Shown here: positions 1 through 50,284 of the stretch, one piece after another
Position numbering within the stretch: position 1 is the first letter of the stretch
Layout of the letters: each line of letters starts with the position of its first letter
DNA from: Marinoscillum furvescens DSM 4134
GTDB taxonomy: Bacteria; Bacteroidota; Bacteroidia; Cytophagales; Cyclobacteriaceae
NCBI RefSeq assembly: GCF_003386095.1
Contig: NZ_QREG01000032.1
Coordinates: 1-50,284, forward strand
DNA: 50,284 nt
Reading direction: 5' to 3'
Position numbers and translations under genes: made by a program
The notes under the pieces: generated by a model
Told to the model about the DNA's origin: nothing
The model's database searches: none
Seen by the model: only the letters and a program-made list of their open reading frames with translations

Positions 1-480
1 AAAATCTTTGATAATAAAGATGCAACAGTCCTTCCCGGTATAACCGATTATGGATGGCTGCAGATATATGGCGAAACGGGGAGTGATTTAAGTAAGTGGC
101 CAACGGAAAAGCACTTTACAAGTTGGCTAGGTTTAGCTCCGGGTCAACATAGGTCGGGGAAAATGAATAAATCACGAAACAGAAAACAACACCCTAAAGC
201 AGGACAAATATTCCGTCAGTTAAGCCAAAGCCTAATCGAGAGCAAACAGATTGCATTAGGGGCTTTTGGCAGGAAGATAAAAAATAAGAAAGGAGCAGGA
301 GTTGCTGTTAAAGCAACAGCTAGGAAGCTAGCGGTGCTATATTGGAAACTTATGGTTAAAGGACTGGCATATACCGAAAAAGGGATTGCGGCATACGAGG
401 AAAGAATAAAACTACAGCAAGAAAGGTGGCTACAAAAAACTGCCAAAAAGCTTGGATACCAGCTTACAGTTAGTACGTAG
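1..480 (+). CDS. IS110-family transposase, C-terminal part (5' end outside window)
   Basis: The reading frame is open from base 1 and ends at TAG 478-480, so the gene starts before the window. The visible ~159 residues match the C-terminal (Transposase_20 / IS116-IS110-IS902) half of IS110-type recombinases: a stretch ITDYGWLQIYGETG, then FTSWLGLAPGQHRSGK, then a basic region and a helical tail. This half carries the conserved serine used in recombination in the family; the N-terminal DEDD RuvC-like half would be upstream. Family knowledge: IS110 elements lack long terminal inverted repeats and are directed by a structured non-coding (bridge/seek) RNA. Only about 20 nt lie between the stop codon and recognisable chromosomal repeat, leaving no room for such an RNA on this side, so it would be expected upstream. 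Whether the whole gene is intact cannot be judged. Confidence 0.85.
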   Translation, partial: KIFDNKDATVLPGITDYGWLQIYGETGSDLSKWPTEKHFTSWLGLAPGQHRSGKMNKSRNRKQHPKAGQIFRQLSQSLIESKQIALGAFGRKIKNKKGAGVAVKATARKLAVLYWKLMVKGLAYTEKGIAAYEERIKLQQERWLQKTAKKLGYQLTVST

Positions 481-496
481 AAAAATACGTCATCGG

Positions 497-840
497 TAGC
501 TTGTCGAAGCATAAGACAAAACCATGTAGTATGATGAGTCGAGTCTTATCCTTCGACAGGCTCAGGATGACTCGACCATGCCTACGGCAGGCAGGCAGGA
601 TGACCCGACTCAGGGTGACCACCAGTTCGAGTTGACCCGACCATGCCACCGCAGGCCCGCCTGCGGCGTGGTGAGCCCGTCGGTTTTGTCATGGTGAGCC
701 TGCCTCTGTCGGCAGACAGGCCCGTCGAAGCATTAGACAAAACCTTGTGTTGAGTGAGCTGGGGTGTCTTATCTTTCGACAGGCTCAAGATGACACCCCA
801 GCTCAGGATGACTCGACTTAGGGTGACTCCCAAGAGCAAA
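497..840. repeat. Dispersed mosaic intergenic repeat with two stem-loops (copy 1)
   Basis: Non-coding block made of modules that recur at 9470-9800. The first stem-loop has arms GTCGAAGCATAAGAC (503-517) and GTCTTATCCTTCGAC (543-557), 15 nt with one mismatch. The second has arms GTCGAAGCATTAGAC (724-738) and GTCTTATCTTTCGAC (766-780). Other shared words are CTTTCGACAGGCTCAAGATGAC-like strings, GCCTGCCTCTGTCGGCAGAC and iterated GGCAGG/TGACTCGAC. A degenerate half copy (GTCGAAGCATTGGAC) sits at 8213-8227. No credible gene is present. It resembles the short palindromic intergenic repeats common in Bacteroidota genomes; function unknown. Confidence 0.8.
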
Positions 841-869
841 GGTGGCGCACGGGACTTCTAACAAAATGA

Positions 870-903
870 AAAACCCTGCAGGTAGGGGTACCTGCAGGGT
901 TTT
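870..903 (-). terminator. 15-bp perfect hairpin, probable terminator of the leftward gene
   Basis: Perfect inverted repeat: arms 870-884 and 889-903 (core ACCCTGCAGGT), loop GGGG. On the minus strand it lies 28 nt after the stop of the gene at 931-1578 and ends in a short T-tract. It is a sequence variant of the hairpins at 7415, 8147 and 9426, so it may also be a mobile palindrome used as a terminator. Confidence 0.7.
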
Positions 904-930
904 GATTGCTTGTTACAGATTGGGATGTTG

Positions 931-1578
931 TTAGTTTCTCACCATGACTCCCAGCTTTTCGAGGAGTTGAGGTTTGGATTCCAGGGCTAGCCGCGCTATG
1001 ACTTTCAGCTCGGTACAGTAGTCATCGAGCTGGTCTAGTTTTTCATTGCGCTCTCGGGTGGCTTCTTGTGCCTGGCCGTTTTCTACCGTCACTTTTTCGC
1101 GGAGCTGTTTTAGGTTGTGAACCATATCTTTTTCCTGCTGTATTTTTTCGGTGGTGAGTTTGAATCGGTTCAATGTGGTCACAAATTCTGTTTCGCCCTG
1201 AAGGAGCGTGTAAAAAGTGATGGTATGCTCGATCCAATCGGCTATGCTGTCTGGGAAAGCCGTATGGAGGTTTAGCCGGTTTTGGAGGTCTGCGTCATTG
1301 CGTGACAGTACACGTACCAGTTTTACAGTGCGCGCTACAGCCTCTTGTACTTCATCTTTGGCTACATAAAATTCGTCATAAGCCAAGTCGGACTCGCGGT
1401 ATTCCTGTATTTGTTTTTGGATCAGTTCCGCGGTGGTGTTGTACAAGGTCATGCGCTCGAGGAGGTAGGGTTCGTCTATACCATAAGCGTCTAGCAGTGG
1501 TGCTACTTCTGGGTCTGTACTGTTGAAAATGAGGAGGCGTGCAGCTTCCATCTTTTCGGCGAGTGATTGATTAGGCAT
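931..1578 (-). CDS. Helical orphan protein, 215 aa
   Basis: I do not recognise a named family. The product is acidic, almost entirely predicted alpha-helical, Leu/Glu/Gln/Lys-rich, with no signal peptide, membrane segment or cysteine. Residues ~130-190 (around TTEKIQQEKDMVHNLKQL) look coiled-coil forming. The ATG at 1578 is preceded on the minus strand by about 80 nt of A+T-rich DNA, consistent with a promoter region. Its 3' end is followed by the 870-903 hairpin. Its upstream region contains the 20/21-bp repeat array (1714-2115), so array and gene may be functionally linked. Neighbouring IS110 and R-M genes suggest an accessory gene. Real coding status is supported by length and amino-acid composition; function unknown. 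Confidence 0.7.
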   Translation of the reverse strand: MPNQSLAEKMEAARLLIFNSTDPEVAPLLDAYGIDEPYLLERMTLYNTTAELIQKQIQEYRESDLAYDEFYVAKDEVQEAVARTVKLVRVLSRNDADLQNRLNLHTAFPDSIADWIEHTITFYTLLQGETEFVTTLNRFKLTTEKIQQEKDMVHNLKQLREKVTVENGQAQEATRERNEKLDQLDDYCTELKVIARLALESKPQLLEKLGVMVRN

Positions 1579-1713
1579 AATTGTTTGGTTTAAATGTGAA
1601 ACATGAATTAAATATAAAATAAAAAATGAAAAACGGTGTGTGTAAGGAAGTATTGTGTAGTTGTGTGGTAAACTCTATATAAAGCTAACGGTATATATGT
1701 GTAATAGCGCTGT

Positions 1714-2115
1714 ATGCGTTTTTATGCGTCTTTGTGGGCTCCCCCGGACGGGGCATGCGTTTTTCTGCGTGTTTATGGGCTCCCCCGGACGGGTTATGCG
1801 TTTTATCGGAGGGGAGATGCGTTTTTACGGCTGGGCATGGACTCCCCCTCGAGGAACGTGCATTCCCCCGGAGGGGTGATGCGTTTTTCGGTGGCGGCAT
1901 GCGTTCCCCCGCACGGGTCATGCATTGCAGTACATGGGTGGCGCGTTCCCCCAGCTGGTTATGGACTGCAGCGCATGGGTGGTGCGTTGCCCCTAGCTGG
2001 TTATGGACTCCCCCGCGAGGTTGGTGCATTCCCCCGGGCGGGTGATGCGTTTTTCGCTGGAAGTACGGGTAGCCCAGGAGGGGGCATGCGTTTTATGTGG
2101 TGGGGTGGTGGCTTT
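1714..2115. repeat. Degenerate tandem array of 19-20 units, 20/21 bp each
   Basis: Unit starts read at 1714, 1734, 1755, 1775, 1796, 1817, 1837, 1858, 1879, 1899, 1920, 1941, 1961, 1982, 2003, 2024, 2045, 2065, 2086 and perhaps 2107. Spacing is always 20 or 21 bp; mean 20.67 over 18 steps. Each unit has an anchor (ATGCGTTTTT, ATGGRCTCCCCC, or RTGCRTTCCCCC) followed by a variable G-rich half such as GGACGGGTT, GCACGGGTC, AGCTGGTT. Units with the T5 anchor are 20 bp, most others 21 bp. Because the step changes between 20 and 21, no reading frame is kept, so the open frames across it are not repeats of a protein. It is G+C-rich within A+T-richer surroundings. Confidence 0.85.
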
Positions 2116-2211
2116 GTTTAGTTAGTCACATGGCAATTATCCAAAATGGGACTATACCCCTGAAGAGGAGCATTTCATTCTTAGGTGATTTTTGGAAATC
2201 TTGTGAGTAGA

Positions 2212-3552
2212 CTAAATGTCGTCAAATTGTTCAATAATGTTTTGAGAGGATACTGGGTTAGCAAAACCTATTAGACTTTCAATCATTGTGGACAAGCTCA
2301 GTCTGTCTTTGGTTTTGTAGGCCAGAAGATAAAGTAGAGCTTCTGAAGTGAGAAGTATGAATCTCTTAATGTCCGTGTTCCAAGTGATCTCGTTGATGAA
2401 GGGGTCAAAATTGGATTTGAATGAGTTACTGACAATGATAAAACCGATTTTCTTGTATCCTTCTTTTTGAAGTTTGGGGCAATAATGGTTGATGTACTCT
2501 TTAATTGCCCGGTCGTCAGTACCTAAACTATATCCATTACTGTATGCTTTGGCATCAACAAGAAAAGCAGTGTTCTCCTCTCGCAGTTTGATGATTGCAT
2601 CGGGATTTCGTCCGCTTCCTTGCCCTAAAACATCAACTTCAAAGTCCAAAAGCTTGAAGATTTCAGCAACCAATTTTTCGTATTCCGTTCCTTTGGAAGC
2701 AGCGGATTTATCGGTCTGATTTCCGAGATCGATCAACTTTGCAACTTTAGGAATTAGGTAGTCAGAGAGTTCAAAATTTGCCGTAATCCTTAGCTGGGTT
2801 TCTTCGTTTTCAATTTTTTCTACTATTTCTTTTTTCTTGGTTACCGGTTTTTCGGGTTTGTTCGGATTTCCCTTGAATTTCCAAAATGCGTGTTCGGCTG
2901 CCCAGTTCGAAATATCTCGACCGGCATGTGACTTCAAGATGGACTTAATTTCCTCGTTGAGCTTGTAAAAGTGCCGATAGGATTCCTTTTGAGATTGCTG
3001 ATCTTCCCAGATTTCTATTTCCTGAAACGCCATAGTTAAAGACGTGTACATGATTGGCCACCGCTCATGATCACAAATTTGCCAGAAGTAAGAAAGGAAA
3101 TATCCAACAGATCCGGGGTTTGGTACCTTACGTTTGTCTTTGGCTTTCGAAAAGATGTTGATGCAGTAGGTTTCAAGGCTTTCAATTTTGGCCAGTGCTT
3201 GATCCAATGATTCAGGTTTGGAAATGGCTTGCTTCAAAAGGTAGGTGAGATTATTAGTGTTTTGTTCACTATTCTTGACCAATTGATTGAAGAACATTTG
3301 ACCTTTAGTAGCTGTGAAACCCCAATAGTTGTTGCGCTTATTGTAACTGTCGATATTGGTCTTAAACTCATAGATATCGATTTCTCCCGAAATAAATGAA
3401 TCCATAAAAGCGCTTATATCTGAAATTGCCTCAATTCTGGACTCATCAATGTTGGGTAGTTCGTTTCCCTTGGTATCAAACACCCGCTGGTCAGAGGATG
3501 CGTAAGTATCCCAAATCGATTTTATCTTTTCTATTTTTTCTTCTGGTATCAT
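2212..3552 (-). CDS. FokI-like PD-(D/E)xK nuclease, third gene of R-M operon
   Basis: 446 aa, predicted cytoplasmic. The C-terminal ~160 residues resemble the FokI cleavage domain: helix with E297 (KLVAEIF), then LGQGSGRNPDAI (D318), then VDAKAYSNGYSL (D333, K335), and later FIIVSNSFKSNF. FokI has the parallel series LGGSRKPDGAI, VDTKAYSGGYNL and FLFVSGHFKGNY. The D318/D333/K335 triad fits an active PD-(D/E)xK site. Residues 1-250 are helical and unrecognised; a charged Lys/Glu linker (~232-250) separates the halves. It starts 3 nt after the stop of the specificity gene, so it is co-transcribed with it. Likely role: restriction of foreign DNA with the upstream M and S proteins; which component guides it is unknown. 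Confidence 0.8.
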   Translation of the reverse strand: MIPEEKIEKIKSIWDTYASSDQRVFDTKGNELPNIDESRIEAISDISAFMDSFISGEIDIYEFKTNIDSYNKRNNYWGFTATKGQMFFNQLVKNSEQNTNNLTYLLKQAISKPESLDQALAKIESLETYCINIFSKAKDKRKVPNPGSVGYFLSYFWQICDHERWPIMYTSLTMAFQEIEIWEDQQSQKESYRHFYKLNEEIKSILKSHAGRDISNWAAEHAFWKFKGNPNKPEKPVTKKKEIVEKIENEETQLRITANFELSDYLIPKVAKLIDLGNQTDKSAASKGTEYEKLVAEIFKLLDFEVDVLGQGSGRNPDAIIKLREENTAFLVDAKAYSNGYSLGTDDRAIKEYINHYCPKLQKEGYKKIGFIIVSNSFKSNFDPFINEITWNTDIKRFILLTSEALLYLLAYKTKDRLSLSTMIESLIGFANPVSSQNIIEQFDDI

Positions 3553-3555
3553 AAT

Positions 3556-5031
3556 TCAGGGTTCGAGTATCATTTGTTCAATTTCTGCTCTGGCATCTTC
3601 CAATACCTTATCAGCTACAATGGACAATCGCTGAGCTTCAAACCTTCTCCTGTTGGCTTCTTGACCAATCTCTATCTGCTTATCCAATTTTGGAAGGACT
3701 ATAGATTGATTAAAGTATTCACCCATGATAAGATTACGTATGCCGTTGGTTTGACTCTGCATAATCTCAGTGATTTTGATATTGTGAATTGTTTTGAGAA
3801 AACAGAACAAATAGGAGGGGTCAACTCTTGAGATGTCCACTCTTATTTTATGAATGAAGTTGCTGTAGCACAGCGTATTATTTTCAAATAAATCTTCTGT
3901 AAGCAAAGAGATTCTGCCCACTGGCTGATCTGGGCTACCACCTGATTTTTCTATGAGCAAGTCATAAGGTTGAATGTCTAATTGCTTGAGTTTATCCTTT
4001 TTTATTTTCCTGTACCTAACCCTGTCATTTTCTAGCTTGAGATTGTATAGGTTATCAAACTCAGTGGCTCTGATTACCAAGCAGGTGTCGTATTGATCTT
4101 GCTTAACTTCCGCTTCTTCATCAATTCCCCAATCTCCTGCTGCTGAATGTGTAATCAGGTTTTTAAGAGGCTCTATTGGATATTGGGCATTTTCAACCGC
4201 TGCGAATAGATTTTTGGAATATGTGTCGAATAGTTTAGGGTCAAACCTTCTTCCTGAAAGCTCTTTAAAGGTGGTTTGAAACATTCTTGCTTCAATTCTG
4301 GTGTCTTTCTCTGGTAAAGTAATGCCTAGTTCGTTGAGAATGTAGGAATCGATTGAATCAAGTGTATCTGAGGCCTTTTTCTTTAATTCAAATTTTTTCT
4401 TTTTGGCTTCATCAATAATTGCAACAAACTCTTCCTGCTTCTTAATAGGTGGCACTATCAGTTTCAGTGACTTTATTTCTTCTGCGTTGATATTAGTCAT
4501 TCCCGCTATCTGACGACTAATGCAGTCTACTTGAAGTCTCCCTAATCTTGCATTTAGGAAGTAGGAGGCATATTTTGGTAAAACTTCTGTTTTATCAAGT
4601 ACTACCCGAATAATGTATGAAGCATAAACCCATTTTTCACTTTCATTAAAGACTACACACTTCCCGACTAATTCCTTAGAGTTGGTACGATTGAACAATA
4701 TGTCACCTTTGTTTAAGGAGATATTATCAATTTCTTTCTGAGAAAGTTCAATATGCTTAATGTCAGTCAAGTCAAGATCATCGTCTTGAATATTATTCAT
4801 TCTTAAGATCGGTACTCCTTTTCTTTCGGTATTAGCTAAACTTGAAGTGCCGTATTGGATTTTTGAAAGTACATCCTTAATTCTTTTGACGGGATATATA
4901 GATTTCGCCAATTCCTGTTCTACTTCAATTTTTAACCGATTGTAGTTTGGGTCGAGGCGACCATCAATCTGACTATTCTTGATTAAGAAAGCGATTGGTT
5001 TAATATGTTCAGGGAGTGAATAGCTTTCCAT
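3556..5031 (-). CDS. hsdS: Type I-like restriction-modification specificity subunit (HsdS)
   Basis: 491 aa with the classic two-target-domain layout. TRD1 is within ~20-200 and ends in the conserved region IKSLKLIVPPIKKQEEFVAIIDEAKKK (broken helix ~190-240). TRD2 is ~265-450 and ends in NQSIVLPKLDKQIEIGQEAN followed by a second long helix. Such proteins recognise a bipartite DNA sequence and dock the methyltransferase. The ATG overlaps the stop of the upstream RM gene by one base (TGATG), so translation is coupled. Its length is close to the family norm (~400-500 aa). The TRD sequences give no clue to the recognised site. The next gene follows after 3 nt. Confidence 0.92.
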   Translation of the reverse strand: MESYSLPEHIKPIAFLIKNSQIDGRLDPNYNRLKIEVEQELAKSIYPVKRIKDVLSKIQYGTSSLANTERKGVPILRMNNIQDDDLDLTDIKHIELSQKEIDNISLNKGDILFNRTNSKELVGKCVVFNESEKWVYASYIIRVVLDKTEVLPKYASYFLNARLGRLQVDCISRQIAGMTNINAEEIKSLKLIVPPIKKQEEFVAIIDEAKKKKFELKKKASDTLDSIDSYILNELGITLPEKDTRIEARMFQTTFKELSGRRFDPKLFDTYSKNLFAAVENAQYPIEPLKNLITHSAAGDWGIDEEAEVKQDQYDTCLVIRATEFDNLYNLKLENDRVRYRKIKKDKLKQLDIQPYDLLIEKSGGSPDQPVGRISLLTEDLFENNTLCYSNFIHKIRVDISRVDPSYLFCFLKTIHNIKITEIMQSQTNGIRNLIMGEYFNQSIVLPKLDKQIEIGQEANRRRFEAQRLSIVADKVLEDARAEIEQMILEP

Positions 5032-7244
5032 CAGGCATCTTGCTTATTAACCACATCAATAAAATTTCTCAATTCAGGTACAATTGACTCTAATTCGTTT
5101 TCATTGATCGTTTTCCCTGTTGCATCATATCCAATCTTTTCAGCGATTGCCATAAAGATTGGGTAGTCTTCTAAAGCTTTTTGCTTCTCTTCAAGGTATA
5201 GGTCCGCTAATTGGTCTTTCAGGTCATTTATTTTTTGATTGTACTCCGCATTGATTTCTGACTTCCAGTCCTTGAACTCTTGAGTGGCTTCAATTTCTTT
5301 CTTGCCTAAGTTGGTCGCCTTGGTTTTGCCTGAGTGGCTTTCAAAACCAATATGATCTTTCAGTATCTTTTTCTTTTCCTTCTCCCAATCGGCTATTTGC
5401 TTCTCAAACTTCCGATCTTTCAGTATCTTGTCTTGAACGCTTACTTTCTTCGCTTTAATGGCATCACTGCGCTTACTTGATAGTTTTCTTAAGAACATAA
5501 CCGAGCTTTTTACTGCTGCACCTGTATGAGCAAAAGCGTCTTGCGGCATGGAAACCACGGCTACAATTCTGTACCAATCTTCAATTTGATCTCTGACATA
5601 TTGCAGGCTGCTATTGGTAAGAATACCATCAGGAATAACGATAGCTAAGTAGCCCCCTGGTTTTAAAAATTTGTAGCACTGCTCAATGAACATTACTTCC
5701 GTGCTTTGATTGGCTCTGTTTTTTGCTTTTTGCTTCTTAACATCTAACCAGTCAGCATCTTTAATAGCCATATTGTACTGGTGCATGTAAGCTCTTTCAG
5801 TTTGCCTAACTGTAGAACCAAAAGGAGGGTTGGTAATGATATAGTCGAATGAACCGTATTTGAACTCCTTGTTGCCACTCTTCTTAATCATGTCTTCACT
5901 TGGTAGCAAGCCATCGGAGGCAATTACATTGGTGTGGCCATCATCATGAATAATCATGTTCATTTTGGCTGTACGAGCAATCTGCTCATTAATCTCAATG
6001 CCGAATAGGTTCTTCTCAGCGAAATCGTGCCAATATTTGTAATGCTCTACTGATGTTTCATCATAGTATTCACTTGCTTTTGCTCGAATCTTATCTAAGG
6101 CATAAAGTAGGAAGCCACCACTGCCGCAAGAGGTGTCCAATACTCTGGAGGTGTTTTCTATGGGCAACACATCTACAATGAATTTCACGATATTACGCGG
6201 TGTGAAAAATTGACCAAAATCACCCCTGAAATAACTGCCCATAAAGGCTTCAAATGCTCGACCCTTACTGTCTAAGTCTGTTTTGCTGAGGTTAATGCCT
6301 TCTAAGTAGGTAACTACCGTTCTTACTTTGGCGGCATTCAGTCTTATGTTGTCCTTGAATACTTCCGGGTCGCGCTCTTTTCCTTCGGCATAGAGGGCTA
6401 CAACTCGATCATACAGCTCATTGGTGATTCTTTGTTCGATCTCATCTTTCTTCTTTTTGCTAGCCTTGGGAGGAACCGGAATGTAAAAAATTTGAAATTG
6501 ATAGGGTTCTCCTGTTCTCCTTGGGTGCCGTTCGTCCCATATTTTGCAGAATATGAGTTTGTCCAGTTCATCGAAAGCTTCTGAAGGATTTAGCTCTCCA
6601 CCAGCCCAAAGCGATTGATGTGCTAGTCTAAAGCGTCTGGTCAATTCTTCTTCGCTAACTACCTCTAAGTCAAAAAACTTTTCTTCTGCTTCCAGTTTAT
6701 TGCCATATCCGGCTTCAGGTTCATTGGTGAAATTCCCACTAACTCCACCCTTGGCATATTTGTATTTTGAGATAGTTTTTTGCCCGAATCGGGGAATATC
6801 AGGGATCGAATTTTCATCATGTTGCTCTTTGTTTACCTGATAATAGACATCCTTAATTCCAGATGTTACCCACAGGTATTTGATTGTTTTAGCTGTAGCA
6901 AAACAGTAGGCAAACCCCTGTTTTACCGCTTGTTCAAACTCTAGTTCTGATACTTCAGGCTTTTTACATTCTACAATAATTAGAGGTTCCTTTTTGTCAT
7001 TATCTGCATAGACTAAAATGTCTGCTTCTTTCGTAGTAGATCCCATTGTCACGGGTACGAATTGCTGAATGCGTTCTACAGGATAGCCATATATAAGAAT
7101 GAGCTTAAGGAATGTTTCAGCTTGTACTTGTTCCTCTGGATTGGAGTAGTTCCTTTTTTTATTTTGATGGATGTAGGTGATTTGTTTTCTGTCATTGCTA
7201 AAGGCAATCAAACCTTTTTCTATACCTATATCGATTAAATCCAT
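5031..7244 (-). CDS. Nuclease-methyltransferase fusion (HSDR_N + N6-adenine MTase), BcgI-like RM subunit
   Basis: 737 aa. Residues ~30-140 form an HsdR N-terminal-type nuclease domain with D75 (KEADILVYA) and E92-x-K94 (IIVECKKPE), a complete D-x16-ExK site. Residues ~310-620 are an N6_Mtase domain with helical HsdM-type lead-in, SAM motif LDTSCGSGGF (369-378) and catalytic NPPF (472-475). The C-terminal 120 residues are charged helix, probably contacting HsdS. No helicase motifs occur here or in the neighbouring genes, so this is not a classical type I HsdM. Nuclease and methylase in one chain with a separate S subunit is the layout of type IIB enzymes such as BcgI. It is first in a three-gene leftward operon that is visibly A+T-richer than the region after 9.8 kb, which suggests horizontal transfer. 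Confidence 0.9.
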   Translation of the reverse strand: MDLIDIGIEKGLIAFSNDRKQITYIHQNKKRNYSNPEEQVQAETFLKLILIYGYPVERIQQFVPVTMGSTTKEADILVYADNDKKEPLIIVECKKPEVSELEFEQAVKQGFAYCFATAKTIKYLWVTSGIKDVYYQVNKEQHDENSIPDIPRFGQKTISKYKYAKGGVSGNFTNEPEAGYGNKLEAEEKFFDLEVVSEEELTRRFRLAHQSLWAGGELNPSEAFDELDKLIFCKIWDERHPRRTGEPYQFQIFYIPVPPKASKKKKDEIEQRITNELYDRVVALYAEGKERDPEVFKDNIRLNAAKVRTVVTYLEGINLSKTDLDSKGRAFEAFMGSYFRGDFGQFFTPRNIVKFIVDVLPIENTSRVLDTSCGSGGFLLYALDKIRAKASEYYDETSVEHYKYWHDFAEKNLFGIEINEQIARTAKMNMIIHDDGHTNVIASDGLLPSEDMIKKSGNKEFKYGSFDYIITNPPFGSTVRQTERAYMHQYNMAIKDADWLDVKKQKAKNRANQSTEVMFIEQCYKFLKPGGYLAIVIPDGILTNSSLQYVRDQIEDWYRIVAVVSMPQDAFAHTGAAVKSSVMFLRKLSSKRSDAIKAKKVSVQDKILKDRKFEKQIADWEKEKKKILKDHIGFESHSGKTKATNLGKKEIEATQEFKDWKSEINAEYNQKINDLKDQLADLYLEEKQKALEDYPIFMAIAEKIGYDATGKTINENELESIVPELRNFIDVVNKQDA

Positions 7245-7414
7245 TGCTAAATTTTATGAATCTCTGTTTATGACTTACCAATAAAATTATTGATGCTAAT
7301 TGCGAGCTGTGCAATATGCAAAATAGAGGTAAATAATTTAATGACTTAGGTCTTAAATAAGATTGTCTCGAATTAATTAAATGTTGGTTTGAGGGCGGCC
7401 AAGTTCTTGAGGCC

Positions 7415-7446
7415 AAACCCTGGTGGTTTTGAAAACCTCCAGGGTT
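7415..7446. repeat. Dispersed hairpin (CCTGGAGG family), copy with one arm mismatch
   Basis: Reads AAACCCTGGTGGTTTT then GAAAACCTCCAGGGTTTT. It is the same palindrome as at 8147 and 9426, with one mismatch in the left arm (GGTGG against CCTCC). T-run after the right arm; could terminate rightward transcription, but no rightward gene lies before it. Confidence 0.7.
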
Positions 7447-7634
7447 TTTGTGAGATAAATAAATGTTCATATTAGGGATGAAGTTTGGAGTGTAATTTCC
7501 ATCAAGCTGGAAGGTATTTTAGGATAATTAGGATTTTGTTGGGATTAGGCGGTCAGTGGGTCCGTATAAATACCGACTTGTGTAAAGATTCTTCATGACA
7601 TAAGGCGGGATCGTGAATTTTTTATGTAGTTTAA

Positions 7635-7787
7635 CCATGTTTTTTGTGTGGTCCTCGGACGGATGACCTGAACGACTGGGCCGATGACGTACAAGCCCAC
7701 TATATACTGGACTTACTCCTGAGCATCATAAACGTGAGTTTACAGACCGTGGAGATTGTAGCAGGGTTGCCTAAGCTTATTAACTAA
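7635..7787 (+). pseudogene. Possible 3' remnant of a lost gene
   Basis: An open frame of about 50 codons with no start codon, ending at TAA 7785-7787. The last 41 codons read like real protein: DDLNDWADDVQAHYILDLLL, followed by a segment ending TVEIVAGLPKLIN. It is amphipathic and in the same orientation as the next gene. The family is unidentified. It could be the decayed C-terminus of an element-borne protein, or chance. Confidence 0.25.
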
Positions 7788-7798
7788 AAACTGAATAT

Positions 7799-8008
7799 AT
7801 GAAAGAAGGAGACCGAGTAAAACAACTATTTACCATAGCAGAAAGACATGGGACGATAGTAGGAATTTATGATGAAGATTTTTATATCAATACTCCAAAG
7901 GGGCAGATACTGTTTGCTACCAAAGGGGAGTTAAAGGTGCAATTTGATGGAACTTCAGAAGGAACTTCAATTACCTTAAGCCCTCAAATGGTACAAATAT
8001 TAGGCTAA
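7799..8008 (+). CDS. Small orphan protein, 69 aa
   Basis: Starts at ATG 7799 and ends at TAA 8006-8008. The sequence begins MKEGDRVKQLFTIAERHGTI and predicts a run of short beta strands with Gly turns (GDRV...GTIVGIYDEDFYI...GQILFATKGELKV), like a small SH3-like or KOW-like barrel. There is no signal peptide or membrane segment. It is isolated between repeat hairpins and has no operon partner. Compositional and codon pattern look like a real gene; function unknown. Confidence 0.55.
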   Translation: MKEGDRVKQLFTIAERHGTIVGIYDEDFYINTPKGQILFATKGELKVQFDGTSEGTSITLSPQMVQILG

Positions 8009-8146
8009 AATCTTATAGAAAGTAAATTATCAATTTCGATGTGAGTTACGATGGAGATGGTATTCTTCAAGGCCGCAACAAGTGTGTTGCCTGTGGCTAT
8101 TAGAAATAATCTGTTTTCAAGGTAGCTCACTTCATCTGGCTTGAAT

Positions 8147-8183
8147 AAACCCTGGAGGTTTTCGAAACCTCCAGGGTTTTTTT
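8147..8183. repeat. Dispersed hairpin (CCTGGAGG family)
   Basis: AAACCCTGGAGGTTT / AAACCTCCAGGGTTT perfect arms followed by a T-run and TTTGAGGTG. It lies 140 nt after the 7799-8008 gene and 105 nt after the end of the leftward gene 8289-9299, so it could terminate either. The trailing TTTGAGGTG is shared with the copy at 9426. The rest of the 280-nt gap holds only a half copy of the mosaic repeat (8213-8227). Confidence 0.75.
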
Positions 8184-8288
8184 GAGGTGGTGAAGTTTGT
8201 CAAAGTGAGTACCGTCGAAGCATTGGACAAATCCTAGTGCTCTATTAAGCTGGGGTGTTTATAAAAATCGAGGAGATACTCCGCTTTG

Positions 8289-9299
8289 TTAATTTGTGCG
8301 AAATATGATAGGAAGTTCCATTCGCACATTGGTTGGCTTCCCGTTCCTTGTGCCAGGAATCCACATTCCTGAGGTCTGCCTCACGATCCTTACAGCTTCT
8401 TTGTCCAAACCATAGCCAACACGATTTATTGGGGCTGCATAGGATATCTCGCCATTTTCTTCGACTACAAACCGCACATATACACGTCCTTTTTTGGCAT
8501 GCTTTAGGGCCTTTTTGGGGTAGTTCATTTCCTCTCTGACGAATTTGTAAAAAGCCTCCATACCACCAGGGAATTGAGGCTGTTTTTCGGTGATGATGAT
8601 TAATTGTTTACCTGTTATTTTAATTTCTTGTGATAAGTAGCTGGTACATGGTTCATGGTTTTGAAAAGCCGGAATCCATTTTGGTGAATTATTTACCAGT
8701 CCTACTACCTGTAATGCTATAGGGTTTTGGGGTTCTTGCTGGACCTTTACGGCACCTTCCTGATCTACTTCGAGCAAAAGGTTGAATGAAAGTTCATCAG
8801 TTGGGAATGTATCTGACTTTTGGAACTCCTCTAGCAAATAATGATGAAATGACTGGATGCCTCCCGGAAAATCCGGTCCCATCATAAGTTCTGATGATTG
8901 CTGTTGTCGTTGCTGAAGCATAAGTTCGCGTAAGCTGTCCTGGTACGTAAACACCGGAAGCTCCTGGTATTTTTGAAGTGTCAGTGCGGGCAGGGTGAAG
9001 TTTTCTCTTTTTAAAGGAATGAGGATAGCGGGTGTGTACGAGTCAACTGGAATTTGGATCGTCGCATAGCTGATGTGAGATACTACCAGTTCAGTTACAT
9101 CTTCCGGATATTCAAAATATCCAAATGAATTACTGAGGCTTCCTTCCGGATTACCTGAATAAGTGACGATCGCATTAGGAATAGGCTTTTTGCTCTTTTG
9201 GTCAATAATACGGCCCACTTTTTTGGCTTGTCCATGTACCACTCCTGTGCATAGGGTGAAAATCAATAGAACTAAGAAAAGCGGATGAAAATGCCTCAT
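8289..9299 (-). CDS. TonB C-terminal-domain protein with carboxypeptidase-like N-terminus
   Basis: 336 aa with a signal peptide (about 1-24, ending VVHGQ), so it is exported. Residues ~26-95 form a carboxypeptidase-regulatory-like beta fold (GRIIDQKSKKPIPNAIVTYS). The C-terminal ~95 residues are a typical TonB_C domain: PQFPGGMEAFYKFVREEMNYP, then GRVYVRFVVEENGEI, and a closing LPIIFR strand. A second, degenerate copy appears at ~143-235, starting PDFPGGIQSFHHYLLEEF and ending SPKWIPAFQNHEPC. It lacks the N-terminal membrane anchor and proline-rich linker of true energy-transducing TonB, so a role in envelope protein contacts is more likely than energy transfer. It is a single gene with no operon partners. 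Confidence 0.75.
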   Translation of the reverse strand: MRHFHPLFLVLLIFTLCTGVVHGQAKKVGRIIDQKSKKPIPNAIVTYSGNPEGSLSNSFGYFEYPEDVTELVVSHISYATIQIPVDSYTPAILIPLKRENFTLPALTLQKYQELPVFTYQDSLRELMLQQRQQQSSELMMGPDFPGGIQSFHHYLLEEFQKSDTFPTDELSFNLLLEVDQEGAVKVQQEPQNPIALQVVGLVNNSPKWIPAFQNHEPCTSYLSQEIKITGKQLIIITEKQPQFPGGMEAFYKFVREEMNYPKKALKHAKKGRVYVRFVVEENGEISYAAPINRVGYGLDKEAVRIVRQTSGMWIPGTRNGKPTNVRMELPIIFRTN

Positions 9300-9425
9300 G
9301 AGTTTAGATGGAATTGGTGTGTGAGCTTATGCGAAATTATATAAAAAACCGGTTGTTGTAAATCTGTATGATTTTCATCTGGCATGTTCACCAGACCGGG
9401 ACACCTGTCCAATATAGGCATGTAG

Positions 9426-9463
9426 AAACCCTGGAGGTTTTGAAAACCTCCAGGGTTTTTTTT
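9426..9463. repeat. Dispersed hairpin (CCTGGAGG family)
   Basis: Perfect arms AAACCCTGGAGGTTTT / AAAACCTCCAGGGTTT with a single-base loop and an 8-T tail, followed by TTTGAGGTG as in the copy at 8147. No rightward gene ends just before it; the nearest leftward gene (9815-12646) ends 350 nt to the right, with the mosaic repeat between. Confidence 0.75.
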
Positions 9464-9469
9464 GAGGTG

Positions 9470-9800
9470 ACAGGCCCGCCTGCGGCGTGAAAGGCCCTCC
9501 TCCGGCGAGGCAGGCCCGTTGGTTTTGTCATGTTGAGCCTGCCTCTGTCGGCAGACAGGCTTGGGGGACGCCTAGTCTCGAACTATCAGACAAAACCTTG
9601 TGGGATGGGGTATGATGAGTCGGTTCTATCTTTCGACAGGCTCAAGATGACCCGACTCAGGGTGACCACCAGTTCCAGGCGACTCGACCATGCCTCCGGC
9701 GGGCAGGCAGGCAGGATGACTCGACCATGCCTCCGGCAGGCCCGCCTTTGGCGCGGCAGGCAGGCAGGGTGACTCGACTCGGGGTGACTCGGCTATGCCT
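9470..9800. repeat. Dispersed mosaic intergenic repeat (copy 2)
   Basis: Shares long near-identical words with 497-840: GGCCCGCCTGCGGCGTG, GGTTTTGTCATG, GAGCCTGCCTCTGTCGGCAG, CAGACAAAACCTTGTG, TATGATGAGTCG, TCTTTCGACAGGCTCAAGAT and several TGACTCGACCATGCCT modules. The left arm of its stem-loop is damaged (CTCGAACTATCAGAC) while the right arm is intact. It fills most of the 515-nt gap between 9299 and 9815; no gene is seen. Confidence 0.8.
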
Positions 9801-9814
9801 GCGGTGAGCCAGCT

Positions 9815-12646
9815 TTACCCACCTACATTGTATTTGCCAAAGTTGTATTTGAAGCTGAGCATAACGTACCGCTGTAGGGTGTTGGTCTGGTAGTCTTCAA
9901 AATAGGTTTCTGTAGAGGTACGGGAGATGCTTTGGTTTTGGTTGAGCAGGTCAAATGCTTCCAGTCCCAGCTCCGCCCGGTCGTTGCTCATAAACTTATA
10001 GGCCACGCCTGCACTCCAGATGAGGTAGTTGTCGTCAAAAGTGTCACTGAGTCCGGCATACAATTGGTGGTTAAAATTGGTCCGCAAAACCAGTCCATCC
10101 CAGGGGTTCCAGTAAAACTTCAGTTTGGTTTGCTGGCTGAGGTAGTTGGTGTTGAGCCCTTCGGAGAGGCTGCTCTGCGTGAAGTTTATGGTGCTACTAC
10201 TCGACAGGGTAAAGTCTAGCCGCTTGCTGACTCCACTGCTGAGCACTGCTCCCCAGCTTAGGCTTGGGTTGTAGGTGTAGTTGAGCTGCTCATTGATGAG
10301 GCCGGGAGTACGTGTGTACTGCGCACTAAAGTTGAGGTTGAGGTTGGACTTGAGCAGGCCAAGTGGCAGACCGTAGGTACTCAGTGCCCGGAGGTTGTAG
10401 TAGCCGTCCAGGTTTACGGGTTTGCTGAGCTGTACACCGGGCGCTAGCGTAATGCCGTCTACGGTTTTGATTTCGTTAGTAGCGGTGGTGGTACTGGTGC
10501 CTATGTAGGCATTGGTGACGCTACCTCCCAGCATCAGAAACAAGGTTTGGGCTTTTTCTGGCCTGGTGAGGTTATAACGAGCAAAGAAGTTGTACTGGTA
10601 CTGCTGATCCAGAAGTGGGTTGCCTATGCTCAGCTGGGTAGTGTTGGTATTGTCCAGCACATTTTGAAGCTGGTTTACTGTAGGCACACTGGTGCTGGTT
10701 CGCATCATGATCCGCAGGTCGCTATTGGTGGAGGGCTTGGCACGCCACATCACCATGGGCAGCAGAGCGGCAAATTGCTTGCTGGTTTCAGCAGCAGCGG
10801 GGTATTCCTGATAGGTAGTCAACTGCGCATACTGGTAGTTGGCATTGATCATGAGTACATTGCCTCTGGGCCGCCCGCTGCCCGGCGTAAATGCACCTCC
10901 ACTGCCCATACGGTACAAAATACCTCCGCCACCTTCCTGAGCCATGTACCGGCTTTCAAATACATTGCTGAGCGATTCGTTGAGCGTGCTATAGGCTTGT
11001 GTACTTTCGTCAAAGTCGTGGGTGAGCTGGTCGCTGTTGCTAAAGCTTACCGATGGTTTGTAGTTCATCATCAACATGGTTTTTTGCCCTAGAGGCTCCG
11101 TGTACATCAGGCGCGCGCTGTAGGTTTGGTCAAACTGCTCCAGGTCGGATTGTTGGTCCAGCGTGTCTTGCTCCGAATCGTAGTAGGTGTCTGAGTAGAG
11201 TTCACTCGAAGCATTGGTGGGGTCATAGTTTTGGGAGAGGTTTAGCGAAAGGGTACGTCCTCGTTTGCTAAACTTATGCTGCAGCAGCAGGCGATTGCTC
11301 AGCGTGTAGGAGCGTAGTTCGCTGCTGTAGTTAGTCAGTGCACTGCTCAGTGTGCTGGCACTTTGGGTAGTTTGTGTGCTGAGGTCGCTCAGTCCCTGGT
11401 AGCGTTGGAGGGTAAACGACGGGGTGTAGATGACCGTGTTTTGCTCATCGATTTCGTATTTCATGCGCATGTTTAGCCGGTGGTTTTGGTTGGTGGCGGC
11501 TACCAGTTCGTCTTCAGTGTAGTTTTGGCCTTCGCCAAAGTATTGGCGTTCCAGTGTGGTGTGGGCCGTATTTTCTGTTTGGTTGAAAAAGTAGCTGGCA
11601 TTGAGCGTCAGTTTGTCGCCTATTTCATCAGTGTAGTTGATCCCTACGGCATTGGTATTGACCAGTCCGTTTTGGCTGCCTACCAAAAAGTCATTGATAT
11701 CGCCAGAAATATTGCCTCCACCAGGTCTGCCAGGTCCACCACCTCCACGGCGCCCGCCACCTCCACCACGGCGGCTATTGCCAGAAGTGACCCCAGCCAG
11801 GTCGGCAGTAGAGAAGTTTTGTTCGTTGATGTTGTTGCTCTGAGCTACCACTGTGAGGCGCTGGTCGTCGTTAAAGCTGTTGAGCAGTCCGTTGAGCTTG
11901 TAGCGGTCGTCCGCACCAAATCCGCCAGTGATTTTGCCAAATGAGCCGTTTCTAAATTCCTGTTTGGTTACGATGTTGATGGTTTTCTCTGAGTTGCCAT
12001 CATCAAATCCCGTGAGCTTTGCCTGGTCACTGAGGTCGTCAAACACCTGAATCTTATCCACCACCTCTGCCGGTAGGCTTTTCAGTGCTGCATTGGGGTC
12101 ACTCCCAAAAAATGGCCTGCCGTCTACGAGTACTTTTTTTACGTTTTCACCTTCTGCCTGCACGGAGCCATTGGCTATGCTGATGGTGGGCATTTTTTCC
12201 AACAGATCAGAGGCATCAGCATCCGGGTTGGTCTGGTAGGCTTTTGCATTGATCTCGGTGGTATCGCCATTCACGATCACAGGGATGAGTTTGCCTACTA
12301 CGGCTACCTCGTCCAGTGCCAGAGTCTGTTCGTGCAGGGTGACTTTGCCGAGGTTTACTTCTTCATGGTTGATGAGCAGGCGTTTTGCCAGGCTTTCAAA
12401 CCCTATAAAACTGATTTGCAACTGATAGTATCCGGGTGCCACGCTGAGCTGAAAGTTTCCAGATAGATCTGTGGTACTGCCATAGCGTATAGTGGAGTCG
12501 TTTTCATTGGTGAGCAGCACAGTAGCCCCGATTACCGGTGCGCTGGTAGAGTCCAGCACCTGACCATTTAGCCTGCTTTGTGCGGATTGTGCCAGGGTGC
12601 TGGTGCTCATGGCCAGAAGAATGATGTAAATGAAGTGTTTAGTCAT
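9815..12646 (-). CDS. TonB-dependent outer-membrane receptor (OMP_b-brl_3 type)
   Basis: 943 aa with a signal peptide (to about residue 20, TSTLAQS). A carboxypeptidase-regulatory-like domain at ~25-105 (GQVLDSTSAPVIGATVLL, ending in ...EVAVVGK) is followed by a plug domain (~125-215: DLLEKMPTISIANGSVQAEG, VLVDGRPFFG) and a long beta-barrel ending in the strand RYVMLSFKYNFGKYN. No TonB box is obvious. A Gly/Arg-rich tract sits at residues ~289-310 (GGGGGRRGGGGPGRPGGG). The plug and barrel match the family often annotated as outer-membrane beta-barrel protein; the substrate is unknown. It lies 27 nt downstream of a lipoprotein gene that also has a Gly-rich tract, so the two are probably co-transcribed and work together. 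Confidence 0.88.
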   Translation of the reverse strand: MTKHFIYIILLAMSTSTLAQSAQSRLNGQVLDSTSAPVIGATVLLTNENDSTIRYGSTTDLSGNFQLSVAPGYYQLQISFIGFESLAKRLLINHEEVNLGKVTLHEQTLALDEVAVVGKLIPVIVNGDTTEINAKAYQTNPDADASDLLEKMPTISIANGSVQAEGENVKKVLVDGRPFFGSDPNAALKSLPAEVVDKIQVFDDLSDQAKLTGFDDGNSEKTINIVTKQEFRNGSFGKITGGFGADDRYKLNGLLNSFNDDQRLTVVAQSNNINEQNFSTADLAGVTSGNSRRGGGGGRRGGGGPGRPGGGNISGDINDFLVGSQNGLVNTNAVGINYTDEIGDKLTLNASYFFNQTENTAHTTLERQYFGEGQNYTEDELVAATNQNHRLNMRMKYEIDEQNTVIYTPSFTLQRYQGLSDLSTQTTQSASTLSSALTNYSSELRSYTLSNRLLLQHKFSKRGRTLSLNLSQNYDPTNASSELYSDTYYDSEQDTLDQQSDLEQFDQTYSARLMYTEPLGQKTMLMMNYKPSVSFSNSDQLTHDFDESTQAYSTLNESLSNVFESRYMAQEGGGGILYRMGSGGAFTPGSGRPRGNVLMINANYQYAQLTTYQEYPAAAETSKQFAALLPMVMWRAKPSTNSDLRIMMRTSTSVPTVNQLQNVLDNTNTTQLSIGNPLLDQQYQYNFFARYNLTRPEKAQTLFLMLGGSVTNAYIGTSTTTATNEIKTVDGITLAPGVQLSKPVNLDGYYNLRALSTYGLPLGLLKSNLNLNFSAQYTRTPGLINEQLNYTYNPSLSWGAVLSSGVSKRLDFTLSSSSTINFTQSSLSEGLNTNYLSQQTKLKFYWNPWDGLVLRTNFNHQLYAGLSDTFDDNYLIWSAGVAYKFMSNDRAELGLEAFDLLNQNQSISRTSTETYFEDYQTNTLQRYVMLSFKYNFGKYNVGG

Positions 12647-12673
12647 TTGTTGTGAACTGTTGATCTGATGGGG

Positions 12674-13462
12674 TTAGTCTTGTAGGGATACGGCAAACCA
12701 AAAATCGATGGTAGTACTGGTGGCTCTTTGGGATCCATTTCCACCTGGCCGCATGCCGCCACCCATGCCTCCGGGTCCGCCATGTCGGCCTCCGCCCATT
12801 CGTCCTTCACCCGCAGGCTGCTGACCGTCGGAGGGGCGGTTTTCAGCCATAAGATTCGGCTGTGCCGGCATTTCATTGGCTACCACACCTATGGTAAACA
12901 CTCGTTTGCCTATGTGTTGTCTGGCGATGCTTGCCGTATAAGAGAGCGTACCTGATTCGTCCATATTGGTGGCCACTTTTACAGGAGTAGGGTCTAGCAT
13001 CGGATCAAAAAGCTGGGTGATGCCTTCTCCGGCGAATCCAGTAAGCTGCAGTGATGGGTTGCTGGCTTCAAACCTGCGGTACATTTGCTGCGCCCGGTCA
13101 GTAAATTGTCTGGAGCGTCCTTCATCACGGGGCCTGGTCTCGCGGTTTCGTGGATTTTGAGATCTTTCTACTACCGGGTAGCTAAAGCCCAACGCTTGCT
13201 TTTTCTTACCTGAGGGGTCTATCCATACAGACAGCCCACCTCTCAGTATGCGTGCCTGTGTAGCGGCATTGGCAGTAGAGAGTGTGAGGTAGATACTGTC
13301 GTCATCATGGGTGATTTTATAGGTCAGCTGGCTGTCCTTGTTGTAATAGGTGGCTGGCGCATCAGCTGCTGGGGTGTTTGCCTGTATGCTTTGGTGTACC
13401 GGCAGCTGGGTGCATGCCGTTAGGCTACAGGCTGTGAGTATGAGAGCGAAGATCTTGTTCAT
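12674..13462 (-). CDS. Lipoprotein with Gly-rich C-terminal tract, partner of the receptor
   Basis: 262 aa with a type II signal peptide (MNKIFALILTACSLTAC; lipidated Cys probably 17). Residues ~35-110 predict beta strands (LTYKITHDDDSIYLTLST, GGLSVWIDPSGKKKQALGFS) like proteins that bind or sense a surface ligand. Middle residues are Arg-rich. Residues ~218-245 form a low-complexity tract (GGGRHGGPGGMGGG) before a conserved end TTIDFWFAVSLQD. No named family recognised. Position between the LytTR system and a TonB receptor suggests that the three are regulated together. There is a 108-nt gap to the upstream regulator, which may hold a promoter. Confidence 0.7.
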   Translation of the reverse strand: MNKIFALILTACSLTACTQLPVHQSIQANTPAADAPATYYNKDSQLTYKITHDDDSIYLTLSTANAATQARILRGGLSVWIDPSGKKKQALGFSYPVVERSQNPRNRETRPRDEGRSRQFTDRAQQMYRRFEASNPSLQLTGFAGEGITQLFDPMLDPTPVKVATNMDESGTLSYTASIARQHIGKRVFTIGVVANEMPAQPNLMAENRPSDGQQPAGEGRMGGGRHGGPGGMGGGMRPGGNGSQRATSTTIDFWFAVSLQD

Positions 13463-13570
13463 TTTTTACTGCTTTTGATTGTTTATACATCAAAAGTGTC
13501 ATCCACTGTTATGGATAAAAAACGAACTAGACGTTTGGGGCTTTTTTCAGGAAGTTTGCCCTGAATGGCT

Positions 13571-14281
13571 CTAAGTCCCAAATCGCTGTTTGATGAATTG
13601 CTGAAAGGCCTCCCGGTAGTTTTCTGATACGGTGATGCGCACCTCGTCAAACAAAATCTGATGGCGCTCGATGACGCGGATTTTGTCCAGGTTGACGATA
13701 AAAGACCGATGCACCCGCATAAAGCGGGAGGGTGGTAGGTACTCTTCGAGGTATTTCATGCTCATTAGCGGCATGAGCGGCTTACTTTCATTTTCACGAT
13801 GAATTTTCACATAGTCCTTTACGCCTTCAAAGTACCGAATTTCATTGAGCGGGATTTGCCAGGTTTTATAGTCTGCTTTTACCATGATGTATTCCCGCTC
13901 AGCGGGAGGCGTGGTGGACTGAGCAGTGGCAGCTCGTGTGAGTTTGCTTACAGTCTCTATAAACTCCTCGTAGGAAAACGGTTTTAGGAGGTAGCCTTTG
14001 GCGTTGACTTTATATCCTTCTATGGCATACTGGTCAAATGCTGTGGTGAAGATGATGGGGATAGCAGGGTCTATGGATTTGGCCAGTGCCATACCCGATA
14101 GGTCTGGCATATGAATGTCTAAAAAGAGCAGATCTATCTCATGGGAGGCAAGGGCTTCCATAGCTTCTTTGGCGCTGCTACACATGGCCACCAGTTCCAA
14201 AAAGGGTGTATCGTCCACATAGCGTTTGAGCAATTTGAGGGCGCTGGGTTCATCATCGGTAATGATACATTTCAGTGTCAT
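13571..14281 (-). CDS. LytTR-family response regulator (first)
   Basis: 236 aa. The receiver domain (~1-120) has acidic pocket D9/D10, phospho-acceptor D55 (LLFLDIHMPD), TT at 79-80 and K100 (GYLLKPF), all intact. The LytTR DNA-binding domain (~135-236) contains IRYFEGVKDYVKIH and RFMRVHRSFIVNLDKI. Such regulators bind direct repeats upstream of targets. The gene overlaps the end of the histidine kinase by 4 nt (ATGA), so it is translationally coupled. Probable targets include the lipoprotein/receptor pair immediately downstream; this is inference. Confidence 0.93.
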   Translation of the reverse strand: MTLKCIITDDEPSALKLLKRYVDDTPFLELVAMCSSAKEAMEALASHEIDLLFLDIHMPDLSGMALAKSIDPAIPIIFTTAFDQYAIEGYKVNAKGYLLKPFSYEEFIETVSKLTRAATAQSTTPPAEREYIMVKADYKTWQIPLNEIRYFEGVKDYVKIHRENESKPLMPLMSMKYLEEYLPPSRFMRVHRSFIVNLDKIRVIERHQILFDEVRITVSENYREAFQQFIKQRFGT

Positions 14282-15396
14282 GCAGTTGGGATTGTTAGCG
14301 TTGCGATGTATTGGTTATCCACGATTTCCTGTTGCAGTCGGTTGTTGCTGTCAGGATACAGCCGTTCGAGTCGTTTTTTGAGATTGGAAAGTCCTATGCC
14401 AGACCCGCTTTGATCCTCGTTGCTTTTAGGAAAATTAGAGTTCACCACCTTCAGCTGAAGACTTCCTGTTGAGGTTTGTTTCATGTCTATGCGGATATGG
14501 CTTGGTTTCTGGGCATGTATGCCGTGTTTGAAGGCGTTTTCCACCAGAGAGATAAACATGAGCGGTTCTATCTGCAGATGGTCCAGGTCTTTGGCAGGAA
14601 AGCTAACCATGACATCTACATGGCTACCCACTCGAGATTTCATCAGTTCGATGTAGGCACTTAGAAATGTGATTTCATCTTTTAAGGCTACAGACTGATC
14701 GTTGGCTTTGTAGAGTAGGTATCGCATAAGCTTGCTTAGCTTGTGCACGGTGTCTTTGGCATGGCTGGGGTCATCATCTATAGAGGAGTAGATGGTGTTG
14801 AGGCTATTGAAGAAAAAGTGGGGCTGTAGCTGATACTTGAGCATAGACAGCTCCGATTTTAGCTGTTCGTTTTCCAGTGATTTTCTCCGTTCGCGTTCTT
14901 GTCTCCAGCTTTGCGCAAATCGCATACCGAGCGCTGTACCTGCACCCAGGGTAAGCAGGGTAAAACTTCTAATCCACAGAAAGGGCCCCATGAGTCCGGA
15001 ATCTTTTCGTCCACCAGGTCTTGGCATGTTTGGTTTGTCAGAAGGGGGGATGTCCGTGATCATGAAAACCAAGGCGAGGGAGATCAGCACCACTACACTG
15101 ATCGCCACAAAGGTGTATTTTTTGCCGGTAAGGAAAAGCCGGGGTACCAATACCAGGTAGTAGAGGTAAAAAACAAAGCCCAGGATCAGAACTGTGCGGG
15201 CATGCCGCATCAGAAAGATCATCGGGTCGCTGCGGTCGGTGAGTAGGAGTGGAAACAGCAAAAGTACGCACCACACACCTATGTGTTGCAATAGCATGAT
15301 GATTCTGTGGCGCTTTGTGTTGGACTGTAGCATATTCAAATAAAAGTGGTTTATGGTAATGTTGGGCGGAAGGGAGTTGATTTTTTTAATGGGCAT
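14278..15396 (-). CDS. LytS/YehU-type sensor histidine kinase
   Basis: 372 aa. Four probable transmembrane helices lie in the first ~155 residues (36-54, 66-88, 97-115, 140-157), with a short extracytoplasmic loop rich in Pro/Gly (~116-135). The His_kinase domain has the phospho-acceptor H193 in LQPHFFFNSLN, an N-box at LVENAFKHGIH and a G-box at GSGIGLSNLKKRL. There is no large sensor domain, so sensing is probably in the membrane part. The start chosen overlaps the stop of the upstream regulator by one base (TAATG); a second Met at residue 22 is possible. It sits between two LytTR regulators in one operon. Confidence 0.92.
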   Translation of the reverse strand: MPIKKINSLPPNITINHFYLNMLQSNTKRHRIIMLLQHIGVWCVLLLFPLLLTDRSDPMIFLMRHARTVLILGFVFYLYYLVLVPRLFLTGKKYTFVAISVVVLISLALVFMITDIPPSDKPNMPRPGGRKDSGLMGPFLWIRSFTLLTLGAGTALGMRFAQSWRQERERRKSLENEQLKSELSMLKYQLQPHFFFNSLNTIYSSIDDDPSHAKDTVHKLSKLMRYLLYKANDQSVALKDEITFLSAYIELMKSRVGSHVDVMVSFPAKDLDHLQIEPLMFISLVENAFKHGIHAQKPSHIRIDMKQTSTGSLQLKVVNSNFPKSNEDQSGSGIGLSNLKKRLERLYPDSNNRLQQEIVDNQYIATLTIPTA

Positions 15397-16103
15397 TAGC
15401 CAACCAGTGGCGCATAGTGATGGGTCAGGCGTTGGTAGGTGTTTTTTCTATAGTTGGAGCCCACAGGTAGCGACCGGTTGCCTATGACGATGCTGGTAGA
15501 TGAAAAACTACTGATGTTTTGGCAGTTGACAATAAAAGACTTGTGCGTACGGATGAATTCTGCGGGAAGCAGTTGCTCCAGTTTTTTGAGCGAATGCAGC
15601 ACGATCAACTTTTTAGTAGTGGTATGGAAGGTGACATACTCTTGCAGTCCCTCCACATACAAGATGTCATGATAGGCCAGCTTGTGGTAGCTACCATCAG
15701 ATTTTACCAGAAGGGAGCTGTCTGACTGCTGAGGTGCCGACACAGCTAAGGCAGTGAGCTTGCTTATGGTAATGTCAAAACGCTGTTTGGTGAGTGGTTT
15801 TACCAGATAGTCAGTCACGTTGAAAGCAAACGCCTCAGAGGAAAACCTGCCTGTCCTGCTGGTGATGACTACCTGACAAGCGTCAGGCACCGAGGCGAAA
15901 AAACCTGCGGAGTGAACCCCCAATTCGTCTATGTCCAGGAAGATCACGTCAATGGCGGCCAGGTCTATATGGGAAGCTTCCGAAAAGTGAGCGTGAGTGG
16001 CTACAAGCTGTAGTTCTGGACATTCGGCGATAGCGCGTATCAGCTGCTGAGAAGCCGTTTCGTCAGGATCTATAATCATGCACTTGAGAGGTGGTCTTTG
16101 CAT
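15396..16103 (-). CDS. LytTR-family response regulator (second)
   Basis: 235 aa. The receiver domain is divergent but keeps D12/D14, phospho-acceptor D57 (VIFLDIDE) and K102 (DYLVKPL). The switch region ITSRTGRFSSEAFAFN is unlike its neighbour's. The LytTR domain includes ILYVEGLQEYVTFH and FIRTHKSFIVNCQNI. First gene of the leftward regulator-kinase-regulator operon. Identity with the other regulator is only moderate by eye, so they are paralogues that have diverged, perhaps with different DNA sites. One kinase serving both is the simplest reading. Confidence 0.9.
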   Translation of the reverse strand: MQRPPLKCMIIDPDETASQQLIRAIAECPELQLVATHAHFSEASHIDLAAIDVIFLDIDELGVHSAGFFASVPDACQVVITSRTGRFSSEAFAFNVTDYLVKPLTKQRFDITISKLTALAVSAPQQSDSSLLVKSDGSYHKLAYHDILYVEGLQEYVTFHTTTKKLIVLHSLKKLEQLLPAEFIRTHKSFIVNCQNISSFSSTSIVIGNRSLPVGSNYRKNTYQRLTHHYAPLVG

Positions 16104-16444
16104 TGATGGCTATTTGTGTGCAACACTTGGTAAGTAAAACAAAATTTAGATTACCTCAAAAATGACCAGGGAGCGGATGATTCTAAAATAAGATGGAAGT
16201 ATCAACGAGATGTCTCGACGTTTCGTCGGTTTTTGTAGATCAATGCAAAATCCCATTTTTTGGTCATTTCTAGGGGTTTTTTCTCGTTTTTTGAAGAATA
16301 CCTGCTACTCATTGAAGGTAAAGACGCGTTGGTTGAATGGGTTTCGCTGCCCCATGGTCAATAATCAATTTTGCAAAGCCTTGGAAGCCATGTTGAGCGC
16401 TTATGCTCCAGGCTTCGGATGGGCACAGCATAAACCATAGCTCC
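16104..16444. other. Divergent promoter region between LytTR operon and the rightward operon
   Basis: 341 nt between divergent operons, expected to hold promoters for both. Two small adjacent palindromes are visible: CGAGA-TG-TCTCG (16206-16217) and CGACG-TTT-CGTCG (16216-16228), which could be protein-binding sites. No -33/-7 pair could be assigned. An open frame at 16210-16440 has no coding character. Confidence 0.5.
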
Positions 16445-16678
16445 ATGAATGAACCTATCACTTTATCCGATGAACAGCGGGAAGAAATTACGCTGATCTA
16501 TGAGCAGTGCCTGGAGGCTGTTCAGTCTCTGAAACCAACAGACGTAGAGGGCCTTCATAAGCTTCAGGAAGATAAAAATAACCGTGTAAGGGGAATTCTA
16601 ACACAGGATCAGTACAGGGCTTTTGAAGCCGCTACTGTGACAGCTTATCGGCCTGGTGAAAGCTCCACTGGCAAATGA
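16445..16678 (+). CDS. Small LTxxQ-like helical protein, 77 aa
   Basis: Begins MNEPITLSDEQREEITLIYE. An ATG 42 nt further upstream in frame is possible, but the added residues look non-native. Two amphipathic helices end in the motif ILTQDQYRAFEA, reminiscent of the LTxxQ motif of Spy-like proteins. No signal peptide is present, so a periplasmic role is not supported. The stop overlaps the next start by 4 nt (ATGA), which strongly supports a real, coupled gene. Function unknown. Confidence 0.6.
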   Translation: MNEPITLSDEQREEITLIYEQCLEAVQSLKPTDVEGLHKLQEDKNNRVRGILTQDQYRAFEAATVTAYRPGESSTGK

Positions 16679-17295
16679 GGTGGCTATTGCTTTTGGTGGT
16701 CATTGTGTCGGCTTGTGCGGAGTATGGGCGCATTGTGGACATTCCGGAGGTCACTCTGGATGGCAGTGCCCGGGAGTGGGAGCACTGTGCAGGTGATGAG
16801 TCGCTGTGCTTGCAAGTAGCACAGTCGTCCCAAGGCAGCTTTGTGCTACTCGCCACTCATGATCCGGTGCTGATTCAGCAGATCGTATTGTACGGAGCAG
16901 AGGTGAAAATAGCCACTAAGCATAAGCGAAAAGACCAAATGAGCATTCGTTACCCTGTGTTGCAAGGCTCATCGATGGAGCGCCTCAGGCAGGTTTTGGG
17001 AGCAAACCATGAAGCGAACTACTCTCTGGAGGATATTGCTGTGAAAGGGGTGTTGGGAAAGGGCTGGGTAGTGACTGGTAAGTCGAAGCTGCCTACTATA
17101 GATGCTGTCATGGGCCACACTAGCCTGGGGGCGTCCAAACGCCAATTGCTGCTAGAGCTGAAGCTGTCTGAATGGGAAATCTATAGTATCACGGTGGCAG
17201 TAGGAAGGCAAACAACAGCTCACCGGCAAGAGGTGGGCTATTGGGAAGGCCACATAAAACAATACAAAAGAATAAAAAAGAGATATAGCTTATGA
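16675..17295 (+). CDS. Predicted lipoprotein, 206 aa
   Basis: Short lipoprotein signal MRWLLLLVVIVSAC with Cys14 as probable lipidation site. The rest is a beta-rich domain with Cys/Cys around 39-46 (EHCAGDESLCLQV), suggesting a disulfide, and a basic tail (IKQYKRIKKRYSL). The sequence following the signal (VTLDGSAREWEHC) recalls sugar-binding or DOMON-like surface domains that start with a DG-x-x-x-EW turn, but this is weak. It overlaps both neighbours by 4 nt (ATGA at each end), so it is translated as part of the operon. No family recognised. Confidence 0.65.
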   Translation: MRWLLLLVVIVSACAEYGRIVDIPEVTLDGSAREWEHCAGDESLCLQVAQSSQGSFVLLATHDPVLIQQIVLYGAEVKIATKHKRKDQMSIRYPVLQGSSMERLRQVLGANHEANYSLEDIAVKGVLGKGWVVTGKSKLPTIDAVMGHTSLGASKRQLLLELKLSEWEIYSITVAVGRQTTAHRQEVGYWEGHIKQYKRIKKRYSL

Positions 17296-18554
17296 ACCCA
17301 AAATATATGAGCATCGTCATGGTGCTGGCCTTAGGTCTTATTGGCTGCTCTGAATCCACCATTATTGGCAACAACCTGGTAGGGGAAGAGGACTTTCAGG
17401 TGTCGTACATCGATACATTGAGTGTAGCGTTGGCCACTTTTCAGTACGACTCCATTGTAACGGGCAATCAGTCGAGGCTGGTGGTGGGGGCTCGCTCGCA
17501 TGCGATGATTGGTGATGTGGCTGCCAGTGCTTTGTTTAATGTCACTACATTGGAAACTCCCACTATCGGTCAAAAGCACCGGTTTGACTCGCTAGTATTG
17601 TATTTGCCGCTAGACGGCTACAGGAGGTTGGAGGGCGAAGTAGCCACTATCGCAGTGCATGCCGATCAGCTTTCTGTTCCGATAGAATGGGGTGACGATG
17701 GTCAGCTGTACAATGTAAGTGCTGCACCACAGGATGTGGTAGCCAGTGCGGCTGTTACGCTTCGTCTTGAGCGAGACCGTGAGCTGGCCGTTACCTTGCC
17801 ATTCAATGCGCTTGGAAGCACACTTTTTGAGCACTATCAGGAAGAAGGTATCCTCACGGCTGATGATTTTGCGGACCTGGTGGGTGCCTTTCGGGTGTAT
17901 GCGGATGCGGGCAGTGAAGCGATATGGGGTATAGCTACGGAGGAGGTCGCCCTGAAACTTTACTATTCAGATATGGAGGAGTTGCCTGTAGCCCAACACG
18001 TGGTGGATTTTCCAATATCAGTGAATTACAGCCAGGTACTAAATACCAACGTGCCAGAAGCAATGGACCTTGCAGATAGCGAGGCGCTTGTTAGTAGCAC
18101 ACGTACAGCAAACCAAAGTGTACTTGCAGGAGGCACAGGCTATGGTGTCAGGGCCACTTTTCCAGGGTTGAAAGCACTTCTGCTGGAAGGTGACGATTAT
18201 TTGGTAGCCGCTGCCAACTTACAATTAAAGCCATTTTTTGATGAGCTCATGGAGTCATCCGAGTATCCTGCATATCTGGAAGTGGACCTCTATGAGGTAG
18301 GTTCTGAAAACATCCTGACCACAGAAGCCTTACAAGCGGTGCTGCATTTAGATGCGGACTTTGGCAGAGATACCTATTACCAGCTGGATGTCACGGACCT
18401 GGTAGAATACATGCTGGAGCCTTTTAGTACCAGTGAATTTGGGTTGCGCATACAGCTGCCGCAGGAGTATTTGCGGACCAGCGCGGATGTGATGATGCTG
18501 GCAGATAGTCACAACGGTAGCCAACTCATACTTTATACACTAGCAATAGACTAA
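17292..18554 (+). CDS. DUF4270-family lipoprotein
   Basis: 420 aa with lipoprotein signal (MVLALGLIGCSES; Cys19). The N-terminal block GNNLVGEEDFQVSYIDTLSV, then SRLVVGARSHAMIGDVAAS, and a C-terminal DVTDLVEYML-type segment match DUF4270, a Bacteroidota-specific family of surface or periplasmic lipoproteins of unknown role. Length is typical for the family. It overlaps the preceding lipoprotein gene by 4 nt and is followed 12 nt later by a kelch protein. In other genomes DUF4270 genes commonly neighbour kelch-like and outer-membrane genes, as here. Confidence 0.82.
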   Translation: MNPKYMSIVMVLALGLIGCSESTIIGNNLVGEEDFQVSYIDTLSVALATFQYDSIVTGNQSRLVVGARSHAMIGDVAASALFNVTTLETPTIGQKHRFDSLVLYLPLDGYRRLEGEVATIAVHADQLSVPIEWGDDGQLYNVSAAPQDVVASAAVTLRLERDRELAVTLPFNALGSTLFEHYQEEGILTADDFADLVGAFRVYADAGSEAIWGIATEEVALKLYYSDMEELPVAQHVVDFPISVNYSQVLNTNVPEAMDLADSEALVSSTRTANQSVLAGGTGYGVRATFPGLKALLLEGDDYLVAAANLQLKPFFDELMESSEYPAYLEVDLYEVGSENILTTEALQAVLHLDADFGRDTYYQLDVTDLVEYMLEPFSTSEFGLRIQLPQEYLRTSADVMMLADSHNGSQLILYTLAID

Positions 18555-18566
18555 ACACAAACAAAT

Positions 18567-19571
18567 ATGGAAACAACAAAATTGAAATTATGGGGTGTAG
18601 TATTTCTGGCGGCTCTGATGGGCTGTTCGGATATAGATGACGAAACAGAAGTCGGTAACTGGGTAAAATATTCAGATTTTGAGGGAGTTACGCGTTCGGG
18701 GGCAGTGTCTTTTACCATCGGTGACTATGCCTACGTGGGGCTGGGTACAGATGGTGACGACTACTTAATGGATTTTTGGCGGTATGATGCCACACAGAAC
18801 TTTTGGCAGGAGATGGCAGCATTTCCCGGTCCCGGACGAATAGCTGCCGTGTCTTTCAGTATTGATGGTAAAGGCTATGTAGGCACAGGGTTTAATGAAG
18901 ACCTGACCGAAGAAGAGTTGGGGGATTTTTGGGAATATGACCCGTCTACCAATTCCTGGTCAGAAAAAGCTGCGTTTGGTGGAGGTGCACGCTATGCGGC
19001 CACCGGGTTTACTGTCGATCAGCGCGGATATATAGGTACCGGTTATGATGGCAACTATCGGAAGGATTTTTGGTCGTATGACCCCTCGGCAGATGAGTGG
19101 ACACAAGTCGTTAGCTTATATGGATCCAAACGAGAAAGTGCTGTTTCATTTGTGATAGAGGGGAAAGCATATGTGGGTGCTGGCCGAAACAACGGTTCAT
19201 ATCTCTATGACTTTTGGGCATTTGATCCTGCCACTGAAGGCTGGGAAGACCATACCTTATATGATGATAGTGATTATTTTGATGAATTTCTTGCGGCGGT
19301 ATCCCGATATGGTGCGGTAGCGTTTACCATGGATGGAAAAGGCTATATCGTGGGTGGTGTGGCTAGTTCTTATTCTCAGGACGTGTATGCTTATGAGCCC
19401 AATACGGGAGAGTGGTCACAAAGCAACAGCTTTGAAGGTTCGGCGCGCTCGTCGGCAGTGGCGTTTACCATTCAAAACACCGGGTATGTAGGCACTGGCA
19501 AAAACAGCACGCACGAGTTTGATGATTTTTGGGGATTCTACCCGGATGAGGAGTACGATGAGTATGATTAA
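18567..19571 (+). CDS. Kelch-repeat lipoprotein
   Basis: 334 aa with lipoprotein signal (VVFLAALMGCSDI; Cys20). Six kelch-like units of ~48 residues follow, each with a pattern like R.gavsFti.gkgYvGtG......DFW.YdP.t..W. Examples are YVGTGFNEDL, YIGTGYDGNY, YVGAGRNNGS and YVGTGKNSTH, with FW and W at regular spacing. This predicts a complete beta-propeller on the cell surface or in the periplasm. The tail is acidic (DEEYDEYD). It is third of three consecutive lipoproteins in the operon. The next gene starts inside its last codons. Confidence 0.85.
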   Translation: METTKLKLWGVVFLAALMGCSDIDDETEVGNWVKYSDFEGVTRSGAVSFTIGDYAYVGLGTDGDDYLMDFWRYDATQNFWQEMAAFPGPGRIAAVSFSIDGKGYVGTGFNEDLTEEELGDFWEYDPSTNSWSEKAAFGGGARYAATGFTVDQRGYIGTGYDGNYRKDFWSYDPSADEWTQVVSLYGSKRESAVSFVIEGKAYVGAGRNNGSYLYDFWAFDPATEGWEDHTLYDDSDYFDEFLAAVSRYGAVAFTMDGKGYIVGGVASSYSQDVYAYEPNTGEWSQSNSFEGSARSSAVAFTIQNTGYVGTGKNSTHEFDDFWGFYPDEEYDEYD

Positions 19572-20790
19572 GCGGCTGTCTGTTCTCGTGCTATTGATAG
19601 TGGTGGTAGGCAGCGCTCGTGCTCAAAGTAGCAATGGGTCATTTTACAACCGCTTTGGGCTGGGCACGCTCTCGGAGTATGGTTTAGGGGCCTATCTGTC
19701 GCAGGGCAATGCTTCCATAGCAGCTCGGTCTGCCAGTGTAGTTAACCTCAAAAACCCTGCAGCTTTAAACGCGATTGTGGGGCCATCTCATGTATTTGAT
19801 ATCGGTATGACCGGGACAGTACTCACACAAAGTTTGCAAGAGAACAGCGGTAATACGATGCTTTTAGGTCTAAACAACCTCAATTTTTGGTTGAAGTTAG
19901 GCAAAGGTGGTGGGCTTACATTTGGGGCCTCACCCTTCAGTGATGCCAGCTACGACATACAAGATGACTATCGGGTAGATGAGCTAGCGGGAGATTACAG
20001 TGTGCGTTTTGTCGGCAATGGAGGGCTATCGCGTTATTATATAGGCTACGGTCAGCGCCTGTTTGAAGGGTTCGATGTTGGGGTGAGGCTGGCATTGCTG
20101 GCTGGCACTATCACACGCTCTCAGTACCTGGGAGATAATGAGCTACTCGGTAGCTCGTCAGTCACAGTAGAGGAGTCCGCCTCGCAGGCGGTCGTTGATT
20201 TTGGATTGCAATATACCCGGCGCGTGGGGCAACGCAGCACACTTACCCTCGGGGCCACTTACCGGCCAGAGGTATCGGTCACTACTCGCACAGAAAAGGA
20301 ACTTGCTAACGGGCAGGGGGATAGCTTGCTGCTCACTGGCGATGATTACTTCATTCTGCCAGAAAAGATAGGGGTGGGGGTTTCCTTGCAAGCTGGAGGG
20401 CTGCTGGTAAGCTGGGATGGAGAGCTGGAGCGGTGGGGTGCCAATGGCGCCCATGATGATTACAGCTACACGGATGTATGGAGGAGTGCATTTGGTATAG
20501 AGTATGCCAAAAACCAGGTTACCGAGCGCTATCTGGACCGGGTGAAATACCGGTTTGGTATGGGTTGGGAGAACCACTACCTACGATACGAGTCTGCACA
20601 GCGCCCAACCTATTTTGTTACTGCCGGGGTAGGCCTGCCTGTGCAGTATGGGTTGGGAGGATTAGACCTTGGCTATACTTACAAAAATCTGTCATCTACT
20701 TCTGGGCGTATGGTTTCCGAAGTGGCTCATCAGATTTCACTCAATGTAACCATTCGTGATCGTTGGTTTCAAAAGCGAGTATATGATTGA
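19558..20790 (+). CDS. Outer-membrane beta-barrel protein
   Basis: About 410 aa. Start taken at ATG 19558 (MSMIKRLSVLVLLIVVVGSA, a signal peptide cleaved after ARAQ); ATG 19564 is equally possible. It overlaps the kelch gene by 14 nt. Mature protein starts NGSFYNRFGLGTLSEYG and shows alternating strands with aromatic ends, as in FadL/PorV-type barrels (GNASIAARSASVVNLKNPAAL resembles the family's N-terminal plug). The last strand is HQISLNVTIRDRW. Likely the integral membrane partner of the three lipoproteins encoded before it. A rho-independent terminator follows at 20829. Confidence 0.78.
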   Translation: MSMIKRLSVLVLLIVVVGSARAQSSNGSFYNRFGLGTLSEYGLGAYLSQGNASIAARSASVVNLKNPAALNAIVGPSHVFDIGMTGTVLTQSLQENSGNTMLLGLNNLNFWLKLGKGGGLTFGASPFSDASYDIQDDYRVDELAGDYSVRFVGNGGLSRYYIGYGQRLFEGFDVGVRLALLAGTITRSQYLGDNELLGSSSVTVEESASQAVVDFGLQYTRRVGQRSTLTLGATYRPEVSVTTRTEKELANGQGDSLLLTGDDYFILPEKIGVGVSLQAGGLLVSWDGELERWGANGAHDDYSYTDVWRSAFGIEYAKNQVTERYLDRVKYRFGMGWENHYLRYESAQRPTYFVTAGVGLPVQYGLGGLDLGYTYKNLSSTSGRMVSEVAHQISLNVTIRDRWFQKRVYD

Positions 20791-20828
20791 TCAGCGGTTG
20801 GGTTTGTTGTTTCTTTCCTGATCAATAA

Positions 20829-20856
20829 AAAAGGGCCCTGTTTGGGGCCCTTTTAA
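20829..20856 (+). terminator. Rho-independent terminator of the five-gene operon
   Basis: Perfect 10-bp stem AAAAGGGCCC / GGGCCCTTTT with 6-nt loop (20839-20844), 38 nt after the stop of the barrel gene, ending in TTTT. Confidence 0.9.
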
Positions 20857-20992
20857 GTTTTCTAAGGGTCGGAAATCTTCACCACTTGTCACCATTTATT
20901 ACCCAATATTCTTCAAATATTAGCTCAGATGTTCTTTGCACTTTGATGTTTGGCGGATTCTCATTCTATTAGCGTCTGAGTAGATTCTACCT

Positions 20993-22141
20993 ATGACGCC
21001 AAACATTTACCTTGACTACCATGCTACCACACCGGTAGACCATCGTGTGTTAGAGGCCATGCTGCCGTTTTTTAGCGAGCACTTTGGCAATGCCTCTAGT
21101 GGCTATCATCGCTATGGCTGGGACGCCAGAGAGTGCGTAGAGCACGCTCGCGAGCAGGTAGCCAGGAGTATAGGGGTCAGTCAGGCTTCGATCTATTTTA
21201 CATCAGGTGCTACAGAGGCTATCAACCTGGGGCTGCGTGGTTACTATGAAGCCAACAAACAGCGGGCAAACCATATTATCACTTGCGCTACCGAACATAG
21301 CGCCGTGCTGGAAACGTGCACCGCGCTGGAGCAACTTGGCGCCCGTGTGACTAAACTTGGAGTAGATGCTCACGGACAGCCCGATCTTCAGCAAGTAGTA
21401 GACTTGCTATCAGAAGATGTACTCCTGGTTTGCATTATGCTGGCCAACAACGAGACCGGAACCCTGGCAGACATCCAGCAAATTAGTGATTTGGCGCATG
21501 CCAAAGGCGTACCGGTGATGAGCGATATTACTCAGGCAGTGGGCAAGATGGAGGTAGGTTTGCCTCAACTGGGTGTAGATATAGCGGCTTTTTCTGCCCA
21601 CAAGGTCTATGGGCCTAAAGGTGTGGGAGCTTTGTATGTAAGACCCGGCATTTCGCTCGCGCCTCAGACTTACGGAGGAGGCCATGAGCGCAACCTGCGT
21701 GCGGGCACACTCAATGTGCCAGGCATCGTAGGCTTTGGCAAAGCGTGTGAACTGGCCAGTAAAAACCTGACGGAAAATGTGCGACACCTTGGAACGATGC
21801 GTGACAAACTGGAAAATGAGCTGGTTACGCAGCTGGGCTGTACGGTAAATGGAGACAAAAACAATCGCTTACCCAGTGTAACCAACCTGACCTTTCCTGA
21901 TTTGGATGCCGAACGCCTTCTACGGGCGCTAAGTACTGTAGCGGCATCACGAGGATCGGCCTGCAAGCAAACTGTGGCTGAACCTTCGCATGTTTTGCGG
22001 GCCATGGGCTTGACGGATAGTGCTGCGTTGGGAGCGGTGCGTTTCAGCGTAGGGCTGCCTACTACAGACGAAGAAATTACCCTGGCGATAGATCGCATAT
22101 GCAATGCCTATAAAGCCTTAACCCAAATGCCCGCGTCGTGA
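20993..22141 (+). CDS. Cysteine desulfurase (NifS/IscS-like), molybdoenzyme-associated
   Basis: 382 aa class V PLP enzyme. It has the N-terminal signature YLDYHATTPVD, cofactor-contact H102, PLP lysine K204 (SAHKVYGPKG) and catalytic loop cysteine C324 (SRGSACKQT), all in place, so it should form a persulfide from cysteine. Its stop overlaps the GTG start of xdhC by 3 nt (GTGA), tying it to the molybdenum hydroxylase operon. Family knowledge: in Rhodobacter a NifS-like protein hands sulfur to XdhC-bound cofactor to make the terminal Mo=S ligand. The same job is the best inference here; a general Fe-S role is the alternative. Confidence 0.9.
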   Translation: MTPNIYLDYHATTPVDHRVLEAMLPFFSEHFGNASSGYHRYGWDARECVEHAREQVARSIGVSQASIYFTSGATEAINLGLRGYYEANKQRANHIITCATEHSAVLETCTALEQLGARVTKLGVDAHGQPDLQQVVDLLSEDVLLVCIMLANNETGTLADIQQISDLAHAKGVPVMSDITQAVGKMEVGLPQLGVDIAAFSAHKVYGPKGVGALYVRPGISLAPQTYGGGHERNLRAGTLNVPGIVGFGKACELASKNLTENVRHLGTMRDKLENELVTQLGCTVNGDKNNRLPSVTNLTFPDLDAERLLRALSTVAASRGSACKQTVAEPSHVLRAMGLTDSAALGAVRFSVGLPTTDEEITLAIDRICNAYKALTQMPAS

Positions 22142-23292
22142 AGGAGATTAAAGAAATCATAGCTGCATACGATCGTGCAACCAGTCGAAACATGCGCTGC
22201 GTACTTGCTACAGTAGTTCATGTGGAGGGTTCATCCTACCGGGGAGCCGGAGCCCGAATGCTCGTAGACGAATACGGCCAAATGACTGGGGCAATCAGTG
22301 GTGGGTGTCTGGAAGGTGATGCCTTGCAAAAAGCGCTGCATGCGCTCGCCCAAAACCGAACCAAGCTGGTCACTTACGATACTGGGGATGAAGCTGATGC
22401 CATAGTAGGAGCGCAGCTGGGCTGCGATGGGGTTATTCAGGTGCTATTTGAACCTTTGGAGGCTTCAAATAGTCAGGTGATTGAGCTTTTGAGGGTGGTG
22501 ACCTCAGATCGTGAGACAAGAGCAGTCGTGACTTTTTTTGATTTGGACAAAAGTGGTGGACAGCACCTCGGCACGGTGGCACTGGCTACTGGCAATGAAC
22601 TCCACGGACAGTTGCCAGACGAACAGTTACGCCGGCAGTTGCAAAGAGACATGGAGCTCACGAAAAACAACAAATGCTCACTTTTTCGAAAGTACCAACT
22701 CCAGAACCAATCGATATACGCCTTCATAGAGCTTTTTGAGGCCCCAAGGCAATTGGTGATTGTAGGTGCAGGCAATGATGCGCGCGTGCTGGCCCAGCTG
22801 GCAGAGCCACTGGGTTGGGAGCTGACCGTGGTAGATGGCCGCCCGTCCCATGCCAGCAAGGACCGCTTTGTGAGCTCCTGTCAGGTGTTGGTTTCCAGAC
22901 CAGAAGCGGTATTGGAAAACATACCAGTAGATGATCAAACAGCTTTTGTGCTCATCACGCATAATTACCACTACGATCTGGCTGTTTTGCAGCAATTGCT
23001 TATGGCTACCGAAGTGCCATACATTGGGCTTTTAGGTCCGAAAAAGAAGTTTTTGCGCATGCAAGATGAGCTAAACGCCTCAGGGGTAGCTATCGCAAAA
23101 GATGCCTGGGAGCGGGTATATGCTCCTGTGGGTCTCGAGATCGGTGCGGAGACGCCTGCGGAGATAGGTTTGTCCATATTGGCGGAGGTTCAGGCGGCAT
23201 TCGCCCAAAAGCCGGGAGGGTATCTGCGGGATAAAAAGGGAACGATTCACTCCCAGAGGAATAAACAGTTTGAAACGATTGACCTACGATGA
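22138..23292 (+). CDS. xdhC: XdhC/CoxI-family Mo-cofactor maturation protein
   Basis: 384 aa, GTG start inside the stop of the preceding gene. The N-terminal XdhC_CoxI domain (~15-95) contains VVHVEGSSYRGAGARM and AISGGCLEGD. The C-terminal Rossmann domain (~205-350) contains LVIVGAGNDARVLAQLAEPL and VDGR. Family role: binds molybdenum cofactor, protects and helps sulfurate it, and delivers it to the apo-hydroxylase. Its stop overlaps the start of the next gene (ATGA). Length is slightly above the shorter XdhC forms because both domains are present. Confidence 0.92.
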   Translation: MKEIKEIIAAYDRATSRNMRCVLATVVHVEGSSYRGAGARMLVDEYGQMTGAISGGCLEGDALQKALHALAQNRTKLVTYDTGDEADAIVGAQLGCDGVIQVLFEPLEASNSQVIELLRVVTSDRETRAVVTFFDLDKSGGQHLGTVALATGNELHGQLPDEQLRRQLQRDMELTKNNKCSLFRKYQLQNQSIYAFIELFEAPRQLVIVGAGNDARVLAQLAEPLGWELTVVDGRPSHASKDRFVSSCQVLVSRPEAVLENIPVDDQTAFVLITHNYHYDLAVLQQLLMATEVPYIGLLGPKKKFLRMQDELNASGVAIAKDAWERVYAPVGLEIGAETPAEIGLSILAEVQAAFAQKPGGYLRDKKGTIHSQRNKQFETIDLR

Positions 23293-23894
23293 GTGAGCAG
23301 AAGAACATAGGAGTAGTGGTGCTGGCTGCCGGAAGCAGCCGGAGAATGGGTGAGCCCAAGCAGCTGTTGCCCTACGATTCTTCAGTTTTGTTACAGCATG
23401 AGCTGCAAAAAGTAAAAGAGCTGCAGTTGGCCTTCTCTGTTGTAGTGTTGGGTGCAAACGCTAGCCAGATCCTGCAGCACATTGATGTGGAGGGTTTTGA
23501 AGTGGTAGAAAATACGGAATGGGAAGAAGGGATTGCCTCTAGTATCCGAGCAGGGCTAAAGGCGTGTGAACAGCATCGTCCGGAGCTGGAAGGAGTACTC
23601 ATCGTCTTAGGCGATCAACCTCGCATTCAGGCGCAGCAGTTACACCAAATCGTGTGCGCAGATAGTGAGCTGGTGGCTGCCAGCTATGCCGGGCAGGTGG
23701 GCGTACCCGCTTATTTTGGGAGGCGCTATTTTTCAGAGTTGAAACAGCTCACCGGAGATCGAGGCGCAAAGGCGGTTTTAATGAGCCATTCCCACGAAAT
23801 AAAAATGATTGAAATACCAGAAGCAGCGATGGATATTGATACCCGCCAGCAATATGAAGAAGTACTAAAACAGCATCGAATCGATTCGAAATAG
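23289..23894 (+). CDS. MocA-like molybdenum cofactor nucleotidyltransferase
   Basis: 201 aa NTP-transferase. The nucleotide-binding start VVVLAAGSSRRMGEPKQLLPY and the metal-binding LGDQP (VLIVLGDQPRI) are typical of MocA/MobA-like enzymes. MocA joins CTP to molybdopterin to make the cytosine dinucleotide form used by aldehyde oxidase/isoquinoline oxidoreductase-type enzymes, which matches the downstream subunits; GTP specificity cannot be excluded by eye. It overlaps xdhC by 4 nt. A 93-nt gap follows before the 2Fe-2S subunit gene. Confidence 0.88.
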   Translation: MSEQKNIGVVVLAAGSSRRMGEPKQLLPYDSSVLLQHELQKVKELQLAFSVVVLGANASQILQHIDVEGFEVVENTEWEEGIASSIRAGLKACEQHRPELEGVLIVLGDQPRIQAQQLHQIVCADSELVAASYAGQVGVPAYFGRRYFSELKQLTGDRGAKAVLMSHSHEIKMIEIPEAAMDIDTRQQYEEVLKQHRIDSK

Positions 23895-23987
23895 CTTGCA
23901 AATGCTCAAGAAAAGAACCTTTTTGCGAACGAGAAGTATAAACAATAAGATCTGAACCTAAACGCTTAATCAAACCCTACGCTTACT

Positions 23988-24446
23988 ATGGCCACTTTTA
24001 CACTTACCGTCAACAAGAAAAAACACACCGTGGATGTAGATCCGGACACCCCCATTCTTTGGGTGCTTCGTGATCACCTCAAGCTCGTCGGCACCAAGTT
24101 TGGGTGCGGCAAGGCGCTCTGTGGTGCTTGCACCATCCATGCCAATGGCAGTGCGATCCGTTCGTGCACGCTCCCTGTGTCTGCTGCCAGCAGTCTGGAG
24201 CTGACTACTATCGAGGGCTTGTCAGAAAAGGGCGACCATCCTGTACAAAAAGCATGGCTGGAGCATGATGTGCCCCAATGTGGCTATTGTCAGGCAGGGC
24301 AGATTATGAGTGCAGCCTCTTTGTTGGCTAGCAACCCTAGCCCTTCTGATGAGGATATTGCCACAGCTATGAATGGCAATATTTGTCGCTGTGGTACCTA
24401 CACCCGCATCAATGCCGCCATCAAAACCGCTGCTAAAAACTCCTGA
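23988..24446 (+). CDS. 2Fe-2S subunit of molybdenum hydroxylase (IorA-like)
   Basis: 152 aa. A plant-type ferredoxin domain has C40, C45, C48 and C60 ([14 protein letters not shown]). A helical second 2Fe-2S domain has C98, C101, C133 and C135 (QCGYCQAGQ and [11 protein letters not shown]). Both clusters are complete. It passes electrons from the Mo site in the next gene's product to an external acceptor; no FAD subunit gene is present, as in isoquinoline 1-oxidoreductase-type two-subunit enzymes. It has no signal peptide of its own, so it probably rides out with the Tat-exported large subunit. Confidence 0.93.
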
Positions 24447-24467
24447 TCACCTCCAACACCCGAACTC

Positions 24468-26666
24468 ATGACAGTAATAAAAACTCGAATCAATAGACGC
24501 TCATTTCTTAAAGTAAGTTCGGCAGGTAGTGCCGGACTGATGATCAGCTTTAGCTGGCTGGCTTCCTGTACTCCCGGTACCAAAACCCTGGAAATACCTG
24601 AAGAGTGGTACGACCTCAATGCCTACATCAAGATCGGCAATAATGGCGTAGTGACGCTTTTTTCTCCTAATCCGGAAATCGGACAAAATGTAAAGACTTC
24701 TATGCCCATGATCATAGCCGAAGAGCTAGATGTGGATTGGAAGCAGGTCATCGTAGAGCAGGCCACCCTCAATACCGATAAATTTGATCGCCAGCTGGCC
24801 GGTGGCAGCCAATCCATACGCCATGGCTGGGATGGGCTGCGCATGGCGGGAGCTACGGCTAGACGCATGCTTATGGAAGCAGCCGCAAAAAGATGGCAGG
24901 TTTCTGTAGATGGCCTCACAGCAGAGAAAGGCATCATTACTAATCCTGCTATAGGTGACCAGCTGGGCTATGGTGACGTGGCATTGGATGCCTCCAATCT
25001 TGAAGTACCCGAAGAAGTGGAGCTAAAGGAGATCAAAGATTTTCAGCTTATCGGTAAGCGGGTGAAAAATGTGGATGCCAAAAAGATAGTGACTGGCCAG
25101 CCGCTTTTCGGTATAGACTATGCTGGCGATGAAGCTACTAAAGTTGCCATGATCGTTCACCCTCCGGCCTTTGGTATGAAGCTGAAGTCTATGAACGATG
25201 ACGAGGTGAAAGCTATGCCCGGCATTCATGAGGTGGTCCGAATCAATACTTCGCTGGAGGAGCCGCAGTGGTCAGATACCAATGCTTTCAATGAACTGGT
25301 GGCGGTAGTAGGAACTACCACCTGGGAGGTAATGAAGGCCAAGCAGGCCTTGCAGCTAGAATGGGAAGCTGATGGTTCGTTAGAAAACACGACCGATCAT
25401 GAGTTTGCCATGAAGGACTCTATGGAGCAAATGGAAGGGCATGTAGCGCGAGAAGATGGTGACGTGTCTAAAGCATTTGCTGAAGCCGATGAAATAGTAG
25501 AGCGCACGTATACAGCTCCTTTTTTGGCTCACAACACGATGGAGCCGATGAATTTTTATGCAAATGTCTCGGCGGATAAAGCTGAGCTCGTGGGGCCAAT
25601 TCAGACGCCCGAAAACCTTCGCGAGTCTGCTTCCAAGCTGTTGGGAATTCCAGAAGCTAACATTACGGTGGATATGACCCGAATGGGAGGAGGCTTTGGA
25701 CGCAGATTGTATGGGCATTTCGGACTAGAAGCTGCCGCAATCTCTCAAGCTATCCAAGGACCCGTAAAACTTGTGTACACACGCGAGGATGACATGACTC
25801 AGGGGACCTACCGCCCGGCATACCGGGTGACCTATCGTGCCGGACTAGATAAGGAAAAGAATCTGGTGGCATTTGAAGCCAAAGGCACAGGTATACCTGG
25901 AAGTCCGCTCTTCGCCAACCGCTTCCCTGCGGGTACGGTGGATTATTACAAAGTGACCAACTACTGGGTGAATACCAATATTTCCACAGGAGCATGGCGT
26001 GCACCACGCTCTAATTTTACAGCGGGTGCAGAGCAGGCATTTTTGGATGAGGTAGCGGAGGCTGCAGGGAAAGACCCGATTGATTTCCGCTTGGAATTGT
26101 TTGATCGGGCTATCAAAAATCCCGTGGGTGAGAAAAATGACTATGACCCTGAACGCTATGCTGGCGTACTACGTGCGGTCAGGGAGCAAGCCAATTGGGG
26201 TGAAAACAAGCCAGGGGTATACCGAGGAGTGGCGGCTTACTACTGCCACAACTCTTATGTAGCGCAGGTAATGGATGTGGTAAAAGATGGGGACAACCTA
26301 CCCAAAATCCAAAAGATCTGGTGTGCGGTAGATTGTGGGATTGTCGTCAACCTGGAAGGGGCCATCAATCAGGTAGAGGGGGGCATGATCGATGGGATCG
26401 GGCATGCGCTCTATAGTCAGATGACCTTCGAAAACGGTACTCCGCAGCAAAACAATTTTGATGGCTATCGTCTGATTCGAAATCAGGAAGCCCAGATGGA
26501 TATCGACGTGCATTTTGTGAAAAACGACAAACATCCCACCGGTCTGGGTGAGCCTTCACTGCCGCCAGTGATTGGTGCTTTGGCCAATGCACTGTATCAG
26601 GCTACTGGTCGGCGGTTTTATGAGCAGCCTTTCGCGCTGGAGTACGAAAAGGTCCAGATGGGGTAG
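24468..26666 (+). CDS. Molybdopterin-binding subunit of aldehyde/isoquinoline oxidoreductase family (IorB-like), Tat-exported
   Basis: 732 aa. A twin-arginine signal NRRSFLKVSSAGSAG is followed by a possible lipobox (SWLASC), so the enzyme works outside the cytoplasm. Two aldehyde-oxidase/xanthine-dehydrogenase Mo-binding regions follow: an N-terminal GGSQSIRHGWDGLRMAGA, a central MGGGFGRRLYGHFGLEAA, and a C-terminal GLGEPSLPPVIGALANALY with the conserved active-site Glu. Length fits the IorB class (~700-750) rather than full XDH. Substrate is unknown (aldehyde or N-heterocycle). It is the last gene of the five-gene operon that also encodes sulfuration and cofactor-modification proteins. Confidence 0.93.
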   Translation: MTVIKTRINRRSFLKVSSAGSAGLMISFSWLASCTPGTKTLEIPEEWYDLNAYIKIGNNGVVTLFSPNPEIGQNVKTSMPMIIAEELDVDWKQVIVEQATLNTDKFDRQLAGGSQSIRHGWDGLRMAGATARRMLMEAAAKRWQVSVDGLTAEKGIITNPAIGDQLGYGDVALDASNLEVPEEVELKEIKDFQLIGKRVKNVDAKKIVTGQPLFGIDYAGDEATKVAMIVHPPAFGMKLKSMNDDEVKAMPGIHEVVRINTSLEEPQWSDTNAFNELVAVVGTTTWEVMKAKQALQLEWEADGSLENTTDHEFAMKDSMEQMEGHVAREDGDVSKAFAEADEIVERTYTAPFLAHNTMEPMNFYANVSADKAELVGPIQTPENLRESASKLLGIPEANITVDMTRMGGGFGRRLYGHFGLEAAAISQAIQGPVKLVYTREDDMTQGTYRPAYRVTYRAGLDKEKNLVAFEAKGTGIPGSPLFANRFPAGTVDYYKVTNYWVNTNISTGAWRAPRSNFTAGAEQAFLDEVAEAAGKDPIDFRLELFDRAIKNPVGEKNDYDPERYAGVLRAVREQANWGENKPGVYRGVAAYYCHNSYVAQVMDVVKDGDNLPKIQKIWCAVDCGIVVNLEGAINQVEGGMIDGIGHALYSQMTFENGTPQQNNFDGYRLIRNQEAQMDIDVHFVKNDKHPTGLGEPSLPPVIGALANALYQATGRRFYEQPFALEYEKVQMG

Positions 26667-26713
26667 AAGTATTTAGAAGCCTTGAAAGGTTGATTCCCAT
26701 TGAAAGTCCTGTC

Positions 26714-27004
26714 TTACGGAGTTTTATTAGGAATCGATCTTTTGAGGAATTTTTTTGAGATCAGGAATAGATAGTGGTTTTTAGACTCCTCAACTGCACT
26801 AACTATTTTTTTGCTGAGATATTCGGTATAGTCCTTTTTGAGGTCGTAACCATCTTCTATTTGAATGCAACCAATTAGGCTTTCCACAAGAGATGGGATT
26901 GTTTTTTCGATGTGATGTGCGTCAGATTTGAGGCTTGCCCTATTTAGGGGAGAAGGATCATTTATATTGGGGAGAGATTTTCTTTTCTTCATAAGGATGA
27001 ACAC
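26714..27004 (-). CDS. Small orphan protein, 96 aa
   Basis: Lys-rich, hydrophilic, probably helical; no signal or membrane segment. It starts at ATG 27004 or, equally likely, at the in-frame ATG 26992 (MKKRKSLPN). No family recognised. It is divergent from the DUF3592-like gene with a 53-nt A+T-rich spacer, and convergent with the molybdenum operon. Base composition is A+T-richer than the operon before it. Confidence 0.45.
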   Translation of the reverse strand: MFILMKKRKSLPNINDPSPLNRASLKSDAHHIEKTIPSLVESLIGCIQIEDGYDLKKDYTEYLSKKIVSAVEESKNHYLFLISKKFLKRSIPNKTP

Positions 27005-27057
27005 CTACTTTACAATTATAATATTAATATAATCGAGTTTTGATTTTTTAAGTTTCT

Positions 27058-27867
27058 ATGAAGGATGGCAAAAAAGTAAATGGACGGCATGTAAGACCGG
27101 TTACGGTGTTTTCATTAATGAAGAAAAGGCCGATTCATTTTATTTATTCCCTGGTTGCGATAATTCTGCCTTTGTTTGTCACTTCAATATTTATCCTGGT
27201 GCTGAGTTTGATTAACTCAGACATTCCGAATGTAGATGAAAAATACCTCATAAATAATGGGACTTATGTAGAAGGGAAAGTGACAAAGATCGAAAGCCAA
27301 CAAAATGTGACTATAAATGGACAAAACCCAATGTTGGTCAGCTATCAATATAGTGCTGGGGATAGTATTGCTAATGGTATTTTTAGAACACTTGACCCCA
27401 AAGCTTTAGAGCAACTGGATACGGGAGTTGCTGTTACCGTGAGCTATGATGGAGGTGGTTCAGTTCTTGTTGATTTTGAGCCTTTTCATTTTCCGGTTCG
27501 AATCATAGTGTTGGTAGTTTGTCCCATTTTTTTTATCGGCTTGATATCGTCAGGGCTTTTGTATCTGAGAATAAAAAAGGAATTGCATCTCTACCGTTTT
27601 GGTGAGGTGGGATCTGCTGAGGTAACTTCAGTTACTAGTAATAGCATTCTACCATTTCCGTTTTTCAAACATCTATGGCATGTACATTATCGGTATGAAA
27701 GTGCCGATGGGTCAAGTCTGGAGGGAGTTTCCATTACAGATGATCAATCATTTAAGAACAAGGTACAGCAAGGAGATCAGGTTCAGATTTTTCTATCTAA
27801 AAGCGATTACTCAAAAAGCTGCTTGATCCCAAAGCTCGAAGCAGTTCGAAACGGTTGGGATTTGTGA
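27058..27867 (+). CDS. DUF3592-like membrane protein
   Basis: 269 aa with two clear membrane helices (~30-52 and ~143-168). Between them, and again after the second, lie small beta domains of the DUF3592 type: GTYVEGKVTKIESQQNV... LVSYQYSAGDS... VTVSYDGG, then EVGSAEVTSVTSNS... VHYRYESADGS... VQIFLSKSD. Such proteins occur singly in many Bacteroidota; function unknown. The start at ATG 27058 gives a basic cytoplasmic N-terminus of ~25 residues. No operon partner. Confidence 0.65.
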   Translation: MKDGKKVNGRHVRPVTVFSLMKKRPIHFIYSLVAIILPLFVTSIFILVLSLINSDIPNVDEKYLINNGTYVEGKVTKIESQQNVTINGQNPMLVSYQYSAGDSIANGIFRTLDPKALEQLDTGVAVTVSYDGGGSVLVDFEPFHFPVRIIVLVVCPIFFIGLISSGLLYLRIKKELHLYRFGEVGSAEVTSVTSNSILPFPFFKHLWHVHYRYESADGSSLEGVSITDDQSFKNKVQQGDQVQIFLSKSDYSKSCLIPKLEAVRNGWDL

Positions 27868-27899
27868 ATCAAGTTAGTTATCAACTGTAAAAAACTCGA

Positions 27900-28199
27900 T
27901 TAAGCTTCTTTTTCCCGCTTAAACACCTTTGCATCAGCCACAAATGTGCCGAAGGGAATGAGCGAGGCTGCCAGTACTAGTAGTGAAGTCACTAGCGGCC
28001 AGCGATAGATGCGGATGCATTGCAGGCAAAAGATGATATACAGGATAAAAAGCCAGCCATGGGCCATGCCCACGATATAGTTGGGCTGAGGGATATCCAT
28101 AGCGTATTTGAGAGGCATGGTGATGCCAAAAAGCAAGTAACTGATGCCTTCCAATATGGCAAAAGTGCGCAATCTTCCAAGTGGTGTTTTGAGTGTCAT
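27900..28199 (-). CDS. DUF3817-family integral membrane protein
   Basis: 99 aa. The start TPLGRLRTFAILEGISYLLF and the central IVGMAHGWLFILYIIFCLQC match DUF3817, a small three-helix membrane family found across bacteria. A charged end (FKREKEA) closes the protein. It is a single gene convergent with the DUF3592-like gene. Role unknown. Confidence 0.82.
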   Translation of the reverse strand: MTLKTPLGRLRTFAILEGISYLLFGITMPLKYAMDIPQPNYIVGMAHGWLFILYIIFCLQCIRIYRWPLVTSLLVLAASLIPFGTFVADAKVFKREKEA

Positions 28200-28382
28200 G
28201 CCTGGTCGTATCTAATTAATCGGGAGCGCAAGTTACATCACGAAAAATGGACGTATCAATGGACAGCTAAAAAAAGAAAAGCCAGTATGAAAGCATCGGA
28301 GGCTGTAACCTTACTAAATTCATACTGGTATTCGTTTGACGCTCCAAAAGAAGCTATAGAAGGTAGTGTTTTCACCAACTCG

Positions 28383-28844
28383 CTAGCAGCATCCCGATCC
28401 GGGGGCACATGAGTTTTGAAGCTCCGAAAGCTTCACTTTTGGTTTAGACGCAGGCACGCCACATTGGTCAGGGGCGAGGCAGGCCGTTTGTGAAGGGGTG
28501 AGGTAAAAAGCACCGTTTCTAAACTCCAGCCCATATTTACCTATCGTTTCGCCCTGATATTCTACTTCTACGTCCAGGTCTTCCAGTTGGAGCACTTCTT
28601 CGGATTTGGCGATGATCTCTGCAAACCGCTGCGCTCCCAGTCGGTGGTCAAAATCATCTGCCGTCCACAGCTGAAGACTGATGACGGATTCTTTGCGCTC
28701 AGTACCTCCACAGTCAATAAAATGCTTGTGCACAGCACCTATCTCGGTTACATGAAAATGTGCAGGCACCAGTTTGCCAGAAGGCTCCACAAAAGTGACT
28801 TCTTTTAACCCTGCCAATGCGCTTTTGATTTCGGATAGTTTCAT
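28383..28844 (-). CDS. DUF6428-like protein with Cys-rich tail
   Basis: 153 aa, cytoplasmic. The motif VPAHFHVTEIGAVHKHFIDC, followed by GGTERKESVISLQLWTADD and DHRLGAQRFAEII, matches a Bacteroidota family I know as DUF6428. The tail carries Cys residues (TACLAPDQCGVP and CAPGSGCC), suggesting metal or metalloid binding; family members are often seen near arsenic-type genes, though none is visible here. The promoter region contains ATTGCAAT (28869-28876), the octamer resembling the elements near the Fur-family gene at 46393. Function unproven. Confidence 0.7.
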   Translation of the reverse strand: MKLSEIKSALAGLKEVTFVEPSGKLVPAHFHVTEIGAVHKHFIDCGGTERKESVISLQLWTADDFDHRLGAQRFAEIIAKSEEVLQLEDLDVEVEYQGETIGKYGLEFRNGAFYLTPSQTACLAPDQCGVPASKPKVKLSELQNSCAPGSGCC

Positions 28845-28963
28845 ATAATTCGCTAAGTTAATTATGTAATTGCAATATTACGATGCATTGTTTGAAACAC
28901 CATGTTATTCGTATGAAGATTTTGTTAGGTCCCAGTCACTAAGGTAGGTAGTTGAAGTGCTCG

Positions 28964-29587
28964 CTATTGCTGGCTAAACAAGCCATGGATCTCCGCATCA
29001 ATGCGCTCCACGATGAGTGCAAAGTCTTCGGGGTTTTCCACAAAATCCAGGTTGTTTACATCGATTACGAGGAGGTTGCCCTGATCATAATCTTTGATCC
29101 ACTCTACATAGTGGTCGTTGAGGTTTTTGAGGTAGTCGATCCGCATGGTGGTCTCGTAAGACCTGCCACGCTTTTGGATTTGATTCACCAGGCGTGGGAT
29201 GTCCGCTTTGAGGTAGATGAGCAGGTCTGGCGCCTTAATGTGCTCCACCATAGAGTTGAACAGGTCTCGGTATGTGCGGTAATCGCGCTCGTTGAGGAGG
29301 TTGGAGCTACGCAGGTTGTTGGCAAAGATGTAAGCGTCTTCGTAAATGGTGCGGTCCTGAATAGAGGAAACACCAGACTCCTGAATGGTCTTAATCTGAT
29401 TAAATCGGCTGTTTAGAAAGTGGATTTGCAGGTGAAAGGCCCACTTTTCCATGTCTTCATAAAAATCCGCCAAATAGGGATTGTCTTCTACACTTTCATA
29501 GAGGACATTCCAGCCGTAGTGATGCCCTAACTTCTCCGCCAGGGTAGTCTTCCCTGATCCTATATTCCCACAAATCGCAATGTACAT
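28964..29587 (-). CDS. Deoxynucleoside kinase
   Basis: 207 aa from the Met at 29587 (MYIAICGNIGSGKTTLAEKL); an upstream in-frame Met at 29635 would add 16 residues before the P-loop and is less likely. P-loop GNIGSGKT (~7-14), ESVEDNPYL, base-recognition DRTIYEDAYIF and a LID with Arg residues (QKRGRSYE) match the dNK family (dGK/dAK-like). It phosphorylates deoxynucleosides for salvage in the cytoplasm. Single gene, followed by no visible terminator. Length is normal. Confidence 0.92.
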   Translation of the reverse strand: MYIAICGNIGSGKTTLAEKLGHHYGWNVLYESVEDNPYLADFYEDMEKWAFHLQIHFLNSRFNQIKTIQESGVSSIQDRTIYEDAYIFANNLRSSNLLNERDYRTYRDLFNSMVEHIKAPDLLIYLKADIPRLVNQIQKRGRSYETTMRIDYLKNLNDHYVEWIKDYDQGNLLVIDVNNLDFVENPEDFALIVERIDAEIHGLFSQQ

Positions 29588-29850
29588 GAGCGCAAAAATA
29601 GAGTACACAGGCTGGTGTGTGGAAGGCTTAGCCAAAAGAAATTTTTAAATAGGATTCCGATGTATTGATGCAGTGAATTTTGGTCGTGAAAAGGTATCTG
29701 ATCATAGCCAGCGCGAAGCAGGCTAGTTAACAGGGTAGGCTACTGGATGTGGCGGAGTGCTTATCTCATGTAGATATCCATTAGCTTTGGCTCTGTCCTA
29801 AGAAATGGCAACAACTTCCTGAGGGCTAAACGTCACATTAACTCATACTT

Positions 29851-30645
29851 ATGAAATCGATTTATTTACCTGTTTTTTTGTTTGCGCTCATGGCGCGATG
29901 TACGCCAACCACAGCTCCTGCAAGTGAGACTCATATCGCTGATCGGGCCTATCATCAGCTCAAAATTTACCATCTGGACTCGGAAGAGCAGGAAATGGCA
30001 CTAGACAGTTACCTGCGCAAAGCGTACTTACCGGCCCTCAAGCGGCACGGATTCCAGGGCGCAGGGGTATTTAAGCTCAGACCGGAGCAAGATACGTTGC
30101 GAAAGACGTATGTGTTACAGTCTTTTTCGGCTTTAGAGGATATTGTAAAACTCGATGAAGTCCTTTTGGCAGATGAGACTTACCTCAAGGCAGGGAGCGC
30201 TTACTTACATGCAGCACATGACAATCCCCCGTATAACCGAATAAGTACTGTGCTTATGAGGGCATTTGCAGACTTTCCATCATTGGTGCCTACTCCGCTT
30301 ACTGGCTTTCGAGCAGACCGTATCTATGAACTACGCAGCTACGAGTCTGCCACAGAGTTTGATTTTAAAAACAAGGTAGACATGTTCAATGCAGGAGGCG
30401 AAGTGAAGCTGTTTGATAAGTTAGGGTTCAATGCTGTGTTTTATGGAGAGGTATTGGCAGGGGCCAGTATGCCAAACCTTATGTATATGACCACATTTGC
30501 TGATCAAAAAAGCCGAGATGATCACTGGAAAGCTTTTGTGGATTCGCCCGAGTGGAACGACCTCAAAGTCTTGCCGGAGTATCAAAACAATGTTTCGCAT
30601 ATAGACATTACTTTTTTGTATCCTACGGCCTATTCGGGTTATTAA
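29851..30645 (+). CDS. NIPSNAP-family exported protein
   Basis: 264 aa with a short lipoprotein-like signal (FLFALMARCTPTT; Cys17). Two NIPSNAP-type ferredoxin-like halves follow: YHQLKIYHLDSEEQEMALDS...AYLPALKRHGFQGAGVF and RIYELRSYESATEFDFKNKV...EVKLFDKLGFNAVFYGEVLA, the latter ending DDHWKAFVDSPEWNDLK. The fold binds hydrophobic or small ligands in other members; role here unknown. Single gene. Confidence 0.87.
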   Translation: MKSIYLPVFLFALMARCTPTTAPASETHIADRAYHQLKIYHLDSEEQEMALDSYLRKAYLPALKRHGFQGAGVFKLRPEQDTLRKTYVLQSFSALEDIVKLDEVLLADETYLKAGSAYLHAAHDNPPYNRISTVLMRAFADFPSLVPTPLTGFRADRIYELRSYESATEFDFKNKVDMFNAGGEVKLFDKLGFNAVFYGEVLAGASMPNLMYMTTFADQKSRDDHWKAFVDSPEWNDLKVLPEYQNNVSHIDITFLYPTAYSGY

Positions 30646-30737
30646 GCTCACATACAATTAATTCACAGGTTGAACCTTAATGCATAATTCCATTGGGTCA
30701 TCCTGTTAAACCTAAAGGTGTAAGCCACCAGTAATTT

Positions 30738-31049
30738 ATGATTGTTTCCATTGCATTTGTATTGGTTTTAGTAGCTGTCATATTTGTATTTGCGCAAGAC
30801 CAAAATGTGCGTAGAAAGCGAATAGTGAATGGATTGATGATAGCCAATACGGGACTGTTCCTGTTGCCATTGGTTTATGCATATCTAGCATCAGGTGGGG
30901 GCAATATGTGGGATGAAAACGGGCCAGGGGTAGTTCTTTGGGTTTACATGCTGCTCTTGCCTGCATGTGGTTTGTTGCAGTTTTTGCTGGTTGTGCTTAA
31001 GGTTGTCTTTCACTTTATGAGCAAGTCAAAAGCGCAGCATGAGCTTTAA
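30738..31049 (+). CDS. Small membrane protein, 103 aa
   Basis: Three predicted membrane helices (residues ~1-19, ~32-54, ~64-92) joined by a basic loop (QDQNVRRKRIVN) and a short Gly/Asp loop. Ends with KSKAQHEL. No family recognised. Single gene convergent with azoR; a hairpin immediately after the stop probably serves both genes. Confidence 0.6.
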   Translation: MIVSIAFVLVLVAVIFVFAQDQNVRRKRIVNGLMIANTGLFLLPLVYAYLASGGGNMWDENGPGVVLWVYMLLLPACGLLQFLLVVLKVVFHFMSKSKAQHEL

Positions 31050-31083
31050 GGGGTTGGAGTTTTTTCCATTTACGTCCAACCCC
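31050..31083. terminator. Hairpin between convergent genes
   Basis: Arms GGGGTTGGA (31050-31058) and TCCAACCCC (31075-31083), 9 bp, 16-nt loop. It begins at the last base of the small membrane gene and ends 11 nt before the azoreductase stop; probable bidirectional terminator, without long T-runs. Confidence 0.6.
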
Positions 31084-31094
31084 CTAATCATTGC

Positions 31095-31733
31095 CTAAAT
31101 TAGCTTGCTGACGAGCTCAGGTATTTGTTGAAACGCACGAGCTTTAGACTGCTCATGGCGCAGATCCTTGAATTCCTGATATTCGATACCGATTTGGTGA
31201 AAGTTTTTAACAGTATCTACTCCCAGATAGTGCGCGCAGCTTTTGATGTGTGGTACCAGATGATTGTGGTTTGATCTGCTACCACCTGGCTGAAAATCAA
31301 ACTCTCCGGATGAGGTAAATACTACTGCTATTTTACCCGATAAAATGGGCCGTATTGGTTCGTCTCCCCTCGATAGATCAAATGAAAAGGTTTTATTTAC
31401 CCTGGCTACCTGATCAATCCAGGCTTTGAGTACAGCAGGCATACCGTAGTTGTACATGGGTGCTCCGATGATCAGGAGGTCAGCATGTCTGACTTGCTGA
31501 ATATAGTTGTCTGATTTTTCAAGAGCAGCTTTTTGAGTTACCGTAAGCCTTTTTCTACTGAACGCCCCTGCGATCCATTCGGGAGTAACGAAAGGAGGGT
31601 TGTCATTTACCAGGTCCAAAGTGGTAAGTTTAAAGTTAATTTTTTGTGCCAGTGACTGAATAAATTGAGCTGAAAGCTGACGGGTGAGCGATCGGTCCAT
31701 ACTGGCGCTCGATTGGATGCTTAGTACCTTCAT
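31095..31733 (-). CDS. azoR: FMN-dependent NADH-azoreductase (flavodoxin fold)
   Basis: 212 aa from ATG 31733 (MKVLSIQSSASMDRSLTRQL), preferred over an upstream in-frame Met because the flavodoxin-fold strand starts there. Phosphate-loop SSASMDRS, FMN-contact APMYNYGMPAVLKAWIDQV and the loop TSSGEFDFQPGG match AzoR. It reduces quinones or azo compounds with NADH in the cytoplasm. It lies 53 nt downstream of a Crp-family regulator gene in the same direction; a 16-bp palindrome (31776-31791) lies 42 nt before its start. Confidence 0.88.
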   Translation of the reverse strand: MKVLSIQSSASMDRSLTRQLSAQFIQSLAQKINFKLTTLDLVNDNPPFVTPEWIAGAFSRKRLTVTQKAALEKSDNYIQQVRHADLLIIGAPMYNYGMPAVLKAWIDQVARVNKTFSFDLSRGDEPIRPILSGKIAVVFTSSGEFDFQPGGSRSNHNHLVPHIKSCAHYLGVDTVKNFHQIGIEYQEFKDLRHEQSKARAFQQIPELVSKLI

Positions 31734-31775
31734 GTTTTTTTGGTGGCAAAGTTTCAGTATTGCCAAGCCAATTGC

Positions 31776-31791
31776 CTTGAACTAGTTCAAG
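31776..31791. promoter_or_regulatory. 16-bp perfect palindrome upstream of azoR
   Basis: CTTGAACTAGTTCAAG, overlapping the stop codon of the Crp-family gene and 42 nt before the azoR start. Flanks AATTGC (31770-31775) and GCAATT (31795-31800) extend the symmetry imperfectly. Plausible operator for a dimeric regulator controlling azoR. Confidence 0.5.
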
Positions 31792-32362
31792 ATCGCAATT
31801 GTGACCGGATTTTGCTGAGCATTTCGGCAGACATCCCAAGGTATGAAGCAATCAGGTATTGGGGAATTCGGGCATTAAGCTGAGGGTATTCTTTCAAAAA
31901 GGAAAGGTAACGTTCTTGTGCCGAAAGCGCATTTCGGTGGTAAATTCTGCGAGTAAGCGCGGCACTATGCGACTGTAGGATTAGCCGAAAGTAGCGCTCC
32001 ATTGTGGGGTATGCTTCAAGAAGTAGCTCGAAATTTTTGTGAGATAGTTTGACTACTTCACAATCTTCTAAAGCCTGGATGGTCATATAGGAGGGGCTCT
32101 GGTGATGGAAGCTATGAAGGTCTGTGGCCCACCAATCGTCGATTGCGAAGAAGATAATTTCTTCCTTATGGGTGGACTTGTTATGAATGGAAGCCTTAAG
32201 ACTTCCTTTCAATACAAAAGTGTCAAATTTGCACACTTGTCCACTTTGTAATAGAAATTGACCTTTTTTTAGTTGATCACTTTTCCAGTACGAGGTAAGC
32301 TTATTGAGGTCTTTGTCTGGAAGACTTAGGTGTTGCGCTATATTGGCTAACAAGAGTTTCAT
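31787..32362 (-). CDS. Crp/Fnr-family transcription regulator
   Basis: 191 aa from ATG 32362 (MKLLLANIAQHLSLPDKDLN); the longer frame to 32404 adds unlikely residues. Cyclic-nucleotide-binding beta-roll at ~25-115 (KKGQFLLQSGQVCKFDTFVL, GSLKASI, DCEVVKLS), a dimer helix, and a C-terminal HTH (NARIPQYLIASYLGMSAEML). The cAMP phosphate-binding RxA-type signature is not evident, so the ligand is unknown; Bacteroidota members of this type often control neighbouring oxidoreductase genes. It probably regulates the downstream azoR. Confidence 0.85.
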   Translation of the reverse strand: MKLLLANIAQHLSLPDKDLNKLTSYWKSDQLKKGQFLLQSGQVCKFDTFVLKGSLKASIHNKSTHKEEIIFFAIDDWWATDLHSFHHQSPSYMTIQALEDCEVVKLSHKNFELLLEAYPTMERYFRLILQSHSAALTRRIYHRNALSAQERYLSFLKEYPQLNARIPQYLIASYLGMSAEMLSKIRSQLRS

Positions 32363-32459
32363 TTGACAGTGAGGATTCCCTAAGTGCCCGAAATTACAAC
32401 GCAAAATTCAAAACGAAGGAGACTTTTCTTGAATTGAAAATTCTTGGAACTACCAAAAA

Positions 32460-32480
32460 GCCCCGAGCGGTGCTCGGGGC
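32460..32480 (-). terminator. Rho-independent terminator
   Basis: Perfect 9-bp stem GCCCCGAGC / GCTCGGGGC with 3-nt loop, 6 nt after the stop of the leftward gene 32487-32990, followed on the minus strand by TTTTT. Confidence 0.9.
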
Positions 32481-32486
32481 CTTCAT

Positions 32487-32990
32487 TTAGCTGTTGACCA
32501 GTTTTCTCGCTTTCAGTACTTCGTTGATACGCGCTTCCCAGTCGCGTATGAGTTTGAGCTGTCCATTGGGCTGGATCTGCTCATCAGCATCAAAAAACGT
32601 AACCCGTGTGGGTGGTGTTTGAGCGTGTTGCGGTATAAATGCAAGTTCTAGTTTTTCATATACCGTCTCTCTTTTCTTACCTGCTTTGATTGTACGTCGC
32701 CTGGTCATCACCTCGCACCTATCGATGGCATCCAGAGGAATCGCTTCTTCTTGCATTTTCCCATTTCTATACTTGTAGTAAAACACATAGTTGTTTGAAG
32801 CAGAAATGCCTATGACGAAATCCATGCTCACTTCCTTTGCTGCTAATTCACAGTGGTAAGAGTCGGCCAGTGCCTGTAGTCCATTGATTAAGTTTTGTTC
32901 ATTGAGTTGTTTGCTTTTTCGCATGAGAAAAAACGGTATAATACATAGGGCGACTGTGATCAACCCAATGACGATTGTTCCTATATCCAT
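32487..32990 (-). CDS. Membrane-anchored orphan protein, 167 aa
   Basis: Start chosen at ATG 32990 (MDIGTIVIGLITVALCIIPF), which gives a clean N-terminal membrane helix; the longer frame to 33056 adds basic non-native residues. After the helix, a cytoplasmic region predicts a helix then beta strands (ASNNYVFYYKYRNGKMQEEA, DRCEVMTRRRTIKAGKKRET). It may be a PH-like fold. No family named. Ends before a strong terminator; the gene before it (33085-33447) runs in the same direction with a ~95-nt gap. Confidence 0.65.
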   Translation of the reverse strand: MDIGTIVIGLITVALCIIPFFLMRKSKQLNEQNLINGLQALADSYHCELAAKEVSMDFVIGISASNNYVFYYKYRNGKMQEEAIPLDAIDRCEVMTRRRTIKAGKKRETVYEKLELAFIPQHAQTPPTRVTFFDADEQIQPNGQLKLIRDWEARINEVLKARKLVNS

Positions 32991-33084
32991 TTGCTTGAAA
33001 GTTTTGATGTAAAAAAGATGTCGGCGTGGATGCCGAAAATCATAGTAATCGCACAATCAGTGCGTTCAATACGTGTAGGCCTAC

Positions 33085-33447
33085 TTAAATGTAGAAATGG
33101 AAGGGATAGAGGAGTTGTACTTTTTTTCGCTCAATCAGCAGGTTGAGCTCCTGATAAGTCTGTTTTTGAAGATGGCCAGTGAAAAAACGGCTTGGTGCCC
33201 ACTGCGCTGTATAGGCTATCGGCTCATCTAAAGGCTGGGGGAGCGGAGTGTTTTTTACCTGGATGGTACGACTTGCCTCTAGAGGTACTGTGTGGTGAAA
33301 GTAATTCTTAGAGTCATCGGTTTGTGCTGCTACTGCTGCCAGCTCAGGGCCTACCAGATACCACTGAGCAGAATAGGTCAGTCCCATGGCCAGCAGGTAG
33401 GTGGCCAGTAGTAAGGAGATGATGCCGTTTTTACGTTGTATGCTCAA
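33085..33447 (-). CDS. Small membrane-anchored orphan protein, 120 aa
   Basis: One N-terminal membrane helix (NGIISLLLATYLLAMGLTYS, ~7-26) followed by an extracytoplasmic ~90-residue tail containing FHHTVPLEASRTIQVKN and a basic helix. No family recognised. It lies 75 nt downstream (same strand) of the antiporter gene, with no clear terminator between, so co-expression is possible. Confidence 0.55.
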   Translation of the reverse strand: MSIQRKNGIISLLLATYLLAMGLTYSAQWYLVGPELAAVAAQTDDSKNYFHHTVPLEASRTIQVKNTPLPQPLDEPIAYTAQWAPSRFFTGHLQKQTYQELNLLIERKKVQLLYPFHFYI

Positions 33448-33522
33448 GGTATTGCAGTTGTAGCTTTACAAAAGTAGGGTTATTCTCGTTTTTTTCTAGC
33501 GGTTTTGTGTCGATAGATTGTG

Positions 33523-34992
33523 CTAAGCGGGGTTTATCCTTAATGCTGCATTGACCTCATCCATAATTTCAATGCTATCGGTGAGTACGATGAGTTTGTC
33601 GTCTGCCATGAGTTCTGTAGATCCATTTGGTGTGAGGTACACCCCATCGCGCTCGATCATTGCGATAATAGCCTTCTTGGGAAAATTGAGTTCTACTATC
33701 TGCAGACCTACGGCTGCAGCGTCAGGCGCTATCCGGATTTCCTTCATAATCGTTTTTGGGTGCTCGGCCAGCAGCTCGTCGGTAGGAGACAAAGGCTTCG
33801 CTTTTTGGGGTAACCCTACATGTAGCCATTTGGCTACCATGGAGGGGGTGGTGCCCTGGATAAGCACCGACGTAAGGGACACAAAAAAGACAATATTGAA
33901 AATGATGGAGGCCTTATCGATGCCTGCAAGTAAGGGGTAGGTAGCAAAAACGATAGGTACTGCGCCTCTCAAACCCACCCACGAGATGTAAAACCGCCTT
34001 CTAAGCTTCATTTTGAAAGGAAGCAGTGAGATGAAAACCGCTAGCGGCCGAGCTACCAGGATTAAGAAAACAGATATCAACAGCCCAATGCCTATATAAG
34101 GAATAATTTGCGAAGGAAAGACCAACAACCCCAGCGTAAGGAATAGCACGATTTGCATGAGCCAGGCCAGACCATCAAACATCCGCATGATGGTTTTTTT
34201 ATGGATCAGGTTTTGGTTACCCAAATACACCGAGCAGATGTAAATGGCCAAAAAACCATTGCCACCCACGGCATTGGTAGCAGAAAAGGTGATAAACATT
34301 AGCGCGATGGTAAGCACTGGATACAGGCCTTCAAAGTCGAGCTTGATTTTATTGATGACCAGCTTGCTGAGCTTGCCAAATATGAAACCTGCCGCAGCTC
34401 CAACAGCCATTTGTAGCAGAAAAACCGGAATTACCGACCAGAAGCCCTGTTCGGGTTGTTGTACAAGAGAGAGAAACGCAATGGTGAGTACATAGGCCAT
34501 GGGGTCGTTACTGCCACTTTCCAGCTCCAGTGTAGGCCTTAGGTTTTTCTTTAGGGCGAGGTTCTTTCCCCTGAGTATGGAAAAAACTGCTGCTGCATCT
34601 GTGGAGGATACGATGGCTCCCAGCAGTAGGCTTTCGTAAATGGAAAAGTCGGTGATGAGGTAGACAAAATAGCCCAAACCCAAAGCTGTGAGGAGTACCC
34701 CCAGGGTGGAAAGCGTGATGCCTACTTTCAGCACAGGTTTTACAGATTGCCAGCTAGTATCCAGACCTCCCGAAAACAAAATGAAATTGAGCGATACTAT
34801 GCCGATAAACTGAGCTATTTGTGGATTGTCGAAATAGATACCACCAATGCCATCAGAGCCGGCCAGCATCCCAATAGACAGGAAGAGGAGGAGCGTAGGA
34901 ATACCAAACCGATAGCTGGTTTTGCCTGCTACAATACTGATCAGAAGCAGAATGGATCCTATAAGTATGATGTTTTCTATAGTAATGGTCAT
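33523..34992 (-). CDS. K+/H+ (cation/proton) antiporter, CPA1 NhaP2-type
   Basis: 489 aa. About 12 membrane helices (1-390) contain the CPA1 signatures LFSGGLDTSWQSVKPVL, SSTDAAAVFSILRG and WVGLRGAVPIVFATYPLL. The cytoplasmic C-terminus (~405-489) is an RCK_C/TrkA_C-like domain (AAAVGLQIVELNFPKKAIIAMI...GSTELMADDKLIVLT) that gates transport in relatives. It exchanges K+ or Na+ for H+ in the inner membrane. The start at ATG 34992 is divergent from the helicase gene across a 287-nt spacer that must hold both promoters. Confidence 0.92.
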   Translation of the reverse strand: MTITIENIILIGSILLLISIVAGKTSYRFGIPTLLLFLSIGMLAGSDGIGGIYFDNPQIAQFIGIVSLNFILFSGGLDTSWQSVKPVLKVGITLSTLGVLLTALGLGYFVYLITDFSIYESLLLGAIVSSTDAAAVFSILRGKNLALKKNLRPTLELESGSNDPMAYVLTIAFLSLVQQPEQGFWSVIPVFLLQMAVGAAAGFIFGKLSKLVINKIKLDFEGLYPVLTIALMFITFSATNAVGGNGFLAIYICSVYLGNQNLIHKKTIMRMFDGLAWLMQIVLFLTLGLLVFPSQIIPYIGIGLLISVFLILVARPLAVFISLLPFKMKLRRRFYISWVGLRGAVPIVFATYPLLAGIDKASIIFNIVFFVSLTSVLIQGTTPSMVAKWLHVGLPQKAKPLSPTDELLAEHPKTIMKEIRIAPDAAAVGLQIVELNFPKKAIIAMIERDGVYLTPNGSTELMADDKLIVLTDSIEIMDEVNAALRINPA

Positions 34993-35279
34993 CGGTATGC
35001 CCTGGGAATTTTTTAAACCCTCAATTTACGAGATAGATAAGACACGGTTCTAACGTGCCTGGCGTTTTTAGTGTTGCTCGATAATAGCTGATTCCTGGGG
35101 CTGTGGCAAGGAGAAATCTAATGTAGAGTTAGGAAGATGGATTTGGCAGCATTGTTAGCGTGTTGATACTCAATAGTGTAGCTATCTGATTCATCATCTG
35201 GTTAACCATGGCCGGGTGCACGGCTGGTTCTTGAAAAAAAGGTGATCTTTGCCTGCTCATTCGTATCTGACTTCAATCC

Positions 35280-36584
35280 ATGTCCATCAAAAACCAACAA
35301 CAAATCCTTAAAAAACTAGGCATCCAACAGCTCAATCCCATGCAGGAGGCCACCGCAGTGGCCATTCAGTCGGCACGGCATGTGATGCTGCTATCGCCTA
35401 CAGGTACAGGCAAGACGTTGGCTTTTCTGCTGCCGATCATTGCTGAGCTAGATCCGGAGGAGTCTAAGGTGCAGGTGCTGATCATCGTGCCATCACGCGA
35501 GCTGGCCCTCCAAATAGAGCAGGTAGTGCGCGAGATGGGTTCCGGCTACAAAGTAAACGCCATCTATGGTGGCCGCTCGGGTGGCAAGGACAAGCTAGAC
35601 CTGAAAACCCCACCTGCCATCCTCATAGGTACCCCTGGTCGACTAGCAGATCGCATCCGGAGACGAGATATAGATACCTCCCAAATCAATACACTGGTGC
35701 TGGACGAGTTTGACAAGTCGCTCGAAGTGGGCTTTGATGAGGAGATGATAGAAATCACACAGGCGGTGCGCCGAGTGCGTAAAATCGTGCTTACTTCTGC
35801 CACTCAGGGTGTAGAAGTGCCCTCATTCGTCAATTTTAAGCAACCCAAAATCGTTGATTTTCTAGGCCAGAAGTCCAATAACCTGACTTTAAAACGGGTG
35901 ATTTCGCCTGAAAAGGACAAAGCCAAAACACTCATTCAGCTCTTGAGGAATGTGGGTGATCAACCAGGGATTATTTTTTGTAATTACAAAGACACCATCA
36001 GTTACCTCAGTGAGCACCTGGAGGCAGAAGGAATTGGGCATGCCACGTTTTATGGGGGCATGGAGCAGATCGATCGGGAGCGATCGCTGGTGAAGTTTCG
36101 CAATAAGTCGCACCAGCTGCTGCTGGCCACCGACCTGGCCGCTCGCGGACTGGACATCCCTGAGCTGGGTTTTATCATCCATTACCAGCTTCCACATCGT
36201 GAAGAGGAGTTTACGCACCGTAATGGCCGCACGGCACGGATGCATAGTAGTGGAGTGGCGTACCTGATCCAGTGGGAAGCAGAAAGTTTACCCGAATTTA
36301 TTCAGAAGGTGGACACCTACAAGCCAGGTGCAGGACAGGATATTTCTGCTCCAGTGTGGAAGACGCTCTTTGTGTCTGGCGGCCGAAAGGACAAGATATC
36401 CAAAGGGGATTTGGCGGGTACGTTTATCAAGCAAGGAAAGCTGGATCGTGACGATGTAGGTGTGATTGAGGTGAAGCATGACTGTGCATTTGTGGCCGTT
36501 ACCGCCAAAAAAGCTGCTCAAATTGCCAAAACCCTCAACAACACCCGCATCAAGAAGAAAAAAGTGCGGGTGTCGGTACTTTAG
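35280..36584 (+). CDS. DEAD-box RNA helicase, DbpA-like C-terminus
   Basis: 434 aa. Q motif LNPMQEATA, Walker A LSPTGTGKT, VPSRELALQI, GTPGRL, Walker B variant LDEFDK in place of DEAD, SAT, and helicase-C motifs LLATDLAARGLDIP and HRNGRTAR. The last ~80 residues (WKTLFVSGGRKDKISKGDLAGTF ... DCAFVAVTAKKAAQIAKTLN) are a DbpA-type RNA-binding domain, which in E. coli recognises 23S rRNA; a ribosome-assembly role is the best inference. Single gene. A 9-bp inverted repeat (36541-36573) lies inside its last codons. Confidence 0.93.
   Translation: MSIKNQQQILKKLGIQQLNPMQEATAVAIQSARHVMLLSPTGTGKTLAFLLPIIAELDPEESKVQVLIIVPSRELALQIEQVVREMGSGYKVNAIYGGRSGGKDKLDLKTPPAILIGTPGRLADRIRRRDIDTSQINTLVLDEFDKSLEVGFDEEMIEITQAVRRVRKIVLTSATQGVEVPSFVNFKQPKIVDFLGQKSNNLTLKRVISPEKDKAKTLIQLLRNVGDQPGIIFCNYKDTISYLSEHLEAEGIGHATFYGGMEQIDRERSLVKFRNKSHQLLLATDLAARGLDIPELGFIIHYQLPHREEEFTHRNGRTARMHSSGVAYLIQWEAESLPEFIQKVDTYKPGAGQDISAPVWKTLFVSGGRKDKISKGDLAGTFIKQGKLDRDDVGVIEVKHDCAFVAVTAKKAAQIAKTLNNTRIKKKKVRVSVL
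36541..36573 (+). repeat. Inverted repeat inside the 3' end of the helicase gene
   Basis: Arms ACACCCGCA (36541-36549) and TGCGGGTGT (36565-36573), 15-nt loop rich in A. No T-run follows, so it is at most an mRNA 3'-end structure. Confidence 0.45.
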
Positions 36585-36735
36585 TATATGCTTAAGGGTA
36601 TGTTTGATCATTGCTGTCGCGGTTGGAAATTTACCAACATGACGCGCTAGATATACTTCCGAAAAAAAGTTGGCTGGAAAGTGTATCTTTTGATCATTTC
36701 TGCATTCTACAGGGAAAAGGAGCACCTATTCACCA

Positions 36736-37293
36736 ATGAACAAAACCGAAACGGTCACGGATCAGGAACTGATCGAACGTTCCAAAAAAGACCACAGAGC
36801 TTTCGAAGGCTTATATGAGCGATATTTCGAGCAGATCTACCGGTTTGTGATCAAGCGGGTAAATGAGCCCACAGTATCAGCGGATATTGCGCAGCAGGTC
36901 TTTTTCAATGCTTTGACCCGGCTGTCCAGCTATCGGGAGATGGGTCACCCCTACAGCAGCTACCTCCACCGCATCGCAATTAATCTGTGTAACGAATATT
37001 TTAGAAAAAGCAAGAATCAGCGCTTTGTGCTGATGGATGATGCGCTAGCTGAATCCCTGATCCAGTCGATGGGCTGTGCTGATGCAGAGCATCTCCAAAG
37101 GGAGGCAGCCCTCATCCAGGCATTAGAGCAACTAAAGAGCAAAGAACTCATGCTGGTGGAGTTACGGTTTTTTGAAGGCTACTCCTTCAAGGAAATTGGC
37201 TACCTGAGCGGTATCACCGAAAATTCCGCTAAGGTGAAGACCTACAGAATTCTGAAAAAACTCAAACGTATGATCGATGGCCATGGAAAATAA
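36736..37293 (+). CDS. ECF RNA polymerase sigma factor
   Basis: 185 aa. Sigma region 2 (~12-85) has AFEGLYERYFEQIYRFVIKR and ADIAQQVFFNAL; region 4 (~125-180) has LKSKELMLVELRFFEGYSFK and GITENSAKVKTYRILKKLKR. First gene of a tightly packed rightward operon; the second gene starts 17 nt before its stop. Sigma factors in this position usually respond to an anti-sigma encoded next; here that place is taken by a TonB_C membrane protein. Its targets probably include its own operon. Confidence 0.92.
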   Translation: MNKTETVTDQELIERSKKDHRAFEGLYERYFEQIYRFVIKRVNEPTVSADIAQQVFFNALTRLSSYREMGHPYSSYLHRIAINLCNEYFRKSKNQRFVLMDDALAESLIQSMGCADAEHLQREAALIQALEQLKSKELMLVELRFFEGYSFKEIGYLSGITENSAKVKTYRILKKLKRMIDGHGK

Positions 37294-38023
37294 GAAAGTA
37301 AAGATCGTACGGCATATCGAGCACCTGCATGATGGAGCGAAGCATAGTAATTTCGAGGCGCTATATGACCAGTATACAGACTACCGTGCTACACTTGTAA
37401 AATATAAAATAGTAGGAGCGGTGTGTGTATCAATCGCTGTAACAGCTATTATTTATCTGCTTGCGAGCGACTTGACTAAGCCAGAGAAAATCCAAATGCA
37501 AACCCATGAACTGATGCGATTGGCACCCAAGCCCCTTCAACATGGACTCGCCACTCGGCTTCCAGATCGGCTGGATCCGAACGCCCAGATCAAGACCAAA
37601 CAGTCAGAGCTTCCAGTTGCCAGACTTATGGAGCAAAAAGAGGAGTCTACAGGTTCAGAGGAGGCTGTTATTCCTGATACTGTTTCAATTGATACTTCCC
37701 CATCCATGAGTGTTTTTAGGGCAGCCCAACCCATAGCAGGTATTAGCCACTTGTTAGCTTACTTACAGGCAAACATCATTTACCCGGAAGCTCACAAGCC
37801 AGACTCCATTTCAGGTACAGTGGTGGTGGGCTTTACGGTGCTGGAGGATAGTACCATTGGCGCTATCAAAGTGGTTCAATCGCTGGGAGCGCTATTCGAC
37901 GAAGAAGCAAAGCGCGTAGTACGTCACATGCCTACGTGGCAGCCTGCCATGCAAAATCAAAAACCTGTGAAGCAGGATTTTACTATCCCCATTACTTTTC
38001 AGTTATTTTCTGAGCAGCCATGA
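37277..38023 (+). CDS. Single-pass membrane protein with periplasmic TonB_C domain (anti-sigma candidate)
   Basis: 248 aa from ATG 37277, or 246 aa from ATG 37283; both starts lie inside the sigma gene. The cytoplasmic N-terminus (~1-43) is basic and helical (VRHIEHLHDGAKHSNFEALY). One membrane helix follows (~44-65, KIVGAVCVSIAVTAIIYLLA), then a periplasmic linker and a C-terminal TonB_C domain (~150-248: LLAYLQANIIYPEAHKPD, GTVVVGFTVLEDSTIGAI, MPTWQPAMQNQKPVKQDFTI). The layout is that of an anti-sigma: small cytoplasmic part, membrane anchor, periplasmic sensor. It lacks a recognisable zinc-binding anti-sigma motif. A conventional TonB role is less likely, because the Pro-rich linker is missing. 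The stop overlaps the next start (ATGA). Confidence 0.75.
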   Translation: MAMENKKVKIVRHIEHLHDGAKHSNFEALYDQYTDYRATLVKYKIVGAVCVSIAVTAIIYLLASDLTKPEKIQMQTHELMRLAPKPLQHGLATRLPDRLDPNAQIKTKQSELPVARLMEQKEESTGSEEAVIPDTVSIDTSPSMSVFRAAQPIAGISHLLAYLQANIIYPEAHKPDSISGTVVVGFTVLEDSTIGAIKVVQSLGALFDEEAKRVVRHMPTWQPAMQNQKPVKQDFTIPITFQLFSEQP

Positions 38024-40626
38024 AGTATTTTTTATCGATCATCTTTGTTGGGTTGGTGTGTTGGGGCTATGCGCAAAATGGCTGTGGTAGCGAGTCGAGC
38101 CTTACCGATGCGGAGCGTTTAGTCATTGCCACAAAGCTGGAACGCTGGCAGGGGAGTACTTCCAGGAGAATCACTTTCGAAATACCCGTGGTATTTCATG
38201 TTCTCAGTCATTCAATGGTAGATAGATCGGATGAGCTGATCGAGCTGCTTGATCAAGTTAATCAAGCATTTGCAGGAGAGGGGGTGTTTTCTGAAAGCGT
38301 CAATACAGGTATTCAGTTTTGTTTGGCAAAAGCAACACCAGACTCAGGCGTGACCAGCGGTATTCAGCACATCGTCACACCCTATGGAGGGCTGGATGCA
38401 GACATGGAGCTTGATCGTACCATTTCCACTGTCTCTTGGGATCCTGCTCGCTATGTGAATATCTATGTGGTGGATGAAATTCGAGGAGAGGCTCTGGCAA
38501 CGTACTCTGGACGCACCTGGTGGACACGCCTTGGTATCGGTGGGCTGGCAGCGCCACATCAAGGTGTCTGGATTGCGTCGGCAAGCGTAGATGTTTTGGT
38601 ACATGAACTAGGTCACTACTTTGGCTTATTACATACCTTCCAAGGGTATCCAATGGGCTGTGCCAATGCTGACTGTACGCTGGATGGTGATATGGTATGT
38701 GATACACCTCCGGACAACACTGTTGTTGGAAATTTACTCAATAGCTGCTTTACTGATACCCTTTCCAATTACTCTAATGGCTTTTTTACGGAAGATGTGC
38801 CGGACTCCAAAAACTTTATGGACTACAATTCATCGGGTACTTTTACGGAGGGACAGGCAGAGCGTATGCGCTTTTTTATTGATAACGATTACCCCCAATT
38901 GCCCAACAGTACTTTATGTGTGAAGCCCTGTGAACTGCCTCCGGTGGGGGTTTCAGCTAGTATGCAACAGTCTACAGCAGGTGATTCGGTAAGGTTTTCG
39001 GTAGTAGCCGACTCATCCAACCTGACCTTTCGGTGGTATGTAGCCGACAAGCTGATAAGTGACTCTTCTTCGTTTGTGTATGCTTTTCCTGAAAAGGGCT
39101 GGTATGAGGTACGACTCAATGCTTTTCGCAACAGCGACAGTACCTGTTTTGCTTCTTTTGCTTACCATATTCCTGTGACGTGTGGAGTCTCTGCACGATT
39201 TTCTCCTGAAAAGCGCATCATTGCTTCCAAAGTTCCGCACGCGCTGATGACCGATTCTGTTCGGCTGGTCAATTATAGTACCGGTGCTGACACTTATGAA
39301 TGGCATATCCAGCATGCCCCACGTGCACCTGAGACTGTTGTTCTTCCTGAGGTGACTGATAGTAGTCAGCACTTCACCTATTTATTCAAAGAACCTGGCG
39401 ACTATACCATTTGGCTGGAGGCCCAATCCGGAGATTGCAGAGACACCTCCAGGATGTTTGTGCTGCCCGTAGATGACCCCACCATGGATGCCCGTGCCAG
39501 GTTTAATAGCCTCACCTGCTACAACGATACAGCCGTAATAGCGGATTTTGTAATCTACAACGATGGCTATGATACCATTAATGTAAAAACGCCTATTAGC
39601 ATCTATGACGGTGATCCGGCGCTGGCATCGTCCAGTTTGTTAAAAGTCATGCCTTTGCCAAAGGTCGTCTACGGGAAAGATTCTGCTCGCTTTACTACAG
39701 TACTACCACGGGATAAATCAGTTGATTCGTTTTATCTCGTACTAAATGATTCATCAGGCAGCCGAACGGTAAGTGATTTTCCAAGAGATGACGAAAACTG
39801 GTTGAGCGTACATTCAGAATTTCCAGCTTCCGGTTATGCTGAGCTCACCTACACCAACAACATTGCTGGGGCAGCTTACCTGGACCCACCTGTATCTGCT
39901 TTTTCAGATCTTCTGGCTTGTAGTGGATCGTTATTAACGTTTTCCGTGCCAAATTCGGAAAGGGTAGAGTGGATATCGGCAAATGCTGGAAGCCTCGGGC
40001 AGGACAATCCGCTGGAGTACACCGTGACTGAAGACGACTCACTTTTTACTCGGTATACCTATCGCATTGGATGCCAGATGGATGATACAGTGGCCATTAC
40101 TGTTGATACCAGCCAGGTGGAGTTTCAGCCAGAGTACATCATCACACGAGGAGCAAGTGTGACCCTGGAGCTCAGGGAAGCGCAATACTGCCAGTGGCAA
40201 GTGAACGGACGGAAGCAAGGAGGCTGTACCATGCAAGTTGCGCCTGAGCAGACTACCCACTACACCTTTCAAGCTACTGATCGCAATGGCTGCATTAAAG
40301 AGGGAGTAATCACCGTGTACGTAGAACATGATGGGTATTTGCCAGACCTTTTTACACCAAATCATGATGGAAACAATGACAACCTGCGTGTGTATGGGCT
40401 CCAGGGCGTGCAGCAGATTACTTTTCAGCTTTACAACGCTCGTGGTAAGGTGGTATATGAAAGCGCCAGCCTGGATGAGCTACTGTTTTCTGGCTGGGAT
40501 GGAACTTATCTCGGTCAGTTGCTGCCCTCAGGAGCATACTTTTGGCAGGTTTCAGGACGGAGTTTGTCGGGCAATCCTATTCGTATCAATGGTGCAGAGT
40601 CGGGAGTAATTCACCTCGTAAGATGA
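38020..40626 (+). CDS. Secreted M43-family metalloprotease with PKD-like domains and T9SS type B sorting domain
   Basis: 868 aa with a signal peptide (to ~GYAQ, residue 19). The catalytic domain (~50-290) has zinc site HELGHYFGLLH (H195, E196, H199, H205) and a Met-turn at FMDYNSSG (M267), the pappalysin/cytophagalysin (M43) pattern. Two PKD-like beta sandwiches follow (~310-490), then CARDB-like and further Ig-like strands. The C-terminal ~95 residues, LPDLFTPNHDGNNDNLRVYG ... GWDGTYLGQLLPSGAYFWQV, form the gliding-motility-associated (type B) T9SS signal, so the protein is secreted to or across the surface. It overlaps both neighbours by 4 nt (ATGA). Type B cargo usually needs a PorP/SprF partner, which is the next gene. 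Confidence 0.9.
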   Translation: MKYFLSIIFVGLVCWGYAQNGCGSESSLTDAERLVIATKLERWQGSTSRRITFEIPVVFHVLSHSMVDRSDELIELLDQVNQAFAGEGVFSESVNTGIQFCLAKATPDSGVTSGIQHIVTPYGGLDADMELDRTISTVSWDPARYVNIYVVDEIRGEALATYSGRTWWTRLGIGGLAAPHQGVWIASASVDVLVHELGHYFGLLHTFQGYPMGCANADCTLDGDMVCDTPPDNTVVGNLLNSCFTDTLSNYSNGFFTEDVPDSKNFMDYNSSGTFTEGQAERMRFFIDNDYPQLPNSTLCVKPCELPPVGVSASMQQSTAGDSVRFSVVADSSNLTFRWYVADKLISDSSSFVYAFPEKGWYEVRLNAFRNSDSTCFASFAYHIPVTCGVSARFSPEKRIIASKVPHALMTDSVRLVNYSTGADTYEWHIQHAPRAPETVVLPEVTDSSQHFTYLFKEPGDYTIWLEAQSGDCRDTSRMFVLPVDDPTMDARARFNSLTCYNDTAVIADFVIYNDGYDTINVKTPISIYDGDPALASSSLLKVMPLPKVVYGKDSARFTTVLPRDKSVDSFYLVLNDSSGSRTVSDFPRDDENWLSVHSEFPASGYAELTYTNNIAGAAYLDPPVSAFSDLLACSGSLLTFSVPNSERVEWISANAGSLGQDNPLEYTVTEDDSLFTRYTYRIGCQMDDTVAITVDTSQVEFQPEYIITRGASVTLELREAQYCQWQVNGRKQGGCTMQVAPEQTTHYTFQATDRNGCIKEGVITVYVEHDGYLPDLFTPNHDGNNDNLRVYGLQGVQQITFQLYNARGKVVYESASLDELLFSGWDGTYLGQLLPSGAYFWQVSGRSLSGNPIRINGAESGVIHLVR

Positions 40627-42086
40627 ACGGTTTGCGATTTCATATTGGTTGGCTGCTATTGGTAAGCGTAGGTTTTTGGGCCAAGGGGCAGCAGACCATG
40701 CACGGATTAGTGGACTTTACAAATGCGGTATATAACCCGGCTACTATTGGCATGGATAATTACATGGCTGCAGAGCTCATGTACCGTTCCCAACAAACCA
40801 TGCCCGGGGTGCGGCTTACCTCAGCGCTGCTTAGCCTGAAGTATCCCATTTTCAATAAAGTTCGGGATCCATCCATGACGTATGGGCTGGTGGCTGGTCA
40901 AGATCAAACCGGCCTGGACGGCCTCCTTACTACGTATACTATGGGAGGCTTGTATGCGGTGAACCTGCTGCCTGCTCAGCGGTATCATCGCCTGTGCCTG
41001 GGTACAGGCCTGAGTTATTTTCGGCAGACTGCCGCTATATCACAGCTCACCACTGGTCAGCAGTATGTTCCGGGGGTGGGTTTCGACCCTTCCCAGCCCA
41101 ATGGTGAAATCAGTGGTGATCTGGACGGTCGGTACTTCACATGGGATTTGGGTTTAGCCTGGAGTGAAAGTCACCGTAAGTATGGAATTGCGAAATATGC
41201 CAATGTTGCTTTGCTAAGTGCCAACAGGCCACGAGAAAGCAACTGGTCGGAGGCAAGGCTCAACCCGATACTCTATGCAAGTGCAGGGCATCAGGTATAC
41301 CGAAAGCGTCATTTTGCCCTGCAAGCAGATGTGCGACTGTGGGCAGCCGATCGACTGTTTTCCGCCGCAGTGGGGCTAACATCAAAAATGAACATGCGTA
41401 GGGGACGCACCAAACAGCGGCTGGACCTTTCCCTTTTTTACACTCAAAATCAGGGAGTAAACCTCGGAGTGACACTGGTGGATGATCGACGGTTTAGCGT
41501 AGGAGCCAGCTATGAGGTGCCTCTCAATAGTCATGTGGCCCATCAGGGGGCCTTTGAGATAGGGTTGGAGGTGAAGCGCTTACGCAAAAGTAAAAGAAAG
41601 AGGCGATCTGCATTTTATAGTCGTAGGCCTGCGCGCCCTGCATCAGTAGATGATGACAAACTCTCTATTCTGGGAGATAGTGCTGCTGTGGAGCCAATAG
41701 ATAGTGTCCTGTTGGCTGATTCGATACCGCCGAAGGAAGCGGGCATGGTGGATAGCCTGCTCCTCTATTTTACCTATGAGCATAATAGCCGCAGGCCCAA
41801 GGATGAAGAAGTGGCTGTACTGGAGGAGTTACTAACGCTGCTACGCCAGTATCCGGAGGCGGAGATAGACCTGATCGGCCATACCGATGATACGGGCAGT
41901 CACCGCTATAATCAGCAGCTTTCGGAGTGGCGTGCCGAGTTTATCTATGAGCTGTTGGTCTACAAGGGCATAGATCCAGACCGCATGACTTACACGGGAG
42001 CGGGTGAGCTCTACCCCCTCAATGACAACTCGGACGAGGAGGACCGCAGCGCAAATCGGAGATTGGAGGTGATTATTTATTATTGA
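40623..42086 (+). CDS. PorP/SprF-type T9SS membrane protein fused to OmpA-like domain
   Basis: 487 aa from ATG 40623 (MNGLRFHIGWLLLVSVGFWA), which overlaps the protease stop (ATGA); a longer frame from 40542 lies in the protease gene and is rejected. Signal peptide to ~residue 23. The PorP/SprF barrel (~25-325) starts VDFTNAVYNPATIGMDNYMA and includes GLVAGQDQTGLDGLLTTYTM and WSEARLNPILYASAGHQVYR. A linker rich in Arg/Lys then Ser/Asp precedes an OmpA_C domain (~375-487: EIDLIGHTDDTGSHRYNQQL ... RSANRRLEV) that binds peptidoglycan. PorP/SprF proteins anchor or help secrete type B T9SS cargo; the OmpA part would couple the barrel to the cell wall. Confidence 0.88.
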   Translation: MNGLRFHIGWLLLVSVGFWAKGQQTMHGLVDFTNAVYNPATIGMDNYMAAELMYRSQQTMPGVRLTSALLSLKYPIFNKVRDPSMTYGLVAGQDQTGLDGLLTTYTMGGLYAVNLLPAQRYHRLCLGTGLSYFRQTAAISQLTTGQQYVPGVGFDPSQPNGEISGDLDGRYFTWDLGLAWSESHRKYGIAKYANVALLSANRPRESNWSEARLNPILYASAGHQVYRKRHFALQADVRLWAADRLFSAAVGLTSKMNMRRGRTKQRLDLSLFYTQNQGVNLGVTLVDDRRFSVGASYEVPLNSHVAHQGAFEIGLEVKRLRKSKRKRRSAFYSRRPARPASVDDDKLSILGDSAAVEPIDSVLLADSIPPKEAGMVDSLLLYFTYEHNSRRPKDEEVAVLEELLTLLRQYPEAEIDLIGHTDDTGSHRYNQQLSEWRAEFIYELLVYKGIDPDRMTYTGAGELYPLNDNSDEEDRSANRRLEVIIYY

Positions 42087-42120
42087 TGGGCTGCACCCAG
42101 CAGTAACTGCATGCAGCCCA
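42087..42120. terminator. Hairpin between convergent operons
   Basis: Arms TGGGCTGCA (42087-42095) and TGCAGCCCA (42112-42120), 9 bp, 16-nt loop, immediately after the PorP-OmpA stop and 7 nt before the ABC permease stop; probable bidirectional terminator. Confidence 0.65.
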
Positions 42121-42127
42121 GATCGTA

Positions 42128-43126
42128 TTACGTCCTAATCTCTCTGCGCATAAACTTGTAGTAAGCATATGCAAAGCAAGATACCGTGGCTGCCAGCAGT
42201 CCGCTCACTTGTGGCCATACGATCATCAGGCTGTCTTTAAATGGCAGAGCCGTGGGGATAGCACCGGCCATTTGGTCCATGGTGACAGGACCCAGGCTCC
42301 GTACCGAAGGCATCAGCAGCGTGGTGGTGGCATCAGCATATAGCTGGCTGGGTGCGAGCCGAGTGAGGCTAAAGAGTAGGTCGTAAAACCGCATCAGCTC
42401 TGCAGGAGGTGCCGGATCAGGGATCATGGCTTTCACCGCCAGGTTGACGATCACTTCATAGAATACCGTAAAAAACAGCCAAATACCGATGGCTGTAAGC
42501 GCTGAAGTAGCCGGCTGCCGAAAGAGAATGGACAGCAAAATGGCGATGGCCAGCCAAAAGGCAATGTAGCACAGACTAATCAGCACATGTGCAAAGATGC
42601 GTAGCACTTCTTCCAGCTCTATTAGGATGCCCGTAAGCAGCGTGCCCGTGCCGATCATGAGTAGCGTAAGACATACCAGCAGAGTCCCTACCAGAATGAT
42701 GACACTCACAAACTTGGATAGCAACAGGTTGTCTCGGTACACCGGCTGAGCCATGATGCGGCTGAGCGTACCACTTTGTTTTTCGGAGTTGATGGCATCA
42801 AATCCCATGCTGATGCCTAACAGTGGCCCCAAAAAGTTGAGAAATACGTGAAACGGCGGCAGGCTCCCCTCCGTGGAGGTCAGGAGCTTTAGGTAGAGAA
42901 ACAGCTCATCCGCATCTCTTACCGAGGCTACCATAGACCGTAGGTTGCTCATAGACACTAGCAGCGACCCCCAGTAGGTGAGGAGGATCAGTACCAGTAG
43001 CACTATAAACTTCCAACTACGTATCTGACCGGCTATTTCTTTGCGCACCATCACCCAAAAGGCGTTGCTCAGAGCCTGACTGGTGGAGGATATGGTGGCA
43101 GCTATTGCATTGTTCGTCTTTTCCAT
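42128..43126 (-). CDS. ABC-2 type transporter permease
   Basis: 332 aa with a cytoplasmic N-terminal ~38 residues and six predicted membrane helices (first VLLVLILLTYWGSLLVSM). The segment FLGPLLGISMGFDAINSEKQ followed by SGTLSRIMAQPVYRDNLLLSK is the signature of NosY-like ABC-2 permeases. A long extracytoplasmic part (~215-290) lies before the last helix. Encoded 12 nt after the ATPase gene. Works with it and with the NEW3 protein; substrate unknown. Confidence 0.88.
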   Translation of the reverse strand: MEKTNNAIAATISSTSQALSNAFWVMVRKEIAGQIRSWKFIVLLVLILLTYWGSLLVSMSNLRSMVASVRDADELFLYLKLLTSTEGSLPPFHVFLNFLGPLLGISMGFDAINSEKQSGTLSRIMAQPVYRDNLLLSKFVSVIILVGTLLVCLTLLMIGTGTLLTGILIELEEVLRIFAHVLISLCYIAFWLAIAILLSILFRQPATSALTAIGIWLFFTVFYEVIVNLAVKAMIPDPAPPAELMRFYDLLFSLTRLAPSQLYADATTTLLMPSVRSLGPVTMDQMAGAIPTALPFKDSLMIVWPQVSGLLAATVSCFAYAYYKFMRREIRT

Positions 43127-43138
43127 AGTTCCATTTTT

Positions 43139-44083
43139 CTAGGCGCTAAAAATCGATTGATAGATGTCGTCCAGCTGGTATTCTTTCTTCTGAACGCCCG
43201 CCACATCGTAGCCCTTGTGGACAAAAAACCTGACAATCTCCGGGGTGATGTCCTCCCGCAGGGCTATGTCTACTGTGTGGCCGTCGATGGTTACCTCCTG
43301 CACGGCAGGAAGCTGGCGGATGTCAGCCTCATCTTTCCACGGTATGGTTAATGGCTGTTGAAGTACGATCTGCACTTGGCAGGCAGCTTTACCATTGACG
43401 GACCGGGCCAGTGTGGACAGGTCACCCTGGGCCTGTAGCTTACCGTTGACAAAAATTCCCACCCGATCGCACACCTGCTGTACCTGCTGTAGGTAATGGG
43501 AGGAGAGCAGTACGGTGAGGCCCTTTTGGCGGCTTAGCTTCACGATGAGGTCTAGAAACTCCTTTACCCCAATGGGGTCGATGCCCAGGGTAGGCTCATC
43601 CAGGATGATGACTTCTGGTTGCTTGATGAGCACCTCGGCCAGTCCAAGGCGCTGTTTCATTCCACGCGAAAAGGTAGATGTGCGCCGAGCCATGGCTTCC
43701 GCATCCAGGCCCACCAGCTGTACACATTCCTCACAGACCTGCTTCAGCTGCGAGCCCGCTATGCCGTTGAGCTCACCGATGTACATCAGGTTTTGCCAGG
43801 CGGTCATATCGTCATAGAAGCCTATGCTATCGGGCATGTAGCCCACCTTTTGCTTTACAGCAATGGGGTCTTTGGTGGCATTGTGTCCACACACATACGC
43901 TGTGCCAGCGTCAGGTTCAGTGAGGCCCAGCATCATCAGGATGGTAGTGGTTTTGCCGGCACCATTGGGGCCCAGCAGTCCAAAAATCTCACCCTTTTGG
44001 ATGCTCAGGCTCAGGCTATCTACAGCCGTGAGCGAACCATAACGCTTCGACAGGTTATTCAGTTCTATGATTTGTCGCTCCAT
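43139..44083 (-). CDS. ABC transporter ATP-binding protein
   Basis: 314 aa. Walker A GLLGPNGAGKTTT (~33-45), Q-loop VGYMPDSIGFYDDMT, signature FSRGMKQRLGLAE, Walker B EVIILDEPTLGIDP and H-loop LLSSHYLQQVQ are all intact. The C-terminal ~90 residues form a regulatory beta domain (CQVQIVLQQPL..., VTIDGHTVDIALREDI) usual for ABC-2 type exporters of this class (CcmA/NosF-like). Second gene of the NEW3-ATPase-permease operon, 8 nt after the first gene. Confidence 0.93.
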   Translation of the reverse strand: MERQIIELNNLSKRYGSLTAVDSLSLSIQKGEIFGLLGPNGAGKTTTILMMLGLTEPDAGTAYVCGHNATKDPIAVKQKVGYMPDSIGFYDDMTAWQNLMYIGELNGIAGSQLKQVCEECVQLVGLDAEAMARRTSTFSRGMKQRLGLAEVLIKQPEVIILDEPTLGIDPIGVKEFLDLIVKLSRQKGLTVLLSSHYLQQVQQVCDRVGIFVNGKLQAQGDLSTLARSVNGKAACQVQIVLQQPLTIPWKDEADIRQLPAVQEVTIDGHTVDIALREDITPEIVRFFVHKGYDVAGVQKKEYQLDDIYQSIFSA

Positions 44084-44091
44084 AGCTCTGC

Positions 44092-44928
44092 TTATCTTCT
44101 GCCAAACTTGCGAATGAGGAAAAAGACGATACCAACAGCTATTACAATGACCAGAATGCCTACCCAGCCGGCCAGCACGGAGGTTTCTACAGTCACCCGG
44201 TACTCAGCGGTATCTCGCGACTCGGTGTTTTTTATTGTGAATTTAGTGATGTAATCTCCTGGAAGGGTTTTTTCGGGTACTGTAAGGGTGGTTTTTACTT
44301 CCGTAGATTTGCCTGGCTGTAGGTTTTCGATGGTTTCGGGCTCAAAGCTCGCTTCCCACTTGGAAGGAGTGCGTGCAGAGAGGTCCAGCTCGCTAAGCGG
44401 CAGGGTACCCGTGTTGGTTACCTTCAGGGCAAATTCCATCTTTTCGCCTTCCACCACCTTGCCACTGAGTCTTCCCGAAGGAGTACTGAGCGCTACCTCA
44501 TAGGAGCCCTTCACTACTGCTTCCAAAGTAAAGGACAGGTCTTCGTTTTCTGCTTTGGCGGTTACCGGTATTTTGTAAGTGTTGGGCTTGCACTCATGTG
44601 CAGGCTTGAGCTCTATGCTGATCGACTCTGTTTTGTCTTTGTCCACTTTGAGGGACCTTACACTACTTCCGCGCACCTTAAACGATGCCCTCCAGCCCTC
44701 AGGTACACCTGCTTCAAGCGCAAAGGTTTTAGCCTCATCGCTGCTGTTTTTGAGAGTGGCCGTGTAGCGAAACGTCTCATCTGAAGTGTTTTCAATGTTG
44801 TACAGGTTGGGGGAGAAGGTGATGGCCTTTTTTTGGGCGATTGCACCCCAGCACATCAAAGAAAATAGCGCAACACTCAGCGCAGCCTTGGCGCCTTTGG
44901 TTGCAGTTATAGCTTGTTTCACTGACAT
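44092..44928 (-). CDS. NEW3-domain membrane-anchored protein of ABC operon
   Basis: 278 aa with an N-terminal signal sequence (KAALSVALFSLMCWGAIAQK) and a C-terminal membrane helix (~254-272, AGWVGILVIVIAVGIVFFLI) with basic end RKFGRR. Between them are two Ig-like beta sandwiches of NEW3 type: TATLKNSSDEAKTFALEAGV and FALKVTNTGTLPLSELDLSA, GDYITKFTIKNT. The extracytoplasmic domains may bind or present the substrate of the ABC exporter encoded 8 nt downstream. First gene of the operon. Confidence 0.85.
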   Translation of the reverse strand: MSVKQAITATKGAKAALSVALFSLMCWGAIAQKKAITFSPNLYNIENTSDETFRYTATLKNSSDEAKTFALEAGVPEGWRASFKVRGSSVRSLKVDKDKTESISIELKPAHECKPNTYKIPVTAKAENEDLSFTLEAVVKGSYEVALSTPSGRLSGKVVEGEKMEFALKVTNTGTLPLSELDLSARTPSKWEASFEPETIENLQPGKSTEVKTTLTVPEKTLPGDYITKFTIKNTESRDTAEYRVTVETSVLAGWVGILVIVIAVGIVFFLIRKFGRR

Positions 44929-45050
44929 TTTCTAACGAATTAAAAGGTTAAGAATCTCAAACATTTTATCCGCTCTCGCATGTAGGCGATCTGCTAAATC
45001 ATGCTGCAAGTATAGGCTGAGGCCAAAAAATATTGAAGGGGTGGTTCGTG

Positions 45051-45090
45051 GTGTTTAACAAATGTTAACACCTGTTAACGGGTATTAACA
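45051..45090. repeat. Four 10-bp direct repeats carrying TTAACR
   Basis: GTGTTTAACA, AATGTTAACA, CCTGTTAACG, GGTATTAACA in direct succession; the TTAAC core recurs every 10 bp exactly (45055, 45065, 45075, 45085). The last unit contains the stop codon of the transposase gene on the minus strand. Lies downstream of both the transposase 3' end and ~120 nt upstream of the NEW3 operon start, so it may be a regulatory element of that operon. Confidence 0.7.
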
Positions 45091-45672
45091 GGGTTTCCGG
45101 TCATTCGCGTGAAATCGGTCCTCGTGCCATTTCTGGGGATTGTTTTTGATGTAGGCGGAAATGTTTTGAAATGATTTTTCATTTCTGATGATATGATCAT
45201 GGTATCGGGATTGCCACGCAAAATCGGGATTAATCAACCGTGCATTTTTGGTTACCCCGATTTTAAATCCACGGATGATGGATGCCAGGTTTTTGGATTG
45301 TGGACCAAATTGGTTTTTTGGCGGGATTGATTGTGGTGATGGTGGTGGTGATAGAGACGCAAAATCTTGCGTCTCTATCACCACGGGATGATCATATGGT
45401 TTGTCAATAATTACAATTCCATGGACGTGATTAGGCATAATGACATGGTTACCCAATTTTACAAATGGGAAATGTGTCGGGATTTCCCGCCAACATTTAT
45501 TGGCGATATCCCCCATTTCCGACAATCGCATTTTTCCATCCACCACATCCCCAAACCAGCAGATCCGGTCTTTGGTGCAAATGGTGACAAAATACGAGCC
45601 ATTCCATCCATAATCCCAGTATGGATTCCGCGCAGATGCGATGCGGTATTTGTTTTGGTATAGGTCAGTCAA
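45085..45672 (-). CDS. REP-associated tyrosine transposase (RAYT, Y1_Tnp family)
   Basis: 195 aa. The HUH metal-binding motif is in VIMPNHVHGIVII. Y1 motif region: FAWQSRYHDHIIRNEKSFQN, with Tyr in the expected helix. The N-terminal RNPYWDYGWNGSYFVTICTK is typical of Bacteroidota RAYTs, and length is normal. These single-copy domesticated IS200/IS605 relatives spread short palindromes rather than themselves. Oddly, a perfect 18-bp-arm palindrome lies inside the gene (45345-45384) and encodes part of its middle loop (VVIETQDFASLSPPP). Confidence 0.9.
   Translation of the reverse strand: MTDLYQNKYRIASARNPYWDYGWNGSYFVTICTKDRICWFGDVVDGKMRLSEMGDIANKCWREIPTHFPFVKLGNHVIMPNHVHGIVIIDKPYDHPVVIETQDFASLSPPPSPQSIPPKNQFGPQSKNLASIIRGFKIGVTKNARLINPDFAWQSRYHDHIIRNEKSFQNISAYIKNNPQKWHEDRFHANDRKPC
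45345..45384. repeat. 18-bp perfect palindrome inside the RAYT gene
   Basis: Left arm 45345-45362 and right arm 45367-45384 (core ATAGAGACGCAA / TTGCGTCTCTAT), loop AATC. A hairpin this long and perfect is far above chance and has the form of the REP elements that RAYTs recognise. Confidence 0.85.
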
Positions 45673-45750
45673 GTCTAATTCGTTTGGTTAGGTGCTTCGG
45701 ATAAAAATAATAAAAAGAATTAAAAATAACTGTTGATTGGAAGCAACGTA

Positions 45751-46281
45751 TTAAACCCACCTCCTGAGCAAAAGCTCATGATGAAACCGCCGGATGGGCA
45801 TGTCAAAGCCCGGGCCGCCAAAACTGCATGGGTTTCTGATGATCTTCGTATTGAATTGATTTTCTGCTATTTCAACAGGCATTTCTTCCAGATCACTGGC
45901 TATGGAATATTCATAGTCCTGCTTGATTCGGGAAAGGTGCGCCGTTGCGGATCGGTTCGTTTGAGTGTAGGGGACAAATAATTCACATTTTTGCAAATAA
46001 AGAGTCGGGTCAATCCCTCCAGCACGGATCGAGACACTCAGGTTTTGGTGAAAGGTTTCCAAAAAGTCTTTGTGTGTTTTTCGTGAATACTTAAAGACAA
46101 AGAATGTGAGTTTGGTGAGCGGGTTGGCCAATACCAGGTAGCGAGCACGGTTGATGAAAAACACGTCCACATACCAGATGGTCAGCGGGTCTATTTGCTC
46201 CTCAGGCCAGGGGCTGTCCATATAGATATGATCCCCGAGGTATCGTTTTACTTTTCGCGATTGATATAGGTGAATCGGCAT
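45751..46281 (-). CDS. Orphan protein, possibly DUF6933-like
   Basis: 176 aa, cytoplasmic, no signal. The segment IWYVDVFFINRARYLVLANP followed by LTKLTFFVFKYSRKTHKDFL recalls the DUF6933 group of small Bacteroidota/Firmicutes proteins, but the match is from memory and weak. C-terminal half contains a helix with RSATAHLSRIKQDYEYSI, then a Gly/Phe-rich stretch. Single gene with ~110 nt to the divergent Fur-family gene. Function unknown. Confidence 0.6.
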   Translation of the reverse strand: MPIHLYQSRKVKRYLGDHIYMDSPWPEEQIDPLTIWYVDVFFINRARYLVLANPLTKLTFFVFKYSRKTHKDFLETFHQNLSVSIRAGGIDPTLYLQKCELFVPYTQTNRSATAHLSRIKQDYEYSIASDLEEMPVEIAENQFNTKIIRNPCSFGGPGFDMPIRRFHHELLLRRWV

Positions 46282-46380
46282 GTCTTGCTGGTTTTAGTCC
46301 AAAATAATAGAACTTCCCGAATTGCTTAAAGCGATGGGGAACCTTTGTAATCCTTAGCTGTTATTTAGTTGCATTTACCC

Positions 46381-46392
46381 TATATTTGCAAT
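46381..46392 (+). promoter_or_regulatory. -7-type promoter box overlapping TTGCAAT, abutting the fur-family start
   Basis: TATATTTG (46381-46388) fits the Bacteroidota -7 consensus TAnnTTTG and overlaps TTTGCAAT (46385-46392), which touches the ATG at 46393. A partner half-site TTGCA is at 46369-46373. Transcription would start at or near the start codon, giving a leaderless or nearly leaderless mRNA. A good -33 TTTG at the right distance is not seen. Confidence 0.5.
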
Positions 46393-46815
46393 ATGAAGTA
46401 CAGTGAGCTCAAGCAAAGCCTCAAAAACCACAAACTACGTATCACAGATTGCCGGATGGATGTGCTGGCGTATTTCAAAGAAATGCAACGGGCACTATCG
46501 TTTAAGGATCTGGAAGACAAGTTTCAGGAGTATGATCGGGTGACGCTTTACCGTACGTTGCACTCCTTTGAGGAGAATGGACTGCTGCACAAAATCCCCG
46601 GTGACAGTGGCTCTGCGGTTTATGGCCTTTGCAACGACTGTGATGTGGAGTCGCACCATCACAACCACATGCACTTCAAATGCACCTCATGCGGAACCAC
46701 AGAATGCATCGATGTACCTGTGGAGATTCCGGCACTTTCATTACCCAAAAATTATAAAATGACAGATATGGATGTGATCGTCAACGGAGTATGTAACACC
46801 TGCAACTCCAACTGA
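46393..46815 (+). CDS. Fur-family metal-responsive regulator (Zur-like candidate)
   Basis: 140 aa from ATG 46393 (MKYSELKQSLKNHKLRITDC); an in-frame ATG 24 nt upstream is rejected because the promoter box overlaps it. Winged helix with YDRVTLYRTLHSFEENGL. Metal-binding part: HHHNHMHFKCTSCG (H88-H94, C97, C100) and C134/C137 (VCNTCNSN), giving the structural zinc site. Family members repress metal-uptake genes when the metal is bound. The next genes encode a TonB receptor and a His-rich lipoprotein, so zinc is the best guess; iron is possible. The receptor start lies 3 nt after the stop. Confidence 0.87.
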   Translation: MKYSELKQSLKNHKLRITDCRMDVLAYFKEMQRALSFKDLEDKFQEYDRVTLYRTLHSFEENGLLHKIPGDSGSAVYGLCNDCDVESHHHNHMHFKCTSCGTTECIDVPVEIPALSLPKNYKMTDMDVIVNGVCNTCNSN

Positions 46816-46818
46816 TTG

Positions 46819-49185
46819 ATGCGAACTGTTTTTGTATTGCTGCTGATCGTTTTATGTTCAGCTGCCTGGGGGCAAAGTGTCCTCACAGGAAAGGTCACCG
46901 ATCCTGCTGGTGAGCCTTTGATAGGTGCAGCTATTGTGATTCATGAACTAGACAAGGGCACCATTACTGACGTGGATGGTGTTTTTCGCTTTGAAAACCT
47001 CCGAAGCGCTGATTATCACTTGCACATAAGCTATGTAGGCTATGAGGCACGTACCATTTCGGCGCATGCCAATGAAGGAGACCTTATCACCATAGAGCTG
47101 GAGCCTACCTCACTGGAGCTTAGCGAGATAGTAGTAGAGTCTAACCACTACAAGACCGGCCCTAAAGAGCATACGCTCGCTATGGAGATCATCGATATGG
47201 AGTACCTGAAAAGCAACCGAAAAGGCACGCTGGTCAACTCGCTAGAAGATCTGCCTGGGGTCAATGCCATCAATACCGGAGTGGGCATATCGAAACCAGT
47301 GATCCGTGGAATGAGTTTCAACCGCGTGATCGTAAACGACAAAGGTGTAAAACAAGAAGGCCAGCAGTGGGGCACCGATCACGGGCTGGAGATTGATATG
47401 TTTGAGCCGGGCAGAGTGGAAGTAGTGAAAGGTCCTGGCTCGCTGATGTATGGTTCCGACGGCCTGGGGGGCGTGCTCAATATCTTTCCGCCATCGCTTC
47501 CAGATCCGGGTACCCACAGGGGATCCGTGCAGAGTATCTACAAAACCAATAACCAGTCCATTAGTACTTCTACCTCCTTAGAGGGAAACTTTGACGACAA
47601 GGTGTATCGGCTCCGGTTTAGTACGCAGGACTTTGGTGACTACCGGGTACCAGCCACCACCTTTAATTACAACAGCTTTAACCTGCCGCTCTACAACAAT
47701 CAGCTTAAAAATACAGCAGGAAACGAACGAAACCTTACGGCCATGGTTGGGCTGAAGAAAAACTGGGGATACTCCACACTAACGGTGAGCAACTTTCATC
47801 AGACTGCAGGGTTTTTTGTAGGAGCCATAGGTATACCGAGGGCTTATCAGCTGACTCCTGATGGGGATGATCGCGATATGGACCTGCCCCAACAGGAAAT
47901 CAACCACTTCAAAATCATTTCGAATAGCAACATCCTGATAGGTAAAAATTGGCTGGAGATGGACATAGGCTATCAAAACAACTACCGGCAGGAGCAGTCT
48001 AACCCTCATGCCCATGGCAAAGGGCCTCGACCTGAGGGTACAATGGCTCATGCACTGAGGCTGCAAACCTTTAGTCTAAATGCGCGCTATTTCAAAAAGC
48101 TCTCAGAACGGCATTCACGGATTGTAGGTGTGCAGGGGCAGCAGCAGTTCAATTCACGCGGTGGATTTGAGTTTCTATTGCCAGATTATACCAGTTCTTC
48201 CATAGGAGCCTTTGTTTTCGAGGAGTTTAGCTTTCAGCGAAAGGTTACGGCCACTGCGGGTTTACGGTTTGACTATGCCAATCGACAAATAGAAGCATTT
48301 GAGGAGCCTATTTACGATGACGAAAATACGATAGCGCGCTATTATCAGCGCAACGCGGCTATTGATGCTGACTTCTATAATTTCTCTGGTGCTGTAGGTC
48401 TCAGCTACTATCCCAGCAGGGCATTCAATGCCAAATGGAACCTGGGCACTAGCTTTAAAGTGCCAACCACCGCCGAACTATCTATGAACGGCATCCATCA
48501 TGGCACTTTCAGGCATGAGGTAGGGGATAGCACCCTCACTTCTGAGCGGGGCATACAGGGAGATATGAGTGTGAGTTATCAAAAGAGCAATTTTAGTGTG
48601 GTAGTTAGCCCCTTTGTTTCGTGGTTTGATGGCTTTATCTATTTGGCTCCAACCGCCAGTTTTTCATCGAGTATGGATCCAGATGCATTTCCTGAGGGCG
48701 GGCAGGTATTTCAGTACCGCCAAAACAATGCCTTTTTTGCTGGAGGGGAGTTTGCAGCTGAGTACCATCCTATTGAGGAAATCCATTTTCGGGTGGCTTA
48801 CGAATACGTCTATAACTACAACCTGGACTCCAAACTTCCCTTGCCATTTACACCGCCAGCATCGGTCTATTCGGAGCTGCAGTATGAGCTAGAGCCCTCT
48901 CTGCCATGGGTAGAAGGCATCAATGTAGGGGTAAGCTATAAGCGGGTTTTTGATCAAAACCGTGTGGATCGAAATGAGCGTACCACACCCGGGTTTCATT
49001 TGCTGGGAGTAAATCTAGGTAGCCATTTGGAGTTCAACGGCTTCAAGCCTGAGATTGTCTTATCTGCTCAAAACCTGACCAACACTCGGTATTTCAATCA
49101 CCTCAGTAGATACAGACTCCTCAACCTTCCCGAGCAGGGACGAAATTTCGTTATTTCTCTAAATATCCCTTTTGCAATTAAATAG
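46819..49185 (+). CDS. TonB-dependent outer-membrane receptor, metal-uptake candidate
   Basis: 788 aa from ATG 46819; a TTG three bases earlier is in frame but unnecessary. Signal peptide to ~19 (VLCSAAWGQ). Carboxypeptidase-like domain (~22-95: LTGKVTDPAGEPLIGAAIVI), plug (~125-225: LVNSLEDLPGVNAIN, PVIRGMSFNRVIVNDKGVKQ, VEVVKGPGSLMYGSDGLGG) and a barrel ending NLPEQGRNFVISLNIPFAIK. A surface-loop-like segment SNPHAHGKGPRPEG is His-containing, as in zinc receptors such as ZnuD. Encoded 3 nt after the Fur-family gene, so very likely part of its regulon; the next gene has its own promoter with a Fur-type repeat. Confidence 0.9.
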   Translation: MRTVFVLLLIVLCSAAWGQSVLTGKVTDPAGEPLIGAAIVIHELDKGTITDVDGVFRFENLRSADYHLHISYVGYEARTISAHANEGDLITIELEPTSLELSEIVVESNHYKTGPKEHTLAMEIIDMEYLKSNRKGTLVNSLEDLPGVNAINTGVGISKPVIRGMSFNRVIVNDKGVKQEGQQWGTDHGLEIDMFEPGRVEVVKGPGSLMYGSDGLGGVLNIFPPSLPDPGTHRGSVQSIYKTNNQSISTSTSLEGNFDDKVYRLRFSTQDFGDYRVPATTFNYNSFNLPLYNNQLKNTAGNERNLTAMVGLKKNWGYSTLTVSNFHQTAGFFVGAIGIPRAYQLTPDGDDRDMDLPQQEINHFKIISNSNILIGKNWLEMDIGYQNNYRQEQSNPHAHGKGPRPEGTMAHALRLQTFSLNARYFKKLSERHSRIVGVQGQQQFNSRGGFEFLLPDYTSSSIGAFVFEEFSFQRKVTATAGLRFDYANRQIEAFEEPIYDDENTIARYYQRNAAIDADFYNFSGAVGLSYYPSRAFNAKWNLGTSFKVPTTAELSMNGIHHGTFRHEVGDSTLTSERGIQGDMSVSYQKSNFSVVVSPFVSWFDGFIYLAPTASFSSSMDPDAFPEGGQVFQYRQNNAFFAGGEFAAEYHPIEEIHFRVAYEYVYNYNLDSKLPLPFTPPASVYSELQYELEPSLPWVEGINVGVSYKRVFDQNRVDRNERTTPGFHLLGVNLGSHLEFNGFKPEIVLSAQNLTNTRYFNHLSRYRLLNLPEQGRNFVISLNIPFAIK

Positions 49186-49215
49186 AGTTTAAAATACATT
49201 TGCAATGTAATTGCA
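49171..49215 (+). promoter_or_regulatory. Bacteroidota-type promoter with Fur-type inverted repeat
   Basis: TTTG (49171-49174), 20-nt spacer, TACATTTG (49195-49202): an exact match to TTTG-N19-21-TAnnTTTG. Overlapping it is the inverted repeat TGCAAT-GTA-ATTGCA (49201-49215), of the 15-bp type bound by Fur-family proteins. A further TTGCAAT sits at 49172-49178 over the -33 box. The start codon of the lipoprotein is at 49233. Confidence 0.65.
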
Positions 49216-49232
49216 TATATGAAAAACTTGAT

Positions 49233-50069
49233 ATGAGAAGATTAACACTTAGTTTAGGATTGGTTACGGCTATGTTTGTGATGGCATGTGAGGATGATAC
49301 AGAGGTGGATATTACTGCACCCACTATCACACTGGAAGAACCCGTGATGGGCGAGTCGTTTGCTGCTGGTGAGGAGCTGCATTTTGATGCGATGTTTGAG
49401 GATGATGTCGAGTTGGCCACTTTTAACCTATCCATTCATGACAACTTCAATGGTCATAGCCATGGACGGGTAGCGGTTACTCCTTTTGATTTTGATCAGA
49501 GTTATACCCTTTCGGGAAAAACCCAGGATGTTCATGAGCATATAGACATACCTGTAGATGCTACAGCAGGTCCGTATCATCTAGTGGTGGATGCTATCGA
49601 TGCAGCAGGAAATGCTACTAATTTTGCTGATGGATCATCCAAAGAGGTGGAGATCTGGATCACAAATGAGGAGATGGCACATGTTCATTTCGAAGATGCC
49701 AATGGCACAGAAGTGGAAGAATACGAAGGAGTAGTAGGCGAGGAGCTGAAGTTTTATGGTGAAATAGAAGATGAGGTAGGTACCCTCGATCATATAGAGA
49801 TCGTAGTGGGTCACCTGGAAGATGCTGAGGAGCATGACCATGATCACAGTCATGGACGGGTATTGGAAGAAAATATCTACGATAAAGACGTGGAAGCAGA
49901 AGGAGAGACATCAGTATTGCTACAAGACCTGCTGGAAGGTGAGAGCATCGTGGTTACCCAAAGCGATTTGGACGAACTGGAAGAAGGCGAGCACCTCTAC
50001 CTAATCGTAAAAGTGACGGACAGTGATGGCAACATTGCCAGACATAGCATCGAGATTCATTTCGATTGA
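49233..50069 (+). CDS. His-rich DUF4625-type lipoprotein
   Basis: 278 aa from ATG 49233 (MRRLTLSLGLVTAMFVMACE; lipid Cys19); a longer frame from 49200 would run through the operator and is rejected. Two DUF4625-type beta domains: LEEPVMGESFAAGEELHFDA and GEIEDEVGTLDHIEIVVGHL. Each carries a His cluster near a repeated HSHGRV (NGHSHGRV at ~72, HDHDHSHGRV at ~205), plus DVHEHIDIP. The acidic, His-rich surface suggests binding of a divalent metal such as zinc outside the cytoplasm, handing it to the receptor encoded just before. Followed by a terminator. Confidence 0.82.
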   Translation: MRRLTLSLGLVTAMFVMACEDDTEVDITAPTITLEEPVMGESFAAGEELHFDAMFEDDVELATFNLSIHDNFNGHSHGRVAVTPFDFDQSYTLSGKTQDVHEHIDIPVDATAGPYHLVVDAIDAAGNATNFADGSSKEVEIWITNEEMAHVHFEDANGTEVEEYEGVVGEELKFYGEIEDEVGTLDHIEIVVGHLEDAEEHDHDHSHGRVLEENIYDKDVEAEGETSVLLQDLLEGESIVVTQSDLDELEEGEHLYLIVKVTDSDGNIARHSIEIHFD

Positions 50070-50103
50070 GGCAAATAGCTTTTCATCTACAATTAAATAA
50101 CAG

Positions 50104-50135
50104 AAGGCTGTCGCGAAATGTGGCAGCCTTTTTTT
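50104..50135 (+). terminator. Rho-independent terminator
   Basis: Stem AAGGCTG (50104-50110) / CAGCCTT (50124-50130) with 13-nt loop and a run of seven T, 35 nt after the DUF4625 gene. The remaining ~150 nt to the window end hold nothing I recognise. Confidence 0.88.
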
Positions 50136-50284
50136 GGTGTGCCATGCACACTTTCCTCTACCTCTAGGGTGAGGTTGAGTTTTTTTTTAAACCAAGTCCC
50201 GAACGAGCCCAGATGGAGTGGAATCGTTAGCTGAAGGCAAGGGTGTCCTGAGTAATTGGGAATCCAAAGGAAGCTTAAGGCAAA

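Follow-up and report, generated by a model that had tools for sequence, protein, structure and literature searches.

The stretch of DNA analysed here (50,284 nt; hereafter the window) is one whole contig (C32) of the 5.96 Mb genome of Marinoscillum furvescens DSM 4134. Near its left end lie a minus-strand gene of the PQLLE family, a tandem array and an R-M operon (Table 1). As the R-M genes and the PQLLE gene are both on the minus strand, the array is bounded by the 3' end of the former and the start of the latter, where the original prediction had placed it. The R-M operon is an unusual mix of an HSDR_N_2/N6-methylase protein, a type I specificity subunit and a FokI-type/Mrr nuclease, with no helicase family listed for the three proteins. 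Elsewhere in the window, two GC-rich stretches have the phrases CTTTCGACAGGCTCAAGATGAC and ACTCGACCATGCC in common and are apparently a dispersed repeat, a hairpin (CCCTGGAGGTTTT..AAACCTCCAGGG) with T runs behind it appears in three nearly identical copies, and the first 480 nt resemble what we take to be a transposase end of IS110 type, within which one ORF has no Pfam match.

Table 1. Features of the window discussed in the text.
Feature	Position	Strand	Remarks
Putative transposase end	1..480	+	Presumably IS110 type
ORF	163..480	+	
GC-rich stretches	about 550..840, 9467..9800		
PQLLE family protein gene (NF052641)	931..1578	-	215 aa; all-helical model, internal duplication
Putative promoter motif TATATTT	1610..1616	-	Between array and gene; sequence match only
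Array edge nearest gene	1704..1754	-	Half-step; common to the genome's three other copies; alignment
Tandem array	1714..2115	-	19 units, 20/21-bp step, mean 20.67
Array core, gene sense			R-Y-S-C-A-Y; mostly with AAAAA or GGGGGA before it
Array anchors 1-10	1714, 1734, 1755, 1775, 1796, 1817, 1837, 1858, 1879, 1899		
Array anchors 11-19	1920, 1941, 1961, 1982, 2003, 2024, 2045, 2065, 2086		
ORF across array	1714..2121	+	
R-M operon	2212..7244	-	Three proteins
Hairpins followed by T runs	about 7415..7450, 8145..8185, 9428..9462		

The array of the window

The anchor pattern of the array, fitted partly by eye, consists of 18 steps, every one of them 20 or 21 bp, with an extra half-step anchor at 1724; automatic segmentation with steps of 19-23 bp allowed agrees with it, giving 19 units and the same mean. 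Autocorrelation reaches 0.512 at lag 41 (z 9.9) and 0.500 at lag 62 (z 9.3), with further peaks including lags 124 (z 7.8), 83 (z 7.0), 21 (z 6.7) and 103, while 300 dinucleotide shuffles gave no value above 0.389 at any lag between 3 and 129. The periods assigned here by Tandem Repeats Finder are 41, 21, 62 and 42. The strict 20/21-bp step and its mean, claimed from the letters of the sequence, are thus confirmed by anchors, segmentation and autocorrelation alike, and the 62-bp rhythm of steps (21-21-20) is present as described. One plus-strand frame is open across the array (Table 1); given the mixed 20/21 steps, it encodes no repeat peptide. Between array and gene, the TATATTT match presumably represents a Bacteroidota -7-like motif; no clear -33 partner was noted.

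The PQLLE protein

The gene beside the array had been thought an orphan, which is not borne out: its product matches the NCBIfam model NF052641, 'PQLLE family protein' (198.9 bits, cut-off 80, E 7.6e-59), as do all 30 members of our PQLLE set A2. The name of the model gives no function. The product has no Pfam family above cut-off, and Pfam, NCBIfam, PDB sequence and fold searches found no known DNA-binding domain or fold in the protein. The structure predicted from 30 aligned members is all-helical (mean pLDDT 95.7, pTM 0.81), with two 56-residue helices (36-91 and 143-198) and shorter helices before each. When the two halves of the family profile are compared by hhalign they align to each other with a probability of 99.3 (E 1.3e-20), which indicates an internal duplication. 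Foldseek returned no solved or viral structural relative of the model at E <= 0.001. The window protein is acidic (pI 4.8; about 4.8 to 9.7 across the family, 5th-95th percentile, n = 156), and the existence of such acidic members argues against simple electrostatic DNA binding.

No conserved neighbour gene is evident at PQLLE loci among 76 of 100 listed neighbours, the 24 omitted being neighbours within the upstream stretch that holds the array, those of repeated loci and two homologues of a kept protein; the commonest Pfam family occurs in 3 of the 76 (best 25 of 103 families). Nor is a defence island evident, PADLOC matches being mainly to methyltransferases (best 25 of 176 families). There was no match to PQLLE in plasmids (72,556 records) or phages with one protein as query (for the plasmids that of locus L006), or in viral contigs, and the arrays described below were found in contigs as long as 6.2 Mb.

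The host genome contains one other PQLLE match (L006/L010), and it has its own upstream array, unlike that of the window in sequence (ACAGCTACCAGC...AAAAAA) and like it in step (Tandem Repeats Finder periods 20, 41 and 61). This second pair of gene and array led us to examine the association across the family.

Most tested PQLLE genes follow an array

PQLLE homologues were collected from relatives (5 of 59 genomes), from the GTDB family and from named public genomes (63 loci). Within the GTDB family, 36 of 295 genomes have a match at E <= 1e-10, 34 of them above the model cut-off, as compared with none of 14 control genomes. The named loci come from Bacteroidota isolates and MAGs, and also from MAGs labelled Chloroflexota, KSB1, Aminicenantes, Spirochaetes and others, labels that we take as given in the records.

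For each gene the stretch from -400 to -30 was compared with its own dinucleotide shuffles over lags 5-149, and a gene was counted as in phase if z exceeded 4 at any one of the lags 20, 21, 41, 42, 62, 63, 83 and 84, a set chosen after the first 98 genes (98 of 104 with enough flank). The named set lost 5 of its 63 loci to short flanks, and 12 of the other 58 were repeats, leaving 46 new genes and 144 in all. An in-phase signal lies upstream of 92 of the 144 distinct genes (54 of 98 in the first set, 38 of 46 in the new one). When the lags are shifted by -10, -8, -5, 5, 8 and 10, only 1, 2, 2, 0, 3 and 0 genes pass, and 8 of 144 pass downstream. Mean z in the first set peaks at lags 42, 21, 84, 126, 63, 41 and 105, against downstream values of at most 0.67; over the 58 named loci it falls from 7.5 at lag 21 and 6.95 at 42 through 4.9 at 63, 4.4 at 84, 3.4 at 105 and 3.0 at 126 to 2.3 at 147, with small downstream peaks of 1.55 at 21 and 1.4 at 42. 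Most tested PQLLE genes are accordingly preceded by an array whose step is two helical turns.

The controls that did pass can be examined individually. Upstream stretches of other genes at the named loci are in phase in 8 of 107 cases versus 2 of 107 with the lags shifted by 10, and those eight include two arrays between PQLLE genes, one array on the downstream side of a PQLLE gene, and one signal that, as we read it, overlies a leucine-rich coding repeat. The five downstream positives of the named set comprise two shared arrays (L149, L167), two downstream arrays (L175, L176) and a repeat of another kind (L153).

That arrays always lie upstream of homologues, the point put up for testing, therefore holds for most genes and fails as a rule, with 52 of the 144 below threshold. 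Most of these are in genomes with many paralogues; even so, mean z over the 44 in the first set is greatest at lag 42 (1.38). A later phylum-wide sample found PQLLE in 6 of 395 genomes (the window genome included) and yielded eight further genes, four of which pass; of the others, two peak below threshold at lag 21 or 42, a third is a broken gene in which coding sequence fills the tested stretch, and the last gives no signal. Position varies too: at L175 and L176 an array with a 21-bp step lies downstream of the gene and not upstream, facing the other way at L176, and at L149 and L167, two contigs of one Aminicenantes-labelled MAG, two PQLLE genes flank an array that flips strand midway at GTACCGGTACA, forming a large inverted repeat.

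Seven genomes (G016, G116, G123, G158, G097, G150 and G199) have at least nine or ten PQLLE matches each, many with 41-43-bp signals. In one of the many-paralogue genomes the units of an array are palindromic (AGAAGGACGTCCTTCT, L085).

Constant step, changing sequence

Arrays were segmented at 104 loci with z > 4 (92 without repeats), and later tests used the better-scoring 72-74. Across the 104 loci, which differ in sequence, the mean step stays within 20.2-21.25 bp (19-23 allowed). Unit number in the 74 good arrays runs from 9 to 19 (5th-95th percentile); the mean step is exactly 21 in 36 of them and below 20.6 in nine, and it is 20.3-20.5 in three distinct segmented CAGCTACC arrays (L006, L036, L041). 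At least one step is not divisible by 3 in 42 of the 74, and 52 have a stop codon in every sense frame. The gap to the start codon, as segmented, is under 45 bp in some arrays, which leaves little room for a promoter.

The geometry of a non-coding DNA or RNA element, put forward for the window, is supported by the constancy of this step. Spacing that preserves the frame at 21 only, the contrary outcome, describes about half of the arrays by their means and is contradicted by the 42 with a step that is not a multiple of 3. Neither a loss of the peaks at 20-21 and 41-42 nor spacing that is random or confined to 21 was found.

In the 38 arrays of mixed step, longer and shorter steps follow one another more evenly than expected by chance (Fisher p 5e-8; p <= 0.05 in 11 of the arrays; p = 0.064 for the window array), in a test that takes in 20/22 alternations of 42-bp units, several of them among its strongest cases. 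The steps are ordered as though absolute phase were kept; block duplication could be another source of the same evenness.

Alignment of 72 array profiles gives a meta-consensus, AAA-Y-S-R-Y-W, in place of which the clade of the window has R-Y-S-C-A-Y. RYSRY is present in at least 60% of units at the core column in 33 of 72 arrays versus 0-6 of 72 elsewhere, in an alignment chosen to favour the core, and the strand of the core is weakly marked (profile alignment scores of 0.48-0.49 after random strand flips versus 0.507). Unit sequence differs between loci, including paralogues of one genome, and follows the adjacent protein: array similarity climbs from 0.29-0.30 at 20-30% protein identity to 0.78 above 70%, with 0.27-0.36 for the reverse complement, and its correlation with protein identity (Mantel r 0.379, 72 arrays) lies well above the maximum of 999 permutations (0.137). 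Array sequence thus diverges together with the PQLLE protein, as would be expected from linkage alone as well.

Two candidate traits were rejected. G and C alternate at the S position of the core with p < 0.05 in 3 of 12 mixed arrays, and the step does not depend on S. A terminal inverted unit is no general trait (1 of 55 arrays at p <= 0.01, with L179-L182 unflagged at p <= 0.05). By eye, the Chryseobacterium/Kaistella arrays (L181, L184, L210, L213, L212), which comprise cis arrays and one shared lone place, have one inverted unit at the gene-side end (e.g. TTGCGGAAYGATTTCYG) that the statistical test does not flag.

Arrays away from any PQLLE gene

The array of the window has three further copies in its own genome that align with it unit by unit at 22-27% sequence difference. 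Two copies of this type share the step order 21-20-21-21-20-21-21-20-21-21-20-21-20, followed in one of them by a 25 step at its edge, and the alignment gives no evident likeness among copies beyond the gene-proximal edge. The other array type of this genome (L006/L010) has two lone copies, one of them downstream of what we read as a gcvP-type gene.

Seven genomes were probed, each with its own array or that of a close relative, and 6 of them contain lone arrays: two in G317, three in G319, two in G320 and one in G287, which also has an array beside a PQLLE remnant (L202). Ekhidna (G321) has two further arrays, one followed by a PQLLE remnant (L221), and the second array of G318 precedes an intact second PQLLE gene (L212, E 3e-62). 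By tblastn and HMM, 14 of the 17 distinct arrays away from known genes thus have no trace of PQLLE, two adjoin these remnants and one belongs to this gene. Two lone places are common to three species, with flanking proteins 82-99% identical and units that vary in sequence and number; one lies between presumed KTSC-type and dihydrolipoyl-dehydrogenase-type genes, the other between presumed citrate-synthase-type and aldehyde-dehydrogenase-type genes. At least the lone arrays at these shared places are therefore stable residents, while the remnants at two loci suggest that some may be leftovers that outlived their gene.

The ATGCGT-type array was found in no other genome of the 59 searched, those of the same genus included, and the Ekhidna array as query finds in G322-G325 either nothing or the genome's own array alone. 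Weak short matches to arrays occur at L185-L188, L195 and L199. A hairpin resembling the triple one of the window also follows a lone array in L007, and two near-identical copies of a RAYT-like signature are found near the lone array L222.

DNA, RNA and other readings of the array

Our leading interpretation, which we rate at roughly an even chance of being right, is that the PQLLE gene and the helix-phased array belong together as a single genetic unit in which PQLLE serves as a DNA-binding ruler on its own arrays. If the array instead acted as RNA, each 20-21-nt unit of the transcript would bind the PQLLE protein, either as a type III toxin-antitoxin pair or as an autoregulatory leader, and the other arrays would be extra sources of RNA in 3' UTRs. 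This we think rather improbable, though it draws on several observations: the array is mostly upstream of one gene and in a common orientation, profiles above 45% protein identity agree at 0.38-0.78 on the same strand versus 0.29-0.36 on the opposite one, the lone arrays L203, L204, L009, L200 and L216 lie in sense downstream of a gene, and some arrays come so close to the ATG. Folding of the first 9 units against 15 shuffles, in a model that leaves out pseudoknots, gives a mean z of -1.2 for sense and antisense alike, with values of -4 to -6 in a few arrays. Yet the same test reveals no strand-specific RNA fold across the 74 arrays, with medians of -1.0 (sense) and -0.75 (antisense), and with 27% of arrays below -2 in sense versus 30% in antisense. 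A promoter-like pair lies between array and gene at 13 of 61 loci, compared with 5.4 +/- 2.1 after shuffling, and inside the array in 1 of 74, so that the promoter-like motifs come after the array; at L181, by our reading, the terminator-like hairpin of the preceding gene abuts the array start. The midway strand switch at L149 and L167 and the reversed array at L176 also count against RNA, as does the all-helical PQLLE model, since ToxN-type nucleases have a different fold. The evidence favours DNA over RNA as the working form of the array, though not strongly.

That the arrays serve a general host factor (e.g. gyrase or a nucleoid protein) as BIMEs do in E. coli, or are REP-like elements that a RAYT transposase has spread, with PQLLE a mere neighbour, seems to us unlikely. 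REP/BIME elements often lie between convergent genes, as do the lone arrays L009, L200, L203 and L204, and a RAYT-like signature (NHLHL) occurs near the lone array L222 and near the PQLLE gene L120; that signature is nevertheless confined to one locus among 18 with lone arrays and one among the 63 named PQLLE loci, and unit sequence differs between paralogues of the same genome and follows the adjacent protein. Intrinsic curvature from phased A-tracts, with the sequence otherwise free, is a very unlikely function: AAA is found in many units, as the meta-consensus reflects, and an A/T tract of at least 4 in a median of 40% of units, but such tracts occur in fewer than 20% of units in 20 of 74 arrays, which weakens this reading, and in no unit of six (L044, L140, L153, L162, L165, L172). 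Least credible of all is a heptad-type peptide encoded by the repeats (21 bp for 7 aa), for which the arrays with a mean step of exactly 21 would speak; the steps that are not multiples of 3 and the stops in the sense frames lead us to reject a coding repeat as a general account.

Comparison with known systems

Type III toxin-antitoxin loci carry tandem repeats, very different from locus to locus, directly upstream of a small protein gene, according to excerpts of one study (PMC4627078). PQLLE genes resemble such loci (ToxIN, CptIN, TenpIN) in the tandem repeats upstream, both in the window and in the 92 of 144 family members. They differ from them in that the protein is all-helical in the model, with no match to ToxN, CptN or TenpN in Pfam, NCBIfam or PDB sequences, and in that the arrays show no strand-specific fold in a model without pseudoknots, occur elsewhere in the genome as well and keep a step near 21 bp. 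Direct repeats about two turns apart beside the gene for their binding protein also characterize iterons with Rep and the parC centromeres of ParR. The PQLLE repeats, about two helical turns apart and beside the gene for a presumed binding protein, are similar, but there is no match to a Rep or ParR domain in PQLLE, and some genomes have many paralogues. Unlike iteron replicons, the family is unmatched in the plasmid records with L006 as query, and its arrays occur in the long contigs noted above. An actin- or tubulin-like motor gene of the ParR/parC type is not among the families listed for the 76 neighbours (best 25 of 103).

In REP/BIME systems with a RAYT, the gene is flanked by its own repeats and copies lie elsewhere between genes, an arrangement shared by PQLLE, whose units in contrast are mostly direct repeats in few copies; no Y1 transposase match was found among 30 PQLLE members. 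The TAACTGA direct repeats of Beggiatoaceae, Cyanobacteria and Bacteroidetes, as described in excerpts of PMC4679880, lie upstream of start codons in up to 43 copies. PQLLE repeat sets share that placement; the TAACTGA unit, in contrast, is of 7 bp and, in those excerpts, has no tie to a single protein family (PMC4679880). Whereas CRISPR combines constant repeats with unique spacers, the 20-21-bp units of the better arrays are constrained over most columns. Each of type III toxin-antitoxin, iterons, parC, REP/RAYT and CRISPR shares some trait with the PQLLE arrays, and for each another trait fails or is unsupported.

The PQLLE family had already been named by NCBI, so that what appears to be new is its tie to helix-phased arrays, both those next to the gene and those elsewhere. 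Among the matches listed for open PMC, a scope with subscription journals and preprints outside it, there was no paper on PQLLE, NF052641 or such arrays.

A proposed mechanism and its meaning

We infer that PQLLE, as a single molecule or an oligomer, binds to the double-stranded DNA of the array. At 1.5 A per residue a 56-residue helix measures about 84 A, and 21 bp of DNA span about 71 A; the nearness of these lengths suggests that an elongated, duplicated protein could contact neighbouring units. With its two homologous halves and their long helices, one molecule could bridge neighbouring units on one face of the DNA helix, and PQLLE molecules could assemble cooperatively along some 8-20 sites. 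Binding to the cis array, upstream of the promoter of the gene, might bring about autoregulation, and arrays away from the gene could serve as additional loading sites, marking, insulating or bridging places on the chromosome. A fuller version, possible but in our view doubtful, is a new kind of chromosome-marking system in which every PQLLE paralogue would act as a two-turn molecular ruler for an evolving DNA address of its own, polymerizing on the cis array and a few distant ones and linking or insulating them.

Under the interpretation of PQLLE as a ruler on its own arrays, a family known by its motif name alone now has a DNA partner whose physical period is strict. Paralogues with different units would provide natural matched protein-DNA pairs from which a recognition code could be learned, and, if the chromosome-marking proposal is true, a genome with about ten paralogues would operate several DNA addresses in parallel.
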